64,000 nt of DNA from Fragilariopsis cylindrus CCMP1102 (Eukaryota > Bacillariophyta > Bacillariophyceae > Bacillariales > Bacillariaceae). Every line of letters starts with the position of its first letter. Positions within the stretch are counted from its first letter, which is position 1. This document shows positions 1 through 64,000 of the stretch, one piece after another. The notes under the pieces are model-generated. The model was not told the origin of the DNA, did no database searches, and saw only the letters and a list, made by a program, of their open reading frames with translations. Both the position numbers and the translations under genes were made by a program. The stretch covers positions 62,001 through 126,000 of the forward strand of contig FMBT01000406.1 of NCBI GenBank assembly GCA_900095095.1, read 5' to 3'.

Positions 1-238
1 ATTGTATTGTTCCTATTGTCGTGTTTGTAATTCTATATTATTATTAATCTTATTCTATCTATGTATTCAATCTTGCATCGGTATTATGTTTTGTAGTGTA
101 GTGTAGTGTTCGTTTTTTTTCTTAAAATTGAAATATTGTCTCAAGGTCATCATTCATGATTAGGTTTGAATAACATTCATCTTCATTAGAATCAATACGA
201 TCTAAACCAAATGCTTTTACGACACAAAAGGATGGTGA

Positions 239-1020
239 TCATCGATCATCATATAACGATGACGATGATGATGATGATGATAGAACTGGTGCTGGCAGAA
301 ATGCACAACTTTCTTCAGAAACATATCGTGTACGTTGTGGTGGTAATGGTGGTGGTAATGCTGTCATCATCAACATTTTAGTTGACAAGCAATCATAATC
401 ATTGACTTCATCTTCTTCTGCTGTTGTTGTTTCAACAACATTTAATATGGAAGTAAGAAGATCACTTGTTTTTAAACTTAATGATCTTGCTGTGATACAA
501 TGATCACAAAGATCTTCTGTCGAATGACATTGGATTGGTTCAAAGCAGATGGTCGTAGTAGCAGCGATTGGTGTCATTTGTTGTCGTTGTTGTTGCTGTT
601 GCTTCATCTTCTTGATGGCTTGACTCGATTTGTTGTTATTGTTATTGTTATTACTCTTCTTTCTGTTAGTTTTAACCAAATCTCTTATTGCGTGTCCAAC
701 TTTGGTATTTGATTCATCTTCATTAATGGATACCAAAATGGTGATGATGATGACGATGATGCTGATGCTGATAATTTTCTTAAGAATTGTACACCATATT
801 CATTTTGTAATTTATGTACAAGATTTCGTACCAATAATGTTTTTTCAAAACGACTTGATAAATTCATATAAGTTTGTACATGATCTTTAACTATTGATAT
901 AAATTGAATATTACCACTATGATTATTGCATGATTTACCACGTCCACATAATACATCATTAGCAGTCGGCATAGTAATAATTGGTTGTTGTTGTTGTTGT
1001 TGTTGCTGTTGTTGCATCAT
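239..1020 (-). CDS. DUF6824-type diatom protein (NDVLCGRG motif), frameshifted
   Basis: The protein starts with a short poly-Q run and then PTANDVLCGRGKSCNNHSGN, the hallmark of a diatom-expanded domain family that I associate with Pfam DUF6824; its function is unknown and a nuclear role is often guessed. The domain continues through YMNLSSRFEKTLLVRNLVHK to FWY in one frame (685-1020). The expected end of the domain, INEDESNTKVGHAIRDLVK, is found in another frame (239-736). The join needs a one-base shift at about 720-745, next to a TTTT run; no plausible intron fits so short a gap. The rest is poly-N, poly-Q and a serine-rich tail. Seen: motif and frame change. Inferred: one gene of about 250 residues, either truncated or affected by an assembly indel. 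Confidence 0.72.
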
Positions 1021-2568
1021 TCTATTCTATTTTATTAGTTTATTTATTTTGATTTGTTTGTGCTTTTTGCGTTGTTAAATTGTGAGTAGATCGATTACTT
1101 GAAGGATGAGGTGCTGATCGAAACCTTGTACAGTAAGGTGAAATGGTTGAAGTCGTTAGTTCAACGTTCGTTTGGTCGCTCTTAGGTTTCTGTACTGTAT
1201 ACATTTTCGCAACACATTCCTCGTCGCGTGTGTAGCTTTTAACAGTAGCATTGTTGATTTCCTCTATCCCCTTCGTTAATTAATTTTTTTGTGGCATAAA
1301 TACAATAACAGCCAGCATAAATGTTCTTCTACGCTACACACAACATGATTCCCACACGATGAAAGCAACGCGCTATGATCACATCAGTTGCTCTCATCAT
1401 CGTCTATTGTATATCTAATTCCCAGGAAGATTCGACATTTTAGCTGGGAAGTTTGAGAAATCAGTTTGAATTCGCCACCATCCAATCCATCGATATCGGT
1501 AGACATGGCAGGATGATTTTTCTTCACCCCCATCCACATGCATTCGACAATGCGTATACAGTACTTGTAGCTAGGCTACGACGATGACGATGATGACGAC
1601 GAATACGACGATGATGACGACGATGATGACGATGATGACGATGATGACGATGAGGATGACGATACCGGTGTCTGGAGAATATTACACAACTGGGGAACAT
1701 AATATGAATAACGACATGCGATATACAATGCTCTCGTTAGAGAGTGAGAGGTGTATACACAATGATTTGTTTGAGAAGAAAGAAAAGAAAATCACATCCC
1801 TTTTCTTTGGTTTGCGTTCTACGAGAAAGATTACTGCCTTTTCAAATTTATCTCCATCAGCTCATCTCCCCCCTGCTCAACCACCAAAATCCGGGGGGGG
1901 GGGGGGGGGTGTCGAAGACAGCGATTTGGATTTTGGATCTTAGATGTTATTCAAATATTCGACTATAAAATAGGTTTGATTGTTATATTGTTGTTGTGCG
2001 AAACCAAAGCATGGGAAATGCGTCATAAAATTCAATACGCATCCTGGCAGAAGAGGGCGTCGTCGTCGGGAAATGTACTTCTAGCTACCTTAAATAATGG
2101 CAATGATGCGAACAAAGTTTTAATAAATATATAGTACTATCCAGAAAAATTAGAGGCTGCTTGAAGTAATACCGCCGTGCAAATGAATGTTAGATCGAGA
2201 AAGTACTTAAGTTAACATAATATAGATAGATAGAAAAATCAAGTTAGATAAACATATGGTCCTTTGCAGTAGAGTTCGTTTGTATTAATTCAAATCTACA
2301 GGTTATGAGTTTGTTGTGGTACCTCCTTGATCCTTGTTTCCTTCCTGGGGTTGCCTCCATTGCTATATGTTCTAGATTTACCAGTACTACACTTGTCGCT
2401 ATGTCTGCCACTTTTATATATAGTCTATCCTACAGCTATCTCCACTACAGAACGCATCTCTCATGTAGAATACTGTAACACGAATGCTTGAAGAACCGAG
2501 AGAACAGTGTCATTTGAAGGATGATGAATGCAAGGAAGAAATCGTCATTGAGTGAGTATATCTCAAGC
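1021..2568. other. Intergenic region with GATGAC-type repeat and G17 run
   Basis: No convincing gene. It holds an imperfect (GATGAC)n tract around 1580-1665, which gives a spurious poly-methionine/threonine reading frame, and an uninterrupted run of 17 G at 1893-1909. The remainder is AT-rich and unremarkable. Confidence 0.6.
1893..1909 (+). repeat. G17 homopolymer
   Basis: Seventeen consecutive G. A second run of the same length is at 41725-41741. Rare in an AT-rich genome, and able in principle to form a G-quadruplex. Confidence 0.9.
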
Positions 2569-3162
2569 TCAAGATCTTTGAAGTGAATAGTGTTGGACAA
2601 AAGCACCCATATTCAATGTTGTTGATAGGTGATACCCATATTCAATGTTGTTGCATGATAGATGATATATATCCGGATTAGTCACACCAAGAGAATCAGA
2701 GCGGAGGGACGAACATATGCGTCTTTTTGATGAATCAAAGAAAGACGAAATCCAGGAGGCAGCCATTATAAAGGTTCAGCTAACGAAGCTCTATAAAATA
2801 TAAAGAAGGGGCGTGGTTCGCCAAGGCACGGATAAGATTCATTCAGATGAGACAACATCTTTGCACAAGGGTAATCGTGGATTAAAACTTTTAATTCAGC
2901 ACATTCACCCCAAAGTGCTTGCGATATACCTATCTCACTAGCTGATGCGGCTTTTTCGTCGTACGTTGAGCACTCATCGATTTGTATTGTCAAACGGTTT
3001 GGAATCAATCATGACGTCGTCCGCTGTCAAGAAGTGTTGCGAAAAAATATCTTCGTTTCCGTCGTGATATATAGTGGTACTTCCTCCAGTCAACGCACAA
3101 TTAGTACGATGAATTTGCGGGTTAAATTCTACGGACAAAGGACGGAGATTGAGTGAATTCAA
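2569..3162 (-). pseudogene. Possible broken gene of unknown family
   Basis: Three consecutive, slightly overlapping open stretches on the minus strand (2974-3162, 2766-3008, 2569-2766) have ordinary, non-repetitive amino-acid composition, unlike the low-complexity shadows elsewhere. Examples are FNPQIHRTNCALTGGSTTIY, then SQHFLTADDV, then ISQALWGECAELKVLIHDYP. They follow one another in different frames, as expected for a gene with two or more frame breaks or unrecognised small introns. I do not recognise the family. It may equally be chance open sequence; a protein-profile search of each piece would decide. Confidence 0.28.
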
Positions 3163-3485
3163 GGGTGAATGAATGCAAAATATAATTAATTATTTGTTTA
3201 AAACTTTTCTTCAAAAACCCTAGTTTTGCGTCTTAATTTTAACGTGCGATTTCCTCGTACTAATGGTGCGTTGACTGAGGAAGTACAGTACCAGGTACGT
3301 TGGAATTTTGAAGTTAAAACACATTCAATCGTGTTACAATTTTTTTCCCGTTGTGATTTTCAAATTTTACGTTACAAGTTTTGAAGTTAAACCTTGCGTT
3401 GCTTGTTGTATTTGTTTTACAAGGATAGCTCATTCACTACATAAGGCAATCAAAAAAAAAGAGAGAGAATTTGTAACCAATAATC
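3163..3485. other. Intergenic spacer, divergent promoter of unknown gene and LRR gene
   Basis: AT-rich spacer of 323 bases. It contains the 13-base string ACAGTACCAGGTA (about 3285-3298), which also occurs upstream of the E2 gene near 12490. No gene is seen. Confidence 0.5.
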
Positions 3486-5068
3486 ATGACGACCACCACC
3501 ACCACCATCACGACGACGACGACGACGACGACAGAAGCGACCACTACATCACAACAAGTGCTGGCAATAGCGGAAGCGGTCAAGGCACGAGAACAAATCG
3601 TAAAAGATGTCATGTCCGAAATTCCGAAGGAAGATAGGGGAGAATTACTGGCACTCGTAATCAATTGTACTTTAGATAGTAAAGTATCGTTCGTTGATTG
3701 TCTCGTTCTCTTCTCCCTCATGATTAAGAGAGATGACGAACCAAAACCCTGGGATTATGAATTTACACGTAGTGGATTAAGTGGGTTTGACTATTCATGT
3801 TCTGATATTGACTTTAAACTTGACGACGATGGTAGAATAATAAAATTGGAATGGGATTCAGTATTTGAAGATTCTCCAACCGGCATTGAACGCCTTGAAA
3901 GATTGACAATGCTAAATTGTTTAAAGTGGGATGAGGAGCTTAGCAATTTGTCACATTTACAAACACTTGGTTATAGTTGCTATGATGATTCTAATTCTTT
4001 TCAAGTTGATTCTTTTCCAGTTGATATGAAATTGGACAAATTAAGGACACTTCATGTAGATTGGTGTAATTTCAAATCATCTTCGTCGTTGTTTTTGACA
4101 TGGATGTCAAAGCAGATTTCGAATTTAGAACATCTCTTTTTTTATAGTATGGAAGAAAAATCTATGGACATTGTATTAGATGCTCTTCGTGATAACAAAT
4201 TTAGTTTTCAAGATAAATTAAAAAGTTTAAAGATGAACGAATGCAGTATTGATGGCAATCGATTTGCGACTATTTTGCTAGAGATTCTACCAAAATTTAA
4301 AAAGGTATCATCACTCCAACTTGGTTTGAATAAGATCGAAAGTGTTCAACCCACTGTTGATAGAATTATGAAAAATTATAATAAAAGATTATTTCAAAAT
4401 CACTCCGCATCGTCGATCTTAAAGACAATCCCATCATGAAATATATAAAGGAGGAGCCGAAGGAAAAAAAGGCATTCATGAGTTTCCTTCACTCCTTCAA
4501 TACTATAAGCAATCTTGGTGGTCTGAAGAAAAATGATTACGGTCCGGACTTAGAATATGCATTACGAATTAATCACGCTGGAGGACGGACTATCATTGCA
4601 GAGAATAGTAGCTGTATTAGCAATCACAACGGAAATACAACACCAGCTCTACCTTTTCCGGTATGGCCCATTGTGTTAAAACGATCGTATGCAAGATCTG
4701 GTCATATCTACAATCAAGATATCTACAATCAAGATTCGTCGATACGAGATGAGAAGGATGCCACAGGCCTTTACGACTTGGTACGTAACAGTGGATTAGC
4801 ACTACTTACACGACCGAAGCAGAGTGCAGGTAACAGTGATCAATCACCAACATCGTCTTCGGCATCATCGGCATCATCCAATGGTGACGATGATATTAGA
4901 AAGAAGCAAGCATCGAAACGTAAATGCGTTGAGATGTTAGAAATCACCAACGGCATTGTCGATGACAACGAGAAAAACAGTACTGCAGCAGCCACTTATT
5001 CTTTGTCTACAACTGGCATAAAGAATCACTCACCATCGAGCAAACATGCGTGTTCTCGTCATGGATAG
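3486..5068 (+). CDS. Diatom-type leucine-rich-repeat protein, one frameshift
   Basis: ATG at 3486 follows an A-rich leader and opens with a poly-Thr tract. The region to about 4390 contains LRR-like units (IERLERLTMLNC, LSHLQTLGY, LDKLRTLHVDWC, DKLKSLKMNEC, VSSLQLGLNKI). The last, best unit, SLRIVDLKDNPIM, is in a second frame that continues from 4385 to 5068. That part carries the tail typical of this diatom family: KEEPKEKKAFMSFLHSFNTI, DLEYALRINHAGGR, VWPIVLKRSY, DATGLYDLVRNSG, then a low-complexity basic end. The frame switches once between about 4383 and 4405, near short A runs. Without the shift the protein would be about 527 residues. LRRs usually mediate protein binding; the partner is unknown. 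Confidence 0.75.
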
Positions 5069-5633
5069 TGAAAAATTGTGAGTACGTCGTGTGTAATGGT
5101 AGGGGTGGTGGTGGTGGTGGTGAATGGATCGTTGAAAATGAGAAACGGAAGTAGTGGAGTATATGTACAATCCTCCCACCGTTCGTACATTGTGTGAAGC
5201 CAATATTGCTACTGCACTTTCTCCTACCATCAACGATAAGGAAGAAGGATGAATGCGGCTGCACAAAAGTAATATTATCTAGAACCGCAAACACAACTGA
5301 GAAGTTCTTTGACACATTCCTTAACCGTAATAAAGATGGAATATACTCCTATGTAGTACTAGTATATGTGTCTAATTATAATGTAACATCTATAGAGTTG
5401 TCGTCGCAATGAAGTTGATCGTATGCGAACGCTACCAGTACAAAAATAATAGACTATCACAATAGGTAATAGAAAATACACTGGCCCTTCCTTTACTGTA
5501 GTTGCTATAATATTTTGCATGAAATCTACTTCCTGAATCAGCAATAACTGGTAACGATACTGATACCATCCATTGTATTTCCTCGATTCCGTACAAATTT
5601 ACTACACAAAAATCATGACCCTAAAGAATGAAT
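5069..5633. other. Convergent intergenic region
   Basis: Spacer between the 3' ends of the LRR gene (+) and the MYND gene (-). It has a GGT-rich patch at about 5099-5122 and otherwise no feature I can support. Confidence 0.5.
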
Positions 5634-7085
5634 TCAGGCAAGTGAATTATTTAGGCCGCATTTCTTCCCATGTGATAATCTCCAGTGTTCTTTCTGGCAT
5701 CTTCTTGAACAGTACGCCACGCTGTTGCATCTCGAGCATCTATCAAAGCTCTTCACATGAACCTCGACGTCCTTACATGTAGGATTCGCACATCGAGCCA
5801 GTGGACTAGCTGTATACATGTTTATCATTTTCTCCCTCTCTATCCCAGTGAGATTTTTACAGTCACAGTACCGGCGTAAAGCATCATTCCATTCTTTTGT
5901 TTGATGCATAAGTTGATTTTTGGTAATATCCCAGTGCAAATCGTTCCAATATAGCGTTTTGTCATTAATTCGCATCTCACAAATATCAACATACATATTA
6001 ACGTCCCAATCGTACATTCCTGATATTCTATCCGGATCTGTAGAACCAAGGATTGATAACATAGACATCTTTCGAAATTCGGAATAATCAAATGATTTCG
6101 CCTCATCTAATAATTTGCTTGAGACTTTTGAGACGAGTCCTAAATATTCCCCATTGTAATCATTTTGGTAGTTGTGCTGGGTACATTCTGACCAACAGCA
6201 CTCGAAATGTTGTTTATACTCGTCTACGTCATTATAACCACAACGGCAGTTAGCTAACGGAGAATGTCGCCATCTTAAGCTCGATGTATTTTCGCTGTCA
6301 TTATTATTCTCGTAGTAATAATATGGAACTTGTATCGAGCCGCATGCAGCTGCACCGTGACATTCTTTCCATGGAAGTCTCGACCCGCAGCGGCAATGTA
6401 CAAGTCTAATCTTATCCTCATCAGATTTGAAGTTATCCATGGTACGTATGAGCTCTGATTGCTTCGAAATCTTGGCCAATTGATATGCATTTTTATTACC
6501 TAAATTCAATGAATGCATATACATGTTTTTCTCTTTGTACATCTCATTGCAATCTGCACCAAGCTTCACTAGTTGTATGGCACATTCTAAATTCCCTCGT
6601 AGTGTCCCAGCCAATTCTGGTTGTACTTGAAGCATCTGTCTCTTTTGATCTTGCGATGATATACCAAAAAATGCAAGGTTCGAACATGCGAGTAAAAGCG
6701 CCGTGGTATCACACGTAAATGCTTCCGTATCGGAAGAAACCACTTCGGATAGCTTTTTTGTCCGATAATCAAGAGCCGCCCCCAAGGCAACTGCTTTCTC
6801 AAGGAGGAGTATATCACCCTTCTCTGCTGCATAATGGAGAGTGTTGTAATTTTTGTGGTGAACATTTCGAAGATATGAGTAGTTGACGTCTTTGAGTCGG
6901 TATTGTTTTTCCAATTCAACTGTTAATTGTGTGTCTTGAGATAAATGATCTCTTGCAACTTTATTCCACGCGGACAATTGTTTCCGGTAAAACTTGGAAG
7001 AACGGCTATTGGTACTGCTATTGTTATTGTTATTGTTATTGTTATTGTCGTCGTCGTCGTCAACGGAACTTTTGTTGCTTATCAT
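5634..7085 (-). CDS. Ankyrin-like / SEC-C-like / MYND zinc-finger protein
   Basis: The 483-residue intact frame starts after an Asp/Asn-rich leader. An ankyrin-like unit lies near residues 78-110 (NTLHYAAEKGDILLLEKAV). Around residues 225-250, CRCGSRLPWKECHG resembles the SEC-C zinc motif (CxCGSxxxWKxCH), followed by a further CRCG...C..C cluster. The C-terminus is a canonical MYND finger at about 432-476: CANPTC, CSRCNSVAYCSRRCQ, HWRLSHGKKC, which gives all Cys/His ligands. MYND fingers bind proline-rich peptides and recruit regulators; ankyrin plus MYND is a common stramenopile layout. A direct enzymatic role is not indicated, since no SET core is seen. The gene is divergent from the HA-repeat gene at 7880. 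Confidence 0.85.
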   Translation of the reverse strand: MISNKSSVDDDDDNNNNNNNNNSSTNSRSSKFYRKQLSAWNKVARDHLSQDTQLTVELEKQYRLKDVNYSYLRNVHHKNYNTLHYAAEKGDILLLEKAVALGAALDYRTKKLSEVVSSDTEAFTCDTTALLLACSNLAFFGISSQDQKRQMLQVQPELAGTLRGNLECAIQLVKLGADCNEMYKEKNMYMHSLNLGNKNAYQLAKISKQSELIRTMDNFKSDEDKIRLVHCRCGSRLPWKECHGAAACGSIQVPYYYYENNNDSENTSSLRWRHSPLANCRCGYNDVDEYKQHFECCWSECTQHNYQNDYNGEYLGLVSKVSSKLLDEAKSFDYSEFRKMSMLSILGSTDPDRISGMYDWDVNMYVDICEMRINDKTLYWNDLHWDITKNQLMHQTKEWNDALRRYCDCKNLTGIEREKMINMYTASPLARCANPTCKDVEVHVKSFDRCSRCNSVAYCSRRCQKEHWRLSHGKKCGLNNSLA

Positions 7086-7763
7086 TGGGATGTTTCGTCG
7101 ATAGCTGTGGGGGACGTGATATTTTCGAGTTTTTCCCAGTGTCGTAATTTATGATATGCTCGTGCCAAACGAAATATATTCTGTTTATTCCGTTCACACT
7201 GGACCGCTTTAACTGCTTCATCCTTCTCAAATATCCAACCATTTTCCGGAGTTATTGCTTCATCACCCGTCTTATCGCCTATATTTATTGCTGCTGCTTG
7301 ACTTCCGATCCTTATTTGCTTTATTCCCCCTCGAGGAGGAAAACCTCGACGATGCTGACTTCTTCCCCATTACTATTAACTTTTATCGACTTTTAGTGGC
7401 GGGGCGCTACTCGTCCATTCGTTATTCTTTCTTGTTGATTTATTTTGTAGGTACGTAAGACAGATGTAAGATATATTATGATGTGAAACTATCACCTTTC
7501 CAACTTCCATACCGATACAGTACGGTTGAAGACAAAGAACAAAGAACAAGATCTTCAGAAAGCATTGATTTAGGGGCGGGCGATATTACCTGATTGAAAG
7601 GGGGGGCATATTTCCTATTGTAGGATCCTTTTCCTTTTAAGCATCATATCCCCCAAATCACGTTTCGTTGATCGAGTGTACATTGTATCTGAGATTTGCG
7701 GTGAATTTTTGCTAGTTTCACATCTTTCTTACCCACACATACCCTTCGTCTCTTTTCAACTGG

Positions 7764-7824
<61 letters not shown>

Positions 7825-7879
7825 TAGAGAGACAGAGACAGAGAGAGAGAGAGTTTGAGTGAGTAAAAATACTTTCGTC
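7086..7879. promoter_or_regulatory. Divergent promoter region with (GA)n microsatellite
   Basis: Shared upstream region of the MYND gene (-) and HA gene 1 (+). The last ~110 bases before the HA gene start are a GA/GACA tract (about 7766-7853), which probably forms its 5' leader. No TATA box was assigned. Confidence 0.5.
7766..7853. repeat. (GA)n microsatellite
   Basis: Almost uninterrupted GA dinucleotide array, interspersed with GACA near its 3' end, ending 27 bases before the HA gene ATG. Confidence 0.9.
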
Positions 7880-9628
7880 ATGCAATCGGAACCGGAACCG
7901 GAATCGGAATCGGAGCCATCATCTACTCCCAATTTTTTTGGTGACGGTGCGGCATCAGCAGCAGCAGCAGCAGCAGCAGCTGTGTCTTCACGATTGCCGA
8001 TCGATGGCGAGGAGAATATTATTAAGACAGAAGAAATTCCTTCCTCTTCAACAAAAGATAGTACCCGCGTAAAGGTGAAGAAAGAAGAGGAGGAAGTGGT
8101 TGACGATGAAGGTAATAATCACAATGATGGTACAGGCGCAAGTGCAAGTGCAAGTAATATGAATATGAATATGAATCAAGAGTTGAATCGCTCTGTCAAG
8201 AAAGAGGAAGAAAACGATAATGACGCACCAAACGACGATGGTGATTACGATTACTCTGATTGGAAGACAGGAAATTGGTGCTTGCTAATACCGGCTACTG
8301 ATAATAGCAAGAATCGGCAGGAACAACTAGAAGGTGATGGTGCAATTGAAATTGCTGTTACTACCAAAACCGACGCCACTTCAACTACTACTGGCTATAG
8401 TAGTAGTGGTACAAAGAGGTCAGCAAGTCAGCTTCGGTACATCAACGATGTTATTAACGAATGCGAGACGGCTGCCGTCGCTGGGCCTGATGTAGATCCA
8501 TCTCCAAACAAAGAAATGAGAGGGAAAGAAAACAGCACATATAAGGATGACAACAGCAACATTAAAATTGCTGCAATCAGTCATGAAACCGACAACAATA
8601 TTGATATCGGTATCGATATCAAGGGAAAGGTGGAAGAAGGTAGAAGTGAACAACACAATGTAAACACCACCGTTGATGATAACGATAACACTAATACTGA
8701 CGACAGTAGTATCAACAGCAATAATGATAACAATAGTGATGACGATGACGGTTACGAGTCGTGGACGGAAGGGAATTGGTGCTTACTTCTATCTCCTCCT
8801 GTAGACGGAAATGACAACAATACCAAGAACAATTCGTCGTCCAAACTGTCCGTTAGTGCCAAAACTACTAATACATGTAAGCGCCGACGTAGTTCCCGTC
8901 ATCGTAGTTGTGGGTTGTCTCCAACCTATTTGGAGGTCGATGGTACAGACGAAGACGATACGATGTATGATGATGATGATGTCAACGATGAACCAACAGA
9001 GAGAACAAAAGGCACTATAACTCACAGAAAGGGGCAGGAAGAAATATGGAATGAAATGCTCCAGAAACTTAATTCATACACAAAGAAGCACAAGTCCATT
9101 CTGGTTCCAACCAAGTATGCAGCAGATCTAAAACTTGGAAATTGGGTAGGCTTACAACGGGCGTATTACAGAAACAAAACTCTCTCTATAGATCGTATTA
9201 ATCGTCTTGAATCGATTGGTTTTGCTTGGGATCCATTAGATGCGCAGTGGATGGGGCTGTATCAGAAACTTGTTGCGTACAAGAAAGAGTATAGGTCAAC
9301 CAAAGTGCCAGTGCGATATACCGAAGATCCGCAGCTTGCACAGTGGACTTATTTGCAACGAATGTTTTACAAGAAAAATAAACTAACGGATAAACGCACG
9401 GAACTTCTTAATTCCATTGGGTTCGTTTGGGATCCACATGATAAGCAATGGATGGAGATGTATAACCGACTTGTTGCGTACAAGAAACAGTACAAACATA
9501 CGAATGTGCCTCTAAACTATCCAGCAGATCCTCAGCTTGGAAGATGGATTGACTATAATCGATATAGGAAAAGTAAATCAACAGAAAAGCGAATAGAACT
9601 TCTGAACTCAATCAAATTTTCTTGGTAA
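7880..9628 (+). CDS. Helicase-associated (HA) domain repeat protein 1
   Basis: I place the start at the ATG at 7880. The frame opens slightly upstream, but only with a GTG. The 582-residue product has an acidic, low-complexity N-terminal two-thirds and three C-terminal HA repeats (about 388-452, 456-519, 522-582). Each runs QW.E.Y..L..YKK...T.VP..Y..DP.LG.W...QR..Y....L...R...L.SIGF.WDP. HA domains occur next to helicase cores in some enzymes and stand alone in many diatom proteins, where they are presumed nucleic-acid-binding; no helicase motifs are present here. Two copies of a short aromatic motif, YSDWKTGNWCLL (~124-136) and YESWTEGNWCLL (~291-303), sit in the disordered part. A paralogue lies at 13258-14880. 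Confidence 0.85.
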   Translation: MQSEPEPESESEPSSTPNFFGDGAASAAAAAAAAVSSRLPIDGEENIIKTEEIPSSSTKDSTRVKVKKEEEEVVDDEGNNHNDGTGASASASNMNMNMNQELNRSVKKEEENDNDAPNDDGDYDYSDWKTGNWCLLIPATDNSKNRQEQLEGDGAIEIAVTTKTDATSTTTGYSSSGTKRSASQLRYINDVINECETAAVAGPDVDPSPNKEMRGKENSTYKDDNSNIKIAAISHETDNNIDIGIDIKGKVEEGRSEQHNVNTTVDDNDNTNTDDSSINSNNDNNSDDDDGYESWTEGNWCLLLSPPVDGNDNNTKNNSSSKLSVSAKTTNTCKRRRSSRHRSCGLSPTYLEVDGTDEDDTMYDDDDVNDEPTERTKGTITHRKGQEEIWNEMLQKLNSYTKKHKSILVPTKYAADLKLGNWVGLQRAYYRNKTLSIDRINRLESIGFAWDPLDAQWMGLYQKLVAYKKEYRSTKVPVRYTEDPQLAQWTYLQRMFYKKNKLTDKRTELLNSIGFVWDPHDKQWMEMYNRLVAYKKQYKHTNVPLNYPADPQLGRWIDYNRYRKSKSTEKRIELLNSIKFSW

Positions 9629-10289
9629 GAAAAAAAATGAGAGCACCAAAAGATAAAACCAGATATATTCGAAATTTGTTTATGTGCCACTAGGGTTCTG
9701 AGGAATGTGACGAGGATGGCGAATGTGTGGGTGGGTGTCTTAGTACGACGATCTAAAGACGCTTGGCTCTGAAATGCCACCGGTAAAAGTAATAGTACAC
9801 ACTTACAAATATTACAATCAAACAAACAAAAATAATCCAAAAAGAAAAGCGATAATAAATGCACAGGACCTTTTATTATGTTACTACGCTTTCTTTTTTG
9901 TTTTTGGTGTTAATGCATTATTTTTTCATTTATTCGCTGTTATGCAACATGACACATTGTTAAGAATCATTATCTGATTTTTGTGACATGGATATTATTC
10001 ATGTGGTGATTCTTGGTGATTAACATATGATATGTATGGTGGTGATGTAATAGTAATAGTAATAATACACGGTTCTTCTTTTTCATCATCTTCTTCTTTT
10101 TCTGATATACAACTGCCTGAGGCAGTACTTGCCTTCTTCTGTTTGTTATTGATGTTGTTGTTGTTTTCCATCGATAGATATACCATTCCATATGGATCAT
10201 CCATTATGTAAAACAACAACTTTTTTCTATGCAATAAGTGCTTGGGGAAAATTCGTTGATGAAAGGACTGACACTCGACTCGACTTGAC
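9629..10289. other. Convergent intergenic region
   Basis: Between HA gene 1 (+) and the E2 gene (-). A 69-codon minus-strand frame at 9995-10204 begins MDDPYGMVYLSMENN and continues with a Lys/Glu-rich stretch. It could be a small gene or chance; I cannot support it further. Confidence 0.4.
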
Positions 10290-12410
10290 TCACTCGATTT
10301 GAGTCTTGAAATCTTTAGTAGTAGCAGCAGCAGTATCATTCTTGCCGGAAGGCGGTGCATCTGCTGATGCTGCACAAGAAAGTGATACCGCCGATGCCGG
10401 TGCTACCGCATCGGTAGTAATTGTTGGTCCTAGTAATGAATACAACTTCTTCTTCTTCTTGTCATCCTTCTCCTCCTCACAGCGAGAGGAAGAAGCAGTA
10501 CTTGCACATATAGTAGTAGTACGACGTTTACTTTTACTACTACTACTACTACTACTACTTGTTGCTGTACTACTAGTAGTCCTACTACGTATTTCACGTT
10601 CCTCCACTAACTCTTTTAATCTTGTCAATAATGTACGTACTTCCTCACAAGAATGTTTGGTACTACTACGTGGATCCAGTTCTTGCCATTGTATTAATTG
10701 TTCCTGAATGTGATCCGAATTTAATAGAAAATGCTGGATGACAATTTCAGTAAATTCTGTATATTCATAATTCCGTCGTGATGGTAATTTGGAGGATATT
10801 TTTTTCTTTTTCTTTCCACCGACACCGACAGAAGTTGATGACCATACGGATGACCATTTACTCTTTCTTTTATTACTGCTACTACCAGTATTCGTCGCGG
10901 TATTGTCTTGTTGTTGTTCTTCTTCTTCACGTAGTTGTCGTTGTTTTTGTTGTTCTTCTTCTTTCACCTTTGCTGCCTGTTGTTGTTCCTTTTCTTTTTG
11001 TTGTTGTACTTTGAATGCCAATTTATGTACATGTCGTTTTTCAACACGTTCTTCTTGCACTAAAATTTTCTTTAATGGATATAATATACCCCATCGCAAC
11101 GTTTGTTTACGTATTTCTTTATTATAACGTATTGATTCTTGTTCATATCTTTTCTGTCCTTTAAAATTTTCAAAACCAGGTTCATTATAATATGGTTGAT
11201 CTGTACCAAAAATTAAACCTTGGATGGATAGTATTACTTGTAATAATGTGGATGAATTGGAGATCCATCCTGGTCCGTGCCAAGTACCCAGTAAAGATAA
11301 ACATACCTTACCACAATTATATAAATTTGGATTAAATCGTACCGAACCATTGCCGGTCGTTAAAAATTTGACATTGGGACTTACTACAGGATAATCTTTT
11401 AAATAACAATCAAAATAAAATAAACCATTCGCATATGGCGTGTCATGTGGACCCGTGATTAATATCCGTGGTAAATCGAATCGATCTTCCGGAACACGTA
11501 CAAATATAGATCCTTCCGGTGTAGCTGGTAACGTAGTAGCATAATTCATATATTCACGATGTAATTGTCGTATATTAATCATATTAGCAGTAGTACTATT
11601 TTGTGGATGTTTAGTAGTAACAGCAGTGGTGGAAGTGATTTCATCCTGCGGATGTTCTTCTTTTTCTTCTTTTTGTTGTTGTTCCTGTTCATTTCCTCGT
11701 CCTTCCTTCTTTACCTTTCCATCGATGACGTCGTTGTCATCATCATTAGTGTTATTCTCCTCCTGTTCTTTATCCTTCTCCTCCTTCTCTTCTTGATCCT
11801 TCTCAAATACATTTTCATTTTCATTTTCATTTTCATCACCATCGCCATCGCCATCGCCATCGCCATCGCCATCGCCATCGCTCTCTTCATTGTCGTCATC
11901 GTCATCATCGTCATCATCATCATCGTTTTCATTATTATCATAGTATTTGATAGTATCATTTTCATCATATTCCACAAACCCCATACGTAATGGACCTAAT
12001 ATTCTTAAATAATCTTTTTGACGTTGTTCAATTAATTTATTTTGTTCCGCTGCAGTAGCAATTGCAACATAATCTTTTTGTTTGTGTTTGGTAATACTAG
12101 TACTATTCTTTACGATATGAGTACTATCAACTAGAGATGTAGCTGTAGCTGTAGCTGAGACTGTGGTAGTATGAGCAGCAGCAGCTGCTGTTGTTGTTGC
12201 AACGAGAGAGGAAGATACAGTATTATCACCATCACTTGAGTTGTTAGATGATGATGATGAATGATTTAGTTGCTGCTGCTGCTGCTGCTGCTGTTGATGT
12301 TGATGCTGATGAACATTAGTACCATTACCATTACGATCAGAATTATGATCTGATCTTCTTCCAAAACATTTAAATAGGGATGTAGCAGTTTCTTTGAATG
12401 TCATTATCAT
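10290..12410 (-). CDS. BIRC6/UBE2O-class E2 ubiquitin-conjugating enzyme
   Basis: Intact 706-residue frame. The UBC fold is clear in the middle: RVPEDRFDLPRILITGPHDT, then PYANGLFYFDCYLKDYPVVS, RFNPNLYNCGKVCLSLLGTW and QVILSIQGLIFGTDQPYYNE. The active-site cysteine is the C of GKVCLSLLGTW. These signatures match the large-E2 class (BIRC6, UBE2O, plant PHO2). A segment usually just before the UBC fold, DYLRILGPLRMGFVEYDEND, is present but is separated from it by roughly 100 residues of poly-D, (DG)n, (EN)n and Glu/Lys-rich insert. The tail is a Gln/Glu/Lys coiled-coil-like stretch and Ser-rich sequence. The protein takes ubiquitin from E1 and conjugates it to substrates; large E2s can act as E2/E3 hybrids. 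Cytosolic or nuclear location is inferred. Confidence 0.9.
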   Translation of the reverse strand: MIMTFKETATSLFKCFGRRSDHNSDRNGNGTNVHQHQHQQQQQQQQQLNHSSSSSNNSSDGDNTVSSSLVATTTAAAAAHTTTVSATATATSLVDSTHIVKNSTSITKHKQKDYVAIATAAEQNKLIEQRQKDYLRILGPLRMGFVEYDENDTIKYYDNNENDDDDDDDDDDDNEESDGDGDGDGDGDGDGDENENENENVFEKDQEEKEEKDKEQEENNTNDDDNDVIDGKVKKEGRGNEQEQQQKEEKEEHPQDEITSTTAVTTKHPQNSTTANMINIRQLHREYMNYATTLPATPEGSIFVRVPEDRFDLPRILITGPHDTPYANGLFYFDCYLKDYPVVSPNVKFLTTGNGSVRFNPNLYNCGKVCLSLLGTWHGPGWISNSSTLLQVILSIQGLIFGTDQPYYNEPGFENFKGQKRYEQESIRYNKEIRKQTLRWGILYPLKKILVQEERVEKRHVHKLAFKVQQQKEKEQQQAAKVKEEEQQKQRQLREEEEQQQDNTATNTGSSSNKRKSKWSSVWSSTSVGVGGKKKKKISSKLPSRRNYEYTEFTEIVIQHFLLNSDHIQEQLIQWQELDPRSSTKHSCEEVRTLLTRLKELVEEREIRSRTTSSTATSSSSSSSSKSKRRTTTICASTASSSRCEEEKDDKKKKKLYSLLGPTITTDAVAPASAVSLSCAASADAPPSGKNDTAAATTKDFKTQIE

Positions 12411-13257
12411 TTGTTATTGTTTTGGTTTTTTTTTGTTACAGTACAAGTAAAGATCCTTTTTCGGACAGATGCATAGATTGATTGATGCATACAGTACCAG
12501 GTAGATGTTTGTTTGTTTGTTTGTTTCTTTCTTTCTCAGTAAAGACAAGGGAGTTACGATTACTTGTTTGGTTGACACCATATATATTAGATTGTGTATG
12601 ATTGCTGTTCTCCAGATTCTGTATCGTATATCGATAGATCGCAGAAGACACAAGTGAAGAAAGAACAAGATTTCTTCGAGTTTATCCGCGACGGGATTAA
12701 ACCTCTCCTTCACATACATGCATGCTGCTGAGCAGGATTTTTATAAAGGGGGGATATAAAAATTTCTTTATATACGGTTTAATTTCTCGATTGTTTTGAT
12801 TTAGACAATACAATTAGAATTATACAGTAGAGACGATCAAACAAAACGAGAAAAATTGGAAGAAAAAGGAATTACTTTCCCTTTTTTTTTGGGTTTGCGA
12901 CCAAGCAATAAATCTTTTCTTGACATACAATCTATTCGCGCTATTATCTCACTTGTTTGATAAGCGGTGAGGATATTTAAACCTCCATCTATAACAACAT
13001 AAACTGATAGATATTTTTTCAAATGCCATCAGAAATGAAAAATACAACTGTAACAGTAGGGCTGTGCGAATGAATTGTAAAAGATAGAAACAATTTTTTT
13101 TGGGAACCTAATAATCTAATTTCCTAATAGAATATACTTCAAGTTTCAAAAAGACAAGAAGGAAATAGAATGTACAATAAATCATGCATTTAACAGTCAG
13201 CTCGTTGAAGAGCCCCAACCAGATTGTTTATTTTGCCGTTATTGGTGCTGGAAAATC
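12411..13257. other. Intergenic region upstream of the E2 gene
   Basis: 847 bases between the E2 5' end and the 3' end of HA gene 2, both on the minus strand. It includes a (TTTG)n patch near 12510, the shared string ACAGTACCAGGTA near 12490, and an A/T-rich stretch. No gene is seen. Confidence 0.5.
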
Positions 13258-14880
13258 TTATCTCACTGACCAAACAAAATTAATGGAATTCATAAGTCCC
13301 AATCGTTTTTTTGATAAACTACCCCTATTGGTAGTATTGTAGACCTGCCGTTGGCTTTTGACCCATTTGCCTAATTGAGGATTCTCCATATAACACTGTG
13401 GTACGTTTGTTGATCTGTGCTGTATCTTGTACGCAAGAAGTTCTTGATACATCTCCATCCATTGCTTATCCAATGGATCCCAAAAAAATCCGATAGAGTC
13501 CAAACAATTTATCCGTTCTACGGGAAGTTTTTTGTTTTTGTAAAATGTCCGTTGATGACTCACCCAAATTCCAAGTCTTGGATCTGCTTTGTTCTTCTTC
13601 GTTGGAACGACAGTGGTGTGGTGTTCCTTTTTGTATCTTACAAGTCTCTGAAACATTTCATCCCATGAGAGTGTCTCGTACGTTTCCCAGACAAACCCTA
13701 CGGAATTCAATAAGTCCACACGGTTTTCTGCTATCATATCATTCTTGTAATTTGTTCTTTGTGTGCTCACCCATTTTCCGAGTTTTAGATCTGCTGCATA
13801 CTTATTTGGAACTAGAATGGACTTGTGTTTCTTCTTGTAAACAACAAGTCGTCGGAACATTTCATGCCATTGTTCATTACACGATTCTACGTAAGTTGTG
13901 GTCCTTTTTGTTCTCTTTGTTGATTTATGTAATTCGTTAGACGGGAGACGACGACGAGAGCTGCGGATGAGCATAGTATTGCTAGCTTCGGTCGTCACGG
14001 GGACTACTTCGGACGACGGTGGATGTTTCGATTTTCCATCCTTATCACAATTAGGAAGAGGTAAGATCCAGCACCAGTTGCCTTCCGTCCACGATTCATA
14101 ACCATCATCATCACATCCTTCATTTTCATGCTCATTATTATTTGTACTACCTTGTTCCTTTTCCTTGATAGCATTGTTATTTTCATCATCATCATCATCA
14201 TTGTCGTCATCATTATTACTATGATTGACTGAAGAAGCTACAAAGCTATCATCGTTGTCTATACTACATTCTTCTTGTTTGATGGAACTGACAGTATTGG
14301 TATCGGAATTTAATTTTTGACAGCGTCTCGTCTTCTTTTTGGGAGGAGCTGAAGAAAGTGCCGCGTCACCGTTGTCACTATTAATTTTACCATTATCATC
14401 GTCTTCCGTTTTCACGCATCGGCGACGATTACGATTTTTGTTGTTTTGACTTTCCAGTGGTTGTTGATTTTCATTACTAATATTTTTATTACTATTATTT
14501 TTATTATCCTTATTAGCGGTTAACACCCAACACCAATTTCCTGCCTTCCAATCACTGTAATCATCCTCATCATCACTATTCGACTTAGTTCCTTTATCTG
14601 AGTTGCCGTCCTTCTTGACTTGTAGTACTTGAATTCTGCGTCTTGTTTTATCATCACCATCGTCGTCGTCATGATGATTTTCAACAATTTCATCTTCTTC
14701 TTTCTTCACACTACGAATATCCATACTGGTGGCGGCGACAGCAGCAGTAGAATTACGTGCTGCAATATTTGATGAGGACGACGACACCGACACTACTACT
14801 TCCGCCTTGATGGACGATGACGAAGACGAAGACGACGAAGGAGGAGAAACCATCTCATCATCACTGAGGTTGTTGTTCAT
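13258..14880 (-). CDS. Helicase-associated (HA) domain repeat protein 2
   Basis: 540 residues, intact; a paralogue of the gene at 7880-9628 in the opposite orientation, with the E2 gene between them. Three HA repeats fill the C-terminus (about 333-396, 398-464, 467-537), e.g. QWHEMFRRLVVYKKKHKSIL, then VPNKYAADLKLGKWVSTQR. The linker KHKSILVP.KYAADLKLG is nearly identical in both paralogues, so the duplication is not ancient or that repeat is under strong constraint. The N-terminal part is acidic and Ser/Asn-rich and again carries two GNWC motifs: YSDWKAGNWCWVL (~104-116) and YESWTEGNWCWIL (~258-270). A nucleic-acid-binding role is presumed from the family only; no catalytic motifs are visible. 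Confidence 0.85.
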   Translation of the reverse strand: MNNNLSDDEMVSPPSSSSSSSSSIKAEVVVSVSSSSSNIAARNSTAAVAATSMDIRSVKKEEDEIVENHHDDDDGDDKTRRRIQVLQVKKDGNSDKGTKSNSDDEDDYSDWKAGNWCWVLTANKDNKNNSNKNISNENQQPLESQNNKNRNRRRCVKTEDDDNGKINSDNGDAALSSAPPKKKTRRCQKLNSDTNTVSSIKQEECSIDNDDSFVASSVNHSNNDDDNDDDDDENNNAIKEKEQGSTNNNEHENEGCDDDGYESWTEGNWCWILPLPNCDKDGKSKHPPSSEVVPVTTEASNTMLIRSSRRRLPSNELHKSTKRTKRTTTYVESCNEQWHEMFRRLVVYKKKHKSILVPNKYAADLKLGKWVSTQRTNYKNDMIAENRVDLLNSVGFVWETYETLSWDEMFQRLVRYKKEHHTTVVPTKKNKADPRLGIWVSHQRTFYKNKKLPVERINCLDSIGFFWDPLDKQWMEMYQELLAYKIQHRSTNVPQCYMENPQLGKWVKSQRQVYNTTNRGSLSKKRLGLMNSINFVWSVR

Positions 14881-16370
14881 TTTTAACGGTACTACAAATA
14901 ATGACTGATGTCACGTTTTTTCTCTCGAACAAAAAGCTTGCCTCGTCAGAATGAGAGGACGACAATAGTGATAATGTGTTCTGATGATAATGCTTCAGTT
15001 TTCGTCTGATGATTCTGATTTGAATTCTATTTTATTTGGAAAAACTGACTCTCGTCTGATACTATCCTTTAATGCATACTTCGTACTCTTCGATTTTGTT
15101 GTGGTGTATCATGTGCGTCTTCGTTTTGGCTACTTCACAAGAAGAACACTTTAAAATCAATTACCGTACTTCAATGAGGCTGCTGGAATTACTAGAAGGG
15201 TTAGGGTAGTAAGACTATTTCCGGTTAAATCAACCGAAAAATACGAGCGCGAGCCCATTTCCAACAACCTCCATGCGCAATGCCCGCTCGCCACAGTAGA
15301 ACAGAAAAATCTATTAAGTAAACTTTTCAATTTACGACGGCATTTCCGTGACTGTTTGAAAATCATCACATAAAAAAGATTTATTTTTTTAAAACCGCCT
15401 TTTCACCACTTCACCACTCTGGTACGTTATAATTAAATTTGTTGTCGACCATGGTACGGAATGACGATGAATGTTATGTTCCCTATTGTGTCTGTATATG
15501 GTATTGATTGTATTACTGAATGATTGTATAACTTTTCCTGGTGTTCTGGAGTTGCTGCTTTTGGACCCAAATCGATTGATTGATTCTTCATTTTATGCCG
15601 TCCGTGTCGTCGTCATTGTTGTTGTTGTTGTTTTTGTTGTCTTAATCGTGTCCGCGTTATCTTGATAATGATGCCTCTTCTTTTGGATATTTCGTCTTGC
15701 ATTGAAACATTCATGACCATGGTGTCCGTTTGATTGTATTTTTCGCGCTGTCATCGGTGGCGTCGTCGTTATTGCCGTTATTGCCGTTGTTGCGGTTTAT
15801 TGTTATAATACTTCATTCATTCCTCGCTTCTTTTGTATTCGACCATGGGATTGCTTCCTCCTGTGTTTGCTAATTAAACCGCTGTGGCGTCCTCCCCATA
15901 CATTGCTGATCCTGTTGTTTTAATTCCTGTATTTCTGTATTTATTCTTGATTTAAAAAGCATTATTCTCACCGTTGCCTTCTTCCATTAATTATTATTAT
16001 ATGTTATTCCCTCCTTTTACTATTATTTTCTATTTCTCCTTCTTTTGTTCTATCGTATTTCGGCGGATTTCGTTGCGGAACGATTGGATTGATGGCATTC
16101 ATTATCTTGCTGTTGTCACTTGTTCTAATCGTGTCCGCATTAATTCGATACATTTCCTCAATTTTAATGACAAAAAGATGACAAAACTGCCATTGCACCA
16201 AAGACAAAAAGACACACTACCGGTTCTTACTCGTTCACTCGTTGTAAACTTGTGCGATTTACTACAGGAACTCAACAAACAATCACAATCACAATCATCA
16301 CCTATTGAAAGAGATCCTACCACTTCTTTTTTAAATCGACGATACAATAGTATTATCAATAATAATAATA
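14881..16370. promoter_or_regulatory. Divergent intergenic region with palindromic element
   Basis: 1.49 kb between the 5' ends of HA gene 2 (-) and the MATH-BTB gene (+). It holds one copy of a 23-bp palindromic element (15218-15240), described separately, and GTTGTT/CGTCGT-rich stretches. No convincing gene; the short open frames have no family features. Confidence 0.5.
15213..15260 (+). promoter_or_regulatory. Conserved palindromic element, copy 1
   Basis: The core at 15218-15240 is TTTCCGGTTAA, one spacer base, then TCAACCGAAAA: a 23-bp inverted repeat with two mismatches. The conserved block extends 5' (GACTA) and 3' (ATAC then GCGCGAGCCCATTT). A near-identical block lies on the minus strand at 32043-32089. 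Both copies sit in divergent promoter regions. Function is inferred only: a dimeric transcription-factor site or a remnant of a dispersed repeat. Confidence 0.5.
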
Positions 16371-17939
16371 ATGGCAGGCCAGAAACGGAAGTATGTTGGT
16401 ACCGCATCGGTTGGTGACGCTCCCAAGCAGTTATTGGAAAATGTTGAAACTATGCGATTCGTGTTTCACAACTTCACAGATCTAAAAGAAGAGCGAGGAG
16501 ATTCGGTTTACACTCCTCCTCTTGAAGCCTTCGGTTATTTGTGGAGGGTTGTACTTTATCCGAGAGGAAATAATGATTCCTCAAGCGAGACTGGATATAT
16601 TTCCTGCTACTTGCAGTATGTCGGAGATGTAAATTACAAGCCAGCTGCAAAATATTCCTTTCGTTGCAAGGATTGTTGTTACGAGTGTGAAACACGTGTA
16701 TTCGACGACAATAGAAAAATGTTGGGACTTTCGAGTTACCTAAAACGTAAGGAAGTCCTTGAACAATGTCTCGAAGCGGATGGTTCGTTGGTAATCGATG
16801 TAGATTTACAAATTACTGCTGATAGCAAGCGAGTTTGGTATCCCAAAAAGCTTCAACGAGAAGAAATCTTGGTACAATCTTACTCTGATTCTTCTAACAC
16901 AACGTCAGATATTGTTTTTGTTGTTGAAGGGATGGACTATCACGCCCATAAGATGATTCTTTTACTTCGAGCAAAGACTCTATATGAACTTTCCAAGGAA
17001 CAATATATCACTAGTGACGACGACCAACCAAGAGTTCCTCTTTCTCACATAAAAGGAGAAACATTCCGTAAAATTTTGGAATACATCTATACTGTCAATA
17101 CAACTCCCAAATTGGATGATGTATCTTCTGCTGAAGACTTAATTCTTGCTGCAGATCGTTTCGATTGTACACAACTCAAATTGTATGTCGAATCGACTAT
17201 CGTAGACAAATTTCTTACAACAGAAAACGCCGCTTCAATGCTGGTTCTTGGTGATTCACATTCGCTTGCACTTTTGAAGGAGGCAGCGATGAATATGTAC
17301 GCATCCGATCCAATTATCCTGCAGGAATCTGAAAGTTGGTCGGAAATCAATGAGTCCAATCGTCTCCTAGAGGAGTTGCTCAAATTTGTAAGTCTTAAAC
17401 TCGTTTCAAGCAAAAATGGAGAAACAACCGCTTACTTCCCCATCGTCATCCAGGATAACGCTACTATTATTGAACATTTAGATGTTACTACCCTTCGTGA
17501 ACAACTTCAAGATAAGAAACTAGACCTAGATGGAAGTCGTGAGATCTTAGTACAACGTTTGAAGAGCTGGTGGGAAAGCCTTCCCAAAATAATTGTTGTG
17601 TCCAATTCTGCTAATGCTAGTCACAAAAAAGTAGATGGAATTTATACGAGAGATTTCTATAGCTCTTCTGACGGTTCTCCCAGGTATAGTATGATCGGAA
17701 TTCGGGAGGGAAATAATTGCGTGTACTCGATCTTTCGGTGCAAAACTAGTGACGGCAAACAATATTGGTACTTATCTATTGTGCCTAAAGGGAAAACTCC
17801 AGGAACATCCGATGATATTGACTTTTATGTTTTTTCTTCAACCGGGGACTGTCCAGATTCGCCTCCGTTGACTGGCTGGAGAACTACGGCTGAAGCTACG
17901 GCTGAGAACCCCCCTCCAACCCTATCTTTCTCCGAGTGA
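16371..17939 (+). CDS. MATH-BTB-SAP protein with extra C-terminal domain
   Basis: 522 residues, intact. A MATH/TRAF-like region lies at about 26-150 (MRFVFHNFTDLKEERGDSVY, YLWRVVLYPRG). A BTB/POZ domain follows at about 176-285 (TSDIVFVVEGMDYHAHKMIL, then FRKILEYIYT). A BACK-like stretch includes LKLYVESTIVDKFL and LKEAAMNMYAS. A SAP-like helix pair lies at ~369-402 (VTTLREQLQDKKLDLDGSRE). After this come about 90 residues with an unfamiliar beta-rich, aromatic pattern (VDGIYTRDFYSSSDGSPRYS ... YSIFRCKTSDGKQYWYLSIV ... GW). MATH-BTB proteins are substrate adaptors for cullin-3 ubiquitin ligases. The paralogue at 52285-53559 lacks the extra C-terminal domain. Confidence 0.88.
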   Translation: MAGQKRKYVGTASVGDAPKQLLENVETMRFVFHNFTDLKEERGDSVYTPPLEAFGYLWRVVLYPRGNNDSSSETGYISCYLQYVGDVNYKPAAKYSFRCKDCCYECETRVFDDNRKMLGLSSYLKRKEVLEQCLEADGSLVIDVDLQITADSKRVWYPKKLQREEILVQSYSDSSNTTSDIVFVVEGMDYHAHKMILLLRAKTLYELSKEQYITSDDDQPRVPLSHIKGETFRKILEYIYTVNTTPKLDDVSSAEDLILAADRFDCTQLKLYVESTIVDKFLTTENAASMLVLGDSHSLALLKEAAMNMYASDPIILQESESWSEINESNRLLEELLKFVSLKLVSSKNGETTAYFPIVIQDNATIIEHLDVTTLREQLQDKKLDLDGSREILVQRLKSWWESLPKIIVVSNSANASHKKVDGIYTRDFYSSSDGSPRYSMIGIREGNNCVYSIFRCKTSDGKQYWYLSIVPKGKTPGTSDDIDFYVFSSTGDCPDSPPLTGWRTTAEATAENPPPTLSFSE

Positions 17940-18676
17940 TGATATTTGTTTCAAATAATACTATCGTTGCACAGCGATATAAAAGAAAACATGTTTTCCG
18001 TATTACTTTTATTCTTGGGAGAAAAGAAATCTGATGATAATGAGACGTAGGGAAGGGAAACAAAGAGAACGAAAACGAATACGAGAGACACAACACAAGA
18101 GAAGACATTATGAATTATACAGCAGATGCACGCAATTAAAATGATACCGTTGGAGTAGAAGCTAGCAATATAAGGAAATAATAGAAATAATGCTCCAACA
18201 ATTTAAATTATGATGATATAGAGTATGATATCTTCTCACTACGGTATGCAAACTAGATAGTAACAACCGCGACAAGCTTGTAGAACGACAGGCCGGAAGC
18301 TTATTCTATTCTTGTGTGGAACGTCTGCTGTGTTTTTTTCTTCAAACATACTCATTATAATTATAGTACAAAAATAAAATCATTATCTCTCTGCCTTTAC
18401 GAAGTTATCGATTGTATTTTTTTGAAAAGATAGTATGTTATTTAAAATATATTTTGAAATTGATTGACTGCAGCAAATCTGTTATAGATCACACGCATAT
18501 AGTACTTCAAATTCAATTCAATTCATTTTTGTTTTTCTTTCTTTCTTCGTGCAAGTAAGTGTAGCGATGTCTGTCTGTCTCTCACTCGCTTGTCATACAA
18601 GAAACCAGAAAAATTATGACAAACTTCTTCCTTCTTTAGATCATATATGGTATGCTTAATTATTTTATCTTTATCT
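17940..18676. other. Convergent intergenic region
   Basis: AT-rich spacer of 737 bases between the 3' ends of the MATH-BTB (+) and SET (-) genes. No feature can be supported. Confidence 0.5.
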
Positions 18677-19999
18677 TTATTTATCAACTGTTAATTCTTC
18701 TTCAGGCCATGCATTTGGTGGTAAACCAAATTGTAATAATAAACGTAATGCACTACCATCATCAATATCAATATCATCAGCTACTTCTTCGTCGTTGGTA
18801 TTATTATTATTAATTAGTTTGGGACTTTTTGTATAATCACGTGTAATTGCTTCGCCTACATCAATATCACGTGTTGCAATTAATAAAATATCATTTCCAC
18901 TAGTAATTAATTTTGTATTTTCATTTAAGGAATGTTCTAATCGTTCATGAATTGGTACAATAGCATAACACGCCTTTTCAGTTTTATCAACATTTAATTG
19001 AATGGTTGTGACTCTTGATAATACTTTGGATAATATATCAGCCACATCCCAACAACGTCTTTCACGTTTGGAACCTTTTTCAAATCTTGTTGGATTTGTA
19101 TTTAATATCAATGGTTCTAATGCATCCCGTAAACTACGATAAGTCGAACCACGTAAACTTAATTGTGATCGTGCTTGTTCTTCGGTACAACCCGTTAAGA
19201 CAATTAAACCAAGACTGGCACGATGTATCACTGGATGACAGGGCATACGAAATTTTGCATAGATATTATGATCATTATCGGATCCAGTCGACATTAAAGA
19301 TCCCGTTACATGTTTGGGTCCAAAATTAGATTCAGGTGGACCTAAATCATCTCCTTGGGTGGCCCAACCACCATGGATCCATGATTGAATAAAATCAATT
19401 CTAGACTTCTTTGTGGTTGTTGTTGAATCATTATCGTCATCATTATCATCAATAGATGGATGTAATGCCACTAATGTTGCGGCGGTTATATCTGTGACCC
19501 AGGATAATACATTTGCAGTAGATGCTGCCTCAATAGCACGTACTGGTGCATCTACCGAGGATATAATTAATGATCTTGGTATTGTGGCAATTACTTCTAA
19601 TGCCTTGATTTTTTGATCTGCATGCATACCACCCTTACCACGTTCTTCATCATTTGTATTACGTAAGGAAAGTTTTTCATTTATTGTGATACCTGAATCT
19701 TGAATTGCCCACGATGAATACCAATTATCATTGTTATTATCACTACTTTTATTATCTTCAACGGTAGCACTTGTTGACGATGATGATGACGATGCTGATC
19801 CTTCTGCTGCTGCTGATGATGAAGCCAACAATTGCGTTGCTGTTGTCATTGACGTTGACGTTGAAATTGACGAACCTCCTTTTACCATTGGAACAACAAC
19901 GAAAGCATTTCCTCCAACTGCCAACAAACAACATGCCACCACAACAGTTACTACTACTATTCTTACAGCAGCCTTCTGATGGGATGAAATGGAAAACAT
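18677..19999 (-). CDS. Plastid-targeted SET-domain protein methyltransferase-like
   Basis: The open frame continues upstream to 20221. I choose the ATG at 19999 because it places a classic bipartite presequence at the N-terminus: MFSISSHQKAAVRIVVVTVV, then a hydrophobic core ending GGNAFVVVP, which matches the diatom ASAFAP-type cleavage motif with the required Phe. The mature part has KALEVIATIPRSLIISS near its start and, near the end, VPIHERLEHSLNENTKLI then LIATRDIDVGEAITRDYTKS and LLLQFGLP. This is the order seen in RuBisCO-LSMT/SETD3-type SET enzymes (NHS-like, GEE-like, tyrosine and LL.FGF positions). The canonical NHS reads EHS here. Predicted role: lysine methylation of a plastid protein. 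About 440 residues. Confidence 0.75.
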   Translation of the reverse strand: MFSISSHQKAAVRIVVVTVVVACCLLAVGGNAFVVVPMVKGGSSISTSTSMTTATQLLASSSAAAEGSASSSSSSTSATVEDNKSSDNNNDNWYSSWAIQDSGITINEKLSLRNTNDEERGKGGMHADQKIKALEVIATIPRSLIISSVDAPVRAIEAASTANVLSWVTDITAATLVALHPSIDDNDDDNDSTTTTKKSRIDFIQSWIHGGWATQGDDLGPPESNFGPKHVTGSLMSTGSDNDHNIYAKFRMPCHPVIHRASLGLIVLTGCTEEQARSQLSLRGSTYRSLRDALEPLILNTNPTRFEKGSKRERRCWDVADILSKVLSRVTTIQLNVDKTEKACYAIVPIHERLEHSLNENTKLITSGNDILLIATRDIDVGEAITRDYTKSPKLINNNNTNDEEVADDIDIDDGSALRLLLQFGLPPNAWPEEELTVDK

Positions 20000-20739
20000 G
20001 ATGCTTCTATTTTCTGTACTTTGGCTTTCTTGGATTGTGCCTTGGGAGTGGCTTCTTCTTGAACGATTGAATAGAGATGAACGAAGGAACGAACGAATGA
20101 ATGCTTTGAATGGTTGCCCTTTCTGTATGATGGTAAGGAAGGCAGGAATTACTTTATTGTTTGTGATGGATTTTTGTTGTCTTCGCTCTTGTTGTTTTGT
20201 TTTTGCTTTCTCGTTCGGCAATATTTAAACAGCTGATGACGCTGTTTGTGATTGGCGAATCGTACGACACGTGGAATTGAGGTAGGATTTCAAACGTGAA
20301 TGCATTGCTAGCAACATTTTTTTATATGATTCATTCGAATCAATCGAATATTCTATCCCGCTGTAGGGTAGGTTCAAGACGTATGAAACATATCCTAATA
20401 TTTTCTTGCCGACTAAAACACGATTTAAATCGATTACTTTTCTCTCTCGCGACAAAAGCATGGTAAAAAAATTACAACACCAATAATTAGTTAGGCAGTG
20501 CTGAAATACCACGACTTAAACTAATAACTCGTGGCTACTGTACCGACAGATCAGATCATAGATGCCGCCGACAAAAGCACGGTAATAAAAGCAATTAACA
20601 AGGGATCTTTTTATTGACATCATGATTTTGACTTCAGTATTTTGAATTTTGACATCACATTGTACACACAATTCCACCGCAAGGCAAAAGTAGTGCACCA
20701 ACAAAGTCATAGTTGTAGTAAGATCGACGAAGACGAATT

Positions 20740-20779
<40 letters not shown>

Positions 20780-20819
20780 AAAGAAGAGAAAAATACGACT
20801 ACAGTATTATATTTCGATA
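20000..20819. promoter_or_regulatory. Divergent promoter region, left arm upstream of truncated PEP-synthase-like gene
   Basis: Between the SET gene (-) and the truncated PEP-synthase-like gene (+). It contains one copy of a ~60-bp direct repeat (20379-20438). From about 20540 onward the sequence matches, in inverted orientation, the upstream region of the long paralogue. The string ACAAAAGCAYGGTAA occurs twice here and once upstream of the paralogue. A (CAA)n tract (~20741-20780) precedes the ATG. Confidence 0.6.
20379..20438 (+). repeat. Direct repeat flanking truncated gene, copy 1
   Basis: Starts ACGTATGAAACATA, then TAATATTTTCTTGCC and AACACGATTTA, ending TTACT. The second copy, same orientation, is at 22514-22572. 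By eye roughly 80% of bases match, with small indels. Confidence 0.75.
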
Positions 20820-22352
20820 ATGATGTTGAATGCTAATGCTAATGCTAATACTAATACTGGTGATGACGATACTGATACTAATACAGGTGACGACGATACA
20901 AAAAATATGCTTGTATCATTAACATCCGATTATATTTCTCAGGATGTTTTCTCTCCATCACGAGTTGGTGGTAAGGCAAGGTGTTTAGCAAAACTGTATT
21001 CAATAACAGGTTTATCAACTAATGTACCAAAATCATTTGCTCTTACTGTTGATTTTTTTCAACCATGGATTCAAAAAATGAAACAAACAATAGAATATAA
21101 AACATTATTGACACTTCATAATGACAATGATGATGATGATGGCAATGGTGATGGTAATGGCACAACTACTAATAATACTACCACTACAGAAGAATTATTA
21201 TGTGAGAGATTACAAAAAGAAAGTTATAAACTAACTTTATCAAAAGAACAATCCAATGCAATACATAAATTAGTGAATGAAATGAAAAATTCAAATTCAT
21301 CATATAACAACGTACCTAATTTAGCCGCTGTACGAAGTTCAGCACCAACAGAATATGGTATTGCATCTAGGTTTGCTGGTGTATTTGATACATGTTTAGG
21401 TATTGGATTAACATTTGATGAATTAATAAATGCTATTCATATATGTTTTGCATCATTCTGGAATTATCGTATATTACATTATTATAATCGAAGCAGTCGC
21501 AGTTATAGTAAAGGTATCACAACCACAGATTTTATTGGTGGATTTGCTGTTGTTGTTATGGAAATGATTGATTCTCAAATTGCTGGTGTAGCATTTACTG
21601 CTAATCCACTTAATTCTAATCGTGATGAATTAGTTATTGACTCGGTAAGTAGTTCAGGCATTTATCCTGTTCCATTCGACGGGAAGTAGTTTACAATTAT
21701 TATGGTGGCTAAGGCATTGATATGTGGGAACTCTGTCTCTCTCTGTCTCTCTCTCTCTCACGGAATTCCTTCGTAAAAGGTCACCAAAATCCCATCCTCA
21801 CATGCTTCGTTCGTTCGTTCGTATACCAATCCCGAAACTAATTTTTTTTCTTAATCATTCTCTTTATCTCTCTCTCTCCTTGTCTATACGCACATACGGT
21901 ACCGTAGTATCATTTACGGGGATTAGGTGAATCAGTTGTTGATGGGAGTGTTACAGCTGATCGTTATATTGTTGATAAAATCAATAGTGAACTTATTAAA
22001 CAATTAGTGGGTGTAAAAGGAATTAAAAAAGGAAAAGGAATTGAAAAACGACTTGATATGTCGTCAGGTCAAGCTGGTAGTAGTGGTGGTGGTGGTGGTG
22101 GTGGTATTGAACATATTATCAAAGAAAATGATCCAAGACGTACAGAATCAAGTTTAACAAAACAACAACTACAAGAGTTAACAAGATTAGTTTGTATTGT
22201 TGAAGTTACATACCGGATGCCAATGGAGATAGAATGGGCATTTATTACTGGTAGACATAGTGGGAATTATTGTTTAGATTTGAAATTATTACAAGCACGA
22301 CCAATAACAACATTACTTTGTTTGGGTCGTTTGGATGATGACACAACCAGGT
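20540..22352 (+). repeat. Left arm of inverted segmental duplication
   Basis: Nucleotide similarity to the reverse complement of 30217-31925. It spans the upstream region (shared GATGCCACCGACA-like and CAGTATTTTGA strings), exon 1, the first intron's position and exon 2. It stops at GATGACACAACCAGGT (about 22337-22352), after which the two arms diverge. Most identity is in the exons; the introns differ in length (263 versus 194 bp). Confidence 0.8.
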
Positions 22353-22420
22353 ACAGTTGTTGTTCTGTGTGTTTGTTCGTAATTTTTATAATTATCTACG
22401 GAGATAAAATAAATGAATAA
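20820..22420 (+). CDS. Truncated PEP-synthase-like protein (ATP-grasp part only)
   Basis: Exon 1 is 20820-21644 (825 bases, exactly as long as in the paralogue). Intron 21645-21907 has GTAAGT...TAG. Exon 2 is 21908-22420, giving about 445 residues. It covers the nucleotide-binding half of PEP synthase/PPDK-type enzymes: RVGGKARCLAKLY, VRSSAPTEYG, QIAGVAFTANPLN, GLGESVVDGSVTADRY, LQARPITT. It lacks the swivelling phosphohistidine domain. Compared with the paralogue at 28027-31652, the motif EEDG...SFAG reads TEYG...RFAG and the Trp of SWGLGE is replaced. It may be a decaying duplicate, although the frame stays open. A (GGT)n run gives poly-Gly. The last ~25 residues are unique sequence beyond the breakpoint. 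Confidence 0.7.
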
Positions 22421-22781
22421 TCACTATTTATACTATACGGTAGCTATAACAAAAGCATTCAAAAAAATAGCTTTGCTATTGCTGGACGGCCTAACTACTG
22501 CAACAGAAACAATACGTATGAAACATAGGTCATAATATTTTCTTGCCTGAAACACGATTTAGATTGCTTACTGCCCACACATCACATTCTAGTGTTGAAA
22601 AAAGTAAACAAGAGAATAATGACTAACGTAAAGAATGAAGATTGGAATTGAACTAAATCATCTATGATTAGTAAAAGAACTTGCATGGAGAAAATAAAAT
22701 AGTTTCTATTACTGTACTGAATCATATTGCCGGGCTGGCTCAATAAAGAATATTATATCTGACTCTATTCGTATCGTAACT
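22421..22781. other. Spacer carrying second direct-repeat copy
   Basis: Convergent spacer between the truncated gene and the GT25-like gene. It contains the direct-repeat copy at 22514-22572 and nothing else I can support. Confidence 0.5.
22514..22572 (+). repeat. Direct repeat flanking truncated gene, copy 2
   Basis: Same orientation as 20379-20438: ACGTATGAAACATA, TAATATTTTCTTGCC, AACACGATTTA, TTACT. The pair brackets the duplicated segment at about 100-165 bases from its ends. Confidence 0.75.
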
Positions 22782-25700
22782 TCAAGTACGATTTCGCCTT
22801 CCTTCTGATTCAAATTTTTTTTTGGTACTAGATCTCTTCGTTGAATTTTTCCCTCCGGCGGTATTACCACTATAAACTATATCCGAATCACGAAATCGCC
22901 AATTCTGAAGTGGCTTGTTGTAATTTTCTTTCGTAGCACTTGCTCCTGTTGCAGTAGTAGTTCCTACCTTTTGATCACATAGTGGCACGCTAGCACAATA
23001 TGCTCGGAATTGTAAACATTCACGGATTTCCTTTCGTGACATCGTTGGTGGATGTGCATGATTTATTGGTCCTTCTTTCGACGGTACATACCCAACCCCT
23101 ATACGTTGACCATAATCGTTTTCCCAATTTGAAGTTAAAATCATTTTCCGGCCCATCCATGTATCGACAGGACCAACCACGGGAAGATGGTTCAATAGAT
23201 ACCGAGCTCCGGCCTTACTCAACAAGTATCCCGTAAGATACCATGTCATGGTAGGAAGTTTAATGTGTTCGCAACCCGGTATGTCGACTAAAGGTGCTTC
23301 TCTCGGTTTGGCATACCCTATTGCACAATAATGAAAATCACGGGGCAATTCTTGTAAGACTTCTTCTAGGCGATCTTTGAAACGATCGACGCAAATGGCG
23401 TCATCTTCTAGTACCAAAGCGACGGGAGTAGGTGACATGCGATTGCTGTGAGGTATACCATCTTTATCATTATTATTATGCTTCAAAAGAGTATGCATCG
23501 GATCTCCACGAGCAAATCCTGAAAACGTAAAATTACTGCATGTTGTATTCGATGATGCAATTCCTTTCCATGTTGCAATATGACTCAGAGCGCAAGCTTT
23601 TTCACTGGGACTTAATGAAACCATCCAAGACGGATCATCGGAAGCATATACGTCAAACGCTTTCAAATTATTTGGCCGCCATCGGGGCAATACCAATGAA
23701 TCGAGTGATCTTTTCTTTGTACTACCATTATTGGGTTCTCCTTCGGATTCTACCCAACTCATAAGATTGCGTTCCACTTCAGCAGGAGAATCTTGACTAC
23801 CATCAATCGCGAAAGTACCAATATACGACGTAAGAGTATTAGTATCGGCATTACTATTGCAAGATCCAGTACCAACATTACCATTATCATTATTACTATT
23901 ATTATCATCAATAGCTTGCCAACGATCTGGTGGAATCACTCCACGTATCGTCCATAATCCTGCATGCATAGCTTGTGACATAAAAGATGCCATCCGATCT
24001 TTCCGTCGCTTTAAACTGATGACTCGAACCATCGGGAATGATGACCAATAATCCATACACCACAATATGTCGTTTGCACTATCAAACGACGATAACTGTC
24101 GACGACGGTGATGATGGTTGCTGCTGTTTTCGTCGTCGTCGCCGCTATCGTTTGATGATGATGATGAAGATGATGATGACGATGACGATGAGGATAATAG
24201 ACGCCATTGGATCAATCGGAGTGCACTTTCTCCGTCTGCTAATTCATGGCAGATACTCAATAACGTAGAAAGACAGGTTAAATTGATTTTTGATTCTTTA
24301 TACCCATTATTATTATTATTATTACTTATTGTGATCATCGATTCGATAAGACGGGGTACCATTAAATGAGAAATTGGTGTTACCATTGTAGTCGTAGGGG
24401 AAGATACAATAGACCGATAGTAATCGATATTTCGAATTTCCATCTGTCGCATAGCCTTTGCACAAGTTTCAACAATCAATATAACTATGTTTTTCCTTTT
24501 GTTGTCGGATATTTGTTGCTGCTGTTGTTGTTGTTGTTGTTGTTGTTGCTGTTGCTGCGACGATGGTAATGATGACAAAGAATACAAAAACTTGTCTGAC
24601 CAATCATTAAAGACGTTTCGTATTGTTTCTCCATTACAATGCAACATCCATATAATGGGTAGCATCCATGACATTATAGTAGTAGATTCCTTTTGATAAT
24701 CATTAGTATTGTCATCGAACGCAGTTGAAATTTCTCCAAGGAAAAGACTAATATTTCTTTCGTTGTCGTTATCGTCGCCTCTACTACCTCTACTTCTGCC
24801 TTCTTCTTTGCCATCATTATTGTCGTCGTCGTTGTTATTCTTTTTATCGAGATAGTGTAGTAGAATATTTGAAATGGGTGATGCTAGCTTTAACATCGTC
24901 ATGGTATTCGAGGAAGAATTGTTATTGTTATTGAATAGAATTGATTGTAATAAACGTTCGTATGCAGCAAATTCTACAAGACCCGTTTCTGATATACGTG
25001 AATCATTTTTTATTTTATTATTATTCTTATCATTTTCGTTGTATTCATGTTCATGTTCAATTTGATGGGTAGTATTACTATTACTATTGGTAGGAGTAGT
25101 AGTATCATTAGTAGAAGATCGTAGGTGAAAGATTTCACCAGTAGTATAAATAGTACTTTGAATTGAATCTAATAATAGTAACGCCGCATTGTTTTTGTTA
25201 TTCAGTGCATTTTCCATCAAGTAATCAAGAAGGGTAGCAGTAGTAGTAGTCCTATTTGTAGTAGTATGATGGTTGTTACAGTTGTTGCTGTTCTGAAATT
25301 TGAATATATTCATTGGTGTTGTTACTATACTTTCAATAATACATAAACTTTGTATTGGCGGATATTTATATTTAGTGTTATTATTATTCTCATCAGTACT
25401 ACTATTAGTACTACTATTTGTTGTTGTTGAGGTTGTTGATAATAAATAACGGAAGAAGAATTGGATTGCTACTATTGGTTGATTCCGATTTAAATAGATT
25501 GTTGTTACAATCCGTGAGAATATACATCTATCCACAATAGTTGCTAAACGTAGCATATTTTTTGTGTCATATTGTACAAGTCTATCTCTTTTTCTTCTTT
25601 GTTCTCTTTGTTCTTCTCTACTTTGCTGTTTTTTGATTATTGTTGTTGTTGTTTCCTGACTACTGTTATAATTAAAATGTAATGATTGATTATACATATT

Positions 25701-27357
25701 ATTATATCGATCATAGATTGGATAAAAATCACATATTTCACCTTGTAATGAAATAAGAAATTGTTGTACCATACTATAACGTTTTTTCATACCAATTATA
25801 AATTGGATTGCCGCCTCCTTTCCACACTTCTCCTCGTTCTCTTCCTCCTTTTCCTTTTCCTCCTCATCATCATTATCGTTATTACATTCCATTCGTACAA
25901 GCTGTGAAAAATAACTTTCAGTATCCTTACCATCCTCACTATTGATATCAATTTTGTCATCAATTTCATCCAGTATTATACCAAAAGTGTCAATCCAACA
26001 TACTGCTTTTAATAATAATGTCACACCTTCTACTGCTGGATGTTGTTCCATTTGTTGTGCCTGTGTCTGTTGTTCCTGTTGTTGTTGTTCATCATTGTCA
26101 GAATCATTCCTTCTTTTATCAAATTGTATAGGTACAAAACATGGTATGATATCTTTTGTGACAAATGATGAATAACGATAATGTTCATTATTTGTTGATC
26201 CTGGAATTGGTATTGTTATTTTTAATTTCGTCCATTCTTTGATTATTTGTATTATCTCATGCAATATAATAGTATCATTTTTACGTATATATGATGTATG
26301 AGTAGCACAACACTTCTTGTTCGTGCTGGTGGTGGTGTTGTTGTTCCCATTTCCATATCCTTTTTCACCTTCATTGCCAACATTGCCATCATCGCCTTCA
26401 TCATTATTTTCTCCAGTATCATTGTTTTCATTATCATCATCAATTTCATTATAATCTTCATTATTATCTTCATTATTCTGTATAATAATTGTTGTCGTTA
26501 ATGAAATACCAATAATATTCAAATAGTCATTTGCTTTCCGTAAATAGTTCCAACCAATACGTATACGTTTTGGTACTACTGTTTGTACACGTATTTGTCC
26601 TTGTCCTTGTGCAGCAGCTGTTGCTGTTGGAAGTTGTTGTTGTTTCGCAATATTATTATCATCGTCATCATCGGTGTCATCATCATCATCACGAATTTTC
26701 AAACGACTACTAGTATGCCGGCGACGATGATGATATTGGGGAGGAAGATTTTTATTTTTATTTTTGTTGTTTGTAAAAGAAGCAGCAGTAATACTACTAC
26801 CAAACATCATTCCATCATCGTCATCACCAGTATCGTCATCGTCGTCGTCCCTTTCGAATGGTATTTTTGTCGTAGCAGTAGAAGCAGTAGAAATTGGTTT
26901 CTTTTGATTACTATTACTATCACGAAGACGATCACGTTTCTCCTCTTCGTCTTCAGATGATTCAGACGACGATGATAATTCAAAATCTAAATCTGCTACT
27001 GCTGCTGTTGCTGCTGCAGAATCATCATTCTCATTCCCTTTTTTGTTCCTCTCAGCTGCTGCTGCTGCTGCTGCTGATGCTAATGACGCTGATTTTGACG
27101 CTGATTCTTCTTTAATTGTTCTAATTCATTTTGATAATTTGTGGCACGCTTTTCCATTTATCCACATCATAACTCAAGTTATTATGTAATGCTGTAAAAT
27201 AGTCTAATGCTTTCTTATCTTTTTTTAATAATTTAACTAATGAAATTGGTGGTGGCGGAGGTGGTTTTGGACGTTTCTTATTGTTATCATTATCATCATC
27301 ATTTTTTGTTGTCGTTGATCTTGGACGTTTATTATTTTTATTTTTGTTTGTCACCAT
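22782..27357 (-). CDS. Giant GT25-like glycosyltransferase with low-complexity N-terminus
   Basis: The frame 22782-26810 alone encodes 1342 residues. The C-terminal ~400 residues look like glycosyltransferase family 25: PMVRVISLKRRKDRMASFM, LSPSEKACALSHIATWKGI, PVALVLEDDAICVDRFKDRL, MTWYLTGYLLSKAGARYLLN, VDTWMGRKM. The LEDD motif fits the metal-binding DxD position. GT25 enzymes transfer galactose or other sugars to LPS or collagen-like acceptors. The upstream ~900 residues are Asn/Asp/Gln/Ser-rich with islands of ordinary sequence and no recognised domain. The open frame continues upstream of 26810 in acidic sequence, and 27121-27357 (MVTNKNKNNKRPRS..., KALDYFTALHNNL) looks like the true N-terminus. 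Linking them needs two one-base shifts, at T/A runs near 27150-27153 and 27111-27113. I infer one gene of about 1520 residues. Confidence 0.7.
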
Positions 27358-28026
27358 CGTACGTCAGCTCAACTGCACTCCGATATCTTGTTGGTTGGTT
27401 TGATATTCCGTACAAAATCAGTTTGGTTTCAGAGCTGGCGGCCAAAAGGGAGGCGTACTGTACTGAACAATATACTGATTCGATTGATTCTAGTAGACTA
27501 TATAGAGCTAGAGCTAGTAAATGGGGAACAAATTTTTAAATGAGCATGCATCAATCATCATCTACAGTAAGTCAATGTATGTTCGAATGAAAAAATGAAA
27601 GAAAAAAAAAGTTAAAGTGAAGGAACGATTTATGTGCGGTCGAGCAGCGCAGATACTTCTATTAGATCTTTTCATATATAAAGAGCTAATTCTGTACTTG
27701 CGTAAGCGCTAGCTAATGAATAAAATAAAAGTAAAGTGGGAATAAACCGTGACATCAATGATCATTCCATTATTCGTGTAGTACCGTATTCGTTTCTAAT
27801 CAACTTGCTATTTGTAGAACTTTTTTTTAATCTTAGATTAGAAGTCTTACTACCTGCTGTAAGCCTGATCGATTACGAGATCGTTAGTACATAGGTACTG
27901 ACTAGCTAGTAGACCCACAGTAGACGACCCAAACCTCAGACATAAAGAACATAGACAGGAGGGGGTACAAACACTATTTAACTTGTTAATTACTTCTTCC
28001 TCCTCTCCTTTCCTTTCCGCTATTTT
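27358..28026. other. Intergenic region
   Basis: 669 bases between the presumed 5' end of the GT25-like gene and the 3' end of the PEP-synthase-like gene, both on the minus strand. It has many GTAC/TAG-rich short words; no gene is seen. Confidence 0.5.
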
Positions 28027-31000
28027 CTACTCGTCATCATTATCGCTACTCATAATCTTTACGATACCTGTATTACCATCCACAGATACTTTCATTCCAT
28101 TTTTTAATTCAGTGTGGATATTAATATTCGAAACAGCAGGTTTACCATATTCTCTTGCACATAACTTTACATTAAAAAAAACAATAAAAGCAAGGTAAAA
28201 AAAAGGTGGAAAAAAAGAATAACAATAACAATTGAATGATTATTAGAAAGAACATTAGAATGTATACATATCGGATATTATATCGCTTTGACGAAAAATC
28301 AGCATGGAATACACACACTACGAATGATAATAACATTTGTGTGTGCGTGTGTAAAATAACAGAACTTACAGCGCCGTGTTGCAACACACCACCAATCTGA
28401 AGTACCACAGCTGATGCACTAGCAAATAGTGGAGTCCATGCTGGACCTGTTACCGTCGCACATAATACCTCACCGTTTTCAAATTTTTCATTTGGATGAT
28501 CGATAATTCGTACTGTACCAATAGCAATTCCTGGTGCAACAGCTGAACCAATTAATGTTCCTTCCGGTGGTTCTTCACCGTCCTTAAATGTAGGAGGATC
28601 TGGTTGTAATATACGACATCGTGAATCGACCAGCAAAGGGCAAATCGTAGCACGTAAGGCACGTTCGTAAACAACCTTTCTTGGACGGACAATATCCATT
28701 AATTGTAATTGCTCTTGTTGTTGCTGATCATTATCGATGAGTGCTTTATCGATTTCATCAATAGTAAGATGAAATATGTCATTTTTTTCTTCTAACCGAC
28801 CAGAATCGATGAACTTATCTTGAATACGCAATAATTCTGCACGGATTATACCAATAACATTTGCTAAACGCATCTTTGGTGAATTCCTCATCCACATAAC
28901 ATGTTCTAAATATTCATTACGTTTTTTAATCTTAGATAATGCAAATGGATGGAATAATTTATTCAGGTTTGCTGCATCTTCTTCGTGATTAGTTTGTACA
29001 GCACGACGTTTTGCAACGCGTTCCTGTTGTGTTATATATGGATCCTTTACTTCACCTAATGCATTCATTCGCATCTTTCCTAACAAAAATTCAGGACTAT
29101 CATCATACCGTGGACAACTCATAAATAATTGATCCTGTCCATCATAACCAAATTTATGCATAAACAATTTCCATGATTCTAGAAATTCGATTGGTAGATC
29201 AATATTACTATTATTAGTACTGGATTTTCCCATCTCGGCCAGATTTGTTTCAATACGAATTGCTAATGATTTCATTGATTCATGATCGTATTGATTCCAT
29301 ACTTCCAATGGTAATGTTTTGCCAAGTGGTACATTTCAATATTCGTTTCCATTAGTTCATCGCCAACATATCCGCCACATAATGCTTCATATTCCTCACG
29401 GATTTCTTTCGAGAGTTTTTCATCCCGTCGTTTTTCATCAAATTTTTTATATCCAGTAACAATACCTGAAATAGCACCACATTCTTCTTGGATCGATACA
29501 CGTATAGCATCACACAATTCCATAGAGAAATCTTCTAGAGTACCGGTATGTGCACCAGATCTACGATCTAAAGCTAACTTTTGAAGACGATTCGTATCTT
29601 CAAGAACAACTTTAAGATATTTTTCCTTTGCTTGACTTGGATTACTTTTAAATTTTTTTCCTGTTTTGTACAAAGACCAGAATGGAATTTCCTTTAGAAG
29701 CTTGTACGCACTGCGTAAGTCTAATCCTTTTGGTAATTTCATTGTGCGATACTTATCACGATCACAATCTGTTGAGTCAAATATAGATGCTGTATATGGA
29801 TCTATTGGCTTCATCATCTATCGTATGCATTGGATGAATGGAGTAAAAGCAAAAACAATTGAGAAAACAGTAGTGCGTGAGTAGGTGATTCAAAACAAAG
29901 ACACACCAGCAGCATATTTCGTACACAACACAGAAGAGAACAGCACAGCACAGCGTACCTTAGACATAGATTGTGTTGACGCATAAATAAATATATGTGA
30001 CATATTACAATATTGACGTGTTGATGAATTAAACATAGGCATATCAGATGATTCTGAATATAGTTTCCAATTTTTATCTTTCGCTTCACGTAATGATTTA
30101 GGACCAATCAAAACTATTGATACCTTACAATAAAAATCTAAATCCATTGTAGTGAAAGGACTAGTTGTTGTCGCTTCTGAAATTATATTAAAATCAAAAT
30201 ATAATTTACGACGTTCACCTGGTTGTGTCATCATTTTTGTATCCAAACAAAATAATGTTGTTATTGGTCGTGCTTGTAATAATTTCAAATCTAAACAATA
30301 ATTATCAGTATGTTTACTAGTAATAAATGCCCATTCTATATCCATTGGCATCCCGTAGATATCTTCAACAATACAAACTAATTTTGTTAACTCATGTAGT
30401 TGCTGTTTTGTTAAACTTGATATTGTACGTCTTGGATCATTTTCTTTGATAATATGTTCAATAACCCCACCACCACCACCACTACTACCAGCTTGACCTG
30501 ACACCATATCAAGTCGTTTTTCAATTCCTTTTACACCTAGGGTTTGTTTAATGAGTTTTCCTTTGATTTTATCAATAATATAACGATCAGCTGTAACACT
30601 CCCATCAACAACTGATTCACCTAATCCCCATGACTGATACCATGGTACCGTATATGCGTGTGTGTTTAAAAGTTAGACAAAGAGTGAGTGTGAGGAGGGA
30701 ATTTTGGTGATCCTTTATGAAGGAATTCCGAGAGAGAGACAGAGAGAGAGAAGACAGCTGCCATAATAGTTGTATACTACTTCCCGTCGAATGGAACAGT
30801 ATATATAGAACCATTTCAACTGCTTACCGAGTCAATAACTAATTCATCACGATCAGAGTTAAGTGGATTAGCAGTAAATGCTACACCAGCAATTTGGGAA
30901 TCAATCATTTCCATAACAACAACAGCAAATCCACCAATAAAATCGGTGGTTTTTCTACCGTTATTGCTGCTACTAGTATTGGCAGTAGCATTCATTTGTT

Positions 31001-31652
31001 TATAATGTAATACACGATAATTCCATAATGATGCAAAACATGTATGAATAGCATTTTTTAATTCATCAAATGTTAATCCAATACCTAAACATGTATCATA
31101 TGCACCAGCAAAACTATAGTCAGTACCATCTTCTTCTGGTGCTGAACTTCGTACAGCGACTAAATTATTAGGTACGCCGTCCCATGATGAATTTGAATTT
31201 TTCATTTCATTCACTAATTTGTGTATTGCATTGGATTGTTCTTTTGATAAAGTTAGTTTATAACTTTCTTTTTGTAATTTCTCACATAATAATTCTTCTG
31301 TAGTAGTAGTACTATTAGTAGTTGTGCCATTACCATCACCATTGCCATCAACATTGTCATCATCATTTTGAAGCATCAATAATGATTTATATTCTACTGT
31401 TTGTTTCATTTTTTGAATCCATGGTTGAAAAAAATCAACAGTAAGAGCAAATGATTTTGGTACATGATTTGATAAACCTTTTATTGCATACAGTTTTGCT
31501 AAACTGCTTGCCTTACCACCAACTCGTGATGGAGAGACATGATCATCCTCTATTACTGATGTAGAAAGATCATTTGATGTTAATGATACAAGCATATTAC
31601 TTGTATCGTCATCACCAGTATTAGTATTAGTATTCAACATTGTCATCGTCAT
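28027..31652 (-). CDS. PEP-synthase-like pyruvate/water dikinase family enzyme, four exons
   Basis: Exons (minus strand): 31652-30828, 30633-29959, 29817-28370, 28164-28027. All introns are GT-AG and phase 0 (194, 141, 205 bp). The ATP-grasp part has RVGGKASSLAKLY, LVAVRSSAPEEDG, SFAGAYDTCLGIG, SQIAGVAFTANPLN, then SWGLGESVVDGSVTADRY and LLQARPITT. A helical linker follows. The end is the mobile phosphohistidine domain: GSAVAPGIAIGTVRII, ATVTGPAWTPLFASA, then GGVLQHGA spliced to LCAREYGKPAV, with the catalytic His in LQHGA. No PEP-binding TIM barrel follows, as in rifampicin-phosphotransferase-like and some PEP-synthase-like proteins. Within exon 3 the frame shifts by one base at an AAA run (29334-29336; reads as IENVPLGKTLPLE after the shift). 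About 1030 residues. Likely phosphoryl transfer between ATP, a His and an unknown acceptor. Confidence 0.8.
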
Positions 31653-31925
31653 AATACTGTAGTCGTATTTTCTCTTCTCTTTTTCTGTAATTCGTCTTCG
31701 TCGATATAACTATTACTTTGACGGGTGCACTACTTGCCTTGTGGTGGAATTGTGTGCTTTTGTTGTTGTTGTTATTTGTTGGTTTTTCTTTTACTATTAA
31801 TTGTCGAATGTATTCAGTATATATGATGTGATGTCAAAATACTGAAGCTAAAATGTCAGTAAAAAGATCCATTAATTGCTTTTACCGTGCTTTTGTCATG
31901 TCGGTGGCATCTATTCTGTCGGTAG
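30217..31925 (-). repeat. Right arm of inverted segmental duplication
   Basis: Inverted counterpart of 20540-22352, covering the upstream region, exon 1, intron 1 and most of exon 2 of the long PEP-synthase-like gene. Confidence 0.8.
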
Positions 31926-32317
31926 CAACGATTTATTATTTTTTTATTTTATAGAAATTGAAGTGTTTTTAATTAACAAAAGCGTCGCTAGAAGTTGAAT
32001 TGTTTGAAAGTTGAACTGTGTTGTCATTACTTAGGATGCTGCAAATGGGCTCGCGCTGTATTTTCCGGTTGACTCAACCGGAAATAGTCTCGCCATAGCA
32101 TCAAGTGTTTTAGAAGGATTTTTTTTGACGCGCGTTTTACAATTTGAAATTCGGTAACAACGTGTAACTCCACCCACAGCAGAACACACTTTTCGCGTCG
32201 GAAGCAAGCAAGCTAACTAACGTTAACTTACTCACTACTTCTTACTGTATCACAATTGATTTATGTTTATTGTACACTACTTCAGTACATAGTACTACGA
32301 AAGAGAAAGCTAGAATC
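31653..32317. promoter_or_regulatory. Divergent promoter region
   Basis: Between the PEP-synthase-like gene (-) and the ankyrin-like gene (+). The left part is duplicated upstream of the truncated copy. The right part contains the second palindromic element (32043-32089). Confidence 0.55.
32043..32089 (-). promoter_or_regulatory. Conserved palindromic element, copy 2 (perfect 23-bp palindrome)
   Basis: Core 32062-32084: TTTCCGGTTGA, centre base, then TCAACCGGAAA, with 11-bp half-sites that are exact reverse complements. The flanks AAATGGGCTCGCGC and TAGTC match the block at 15213-15260 on the opposite strand. It lies about 230 bases upstream of the ankyrin-like gene ATG and about 400 bases upstream of the PEP-synthase-like gene ATG. 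Confidence 0.55.
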
Positions 32318-32823
32318 ATGATGGACGAGATAGACGATCGACAACAACAAGCAAAAGCAGCAGAACAGATTGCTGCTGCTGCTAAAGGTAGAAGACAACG
32401 CGTCGAAGCAGAACATATTGCTGCTGCTGCTGCTAAAGGTAGAAGGCAACGCGTCGAAGTAATTATAGTCCTTGAAAAGCATGATGAATTTCATTTGCGC
32501 ATAAGAAATATAATTGATGAATTGGTTGAACAATTCGTTACTATAACAAAAAAAAATGATATCGATGATAGAAGTATGCTTTACTCCTCGATTTACGATC
32601 TACAACAACAAGCAGAAGCACTAGAACAAAATGCTGCAACTGTTTTGGAATGTAGAAGACAACGTGTCGAATTAATTTCAACCCTTAAACAGCATGATGA
32701 ATTTCCTTTGCGTACAAGAAATAAATTTGATGAATTGGTTGAAGAATTCCTTACTGAAATTGAAGATGATCTCTTTGATATGCTTTGTGACAACAAAGAT
32801 GAGGCTCCTAATGGTAATGATAT

Positions 32824-32860
<37 letters not shown>

Positions 32861-33953
32861 CGCTATTATATTGATGATCATCCTCATCTTCATCATCATC
32901 TTCATCATCATCGTTATTATCGTGGTTTAGATAGCAACCGTGATACAGAAGCTGAAGTTGAAACTGCTTTACGGTTTTTCCCAGAAGTCCTGTCAAGAAG
33001 AGGAGGACCTAACGATTATTATCCCATTCAATATTTAGCAACCAACCCTAGCCGCTCCAATGTGAAGGCACTTCCTTTTATTTCCCTCTTAGCTCGACTA
33101 GCAACAGAGTTCGGCTTTTTTGAAAAAAAAAGCAAGAGGAGGACTATTATTCGAAGATACAAATGGGGATAATATTCTACAGTTCCTCGTACGCGACATT
33201 GCAGACGACGCGTATTTTAATGTGATGATACAATTGAGACAATTGAGACAAATGGGTTATTTCAAGAAAGAAGATATTAAGAAGTATGGGTTAGTGGTGA
33301 TATTGTGTAGATGCCGCCATGTCATCAGAAAAAAAATATTTCGATTTTTAGTGGAATGGGATCCAACCTCGTTACTCCAAATATACGAATATAGTGGACA
33401 TCTACCACTTCACGTTGCAACGAAATCTACTTCCACCCTTCAAGACTTTCGGATGGTATTCAAATACGGAATTCGTTATTATCCTAAAAAGAAAGGAATT
33501 AGTTTATTATTCAAGAAAAATGATTACAGTACGACAACCTTCCAACGTGCTTGTAAAACATTTAAATACGAAGCAGTGATGAAGGTCGTAGAAGACATTC
33601 TTATTCGTTATTCAGACACACCGATCAATACTACTGAGGCGCTGATAACAGCAGCCATTTGCGAGGATATTCATTTAGATTGTGTGTATTTTTTGTTGCG
33701 TAGAGAACCTGATGTTGTAATGAAACTAATGTCGTCCTCATCGATATTGACATCATTGAAGTTGGAGTCTACTAACGACAACATTCTCATCAGGAGCAAT
33801 CACAACAACAGCAATAAAAAAGAAGATAGTAATGATGGGGGAAGCATCAGCGATAATGATATGCATAGTGTGAACAACAACGACGATTTGATGGCAATTA
33901 CTGATCCAAAAAAGCGAAAAAGAAAAGAGAGAGACGATGATCAAGTTTCATAA
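32318..33953 (+). CDS. Diatom ankyrin-like protein with Asp/His-rich tract, one frameshift
   Basis: I choose the ATG at 32318 (MMDEIDDRQQQAKAAEQIAA); the frame opens slightly upstream only with TTG. The N-terminal part is a Gln/Ala coiled-coil with two copies of a unit containing RRQRVE...L..HDEF.LR.RN..DELVE.F. Then come 12 consecutive Asp, HLHHHLHHH, and the family body: ALRFFPEVLSRRGGPNDYYP, PFISLLARLATEFGFFE. The body continues in another frame as ARGGLLFEDTNGDNILQFLV, FRFLVEWDPTSLLQIYEYSG, LPLHVA, RYSDTPINTTEALITAA, VYFLLRREPDV, which is typical of a large diatom family with degenerate ankyrin repeats. The shift lies in an A9 run (33123-33131); eight A would restore continuity. About 545 residues. 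Its stop overlaps the stop of the convergent dioxygenase gene by six bases. Confidence 0.78.
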
Positions 33954-35359
33954 TTCTTCTTCTATATTATTTTCAGTATCAGTTTCTGAATCAATATCTT
34001 CTTCTTTAATAATAAATTTTGTATTCGAATCAAATGTATACCATAAACTAATAACAATCCTTGTACCAGTTTGTACTTGACGAAACAACATGTAAATTTT
34101 CTGTACCACTTGTAAATAATACAAGTCGACCACGTTTTGGTTCTATGGATGTAATAATTTTTTCGTTTTCGTCGCCATTATTTGTATTACTCTCTGTTGA
34201 ATTTGAAGAACTTATAAATTCATTCCATTCTTTATTATCATTCTCGATGCTATATTTTGTTTCTTTTTGTGTACTGCATACTTGACATGATAATGGACCA
34301 ATATTCTTTGATATCATCTATTGAACATCGTCCAGCATTTTTATATTCTGTACATGAATATGGTGACCCCATTGATATTAAATCTTCATCATAACATAAT
34401 GGTTTTGTATTGATGCTTTGATCATACTCATCAAATCCAGGTCCATCTAAAAATTTAAACATACCCCCCGTAAAATCATCCTCATAATTAGATAAATATA
34501 ATAATGCACTAAAATGATAATGGTCTGTATTATTCACATCCACATGTGGTGACCAATAGATGTCATGATCTGATTTTGGTATCCAACCATTTCCATTAGT
34601 ATTATCGCCATCGCCATCGCCATTGTAACTTTTTTCAAGTGAACCAACTGCACGTGTTATAAATGTTGGTGCTGTATGATACACTGACGATGATGATGAC
34701 GATGATGATAATTGTAGAAATTCTTTTGTGATACGTTTTTGTATACGATCAATAACATCTTGATATAATTCATGATCATTTTCTGTAAATCGAATAGCAT
34801 GTCGTTTTTTTAGTTTTCGTTTTTCGTTGCCTTCACTACTACTATTGCTATATATACTCGTAACTTCATTTGTATTACGAATATAACCTGTATTAATATC
34901 CATTATTGTTGGTCCACCACTTGCACTTGAAGTAGTAGAAGTAGAATCAGAGGTAGAATCAGAATCAGTAGAATTGGAATCATTATCATCAACATATGAC
35001 ATTCCCTTAAATGTAATTCTACGTAATTGATTAATTTCTTCTATAGAAATAAAATTATCTATGACAAAACGATGACATTCAAATTGTTGCTGGATTTGGC
35101 CTTGAACTCCTCCTGACTCTGACGACGACGACGATGGTATAATTTCTTTAGTTGATTGACATGGTACTGTCCATTTGTTAGTAATAATACTACTTTCATT
35201 GTTATTGTTATTGTCAACGCCAACGTCAGCGTCAGCGTCAACGTCTTCAACTAATATTTGTTCGGTCGTGGACGACAATGACAGTACGGATTGTATCCTA
35301 CTTGTAATCATTATGATCATGACGACGTTGATGATCAATAATAGCCATAGTCTCCCCAT
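33948..35359 (-). CDS. 2-oxoglutarate/Fe(II) dioxygenase, prolyl-4-hydroxylase-like, two frameshifts
   Basis: The N-terminus MGRLWLLLIINVVMIIMITS is a signal peptide or membrane anchor, so an ER/secretory location is likely. ECHRFVIDNFISIEEINQLR starts the catalytic region. WSPHVDVNNTDHYHFSALLY gives the HxD iron ligands, followed by LSNYEDDFTGGMFKFLD. The distal part is spread over two more frames: IEPKRGRLVLFTSGTENLHV supplies the second iron His, and RQVQTGTRIVISLWYTF supplies the 2-oxoglutarate-binding Arg. The shifts lie at about 34250-34300 and at an AAA/TTT run (34083-34085). All key residues are therefore encoded, although not in one frame. Role: hydroxylation of proline or a related residue; the substrate is unknown. 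About 465 residues. Convergent with, and overlapping by six bases, the ankyrin-like gene. Confidence 0.78.
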
Positions 35360-36171
35360 TCTCTTATATTGCTTTCTTTCTTTCTTCGTTCCTCGATTGT
35401 TTTGTCTTATTCTCCCTCCAAAAAAAAAAGATAAGTAATAAGAAAGGCTGTGTGATGATTGATATGAGTGGATGTACTTTCTACTGAACTTGTACCGTTA
35501 CCATTGATTTACTACTCACAAAATACTACGGTACGCACGGTAGCGGTAGGCGGATGTGAAGTTTTGTTTTGTTTTGTTTTTTGTTTTTTGTCAACTACCG
35601 GTATCATGTCTTTGTTGTTGGTTCGTCGTTGTACGCACAGTAGCTATGTTTAGTGTAGAATGGGTGAGTCAGTCGAGTGAGTCGAGTCTTTTCGAATTCT
35701 TTTAAACGCACCAGCCACGATTGACTTTTTGATTCGATTCATAAGTTAGCATGACGTCAACCAGCTTTTTGATTTTTGACAGCACGTAAAAGAATCTCGA
35801 AATACCGTATAAAAAGGATTCCAAAAAAAAGATCCAAAAGTACAGTACAGTGTAGTAGTATCGTGTCAATATCGTGTCAATTCGTACGGTACCAATAATA
35901 ACGAGAGGAAGCATTAGTATTGCGAAGTACAGTAGACTTTCTTCTTCTTCTTCTTCTTCTTTTGAAGTCATCATCATTCATTCATTGTATTGTCAATCAC
36001 ATCGCAACACAATCTAGAGTCTAGAGTCTAGAGTCGATTCATTCCTTACTGATATCCTTGTTACCCTACTATTATAGCTAACAAAAATCAAAGCAATACT
36101 AAATCAAATCAAATTATAAAAAGAAAAGTAAAGAAAAGAAAAGAAAAGAAAAGTAAAAAGTCATAGTAATA
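35360..36171. promoter_or_regulatory. Divergent promoter region
   Basis: Between the dioxygenase (-) and ATP-citrate lyase (+). It contains CTAGAGT tandem copies near 36014-36036 and an (AAAAG)n tract just before the citrate-lyase ATG. Confidence 0.5.
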
Positions 36172-39100
36172 ATGTCAGCAAAAGCAATACGTGAATATCG
36201 TGGTAAGAAATTAATATCCTATCATGTCAAAGATATAAGTAATGGGAAACATATTATTGATGATCGTAGTGTATTAATAACATCTACTACAAATTATGAT
36301 TTATTAGTAGAACAAGAATCATGGTTATTAACTACTCCATTATTAGTTGTGAAACCGGATCAATTAATTAAAAGACGTGGTAAAGCAGGATTAGTTGGTA
36401 TAAAATTAAATTGGATGGAAGTTCAAGAATGGATCTCACAAAAAATGAATACTGAAATTACATTAGAAAGTAGTAGTGGTAGTAAAGACGGTGTGACTGG
36501 TGAACTTCATACTTTTATTGTGGATCCATATGTAGAACATTCACAACAAGATGAATATTATATTTGTATCCAATCCGATCGGAATGGGGAAGAAATATTA
36601 TTTTGTAAAGATGGTGGTGTCGATGTTGGTGATGTGGATACCAAAGCAAAACGTATTCACATTGGTATTGATAAAATTGATTTACTTTCGAATGAATTAA
36701 TTGATGCAGAACTTTTGGATGGTGTACCATTAGAACGTATCACAGAATTATCATCCTTTATTATAACACTTTTCGAGGTATATCGTAAATTAAATTTTAC
36801 ATATATGGAAATTAATCCAATTGTCTTTTCAGAAAGTGAGGATGGTACAACAACAACTATTATACCATTAGACTTAGCAGCAAAAATAGATGAAACGGCA
36901 TCCTTTTTAAATGGACCAGATTGGGCAAAACCAATAGGAGGTCATTTAGATTTACCGGCACCATTTGGACGAAAAGAATATCCAGAGGAAGAATATATAC
37001 GTGAACTAGATTCCAAAACAGGTGCATCGTTAAAATTAACGGTATTAAATGAATATGGACGGATATGGACAATGGTATGTTACGTTACGTTGGATTTTTT
37101 TATACGTTGTTACGTTGTTCCGTTACGTACCTGATCGGAGGTTCCAAACCAATCGCATCACCACTCCTCATTACATCTTCTTTGCGTTTACAAAAAGTGT
37201 CACGCTAGAACCAAATCAATCCTTTATACGTTGCTCTCTCTCTCTCTCTCTCTGACACGAAATCTTCCTCTCCTCTTCCTCTGTCTCTCTCTTCCTCTTG
37301 TTTCTCGTTGTTTTGTCTGTTATTTTAGGTCGCGGGTGGTGGTGCATCGGTTGTATATGCTGATACTATATCAGATTTAGGTTATGCAAATGAATTAGCG
37401 AATTATGGTGAATATTCTGGTGCACCATCTACGGAACATACATATGAATATGCAAAGACATTAATTGAATTAATGACAAAGCATGAACCACCACTAACAA
37501 AAAAGGGTGATGACGATGGTGAGGACAATAAAGGTAAAATATTTATTATTGGTGGTAGTATTGCAAATTTTACTGATATTGCTGCAACATTTGCTGGTTT
37601 AATTAAAGCATTATTGGCATATTGTGATATATTATTAAAACACAATGTATCAATTTGGGTCCGTAGGGCTGGACCAAATTATCAAGAGGGACTCCAGATG
37701 TTACGTGAATGTTCTAATACAACTGGATTAGATATTAAAATCTATGGTCCAGAAACGCATATAACTGCTGTTGTACCACTTGCATTAGGATTAGAAGCCA
37801 TTAAAGATTTTCCACAATTTGATGATCCATCACATTTACATAAGAAAGAATTAGCAATGTCTGCTACTGCTAGGGCTGTTGCTTCTGCGGCTTCTAGTAA
37901 TAACAAAGTAGCAGATGTTGCTAACGCTGACGCCACTACTAATGCTAATGCTGGTAATATGAAACGTATACAATCATTCCATAGACAAATTGCTGACCAT
38001 GAAGCTGATCATAGTGTTGAAAATTTTACTGCTAAAACAAGATGTGTCGTTTATGGATTAATGCCTGTTGCAGTACAAGGGATGTTAGATTTTGATTTCA
38101 TGTGTAAACGTGAAAAACCATCTGTTGCTGCAATGATATTCCCATTTAGTGCTAATCATTATATGAAGGTATGTGTGATGGACGCTTCATACTTTTTATA
38201 CGCTTTATATAGCATATTACATTACTTTACATACCGTTATATCGTCTACATTTTTCACTAACCCACACACGCACTCTCTATCTATCTCTCTCTCTCTCTC
38301 TTCAAAAATCAGTTTTATTGGGGAACTAATGAAATCCTACTTCCTGTCTATGAATCTATGGATGAAGCATTCCAAAAACATCCTGAGGTTTCTGTTGTTG
38401 TAAACTTTGCTTCTTTTCGTTCAGTTTATGGGTCTGTTATGGAAATGCTTGAAAATCATTCAGAACAAATCAAGACCATCGGGTGAGTATATGCATGCCG
38501 TTTGGTCGATCGCATCGGGTCGCATCCTCCTCCTGTTCATGTATCGGTTGATGATAGTACGGCAAAAGGCTTCATAATTGTAGTGAAACTCACGTCTGTT
38601 TTTTGTTTCCTTTTGTTTGTTAACATTCTTCCCACAGAATCATCGCAGAAGGTGTCCCCGAATCTCAAACCAGAGCATTTAATAAGGTTGCTGCGGATAA
38701 GGGTGTTGGTATTATTGGACCAGCGACCGTAGGCGGAATCAAGGTGAGTTTTTCTAAGGAATGAATTGAGTAGAGTTTCGTGTACACGTACAGCTTATAT
38801 ATCTTGGATTATACTCTAATTCGGGCAACTAATGATATATTCTGTCGTTCTGTCTCGCGTAATCATATATCATATATATTGTACGTACTTGTCTCTCTTA
38901 GCCCGGATGCTTTCGAATTGGTAATACCGGTGGTATGCTCGATAATATTGTTATGTGTAAATTGTACCGTCCTGGTTCAGTTGCTTACGTATCACGATCC
39001 GGTGGCTTATCCAACGAATTGAATAATATGATTTCACGAAATACTGATGGAGTGTACGAAGGAGTTGCCATTGGTGGTGACCGTTATCCCGGATCAAGAT

Positions 39101-40302
39101 TCCTCGATCATATTTTACGTTACAATGATAACCCGTCCGTTCATATGCTGGTATTATTGGGTGAAGTGGGTGGTATCGATGAGTATCAGATCTGTGATGC
39201 ACTTAAAAGTGGACGGATCACAAAACCACTTGTTGCCTGGTGCATTGGAACATGTGCGTCCAAATTCACCTTCGAAGTTCAATTTGGACACGCTGGTGCC
39301 TTGGCCAAGGCGGACATGGAAACATCTATGGCCAAGAATGCTGCGTTGAAGAAGGCCGGTGCACACGTACCAGAAAACTTCTTTGAGTTTGGTAATATGC
39401 TCAATACGATCTATACAGTACTAGTCGATTCTGGTTCTATTGAACCTGCTCCTGAAGTGGAGGCACCTAAAATACCAATGGATTATCAATGGGCGAAACG
39501 ATTAGGTCTTGTTCGTAAACCTGCTGCCTTCATTTCATCTATATCCGATGATCGAGGAGATGAACTCAAGTATGGAGGTATGCCCATTAGTGAGGTATTT
39601 GATAAAGATTTGGGTGTCGGTGGTGTACTTGGATTGTTATGGTTCCGTCGTCATCTACCTGTACACGTGACCAAGTTTATTGAAATGATCCTCATGGTCA
39701 CCGCTGATCATGGACCGGCAGTATCTGGAGCACATAACACGATCGTGTCTGCTCGTGCTGGAAAAGATCTAGTGTCAAGTCTATGTAGTGGATTGTTAAC
39801 GATCGGTCCTAGATTTGGTGGCGCACTCGATGATGCAGCTAAGATGTTTACATCTGCTAGTGACAAAGGACTTGACGCCGAAACATTCGTAAAGGATATG
39901 CGGAAACAAAACAAACTCATTATGGGTATTGGTCATAAGATCAAATCATTGTCCAATCCTGACAAACGTGTCGAAATTATTAAAAATTATGCATTAGAAC
40001 ATTTTGATGACAATTCCGTATTGCTGTTTGCGTTAGCTGTCGAACAGGTAACAACAAAGAAGAAGGCGAATCTTATTTTGAATGTTGATGGTTGTATCGC
40101 TGTTTGCTTCGTGGATATGCTTCGAAGTTGTGGTGCATTTACCACAGAAGAAGCAGATGAACAAATCGAGAATGGATGCCTTAATGGATTGTTTGTACTT
40201 GGTCGTAGTATTGGATTTATTGGTCACTTTTTAGATCAAAAAAGACTGAAACAAGGCCTGTACAGACATCCGTGGGATGATATCTCGTACCTTACAGAAT
40301 AG
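36172..40302 (+). CDS. ACLY: ATP-citrate lyase, five exons
   Basis: Exons: 36172-37074, 37329-38168, 38313-38482, 38638-38743, 38902-40302. All introns are GT-AG; several have pyrimidine-dinucleotide tracts. The product is about 1139 residues, the single-chain type known from animals and many protists. Order: ATP-grasp-like citrate/CoA-ligase beta part ([41 protein letters not shown]), citrate-binding region, CoA-binding alpha part ([27 protein letters not shown]), phosphohistidine loop FGHAGALA (His about residue 803), and citrate-synthase-like C-terminus ([44 protein letters not shown]). It converts citrate, CoA and ATP to acetyl-CoA, oxaloacetate, ADP and phosphate in the cytosol, feeding lipid and sterol synthesis. 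It looks complete. Confidence 0.96.
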
Positions 40303-40511
40303 AACGAGAGTTGAGATTAATTAATTAATTTTAAGCCTGTAAGATAGAATGTTTATACGGTATGACAAAAATAAAACAGAACAAAAAAATGATGATTGGA
40401 ATTGAAAATGGAATTGAAAATTGAAATAAATGATCGATGAATTAATTAAAAGTATTTGTATTAAGAAGAAAATAAAAGTTTATTATTATTAAATTATTAC
40501 TTGCTTCTATT
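40303..40511. other. Short AT-rich spacer
   Basis: Convergent spacer between citrate lyase and the small myristoylated-protein gene. AATTAATT-rich; probably 3' untranslated sequence of both. Confidence 0.5.
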
Positions 40512-40664
40512 CTACGCCGCTATCTCCGGTGTCTCCGGTGTCGTGCTGGTAGTAGGTGTTTTCTTTGTCGTAGTACTATTTTTAAGAGAAGCAATCGCTA
40601 CATGATGCCGACTCGTATCTAAATCGTCTCCGACATCTTTACTTTTGCTGCATATACCACCCAT
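40512..40664 (-). CDS. Small 50-residue protein with N-myristoylation motif
   Basis: Minus-strand ATG at 40664 gives MGGICSKSKDVGDDLDTSRH, then HVAIASLKNS and a Thr/Pro-rich end PETPEIAA, stop at 40512. The N-terminus fits the MGxxxS myristoylation consensus (Gly2, Ser6), with Cys5 as a possible palmitoylation site and Lys7/Lys9 as a basic patch. Such a tripartite signal anchors proteins to membranes. Composition is ordinary, with many CpG-containing codons, unlike the CpG-poor block to its right. I know no named family. It may be a complete micro-protein or the first exon of something longer, although the stop is in frame and no donor is obvious. Confidence 0.5.
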   Translation of the reverse strand: MGGICSKSKDVGDDLDTSRHHVAIASLKNSTTTKKTPTTSTTPETPEIAA

Positions 40665-40984
40665 GATGGATTGATTTTGTTGTCGCTAGCTATTATCAGT
40701 GGCTTGGCTTTGTAAAGAGGGAGACAAAGAAGGGTGTGGACAAGAAACCTTGTACTGTACAGTATGTGCAATAAGAAATACAGTAGGCCTAGAAAGTACA
40801 TCATTACCGGTATGCATCATTCTTTGGTGACAACGATATACCTACGACGTGAAGAAGATTTTGATTGATTCATTCCCGTCTGCTCAGGGAAGTTATGCAT
40901 ACAGTATTCGCTCGGCCTGGATAGGGCCTAACGTAGTACTACTGCTACTTTGTACTGGTTTGTACTACCGTACGTGTCAGGCTG
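40665..40984. promoter_or_regulatory. Upstream region of the small protein gene
   Basis: 320 bases of normal CpG content between the small gene's ATG and the edge of the CpG-depleted block. Contains several GTAC-rich words. Confidence 0.4.
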
Positions 40985-43900
40985 GTCAGCCAGGTGTTGC
41001 TCTCTTTTTATTTTTTGTCTCTTGTACAGTTTTTTTGTTTAACAGGATTCAAGTAAGTCTACCAACCCCTTGACATCACACACAATCAAGATAGAGCTAT
41101 TGGTCTCTACAATTTGGTAGAATGAATTGTTCCATTGTATGTCATGTGGTATGAAGATTGTTGTCAATGTACAGAAAGAGCAGAGATAGCAGTGTGTATC
41201 TACTATTTGTGCAGGTGGTTGGGCTAGTTCTTAGTAGTAGATTATCTCAACATCGTCAGCTGTTGTTGTTGTAATAGTAAAATATTGTGAATATAATCAT
41301 TTAAATTTGTTGAATGGCTTGCACAAACATTTATCATACATCTTCTTTTCCTCATATCACTGATGATGAAATGAATAACAGCTTGGTGGTTAGTTGGTGG
41401 TATTATTATTAGTTATAATTATTTGCTGTAGTATAATATACGTACCACCAATAATAATAACAGTATAAGATAGATAATGTATTTGCATCAACAACCACAA
41501 ATATTGCATTGTAATATTATCATCATAAGTCTGTTATGAACAAGATAATTCAGGGACTAATAATGGTAAATGCTTCTATGTTTCATTTCCATGTATGATG
41601 TCCATTAAACAACAACTATAGTGTAGAAGGATGATCAGAAAGTTTTGAATCATGAGGGACATCCTTGTCTCCACCTTCTCCAAAGTTATACAAATAAGCT
41701 TGTCTCTTCTGATATAGATGGACAGGGGGGGGGGGGGGGGGCATGTTGACAGTCTTATCATAAGTAGTGCTGCAGGGTTGAGGTCGTAATAATAAGAATG
41801 GTTCTCAATTTACATCATGTTTGTGCCATCTATTTTTGGTCAATCTCCACGATGATTTGTTGGGGTGGTGAATTATACATTCTTTGTGCCGATTATGATA
41901 CACTACCTTCATACTGCAATTTTGTTAATGTGCTTTGGTTGGGGTGGGTGGGGTCAGTTGGTGTTGAAATAAACACATATTTTTGTTGCTTTGGCTGTTC
42001 CTGTGATATGGCAGTCCCAAGTACACTTACTTGATTGAGAGAAGTATGATGATAAGAGAAAATGTGACATTCACTTTTTTGAAGACAGTTTAATATCTCA
42101 TGAACCCAGAAGAAGGATGATGCTGTGATTTTCTATCAAGAAGCAAATAACTCTTAGTTGTGTTGTCCACTGTTGATCATTAAAATGGTGGGCAGGTGAG
42201 GAGAACCCATAGGACAACTAATATTTATACTGTTTACCCTACCGTGCACCATGTCAGGCAAAAAGGTATATGGCTAGCTCCCGCTGAATTCTGCCTTCTA
42301 GATGCATTAACAAGAATCATCATTCCATCAACGTTACTAGAGCTTACAGTCAAATAGGAAAGGACTAAAGTAGAAATTATGAGTACTAGCTATTAAGAAC
42401 TGAACCAGAGAGACAGAAATATAGAGTTCAGTGATATTGCATGATAGTGTGTAGTAGTAGCCGGAGTGGTTGCATTGCAAACCAGTGGATTGCATACCAG
42501 TAGTAGTGGTTTTCACTTGCATCTGGACTCAATCATCTATGACTGAATGCAAGATATACCTAATTTCTGTTAGACATAACAATGGGGTGTGTGACTGTAC
42601 ATCCATTGATATCAATCTATCTGTTTGATACAAACTTACCAGACAAAATATAGATACTGGTACTCTGAATAGGGAGGAAAATGTCAGTGTAATTTGTGCA
42701 TTTGAGAGGAGAATTCTATGGGGTTGTATAGGGATAGTAGGCAAATCTCAAATTGCCACAAGAGGTGCATAGAGGAGAGGAGAATTACAGAATTACGGAT
42801 GATTAAGGATCGGGTGAGATAGAGTTATAAATTATAAAAACTACTATAGTAGTAGTAGCCTTAAAAGATGATCCATTATCAACAGGTATGTTGGACTTGT
42901 TTTCTCCAGAATATCTGATCATGTGTCTCTTTCAGTAGAAGCAAGTTTATATTAACTTCCACTCTTTTTCTCAAAGCTTCAAACCAATAGTCAAAAAGTG
43001 CAGTGGTCAGAGGTTAAATTATCATGTATATATGATGTGTATTGTATCCTTGCCACTGCCAGTACTAGACTGATTGGTTTGATGATGCGATGGTTTGAAT
43101 GGTGATGAATTCTCTTTTGGCACTGATAGGTGTGTGGTGGGTGATTTTGCTCAAACATGAGCAAATTTTGTTGCTGTAAGTGGTATGGGTGGTCTATAAG
43201 ATGATTGCAGGTTCCTAATATAATGGAGCTAATACTTTCATTGAGCAAACTGGGATACAGCACAGCACAGCACACATGCTTTCTTGCATTGAAAGAGGTG
43301 CATGATGAATGTTATTTTTTTATCTCTTGTTGCACACTTCTTACTATGTGTACAGATCCAGTTGGAACAAACAGAAAATGAATGCGGGAGAGAAGAAGCT
43401 GGATCTATCATTGAATGAAATTATATGAGTAAGTGTGCCTATACTTGGTTGCTGGTATTAATGTTGTAACTGATGTAGAGTAAATCATTCCGTTAATTTT
43501 ATTGCAGACAGAACAGGTTTAGCCACAATATTGGTTTTAAAACGCTCATCACATTATAATGTTTATTTGACCCTGATTTTATTTTGTGTTGAAGCGCAAT
43601 ACATAGTAATGGTTGTTACACAAACTCTATTATATTGTTACTGCTGCTGCTGCTGCTGCTGTTCATTCGTGTTGTTATTGTTGTTTGTAGTTAGGTGGTG
43701 GCAAAGCACCCATATTCCTTACTATTGAACAATCACTTTATTACTTGAAGATATATTGAGTCTGAACCTTCACATACTACTGAGAAACTCAAATCAAATG
43801 ACAAGGAAGGGAATATGTGGTATGTAGACAACATTATCAACACTGCCAGCAATCAAATACACCAATACTCCAACATATTGATTGTGTGTAGCTTATTGTT

Positions 43901-45185
43901 TGGTAGAATGGTATATAGTGGCTGCCGCTTTGCCTCTCTAACTAACTTAGAGGAAGAAATAGCTGGCAGTGACTGAAACACCAACACTCTTGCACCTGGA
44001 TCTCATCTTGGTATGTGGGAAAAGGAGATGATATGGTATACTTTGATAGTCCACTCCCTACCCTGCAATAGAGAGGTGTTGTGGTAGAGTAGTTACTGCT
44101 ATTGTAGGACCAAGAATATATCATCGTTGTATCTACATACCTGTTGAAAATGGACCCCTGCAAAGAGAGGGATCTTGTGCAACATCATTTGTTTGTCTCT
44201 AAGCAGCAATGAATACTGTAGTAACATCAACTAATGATTCAACTATCTCAAACTTGGCACCACAGTGATATTTATGGGCTATTCCAGGTTTGTGTTGGTG
44301 GCTAAATTATAAATCCACATTATTGCCATTACTACTAGGCAAAAACTGAGGTGTAGACCACAAATTGAAACATTGAACTAGAGTGCTCTGTTGACATTTA
44401 TTCACAATAGGTACCAAATAAGTGCCACATGCTGTATACAACAGCAGCAACATATAGTGAGTGTGCCTATTTTTTCCAATCAGTCACTGGTGCATGCTGG
44501 TAGCTTCCCATACATGGGTTCCTGGGATTGTAAAGTGGAGCTAGGGCCTAAAACTGGTGCTATGCATATTCTATACTGTCATAACTCTGCACATGCAGAA
44601 ATTTATACTATAATTTATTGTACCATTGTTCTCTTCTCTTTACCTTGGCAAAGTTTTATATGTCATGTGCTTTGAGTACTGAATGATTGATTGCTAACTG
44701 ACTTGATTGATTCCCTCACATTAGGTTTGCTTCGCAAGGAAGGAGGATGAGGGAGAAAATTGCTGTTTGTTGTATTGTGCGAGAGATAAAAACTCTATAT
44801 CAACAGTTATCTTACTAGCACATACTATCATCACAGCTGGCTCAGAACAAAGTACATGCTGTGGTTAACACTAAGTAACTGTATCTACCTGTACTCTATT
44901 ATAGTAGTAAATGATAATAGGTACATGATGCTGTTGTAGTAGTATTCTTTTTAATTCTTATTCTATATTTGAGTATGGAAAGTGGACAGACTCTAGTACA
45001 AATAAAAACACAGCCTAGGCTGCTGCACCATTGCTTCTACTGTGTATTTTCTCTCTATCATAATAATATATTATTATGTGCTACATCCTCCGTACTGTAT
45101 TACATTGAACATGGGATTTCACTTAAGTATGGACTGCCCAGGGACCAGTAGAAAATTGTACAGCGGAGTGATGTAAAGAAGCAGT
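40985..45185. other. 4.2-kb ORF-free, CpG-depleted block
   Basis: No open frame longer than about 95 codons, and none with family features. By eye I count about 22 CG dinucleotides in 41041-45180 (about 5 per kb), against about 37 in the next 1020 bases (45241-46260). TG and CA are abundant. It includes a G17 run (41725-41741) and short CTG/TAG repeats. Edges look abrupt on both sides, but I found no terminal repeats or target-site duplication. Possible readings: a long-term methylated segment that lost CpG by deamination, a very old silenced insertion, or a long non-coding RNA locus. Confidence 0.6.
41725..41741 (+). repeat. G17 homopolymer
   Basis: Seventeen consecutive G inside the CpG-depleted block. 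Confidence 0.9.
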
Positions 45186-46764
45186 TAGAAGTCCAACGTG
45201 TTGGGGAGAAGAATAATTAGTGGCTTATGAAAAATAAATCCGTGTTTGAAGTTGAAGAAAATGTTTTTTTTAAGGGGAATCTCATCTTGAATTCGTATAA
45301 GTAAGTGAAGTACAAAAAATATTTATAGAGTTACGGAGCCGATCCAATTACAATATATAATTTGTCTCATTTTTTGTACTATTGAAGTACGAAAGAAGGT
45401 TTTTCCGAGCGACGCGACTACAAAATTAGTACATTAATTGGATCAGTCGCTCAGCCAATTTAATCTTTTTGTATGCTCTTAATCTATTTTTTCATTTCAT
45501 AGTCTATACTTTCAAATCAAATACATGCCCCTTAAAAACGAATTGCTAGGCTACTGAAATTTAATAATGATAGCGACTTATTCCGTCTTGTCGGGGCTAT
45601 TATTGTATATAATATAATATTATTATCATTATTACCGTAGAAAAATATCGGATGATCTACTAGTATGTATTTGTAACACAAAACAGAACGGTTTACTGCC
45701 TGGAAACTGTATGCACTAGTTGTGTGTGACTACTTACTTCCATAAGGTCCTGCCATCGTTACAGTGTTTTAAGTAATCAATTGCCATTCTGAAAGAATAT
45801 CAACAATAAAAGCTAGTGCGGCAAAATAACGGAATAGCGACGAAAAATTGACACAAAGTTCAATGTATCAATAATTTTCATTTAATCTTTGATAAAAGTT
45901 TTTGATTGAGTAACTTCCAATGCATTTTTTGGGCGATGCGCCTTTGTTTTTTTGTTCCAGTAACATTGGGCCTTGTTCTTTGATTGTTCTTCAATCACTC
46001 GCTTAGAAAACGGTATTTTTCCGTCATACTAGTACGAGACTACGTAGAAAACAGCATCTCTCTCTCTCTCACCTGAGAACAAAAGCAAGAACTTCGAAGA
46101 CAACGGCGCTTTTATTGACTTAAAGGTATTTGTCTACAAGGTACCGCAGTCTCTACTTTTTATTCGTGAATCTATGCAAGATCTCTGCCCTCTCACGTAA
46201 TTGTTGCAGTACCGTACGTACACCATTGACATTCTTTTTGACATCATCTATTGAAGAATAAAGTCATATAGCGACAGTACGCGAACAATTCGCTTTCATT
46301 CATTCATCTCACAAATACAATACGGCAGTCACAACTTCAACATCACTTTTAACACACTTTGACATCTTCTATTTTATTCATTTTGTTACACAGTTAAAAA
46401 AGAAGAAGAATAAAGTCATATCGCGACGTTCATTCATCTCACAAATACATATCACGAATACAATATAGCACTCACAACATTACTTTTACAAACACCTTCG
46501 ATCTTCGTACTTCAAGTATACGTGCATTCATCTCACAAATACAATACAGTACCGCACTCACAACATTACTTTTACAAACACCTTCGATCTTCGTACTTCA
46601 AGTATACTTCTCACGTGAAACTAACCCAAAACAAAACCGAAAGCTAGCTTCTATCTCTCAGTAATAACAGGCACCGTACTACTATACTGCACCAAGAAAG
46701 TTGTTGATTGTCAATAATCACTCATTATCAAATCAAGTTATCCAATTCATCCAAGCAAGCAATC
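45186..46764. promoter_or_regulatory. Upstream region of the HSF gene with internal repeats
   Basis: Normal CpG content returns here. The last 500 bases hold repeated units starting CATTCATCTCACAAATAC at 46297, 46431 and 46525, and AATAAAGTCATAT at about 46255 and 46409. No gene is seen. Confidence 0.55.
46469..46607 (+). repeat. 53-bp perfect direct repeat upstream of HSF gene
   Basis: 46469-46521 and 46555-46607 are identical: CACTCACAACATTACTTTTA, then CAAACACCTTCGATCTTCG and TACTTCAAGTATAC. They are part of a longer ~90-base unit whose less similar first copy begins near 46297. The second copy ends about 160 bases before the HSF ATG, so it lies in the promoter or 5' leader. Confidence 0.85.
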
Positions 46765-48650
46765 ATGATTTCAACTCTTTCATCCTCGTCCTTCAATCAA
46801 GGCCTTCTTATGAACAACATGGATGTTACAACCACTAACAGAAAGGTACAAGCACCACAAGCGCAAGATCAAGAAAAACACCCAGTTTCTGTTTCTTCTC
46901 CTTCACGATCACAATCACAATCTTCACACTCTTCACACTCTTCACCGGCAAAGTCACAATCATATAGGAGTGGACCTAATTCAATTCCATTTCCATGGAA
47001 ATTACATCAAATATTAGATGATGCAGCAACTCAAAAATTTGATTCTATCATATCATGGGTACCATCACATAATGGGTTTAAAGTACACAAACCGAAAGAA
47101 TTTGATTCTACTATTATGCCAAAATATTTCCATCAAACGAAGTATAAGAGTTTCCAAAGACAATTGAATATGTGGGGGTTTGAACGGGTCGGTAACGGTG
47201 AACAAAAAGGGTCGTATTTGCATCCATACTTTATTCGTGGCAAACCGAATCTATGTCGTGAAATGCAAAGAACTAAAATTAAAGGTATACATTCTAAAAA
47301 ATTACGGAAAAGTATTACTATTAATACTAGTAGTGATCACAGTGGTACCGGTATGAATAGTATGAGTAGTATGAGCAGTATTGGTATGATGAATAGTATG
47401 AATATGATTGGTAGACATAGTCTGAGTAATATGGCTATGGGTTGCATGAATAATATGAATGCTACACGTACTTTCTCATCAACAGGCGGATCAGGACTAG
47501 GATTAGGATTAGCATCTACACAAGCAGTAGCAGCTTCATGGCAAGCTGCTGCACATAAGGTTGCCGAATTAGAACGTCAAAGAGAAGAAATTGAAAAGAA
47601 ATTAAATGCCGTAGTAAGACAACATAATCAGATGAATGATAGCGGCATGAATAACAATATGATGACACAACGCATAACTGAAGCAATGGATTCATCATGT
47701 GTTTCAAACTCAAGTTCAAACTCCAATCCGAATTCGAATTCGCAACAACAACAACAAGATATTACTAACCAAGTTCAAGGACAACTGCAAGGATTACAAG
47801 GATTACAACAAGTTGGACTACAAGGAATTATTAATGCAAGTTCTGTACCACTTGAAGAAGGTGACAGTTTATTCTTTGAGGGACGTAACTTTTTCTTTGT
47901 TGAAGAAGGTACCCCAAAAGAAATTGGTTCTGATGGTGCTGATGGTGCAGAGAAGATGAAACCACAAGAACAACAAGGACAAGGACAACCACAAGGACAA
48001 CAGCAACAGCAACGTCGTCCTAGTCGTCCTTCTCGTCGATTCTCACTTGAATTGAAAGGACCTGATAGTGATGAATATGTCCTAAAGGAATTAGAGGAAG
48101 CTATTGGTATTGATCTTGGTACAGGAATTTTTAATACTGATACAACACCTGCTACCAGTAATAATAATAGTAATACTACTACTACAAATGCCACCTGCAC
48201 TAGTACCAATAATACTATTACTGCTGCTACTGCTGGTCAATATCTTGATATTAAAACATCGTACGGAAATGTATCAACATCAGCTGCAAAGAGAGTATCA
48301 TCCTATTATTCTCAAGATCAAGATCAAGAAGATTTTTACCAATACCGATCTCATTTCCATTATCATCATCAACATCGTCATCTTCCAACAGTAATCATAA
48401 TGAACCTACTAGCATCAATGGATTGTTTCTTGGTCTTGATCGTCCGGGTCGACGATTTAGCTTATCATCAACACCAGTCTATAATCCATTTGAAACAAAA
48501 ACAAATATTTCAAATGTATCATCATTTGCACCACAAACAAAATCAAAATCTTTCATGACATCTTGTTCGAGGAATAACTTCAACAACAATAAAAGTGACA
48601 ACAACAGCAATAACATTCTCAAAAAACTTTCGACACGTGTATCGTTTTAA
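46765..48650 (+). CDS. Heat-shock-factor-type transcription factor (diatom HSF), one frameshift
   Basis: Start at the ATG at 46765 (MISTLSSSSFNQGLLMNNMD); the frame opens upstream only with TTG. The HSF DNA-binding domain follows: PFPWKLHQILDD, ISWVPSHNGFKVHKPKEFDS, MPKYFHQTKYKSFQRQLNMW, GFERV, then the diatom-typical GSYLHPYFIRGKPNLCREM. A short coiled-coil (AAHKVAELERQREEIEKKLN) may allow oligomerisation. Poly-Q, poly-N and PSRRFSLELKGPDS-type segments follow. At a T5 run (48333-48337) the meaningful frame changes: downstream LFLGLDRPGRRFSL and FETKTNISNVSSF are in another frame and end at 48650. Read straight, the protein ends at 48558 in His/Gln-rich sequence. HSFs are the largest transcription-factor family in diatoms and bind DNA through the winged helix seen here. 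Confidence 0.85.
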
Positions 48651-49406
48651 AGCGAAGAAACACATCACATCGCATCAGAAATAGAATAAGTTAACATTTA
48701 TAAACATGCATATTAATTATACAATGATTTCTATTAGTTTGTACTTATATTAAAAAATATATAGGACTTTTATGCTATTATATTCTATTCTATTTTATTC
48801 TATCCATACTCCTTTTTAGCCATTGTACATATAGTGCAGTTGTACGGACTACTACTACTACTACTAGTCTAGCTACGACGTTACTACAAGATCACACTTC
48901 CGTGAGGAACGAGGCTGACAAGAGCATCTGTCATAAAATTAAGAGCCTTTTGTTGAAAAATCAATCACAAAAGAAATCAAAGAATCGTTGAAATCCTGCC
49001 TGAGTCACAAAGACAACTCAGAGGGAAGATCAGAAGGAAAATCGACTTCTTCGCTTCGACGACGATTGCAATTAATTGTGACCATCTAAACTACAGAGTG
49101 TAGACCCTTCAGGCTTTCTTTAACTTCATAAAAAAAAATACAAGTGTGATAGAAATGGATGTCGTCATACAGTACTGATGTAATACAGTACTACTGTAAG
49201 TCCTACTAGTAGCGATATTGTTAATTGTATACAGTATATCGCGCGTTAGTTTGTTCTTTTTTTTCTTTAGTTAACGCAATCTATTATTAAATCAGGATCA
49301 TTACGATATTATAACATTAATGTTGGTTGTATTGAATACCGTTTTGAATACCGTTCTAGATAGTACCATAAATAACTACATACTCTAATACATCGTTCAC
49401 GCAATG

Positions 49407-49600
49407 GATCAGGATATTCGAATGTGTTCACTCGCTTTGTCCTTGAAGTTTGACCGTGCAATACGTCGTTCACGTAATGAAATAAAAGAAATGCAAGAAA
49501 GAGAAAATTTAAATTCTCGCACCGACTGTTTTACATAAAGATCAGGATATTCGAATGTGTTCACTCGCTTTGTCTTTGAGAGAAGTTTGACCGTGCAATA
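49407..49600 (+). repeat. ~58-bp direct repeat pair
   Basis: Copies 49407-49463 and 49540-49600: GATCAGGATATTCGAATGTG, TTCACTCGCTTTGTC, then AGTTTGACCGTGCAATA. They differ by one C/T change and a four-base GAGA insertion in the second copy. The spacer is 76 bases. Confidence 0.85.
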
Positions 49601-49725
49601 GACCAGTTGTGTTAAATTGATGGATATATATATATGTATATATACTGCGTACTCGAATACCGCATACGCGCTTGTTCACGAAAGTTGGGTACCAGCATAG
49701 TTTTTTGGGTATGTGCGTACTTCTA

Positions 49726-49769
49726 GTATGTATGTATGTATGTATGTATGTATGTATGTATGTATGTAT
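49726..49769. repeat. (GTAT)11 microsatellite
   Basis: Eleven uninterrupted GTAT units. Confidence 0.9.
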
Positions 49770-50048
49770 TTTTCTTGTTGACGACGACAAAACTGTTAAC
49801 AAAGATATTTTCAGCAAGTCTGCGACAACAATCATCTAAAAAAAATGTTGATTACTGACGGTACCGTATGGTACTTATTGTCGTGAGTTCTTTGGATCTT
49901 CCTTTTTCTGGTTTTGCTTGCAAATATTTACCTACGAAGAGTACAGTAACGTTAGTGCATCTCGGTTATGATAATTATGATAATATTTAATTTTTGCTGC
50001 TTTTACTTGATATTGTTCTCTTGACTTGACTTGAATTGTCTACTTATA

Positions 50049-51253
50049 CTACTTGCTCCTTCTTGATTTTAATGATTCCATACGTTTACTATAATATGAA
50101 ACAAATTCATTAGGATTATATACTGTAATATTATCTGCATGACTTTTTCCTGTTAATACTTTATCCGATGTTATTAAGACAACACTAACACTAACACTAC
50201 TAGCACTATTACTTCCACTTCCACTTCCACTGCTACTTTCTATTTGATCCTTCTCATATAAAGCACATGCTAAAATACGATCATCATTCATAATATCAAT
50301 TGCTGCTACTGCTGCTACTGCTGCTGCTGCTCCTCCTGCTACTGATGATGATTTAGTCGTAGTCGTAGTAGTAGCCGATGGTGATAGTAAAAATCGTTCC
50401 GTTGCTTGATTCGATTCAATACGACTCTGTGATCTTATTACCGGTAATATGATCGGTTGCTGTTGTTGTCCATGATTATTATTATTATTACTATTACTAA
50501 TATTATTATTATTATTAAGTTCCTCCACAAGCATCCTTGTTGCTTTTCTTGCTTTATATTTATGATGTTGTTCATTATTAATTCCTATTAATTTTGATCG
50601 ATAATCTAATTCATTCCAGACTGCATATGGTATAACAATTGTAATAGGTTCTAAATATTGGTGTTGGTGTTGGTGTTGGTATTGTTGTTGGGGTGATGAT
50701 GACGAAAAATGAGATTGACGAGACGACGTAAATGCTGCTTGTTGTATTTTTGCTAGACGTATTAAATCACAAATCGAATCGTATGATTCAATGATGGCAC
50801 AAGTATCAAGAACAACAATCCATCGTGGTGGTAGAAGAAATACCGGTTGTTGTGACGACGGTGGTGGTCTGCATGTTCGGCTTTCGTTTTGGTCTTTATC
50901 ATCATCGTCGAATGATGATGATGATGATGATGATGCAGCAGGAAGAACTACTCTTTTCTTGTTCTTCTTCTTTTTCCCACCAATACTACTACCACCACCT
51001 AAAGAAAATGAAATTGGTTTTCTGCTAGAACTGCTGCTTGTGATACTATTATTTGTACTACTATTATCAACGCTGCTAACATCATTATTGACTGTAAATG
51101 TTGTCCATGAATTTTGTTTTTCTTCGGCTTTATTTATCATCAGTGTTTTTCGTTGATCTCGCTCATCGTAGTGTTGCTGCTGTTGCTGACTTTTATTCTG
51201 ATGTTTCTTCTCTAATGACGAAGACGACGATGAAGATGAAGACTGCTGCCTGT

Positions 51254-51291
<38 letters not shown>

Positions 51292-51593
51292 GCTATTTTT
51301 GTTGTTGTTGTTGTTACCCCCTTTACCACCACCTCCTCCTCATGATGATGATGATATTGTTCACCACCTTCTTTGTTTTTTTTGTTATTCTCGTCGTCGT
51401 CGTTGTCATCATCATCGAAATCATCATCATCATCTGCTACGATTTTAAGGTTTTCTATCTCGGCAAAAAAATCATCTAATAGCATCACATCATCATCATC
51501 ACCCTCACCATATGCATCATCGTCGTCATGTTCATCATTAAAACAATTCTTGATATTTTTGTCTTCCGCCGCAAGGGCACCTTTTGTGGTCAT
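50049..51593 (-). CDS. PIN-domain ribonuclease (SWT1/SMG6-like)
   Basis: 514 residues, intact. The N-terminal half is acidic and then Thr/Ser/Gln-rich. The PIN domain begins at WIVVLDTCAIIESYDSICDL, with the first catalytic Asp in VLDT. It continues with ITIVIPYAVWNELDYRSK (conserved acidic residue in ELD), then KARKATRMLVEEL, NDDRILACALYEKD (second acidic pair) and VVLITSDKVLTGKSHADNI (last Asp in TSD), interrupted by Asn-, Thr/Ala- and Ser/Gly-rich inserts. PIN domains of this type are Mg/Mn-dependent endoribonucleases in RNA surveillance (SWT1, SMG6) or in nuclear processing. Location and partners are unknown. The four acidic positions appear preserved, so activity is plausible. Confidence 0.82.
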
Positions 51594-52284
51594 AATAGTA
51601 CAGTACTACTTATTAGATTTTCTTGTTTTGTTCTCTACTTGACTTTGTCTACAATGTCTATTCTTGATTCTATTTCTATTTCTATTCTTGATTCATTGTT
51701 CATTGTTCTTGGCTTGTTGTTTTGTGTGCGTTTGCCATCGGTTCTTGGTTCTTGTGCCAACACAAGCCAAGCAATCCATCATAATATAAAATAATGGTTT
51801 CACTCACGCTCAAAATGTCGACGGAAGAGAGATCATAATAAAAAACTATTTCAGTTTGAAATAACGTGTGGTCCTGCCTGCGGTACTAATAGTAGATCGA
51901 TTTTTAATTTCAAACTTCAGTACGTACTTTTAATAAAAGCAAAGCTATTACTGTACAACACTGTAGTCGTATCGACTAATACATATATGGCAGCAGCCGT
52001 TCTACAGCAGTATGCTTACAAGATTAAGTAAGAAGCAGCAAAAAGGACAAGATGCTGCCATTGTAATGCAGAGGATTGTGAAACTTTACCATGTACATGG
52101 CAATATAATGGAATTATTTTTAATAAAATAATAATAGTATAATCTCTAGAATATTAATAAGTACAGTGACAAGTGGTCTGTTGTATTGATCATGACTATA
52201 TAATACTATAACACATCACTGCTTTCTCTCTCTCTCTCTCCCTTCTGTTCAAAGATATTCGTTTTCCATTTTGAATCATCATCA
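51594..52284. other. Intergenic region
   Basis: 691 AT-rich bases between two minus-strand genes. A (CT)n patch lies at about 52222-52240; nothing else was noted. Confidence 0.5.
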
Positions 52285-53559
52285 TCATTCTATACGTTGT
52301 CTTTTACTTTGATTTTCATTGTCATTATTACCAGGACGTAAATAAGTTTTCCAGCGTTCTACTAGAATTTGTCTACTACCATCCACATCAAGATTGGCCT
52401 TCTCGAGACGTTCACGTAATGATGTTACATCAAAATCATCCACATCCTCTAAAGTATCACCATCATCATTTTCTACAACAGATGAATATTTTTTGCGACC
52501 ACCAGGATTATTTGTGTGGAGCAATAGTTCTACAAGAAGATCGTTTGATTCTTTTAGTCTCGTCCAATCTTCCTTGGATGATTCCATAACATCAGTAAAT
52601 TTTGACGCGTACATATTCATAGCCGCTTCCTTTAATAAAGCGCACGAATACGAGTCTGCCAAGAACAGTAATGCAATTGCATTGGATGGAACGAGGAATT
52701 TTTCAACTAATACCGATTCAATATATAATTTTAGATTAGTACAACCAAATCGATTTGCTGCATGGAGGATCGATTTCGCGACATCTGTATCGTTCTCTTT
52801 CAATTTGGGTACTTTATCCATATAAATGAATTCCAAAAGTCTCTCAAATACTAACTCACCAAAATCCGGTAGAAAAATTGCTTTGGTTTCACCTTCGTTG
52901 TCGTCATGGTTAGAAGATTCTTCTTCTGTGACAACCAGTTCGTACAACTCCTTACATCTAATCGCAAGGATGCTTTTATGTACCTTAAATTTCGTCTTCA
53001 AAATACTACCGACGAGGAACGTAACGTCTGATGTTGTTTCAATTGAGCGATAAAGTTGAACACCGATATTGTTGTTATCACCTTGTGTCAATAGTCGGGG
53101 GAACCAAATCGGGTTCTTTTCAGTTGCAATCTCTAGGTCAACAGAAATTGTAAGCGTGCCATTGTCATTGCAATCATTTTCAATAACATCCGTTCGTGCT
53201 AGTTCTCCGAAGAAGAATGCCGCATAACGCTTGCCTGTCCTAGAGCCAAATTTCCCTTCCTTCCCGTAGGAAGTTTTTGTCCGAATCATATACTTCCCAA
53301 CAACTGGGTCAGAATTGCTTTTTTCAGCTTCACAGAACATGGAAAAGTCCACATTATCAGTATTCGACCAAGCAACACCCCGGGGATAAATACGCAGCAT
53401 CCAAAGATGACCGTGGGCTTTGACATTTTCAGTTACAATGTAAGCCCCTTTTTCTTGTTTTAGTTTCGCAAAATCGTGAATATGAAACTGCATCTCTTCT
53501 TTGTTTCCCAGAAACACTTTCGGGACCTTTCCGTACGAAGTTGAACCCAATACATTCAT
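52285..53559 (-). CDS. MATH-BTB-SAP protein (second copy)
   Basis: 424 residues, intact. MATH-like part at about 20-155 (EMQFHIHDFAKLKQEKGAYI, HLWMLRIYPRG). BTB domain from ~178 (TSDVTFLVGSILKTKFKVHK, LVFERLLEFIYMDKVPKL). Then LKLYIESVLVEKFL and LLKEAAMNMYASKF. A SAP-like motif ends the protein at ~374-406 (VTSLRERLEKANLDVDGSRQ) before a basic tail QSKRQRIE that could be a nuclear signal. It matches the gene at 16371-17939 in domain order and several motifs but ends after SAP. Likely a cullin-3 adaptor; SAP would suggest DNA or chromatin contact. The two paralogues are 35 kb apart, so they are not a tandem pair. Confidence 0.87.
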   Translation of the reverse strand: MNVLGSTSYGKVPKVFLGNKEEMQFHIHDFAKLKQEKGAYIVTENVKAHGHLWMLRIYPRGVAWSNTDNVDFSMFCEAEKSNSDPVVGKYMIRTKTSYGKEGKFGSRTGKRYAAFFFGELARTDVIENDCNDNGTLTISVDLEIATEKNPIWFPRLLTQGDNNNIGVQLYRSIETTSDVTFLVGSILKTKFKVHKSILAIRCKELYELVVTEEESSNHDDNEGETKAIFLPDFGELVFERLLEFIYMDKVPKLKENDTDVAKSILHAANRFGCTNLKLYIESVLVEKFLVPSNAIALLFLADSYSCALLKEAAMNMYASKFTDVMESSKEDWTRLKESNDLLVELLLHTNNPGGRKKYSSVVENDDGDTLEDVDDFDVTSLRERLEKANLDVDGSRQILVERWKTYLRPGNNDNENQSKRQRIE

Positions 53560-54611
53560 CTTCTCGATGTTGTTGGTTGCGATGGTGTTGGTGAATGTAT
53601 ATATGTATATTATATATTGTTTTGTTTTTTTGTGTTGTGTAATTTTGCTAATATTATTATCAATCTTTGATTTGTGAGTGGAAGAGTAATGAATGGATGT
53701 GTGGTTAATATCTACTTGTTGGTGCGATAATTTAATTTAATATGAATCGTATGAATATCAATATCGTGTTTTAAATCATCTGTCGTGTATATGTGTATTA
53801 TAAAGTATTGATACTAGGCATATAAGGAAGTTTTTTCAATATCGTGGAGCATTCCACTATACTACTTCAAAGTATACTCCACCCTATATGAATAGTTTTT
53901 TTCTCTCGATCTACTCGACTCGGAGTGTAGTGCAATTCTTTTGTCTCCCGTGTTCCGTTCTCAAGAACGAATTTGACGATAAATTTCATCTCCGTTCGAT
54001 CGGACGAAGTGTAGTGATTTTCTTTCTTTTCTCCCGCTTATTTGTATATCAAGTTTTACGATACATTTTTCATTTCCGTTGAATGAGACTGACTGACTCT
54101 GAGAACTTGACCCTTCTTCTAGCGTGTCTTGTCATGTCGTGCCTTGTAATTGAATTGATATCCATTATTTGATACAATTATAGTGGATGATTCCTATTCG
54201 ATTCCTATTCGATTCGAGTATCCAAGATCGTGGAGGACTCCCCCTACTTCGGCATACCTTTAAGGTTGTGATAATTTTTTATGATTTTTTTTTTAAATAA
54301 CGATTTGATCATTCGTGCGAAATTTTATGTTTTTAAGGGGGATAAATAATATCTGTTTTTTATAACGACTGCCCCCTTTAGAACGCACGCGACTAAAAAG
54401 ACGTTTTCTAACCAATGAAATTTCATTACTGGATGCTCCCCGTGTGACCGTGTGCACTTGGACCGGTATTGTAACTCCGTGCACTCGTAGCCAAGATCGA
54501 AGGACCGGTAGGATGGATGATGGAATCGATATTCAATCCGATTTTATTCCCGGATAGTACACAATATAAACTCATAAAAAGCAAGAAACAAGTAAAAACG
54601 AATAGTACAAT
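53560..54611. promoter_or_regulatory. Divergent intergenic region
   Basis: 1.05 kb between the BTB gene (-) and the DUF4116 gene (+), with short ATTCGATTC-type repeats near 54190-54220. No gene is supported. Confidence 0.5.
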
Positions 54612-55793
54612 ATGTTCTCCGAAACGAATCACACCATCCTTATTGCCCTGACCTTACTATTAGCTTTACCATCATTTGATAACAACGTCCATGCAGCCTT
54701 TCTTCGAGGTGACAATCGCTTCTTGTCTACATCTAACGAAGCAACAACAGCAACAACAACAACAAAGGAAATCATTGACGAGTTCAAGAAAACTAGAGAC
54801 TGTCATTTCTCGAATCCAAGTATCAATGCGAAGTTCAGCAAGGACAAAGACTTTGTTCTAACTGTGGTCCAAGCGTACGGTCCTGCGTTGGAATGCGCCT
54901 CGGAAACATTTAAAGCCAACAAAGATATTGTGATTGCCGCAGTGGGTCAACACGATGGGGGTAAAGCACTGAAATATGCATCTGACAGTCTCAAAGCGGA
55001 CAAGGAAGTCGTAATGGCAGCCGTCCAGAGGAATGGTAAGGCGCTACAATACACAACCGATACGGTACAATCTGATAAAGCTGTAGTCATGGCTGCAGTG
55101 AAAAGTCGTGGCGAAGCTCTCTATTATGCTTCGGACAAGCTCAAATCGGATAGAAACGTTGTACTGATGGCAGTGAATTCAGATGGTTCTGCACTATGTT
55201 CTGCCTCTAAAAAGATAGCAGCAGACAGAGAAATCGTACTGATTGCGGTCAAGGATGTTGGAACCGTATTGGGTTGCGCCTCCACTGGTTTGCAAAATGA
55301 CAAAGAAATAGTCTTAATAGCCGTGAAGAAAGACGGTGAGGCTCTTCAAAGCACCTCCAAACAGTTACAAGACGACAAGGAAGTTGTTTTGGCCGCAGTT
55401 AGTAACGATGGTTTTGCGTTAGAATACGCCTCCGACAAGATGAAAGGTGATAAAGAGGTGGTGCTTACGGCAGTCGCTAGCAACGGTCAGGCGCTTTGCC
55501 GAGCGTCAGATATGATGCAAGCCGACAAAGAGGTAGTACTTGCAGCTATTCAAACGAAAGATATGGAGTGTCTTTCATGTGTTCTGCCTGGTAACGCCGG
55601 ATGTGCTGATGGAAAATTCAGAGATGATAAGGATGTTGTTCTTGCCGCATTGACTAAGGATGCCTGTCTCATGGATGATGATAAGTGTTACAACTACGAA
55701 AGTGAATGGTTGTCGGATCGCTTGAAAAAAGATAAAGACGTAGTTGCAGCAGCTGCAAAATGCAACTGGAAGTGCCCAAACAAGCATTACTAG
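54612..55793 (+). CDS. Secreted DUF4116-repeat protein
   Basis: 393 residues, intact. The N-terminus MFSETNHTILIALTLLLALP with NNVHAAF is a signal peptide with a likely cleavage near residues 26-29. The remainder is about a dozen tandem ~24-residue units of the form DKEVVLAAV...G.AL.YASD.LK.D, e.g. DKEVVMAAVQRNGKALQYTT and DKEIVLIAVKKDGEALQSTS, as in DUF4116 repeats of stramenopiles. Paired cysteines occur at the ends (C...C in LECASET and the C-terminal CNWKCPNKHY), consistent with an extracellular, disulphide-bonded protein. The function of the family is unknown. Codon use is notably richer in G/C than that of neighbours and there is little low-complexity sequence. Confidence 0.85.
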   Translation: MFSETNHTILIALTLLLALPSFDNNVHAAFLRGDNRFLSTSNEATTATTTTKEIIDEFKKTRDCHFSNPSINAKFSKDKDFVLTVVQAYGPALECASETFKANKDIVIAAVGQHDGGKALKYASDSLKADKEVVMAAVQRNGKALQYTTDTVQSDKAVVMAAVKSRGEALYYASDKLKSDRNVVLMAVNSDGSALCSASKKIAADREIVLIAVKDVGTVLGCASTGLQNDKEIVLIAVKKDGEALQSTSKQLQDDKEVVLAAVSNDGFALEYASDKMKGDKEVVLTAVASNGQALCRASDMMQADKEVVLAAIQTKDMECLSCVLPGNAGCADGKFRDDKDVVLAALTKDACLMDDDKCYNYESEWLSDRLKKDKDVVAAAAKCNWKCPNKHY

Positions 55794-56977
55794 ATATTTA
55801 CTAAACAACCTTTAATTTACTGTAGTAATCACCCTTTAGATCATAATAATTTCAACCAAAATCAGTCTATTCAAATTATCCCAATCTAGCTCCAAACGAG
55901 CAACAAACATTGACTGCATGTCGTTCTATGATAAATTGTTACTATTGTGTTAAGAACCACGTTGAATTGTTTGTTCCCAAAGTTGCTGTTTGACCACGAA
56001 AATTGTACAGTAGTCGATCAAGAAAGCGCAATGCGACAATGCTATACGTACGTATGCTTCTACTATTGTACTGATGTCTCCCAAATACATGCCTCATTGT
56101 CAATGGCAAAACCCAGTATAGCGGGATGGAGAGAGACGAGATCATTATATATACCAGCGGCAATATATAAAACATGGAGTAGTTGACGATACTGTATGCA
56201 GGACCAAAGCAAAACAGCAAGAACACCTAGGAATGATTCCTCATTTGTCATTGTCTTTAGTTGTCATGCTCCAGAATTTTTTCCTATTATCAGTGTACCA
56301 TGATGATGTGTGAGATATAATGACGCAATCTAGGTATGTGCAGCTAGCTACTACGTAGCATTGTATAACTGAACGTGACGTAAATGATAATACGCCGAGG
56401 TCATCGATCGTCTTCCTAACTTTATATCATGCATCGAATGCGTACGAGTGAAGTACAGTCTTTTTATCCATGTCTCAAGGATTGTTATTATTTAGCTGTG
56501 TTCGCGCGCGCCATCGCTCTCACCGCATCTTCTTAAGATATGTTTTCCCCCAATCAAATCAAAAACAAAGATCACGACAAAAACAGATTGCAGATGATTT
56601 AATTTTCGAATTCAAAAATTCTTTCACCTCATTCTCGATTTCGACGATTGATTGTGATTCTTCTCGACATCTCGACATCAGGTATTTTTCTATAAACAAA
56701 CAACATCTAACTACAAAAGAAGTTAGAGACAGCGATGCATGTTTTGGTGGCAAAGACCACTTACTCGTTTCAGGGTGTTCCATTCTATTCTATCTTTAAA
56801 AAGGTTCTCCTATCGATCTGAAAGAAGTGAATAATAATAATAATAATTATTATACCTAATAAGCTTCTAAGAAATAATACTAGAAGAAGGAGCGAGATAG
56901 AGACTTTCAGGAGAGAGATTTCAGGAGAGACAAACACCCAACCAACACAGAAGCGCGAAAGTTATTAAAAATACAAT
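55794..56977. other. Intergenic region
   Basis: 1.18 kb upstream of the LON-domain gene. The short open frames here look non-coding. An (ATA/ATT)n patch lies near 56831-56852. Confidence 0.5.
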
Positions 56978-59008
56978 ATGCCACTTCCGTTAGTATCAAC
57001 GTCGCTGATGTTGACAAGGACCATCGGAATAGCTTTTCTGTTACTCTTATCGCTATCATCATCGTCATCATCAGTTGGTGTATTTAGTTTTGTTATAACA
57101 ACAAGAGGTACAGGAACAGTGACGACTTCTCCGTTATTGCTATTCGTTTCATCAAATGATAGTAATGAAAATGAAAAAAATATAGAAAATAATAAAGGTG
57201 GTAGTGGAGAAGAAGAATCAGAAGAAGATTTTCAAAGAAGGATGGCAATTGTACGTTCCTTACAAATGTCATTTTATGGTAGTAGTGCTATTAAACCTAC
57301 GACCGAAGCAGAAACTAATGATGATGACAATACTGCTGCTGATATTAACAAAGAGAATGATAATATCGTGGATGTGGATGGATTACCTGAATATAATATT
57401 GAAAATGGTTCAATAGAAAGATTATCATTATTCCGTGCAGCATGGCATGAATTACCAGGACGATCGAATGTATTGATCATACGTGATCCTGTTTACACAA
57501 ACATGTTTGAACGAATGTTCTATACACACACTTATAGTAACAGTGACCATAAGAATAAATCACCATGGATGATGTTTGGACATTTGTATATGCCAAAGGA
57601 TTTTTTCGGTGATAAAACAAAGTATCCACTTCGATCAAATAATGATACAAAATATAAATTATCGACCTGGAATGAAACTAATTATAATAAACGTAGTACT
57701 GTGTCATCCGATTCTGCTGCTGCTGCATTATCATCTACAGCTGTTTTAGGTACGTTGATGTATGTACGCGATTATCGTAGATTAAAAGATGGAAGAATAT
57801 TAGTCTTAGTTCATGCATCGGAACGATTTGTGATTGATTCTATACATCAAGAAATACCATATTCTATTGTAGATGTGAAACTTCTACCTGATATAGAAGA
57901 ATTGCATCATGAAGCAGGACAAGTAGGAGTAGGATTGTCATCATCAAAGGATAATAGTAACGATGATGATGAACAGCTTTTATTGGATCGTATAATAAAT
58001 GAAGATGAAAGCTTACAAGTTGGACCAGCACGGAATAAGGCGATACAAGAATCAATCCAAAAATATCATGGTTATGAATGCAATCCAAATCAAAAATTAA
58101 ATGGTATACCTACAAAAAGTGATTTAAGTATTGCGGATATCACACATGATGCTATATCAAGTGTCTTACCATATTGTCCATTTATTGACGATGACTTCAA
58201 CTTCGACGACGACAATAATGATAACAACGACGACAAACAGAGAACCACAACGAGTAATACAGCAGTAACAACAACAGCAAAAGTAACAGAAGAAGGAGAA
58301 ACAACACCTTCACCTTCCTTAGAATTACAACTCCTTCTTAAAGGTATAATGAAAATCCCACCATCCGATAAAAGATTTAACTATGGTAGCAATGAGTGGA
58401 CGACAGATGAATTAGAACATGAATTATGGAAGATTGTGGATGAATTTTTGATTGTAACAAATAAAACTAATACTATATCACCACTATTATTAGAACTACG
58501 TAATAGTAGTAATCAGAAGAATCAAAATCAAAACAAAAACAAAGAAGAAAAAGAGTTTAGCAATTATTATCCCAATCATCGACGACAACGACGTTTTAGT
58601 TATTCTGTTGCCTATTTACTAGAGAGCGTATTACCAATCGGGATTACTACAACCAGTACCAGTACAGGTAGTACTGCAAGTAGTAGTACCAACAATAATA
58701 GCAATCTTAATGAAGGTCGGTATAGTGATAATTTTCGTAATGGTGGTCGTCGTTATAGTAGCAGTAAAGATAATAAAAGTTATGATAAAGCAACAACAAA
58801 GACGTCTTCATCATCAACATCATCAACAACGAAAGATAATAATAATAATGGTAATGGTAATATTATTGATCATGATTCATATAGTGATTATTTAATGGAT
58901 ATTAATGAGATACAACAATTTCGTTCTATATTATTATCTATTCCATCCACAAGACAACGATTACGATTTGTATTAGAAACATTTTATCAATGGAGATTTT
59001 ATCTATAG
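56978..59008 (+). CDS. Plastid-targeted LON substrate-binding-domain protein
   Basis: 676 residues. The presequence MPLPLVSTSLMLTRTIGIAF is followed by a leucine/serine core and GVFSFVITTRGTG, which could serve as an ASAFAP-like plastid-entry site. The core (about 145-310) resembles the LON N-terminal/PUA-like domain: LFRAAWHELPGRSNVLIIRD, ERMFY, GTLMYVRDYRRLKDGRILVL, HASERFVIDSIHQEIPYSIV, VKLLPDIEEL. No AAA ATPase or protease domain is present, so it is a stand-alone LON-domain protein as known from plants and algae. The C-terminal half has Asn/Asp/Thr-rich inserts but ends with an ordinary helix, EIQQFRSILLSIPSTRQRLR. Role unknown: perhaps substrate selection in plastid proteolysis. Confidence 0.75.
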   Translation: MPLPLVSTSLMLTRTIGIAFLLLLSLSSSSSSVGVFSFVITTRGTGTVTTSPLLLFVSSNDSNENEKNIENNKGGSGEEESEEDFQRRMAIVRSLQMSFYGSSAIKPTTEAETNDDDNTAADINKENDNIVDVDGLPEYNIENGSIERLSLFRAAWHELPGRSNVLIIRDPVYTNMFERMFYTHTYSNSDHKNKSPWMMFGHLYMPKDFFGDKTKYPLRSNNDTKYKLSTWNETNYNKRSTVSSDSAAAALSSTAVLGTLMYVRDYRRLKDGRILVLVHASERFVIDSIHQEIPYSIVDVKLLPDIEELHHEAGQVGVGLSSSKDNSNDDDEQLLLDRIINEDESLQVGPARNKAIQESIQKYHGYECNPNQKLNGIPTKSDLSIADITHDAISSVLPYCPFIDDDFNFDDDNNDNNDDKQRTTTSNTAVTTTAKVTEEGETTPSPSLELQLLLKGIMKIPPSDKRFNYGSNEWTTDELEHELWKIVDEFLIVTNKTNTISPLLLELRNSSNQKNQNQNKNKEEKEFSNYYPNHRRQRRFSYSVAYLLESVLPIGITTTSTSTGSTASSSTNNNSNLNEGRYSDNFRNGGRRYSSSKDNKSYDKATTKTSSSSTSSTTKDNNNNGNGNIIDHDSYSDYLMDINEIQQFRSILLSIPSTRQRLRFVLETFYQWRFYL

Positions 59009-59061
59009 TAAATAAATGAAGGAATGATCGAACGACAGGTTACTGCCGTCACTATCATTAT

Positions 59062-59092
<31 letters not shown>
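59062..59092. repeat. (CAG)10 microsatellite
   Basis: Ten CAG units in the 179-base spacer between the convergent LON-domain and capping-like genes. Confidence 0.9.
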
Positions 59093-59094
<2 letters not shown>

Positions 59095-59187
59095 GAACAA
59101 CATCAGAAACGTAGAGGATGAGGATGTTTTAAAATAGACGTTTCCGGATACCGGATAAGGTTTTTTTAAATATTTATATACAGTAAA

Positions 59188-61233
59188 CTAGTAGTCACTA
59201 TCGTACATGCGATCATAATCGTTGAAGTCATTATGATACTCATCTCTGTAATGGTCAACGTTATTAGGGACTACTTCGCAAGCACTTCCTCCAAATTTAT
59301 AATACTGAGCAAGAGCTGATGCATTCATCGTAGATGACGAGCCTTTCATCATATATGATTCAGTTGCTTCGTTATACTGTGCAATTTCATCTGATTGAGA
59401 AAAGTATGCATTTTTTGTGTCAGGTAGAATTTCAACTTCGTCAATTGTATCTTTCCATAGTTTTGAAATCTTGCGAAACCGAACTAAATCATGGATTGGA
59501 AGATAAAGCAAGAACAATCCTTCCAGCAATGGTGGAAATACTCGATCCACTAAATGTGCGTCCTGTTGTTGAACCAAATTGTGTAGATTTTGCTTCTTGA
59601 ACACAGCGGTGGCACACAAAAGAGACATTTCTTCGTCCTTAAATTGGAATAGCTCAGTATTCAACTCAGAATTATGTGCACTATTTTTGAATTGTACTTC
59701 TTCCAAAGATACGTTACGACGGATGAGATCCATTATTTCGTTGGCGACGCTAATTGCATTTGCACGTTGTAGGTCTTTTCGTACGCGCTTGAAGCACAAC
59801 TCAACGTTCCCCCTATCGCCTACAAAACGTGGAATGACTTCAACTATACCATGTTTTGCAAGTTCTACGCAGTCATTCGGTACCATTAAAGTGCATCTAC
59901 TCATGGTGTTATTGATATCAGTGCCGCCGAACATGCTTTGATCCGGACAACATTCCGATCTACAAACAAAGTCCATTTCAGCATCAGCGACGCCGAGTAT
60001 GCCGCATTTAGAGCAATGCATAATTTTTCGATTGGCGACTGGTAATTCTTCTCCACAACAACACGATTCTAAGCTGCATGACCTACTCTTCAACCATTCG
60101 TAACTTTCGTCCATCCGATCATTTGCGATTGAGATCCGATCTTCTCTATCAGCATCATGGACATCGTCATCAATACCTATGTTTTCGCTATTGCCATTTT
60201 CCCTCAGAAATTTTACCGGAAAAGACCATGTATCGACGTGTAAACTCCAATGACAACCTTGTACTGAGTCGCTTATGTTTTGAGGGGGAATAAAACGAGA
60301 GTATGTATCCCTTTCGTATATATATGTCAGGAAACGTGTATGCGTCTGATTTCTTTCCTGAGGACCACCAATGGCAACGTCAATGGTCAGCTCATTAGAA
60401 GGCTTCCATTTCAGGACCGAACGACTATTCTTGATCAGATAAGAATCATTATGATAATCATTGTAGAACACAGGCGTAAAGACAAGTCCATCAGTCTTAT
60501 AAGGAAGGTTGTTCCAATGATCTTTCCACATATTGTATGATTTATTTGCGGAAACGACCGGCCTCACAAAAAGGCCTGGAGTACTGATCTTTTCAACAAT
60601 TTCTCTCAATAACTCGTGTCTTTTAATATACGAGTCGTTGATGCGTCTTTGTCCTCTACCTCCATACTGGTTGAAAAGATCGCAACCTTCTCTGTGTCGC
60701 TGGTATTTCGTATACGTTTCCGATGGAATATCAACGATATCAAACGCGAGAACAACTTGATACGACGGTGTGCCTTCTGTAACAACCTCTGTTTCTAGAA
60801 GGAAGTTGTCAATATTTCCATTGTAATCTCCTTCCAATTCGACTCCATTTTGAATTAAAAACGCCTCGTTGTCGTCATACTATCACAATACATGACGAAG
60901 ACAGAAGAAAAAGTTGATGAGAGAATGTATTATTTTTCATCGCGTCACAAGATATTATAAATACTCAAAAGTTTTCAGCAGACTCACAAAGTAACCAAAA
61001 GAGTTATACCCTACGTTGTGTAGCTTTGCTGGACTGATTAGGTACAGATGCTTGTTCGTTTTACCTAACCAGAGCAAAAGCATCCTCTCACCGACTGCTT
61101 TCGGTCCGACAACGTAATCGTAGTTCTCAAGATAATGTATCTTGTCGTGGGTAAGATGCGATGATGCACTGATGTGAGCTATTAAATCTTTATGATCACC
61201 AAACCTAAACTTACCAAACCCATGACTGGACAT
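59188..61233 (-). CDS. mRNA-capping-like nucleotidyltransferase fused to Cys cluster and F-box-like tail
   Basis: Two exons: 61233-60988 and 60879-59188, with GTGAGT...TAG intron of 108 bases, phase 0; 645 residues. The nucleotidyltransferase motifs appear in order: motif I-like GPKAVGERMLLL (Lys45), IIIa-like YQVVLAFDIVDI, IV YKTDGLVFTP (~212), V LKWKPSNELTIDVA (~239). After an OB-fold start (CHWSLHVDTWSFPV) comes a Cys-rich insert (~350-393: CSLESCCCG, CSKCG, CRSECC), then motif VI-like FKRVRKDLQRAN (~446-456). The C-terminus has an F-box-like helix set (~530-563, PPLLEGLFLLYLPIHDLVRF). Motif I of true guanylyltransferases is KxDG; here it is KAVG. The protein may be an active NTase of altered specificity or an inactive relative. 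No RNA triphosphatase part is seen. Confidence 0.75.
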
Positions 61234-62116
61234 TGTTTAATTTTCTCGATTAATTCAGCTTTGTAATTGATGCGAGAGATTATTTCCATTGATATTGACT
61301 AAAGCAAGTAGTAGTCATGCATATATTAATATAGATGAAGATGATACGGTTTCTTATAATTATATAATGGGGAGAAAAGTAAGAATTGATGAAAGCCTTT
61401 CAACGGATCGTGTAGTTGACGAGGAGGTTGTTATGCCGGAAATATAGTCTACTCTTTGAGATGTGTAAATTTCATTATACAGCTACACTAAATTTTTCAA
61501 GATTTGAAATGTACCAGTATCTTCAAGTACTTTTACCTAGTTGTCAAATATTCTCGTGCGCTTTCAATTCTCACCGGGATCATCGCGTGACAAAAATTTC
61601 AATGGATTGTTCTTGGATGGTGCATAATAATATGTTGAAGTTTTTTAAAGGACTAAAATATGCATTCCTCGCAATTTTAGATACTTTTCTCAGTCGTGTA
61701 TGTCTTATTTCACATACTGATTAGAGTTAGAGCGATCGCTAATCGTGAATTTATTACCATGAATCAACGAGGATGTCCAGCAAACGCAGGCACGATGACC
61801 GAGAATAAAAACGACGAAAACGATAAATAAAATAAAAATTCAAAATCTTCTATCTATCTCGTCATCGTCTAACGAGCTCACATCATCATAGCTACAGTAC
61901 TATCATCATTCCTACATACACAACGAACCGAGGAAGTCAGTCATTCTACAATCATCACCATCATCGCATACTACTGTACTAGTAATCGATTACATTACCG
62001 AGGCATTCTTGTGTTATCCTATTTGCCATTTCATTATATATTCATTCCGAACTTATATTTGCGTGACTTCAATTCAAATCATCCATCCATCAGCCTAGCC
62101 CGTCCGTCCATCCATC
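61234..62116. promoter_or_regulatory. Divergent intergenic region
   Basis: 883 bases between the capping-like gene (-) and the ubiquitin-like-domain gene (+). A 102-codon plus-strand frame at 61416-61724 has no family features and I leave it out. TCATC-rich leader before 62117. Confidence 0.5.
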
Positions 62117-64000
62117 ATGAGCACTAATACTACTACTCCAGCCGACGATGATGACATCGACAAGAACGTTAGTAGTCCTGTCAGCAGTCCTGTAAATAGT
62201 CCTGTAAATAGTCCTGTCAGTAGTCCTGTCAGTAGTCCTATCAACAGTCCTATCGCCAGAAGAAAGTCTAGTTTGACACCACCTCGACCAAGTAAATTAT
62301 CACTTCGTTCGTTAGGTGATAAAAAAAATGCAAGAGGTACCCCAACCGGAGGTGGAGGTAGTGGAAATAATAATTTCGGTAGTAGTAGAAGTTCTCATCA
62401 TTCAAGAATATCCATTGGATCCACTGGATCCGCAACAAGTGCAGCAACAGGAAGTAATAATCCGATCACCAATGATATCAAATTAAATATATTAGTTCAT
62501 GATAAACTTCCAAAGGTTCAAAAATATAATCAATTTCAACGTTGGAAAGGTAACTTTTTAACAAAATTTGATTCTTATTTATGTGAATCTGGTACAATTC
62601 CAGCCAAGATAGCATCAGAAAAATTACAAACGACATTAGAGGTATGTTTACAACGTTCTATTGTTCTATTAAAACATATTGATAATGGTGATTTATCTGT
62701 TACAACTGGTAAAAAGACGGTCAAGGCAAGTTTGTCATTAAAAGAATTTTGTAATTCATTAGATGCCTGTCGGAATGAATTACAACAATCCATTCCTGCT
62801 ACCAAATCAGACGAACGACGATCGAAATATACAAAATTTCAAATCGGTTCCGCATTAATACATTCTAGTTTTCCACAATATATTGCAATGAAACAATTAG
62901 AAGATTCGGTACAGACTATATCCACCCTAACTATGGATCAAGAAAATAATGATGATGTTTTAGATAAACAACAACGTGAATTATTTTTACATTATCAAAA
63001 ACAAGTCTCTAGATTTTGTGATGTCATGGCAGATTTAGATTTATATGATATTATGATGAAGTGTGTCGAGTTCTTTCATCAACCACCCGATAATAATGAT
63101 GAAAGTGACTGTGGTTCCGAAGAAATAACAATATTTATTCAACGGTATAATGCTCAAAAAGGACAACAACAACAACAATCAGAAAACGACGACGCTGCAG
63201 TATTAAAAACTGTGAAAGTGGATGTAGATGAAAATGAAACAATTGCAAATACAGTATCCTCCTTCGTATTAGAAGAACTTGGTGTTCCGAAGAATGAGAA
63301 CAAATTAACAATACGATATGGTAAAGATGATGATATAGTCATTCAAAATCCAAATAAAGCAACATTGCGTGATTTAGGTATTGACAATGGTGATGTATTG
63401 ACAGTTGAACAACAATGTATTGATATAACAATTCATCGTAAAACAACAACCGATGGAAAACCAATTAAAGGAGGAAAAGTTGGTGATGTTAAAATTAAGA
63501 TATCAATTGAACCAATGGCAACATTAAAAGAATTGAAAATCAAGATTGCGGAATCGCTGTCGCCGTTTGATGTTGATGACGATGATGGATCCGAAGGAAA
63601 CATTGTCGATGATCAAATCTTATTCCTTGTTTCACCATCAAATAGTAGTAGTAAAGGATATAACGGCAACAACAAAAGCAACAGCAGTAGCAACAACAAA
63701 AGCATTGAGTTATCTGATAATGATAAATCATGTGCCGATTATGGTATTATAATGGGAGCTGTATTAGATTTAAAATTTCCTATCAAGGAGAATGCACCAG
63801 ATGCAATCGTCAACGAAGAAGATGAACCAATTATTATTGTGGATACGAAATATGGTACAATGTTTTCTATTAATCATAAAGAAGCAATTACAAAAGGGGT
63901 TGTGACACCGGTATCAATGAACGACGCACTAATTTTTCAAGAAATAACCACAAAAGAGATTGATATAGAACGATTAAAAAAATCAATGTTAGAATCCCCT
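62117..64000 (+). CDS. Ubiquitin-like-domain protein, 3' end beyond window
   Basis: ATG at 62117; the frame is open for 628 codons to the window edge. Residues ~18-47 are a run of SSPV/NSPV/NSPI units, i.e. many Ser-Pro sites for proline-directed kinases, encoded by an AGTCCTGTC-type repeat. A helical region (LPKVQKYNQFQRWKGNFLTK, then LEVCLQRSIVLLKHI) follows. From ~365 there is a ubiquitin-like fold: KTVKVDVDENETIANTVSSF, KLTIRYGKDDDIV, TLRDLGIDNGDVLTVEQ. A second starts at ~435 (IDITIHRK, IKISIEPMATLKELKIKIAE) and a third, incomplete, element lies near ~571 (IIIVDTKYGTMFSINHKEAI). The helical-plus-UBL order could be NPL4-, BAG- or UBX-like, but I cannot assign a family. Probably a ubiquitin-pathway adaptor. 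Confidence 0.75.
   Translation, partial: MSTNTTTPADDDDIDKNVSSPVSSPVNSPVNSPVSSPVSSPINSPIARRKSSLTPPRPSKLSLRSLGDKKNARGTPTGGGGSGNNNFGSSRSSHHSRISIGSTGSATSAATGSNNPITNDIKLNILVHDKLPKVQKYNQFQRWKGNFLTKFDSYLCESGTIPAKIASEKLQTTLEVCLQRSIVLLKHIDNGDLSVTTGKKTVKASLSLKEFCNSLDACRNELQQSIPATKSDERRSKYTKFQIGSALIHSSFPQYIAMKQLEDSVQTISTLTMDQENNDDVLDKQQRELFLHYQKQVSRFCDVMADLDLYDIMMKCVEFFHQPPDNNDESDCGSEEITIFIQRYNAQKGQQQQQSENDDAAVLKTVKVDVDENETIANTVSSFVLEELGVPKNENKLTIRYGKDDDIVIQNPNKATLRDLGIDNGDVLTVEQQCIDITIHRKTTTDGKPIKGGKVGDVKIKISIEPMATLKELKIKIAESLSPFDVDDDDGSEGNIVDDQILFLVSPSNSSSKGYNGNNKSNSSSNNKSIELSDNDKSCADYGIIMGAVLDLKFPIKENAPDAIVNEEDEPIIIVDTKYGTMFSINHKEAITKGVVTPVSMNDALIFQEITTKEIDIERLKKSMLESP

Follow-up and report, generated by a model that had tools for sequence, protein, structure and literature searches.

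The question raised by this locus is what could have removed almost all CpG dinucleotides from one gene-free block of about 4 kb. The window analysed here is a 64-kb stretch (positions 62,001–126,000) of contig C26 of the Fragilariopsis cylindrus genome (67.9 Mb, 818 contigs). By Pfam family, the genome has 27 silicon transporter matches (PF03842) on 11 contigs and 15 matches to cytosine-C5 methylase domains (PF00145) on 10 contigs. Judging from base composition and from a comparison of homologous copies, the block is most probably a long-lived CG-methylated island that lies between two genes of this diatom and consists of old non-coding DNA in which repeats are embedded.

Composition and boundaries of the block

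The maximum-scoring CpG-poor segment of the window is 4190 bp long (Table 1), and a two-state segmentation returns the same interval as the sole block of its kind. It contains 22 CpGs against 140.8 expected, i.e. an observed/expected ratio (rho) of 0.154 vs 1.035 for the remainder of the window. The depletion reported in the first-pass annotation, which was made by inspection of the letters, is therefore borne out by computation; its count of about 22 CpGs in the slightly different interval 41041–45180 becomes 23 upon recounting. The segment scores 77.6, the top of 2000 shuffles of the CpG spacings of the window is 32.3 and the runner-up segment of the window scores 10.3, in agreement with the earlier statement that no similar island is present in the window. 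The statement that the rest of the window is CpG-normal is true of its overall ratio but not of every part, as seven further 500-bp windows drop to ratios of 0.40–0.56.

The CpG deficit of the block (119) is close to its excess of TG and CA over the intergenic ratio (146). CA/TG is at 1.42 of expectation inside and 1.18 outside, which agrees with the TG/CA abundance noted earlier, and TA is at 0.92 inside. CAG/CTG trinucleotides display no depletion (Markov ratio of 1.03 in the block vs 0.97 in intergenic DNA), so that, as far as a footprint can tell, the context is CG with little non-CG. The GC content of the block is about that of its surroundings. The GC skew is positive (0.07–0.18) in five successive 1-kb windows (40001–45000).

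Both edges are sharp, as had been claimed. On the left, the final CpG is at 40973 and the next one is found only at 41254; on the right, CpGs return at 45091, 45164 and 45197. The longest stop-to-stop frame within the block is 106 residues long. A six-frame Pfam search of the block finds nothing above the cut-off (one sub-threshold match has an E-value of 0.043) and, in particular, no transposable element (TE) protein. Nothing in the block exceeds the Rfam gathering score (best E-value of 0.72), and no tRNA is predicted by ARAGORN anywhere in the window. Terminal inverted repeats were searched for at the block ends and were not found, so the block does not qualify as a complete transposon of that type, and tandem-repeat and inverted-repeat searches reveal nothing that would explain it. 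The earlier observation that no open reading frame, transposase or terminal repeat is visible thus stands.

The two flanking genes encode an ATP-citrate lyase and a protein with an HSF-type DNA-binding domain (Table 1). A small open reading frame is located between the former and the block. It has no Pfam family match; residues 1–29 of its product are identical in a second copy of the region (see below), its tail varies and its start (MGGICSKSKD) resembles an N-myristoylation signal.

Table 1. Features of the CpG-poor locus and of related repeats. Coordinates are those of the window unless a locus is given.
Feature	Position	Strand	Evidence
ATP-citrate lyase gene, several exons (left flank)	36172..40302	+	Pfam PF24948, PF16114, PF08442, PF00549, PF00285
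Small 50-residue open reading frame (left flank)	40512..40664	-	List of open reading frames; C563 copy
CpG-depleted, ORF-poor block	40974..45163	.	Maximum-scoring segment; two-state segmentation; CpG hypermutable between copies
Repeat X, decayed copy, dispersed, non-coding	42348..42558	+ (arbitrary)	71–82% matches in 10 of 20 repeat-chosen loci
Repeat Y, decayed partial copy, dispersed	42575..42950	+ (arbitrary)	69–80% matches in other loci
Right interval where CpG behaviour switches	44926..45091	.	Discordant to fully shared CpGs
Gene with HSF-type DNA-binding domain (right flank)	46708..48558	+	Pfam PF00447
Complete Y copies	L029:4724-5707; L026:3896-4891; L026:4939-5950	.	Terminal inverted repeats

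CpG turnover between two copies of the block

Contig C563 of the same genome carries a collinear, syntenic copy of the block region, which is either the other haplotype or a homeologue. At aligned sites, the two copies are 97–98% identical in the two adjacent coding stretches that were compared, 95.8% identical in the right non-coding flank, 79.5% identical in the poorly aligned left stretch (40665–40973) and 91.3% identical in the block, where the alignment has 732 gap columns. The block was selected for the low CpG content of the window copy. C563, which played no part in that selection, has a CpG ratio of 0.10–0.27 over the block in 500-bp windows, with 0.47 in the last one.

In the block, the single, gapped alignment of the two copies contains 42 CpGs present in either copy, of which seven are shared, 15 are found in the window only and 20 in C563 only. 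Of the 35 discordant CpGs, 27 are CG in one copy and TG or CA in the other; these counts are unpolarised and cover both directions of change. Outside the block, in stretches that include coding DNA, 216 of 271 CpGs are shared (129 of 165 on the left, 36329–40820, and 87 of 106 on the right, 45170–48800; Fisher p = 2.3e-15 for the contrast between inside and outside). When scaled by non-CpG divergence, the turnover of CpGs exceeds that of other dinucleotides by a factor of 7.7 in the block (bootstrap 4.7–15.1) and of 1.7 on each side of it; some dozens of C563 bases were aligned twice, where two pieces join. At a turnover ratio of 7.7, the CpG ratio is expected to equilibrate near 0.13; the observed value is 0.154. 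The mutational footprint is thus CpG-specific and confined to the block, which is an expected consequence of a methylated island and not its definition.

At the right edge, discordance ends with the CpG at 44926, and the 12 CpGs that follow it (45091–45415) are all shared. By segmentation, the C563 block ends at the match of position ~44831, about 330 bp before the end of the window block, because five CpGs at 44832–44926 are present in C563 only; opposite two of these five, the window has TG or CA. The left edge is less exact because the alignment is poor at ~40829–40990.

The block displays no visible constraint and has evolved at an about neutral rate, since its non-CpG divergence of 7.7% (289 of 3737 sites, C26 vs C563) is similar to that of fourfold sites in four neighbouring coding stretches (6.7%, 43 of 639 sites, with 3.2–14% per stretch). 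Divergence below the neutral rate, which would mark a conserved RNA or regulatory element, is therefore not seen. The 6.7% fourfold difference of the C26/C563 pair stands beside one to two non-CpG differences per 8–9 kb in two other homologous contig pairs (C293/C240 and C711/C760); loss of heterozygosity, assembly redundancy or duplicated regions could explain such uneven divergence.

Repeat relics within the block

Decayed copies of two dispersed repeats, X and Y, cover 587 of the 4190 bp (~14%) of the block and are CpG-poor there. The genome holds at least 55 X or Y matches, four of which are the block itself and C563 (the best 40 of 179 candidates were scored). In a genome search that skips very common words, the part of the block outside X and Y matches only itself, C563 and two short places of 143 and 56 bp. 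Complete Y copies, two in locus L026 and one in L029, are ~1 kb long, non-coding and bounded by 17-bp terminal inverted repeats, and all three are flanked by 4-bp target-site duplications. They are CpG-normal (observed/expected ratio of 1.03–1.16) and are located at or between CpG-poor blocks.

Among repeat sites with a CpG in the copies outside blocks, copies within blocks have nine CG and 43 CA or TG, and copies outside have 57 CG and 40 CA or TG, a contrast that is partly circular because the sites were picked on the outside copies and the blocks are defined by low CpG. The terminal motif of Y, with both of its CpGs changed to TG or CA, persists on the boundary of the L028 block and also within the homologous pair L012/L013. 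The decayed X and Y pieces, together with these decayed termini elsewhere, indicate that the block holds relics of old repeats. The rest of the block may likewise have begun as transposon insertions. The silenced old insertion proposed in the first-pass annotation is thus supported in part, by the X and Y pieces, but not by a complete element, a terminal repeat or a transposase, and the remainder of the block has its matches in C563 and the two short places.

Similar blocks elsewhere in the genome

Segmentation of 20 loci chosen for a match to X or Y yields 14 further CpG-poor blocks, 1.6–4.2 kb long, in 11 of them. Fewer than 14 are independent because L012/L013 and L016/L022 are homologous pairs. 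Three loci on contigs with hits were not chosen for repeats; a CpG-poor stretch is present in two of these (L032, by segmentation, and L034, judged by its profile and running off the left end) and absent from L033.

Among five pairs compared for replication, two homologous pairs hold blocks. In L012/L013, three of 20 CpGs are shared inside, with a turnover ratio of 12.4, and 239 of 271 are shared outside, with a ratio of 1.4; only nine of the 17 discordant CpGs inside face TG or CA. In L016/L022, 12 of 18 CpGs are shared inside (ratio of 9.1) and 105 of 160 outside (ratio of 2.0); here the outside stretch partly overlaps another CpG-poor block, which belongs to L022. L019/L020 and L015/L018, with two and one non-CpG differences, are too similar to be informative, and L028/L029 could be aligned over only ~390 bp of a repeat. 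The first-pass annotation had named many CpG-poor blocks without methylation as an outcome that would speak against its reading. Blocks do exist elsewhere, and in both pairs that hold them CpGs are hypermutable. L019 and L020 are nearly identical (two non-CpG differences in 8121 aligned sites); near 5793–6769, L020 carries extra sequence relative to L019 with a weak Y match at 6134–6212, a candidate recent insertion.

Inverted repeats of 170 bp (82%) lie close to the edges of the L024 block (3976–7761), which also contains internal repeats of ~190 bp. As a query, this block has at least 305 matches in the genome (the best 40 of 669 candidates were scored) and hence belongs to a large repeat family. 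It suggested that CpG depletion might end at the edges of terminal inverted repeats. This idea was abandoned, as the similarity to L029 does not stop where the CpG-poor block ends but extends for another ~70 bp into CpG-rich DNA. Six-frame Pfam searches of the L024 and L012 blocks find no TE domain (weak matches, best E-value of 0.11). When the residual CpGs of 17 blocks are pooled, with both members of homologous pairs counted, there is no convincing periodicity of the nucleosome type (~180 bp).

Decay does not extend to every recognisable TE, as two stretches with Copia elements have a normal CpG content. Stops occur in five of 150 RVT_2 matches scored (out of 264 candidates) and in six of 83 RVT_1 matches. 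As the Copia stretches are CpG-normal and few matches contain a stop, the recognisable TEs look mostly young.

Possible origins of the CpG deficit

The hypermutability of CpGs in the block is probably due to 5-methylcytosine. In the proposed mechanism, 5-methylcytosine at CpGs inside the island would deaminate to T, turning CG into TG or CA, the decay would have run to about mutational equilibrium, and the flanking genes and their promoters would retain their CpGs. The state of the island would be one of silencing. The long-term deamination envisaged in the first-pass annotation is well supported, if indirectly, by the turnover ratios of 7.7 vs 1.7, by changes that are mostly between CG and TG or CA and by the near match of deficit and excess; its description of the composition was right, and its account of the cause probably is too. 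Points that count against a methylated island include the small share of recognisable repeat, the CpG-normal Copia stretches, the low TG/CA share in L012/L013, the earlier edge in C563 and the dependence of the counts on one gapped alignment.

A conserved long non-coding RNA or a regulatory locus, in which a CpG-poor composition is functional, would account for the presence of the block in both copies, its sharp edges, its lack of open reading frames and its positive GC skew (0.13) on the + strand. We consider it very improbable, since the block diverges about as fast as fourfold sites, is rich in gaps and matches no Rfam family, and a composition held by selection would not predict that CpGs of one copy face TG or CA in the other. 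The non-coding RNA alternative of the first-pass annotation, with such divergence and many indels, thus finds no support here. Sharp edges and the lack of a similar block in the window would also suit DNA that came from a foreign or other source, was poor in CpG from the outset and has experienced no local mutation bias. We give this possibility very little credence: the excess turnover of CpGs is found in the block and not in its flanks, the excess of TG and CA is about the size of the CpG deficit, and X and Y recur elsewhere in this genome.

Repeat-induced point mutation, or a similar process acting on duplicated DNA, also causes C-to-T type changes in repeat-bearing DNA, but its signature is a change of CpA to TpA. 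The block displays neither CpA depletion nor TpA excess, its CA/TG being raised, and the two Copia-bearing stretches are CpG-normal despite belonging to a family with at least 150 scored matches, all of which makes such a process scarcely credible. That the block is a site with a dedicated chromosomal role (a centromere or an origin, for example), present once per chromosome, would fit a gene-free block of a few kilobases and is almost certainly wrong, given that similar blocks are found at 11 of the 20 repeat-chosen loci and at two of three others and that the GC content is unremarkable.

Relation to known systems and implications

CG-methylated TE islands have been described in diatom genomes (PMC9998398; PMC5124317), and methylation in C. 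cryptica is mainly at CpG and mostly over repeats (PMC5124317). The block resembles these in being an isolated island in a CpG-normal genome, in its CG context, in its link to repeats and in the presence of cytosine-C5 methylase domains in the genome. It differs in that it is known through mutations alone and is mostly unrecognisable as a repeat or TE. By its sequence, it looks like a block that behaves as a diatom CG-methylated island would, and hence like a kind already described, with many members in this genome, rather than a new type of element.

Methylated DNA of vertebrate genomes undergoes CpG decay, in which, as in the block, CpG changes to TpG or CpA several-fold above background and the CpG ratio is near the equilibrium predicted by the rates. 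The arrangement here is the inverse of CpG islands set in a depleted genome: only islands are decayed, and the genome around them is CpG-normal. In fungi, repeat-induced point mutation likewise produces C-to-T type changes in repeat-bearing DNA, but the context in the block is CpG and not CpA, and TA is not above expectation. Among the titles listed in literature searches that covered mostly non-subscription journals, none concerns CpG-decay islands in diatoms; absence from print is not claimed.

It is unlikely, though conceivable, that the islands are self-perpetuating methylated domains that have outlived the transposons that seeded them. The CpG equilibrium, the recognisable repeat content of about one-seventh and the switch from discordant to shared CpGs within 165 bp on the right are the basis of this idea, whereas the edges that differ between the copies, with that of C563 lying earlier by composition, count against it. 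If it were true, methylation would be copied as a bounded domain for very long periods, even though no target sequence can be recognised.

The block is otherwise ordinary, and it is an unusually clean mutational test of CpG decay. The finding that a methylated island is the best explanation suggests that heritable CG methylation in this diatom leaves a scar that can be read from the sequence alone and that the turnover ratio predicts the CpG level. A scan that uses only sequence and homologous copies could map long-term methylated islands in diatoms without a methylome, and could ask how long methylated domains persist after their repeats have decayed.
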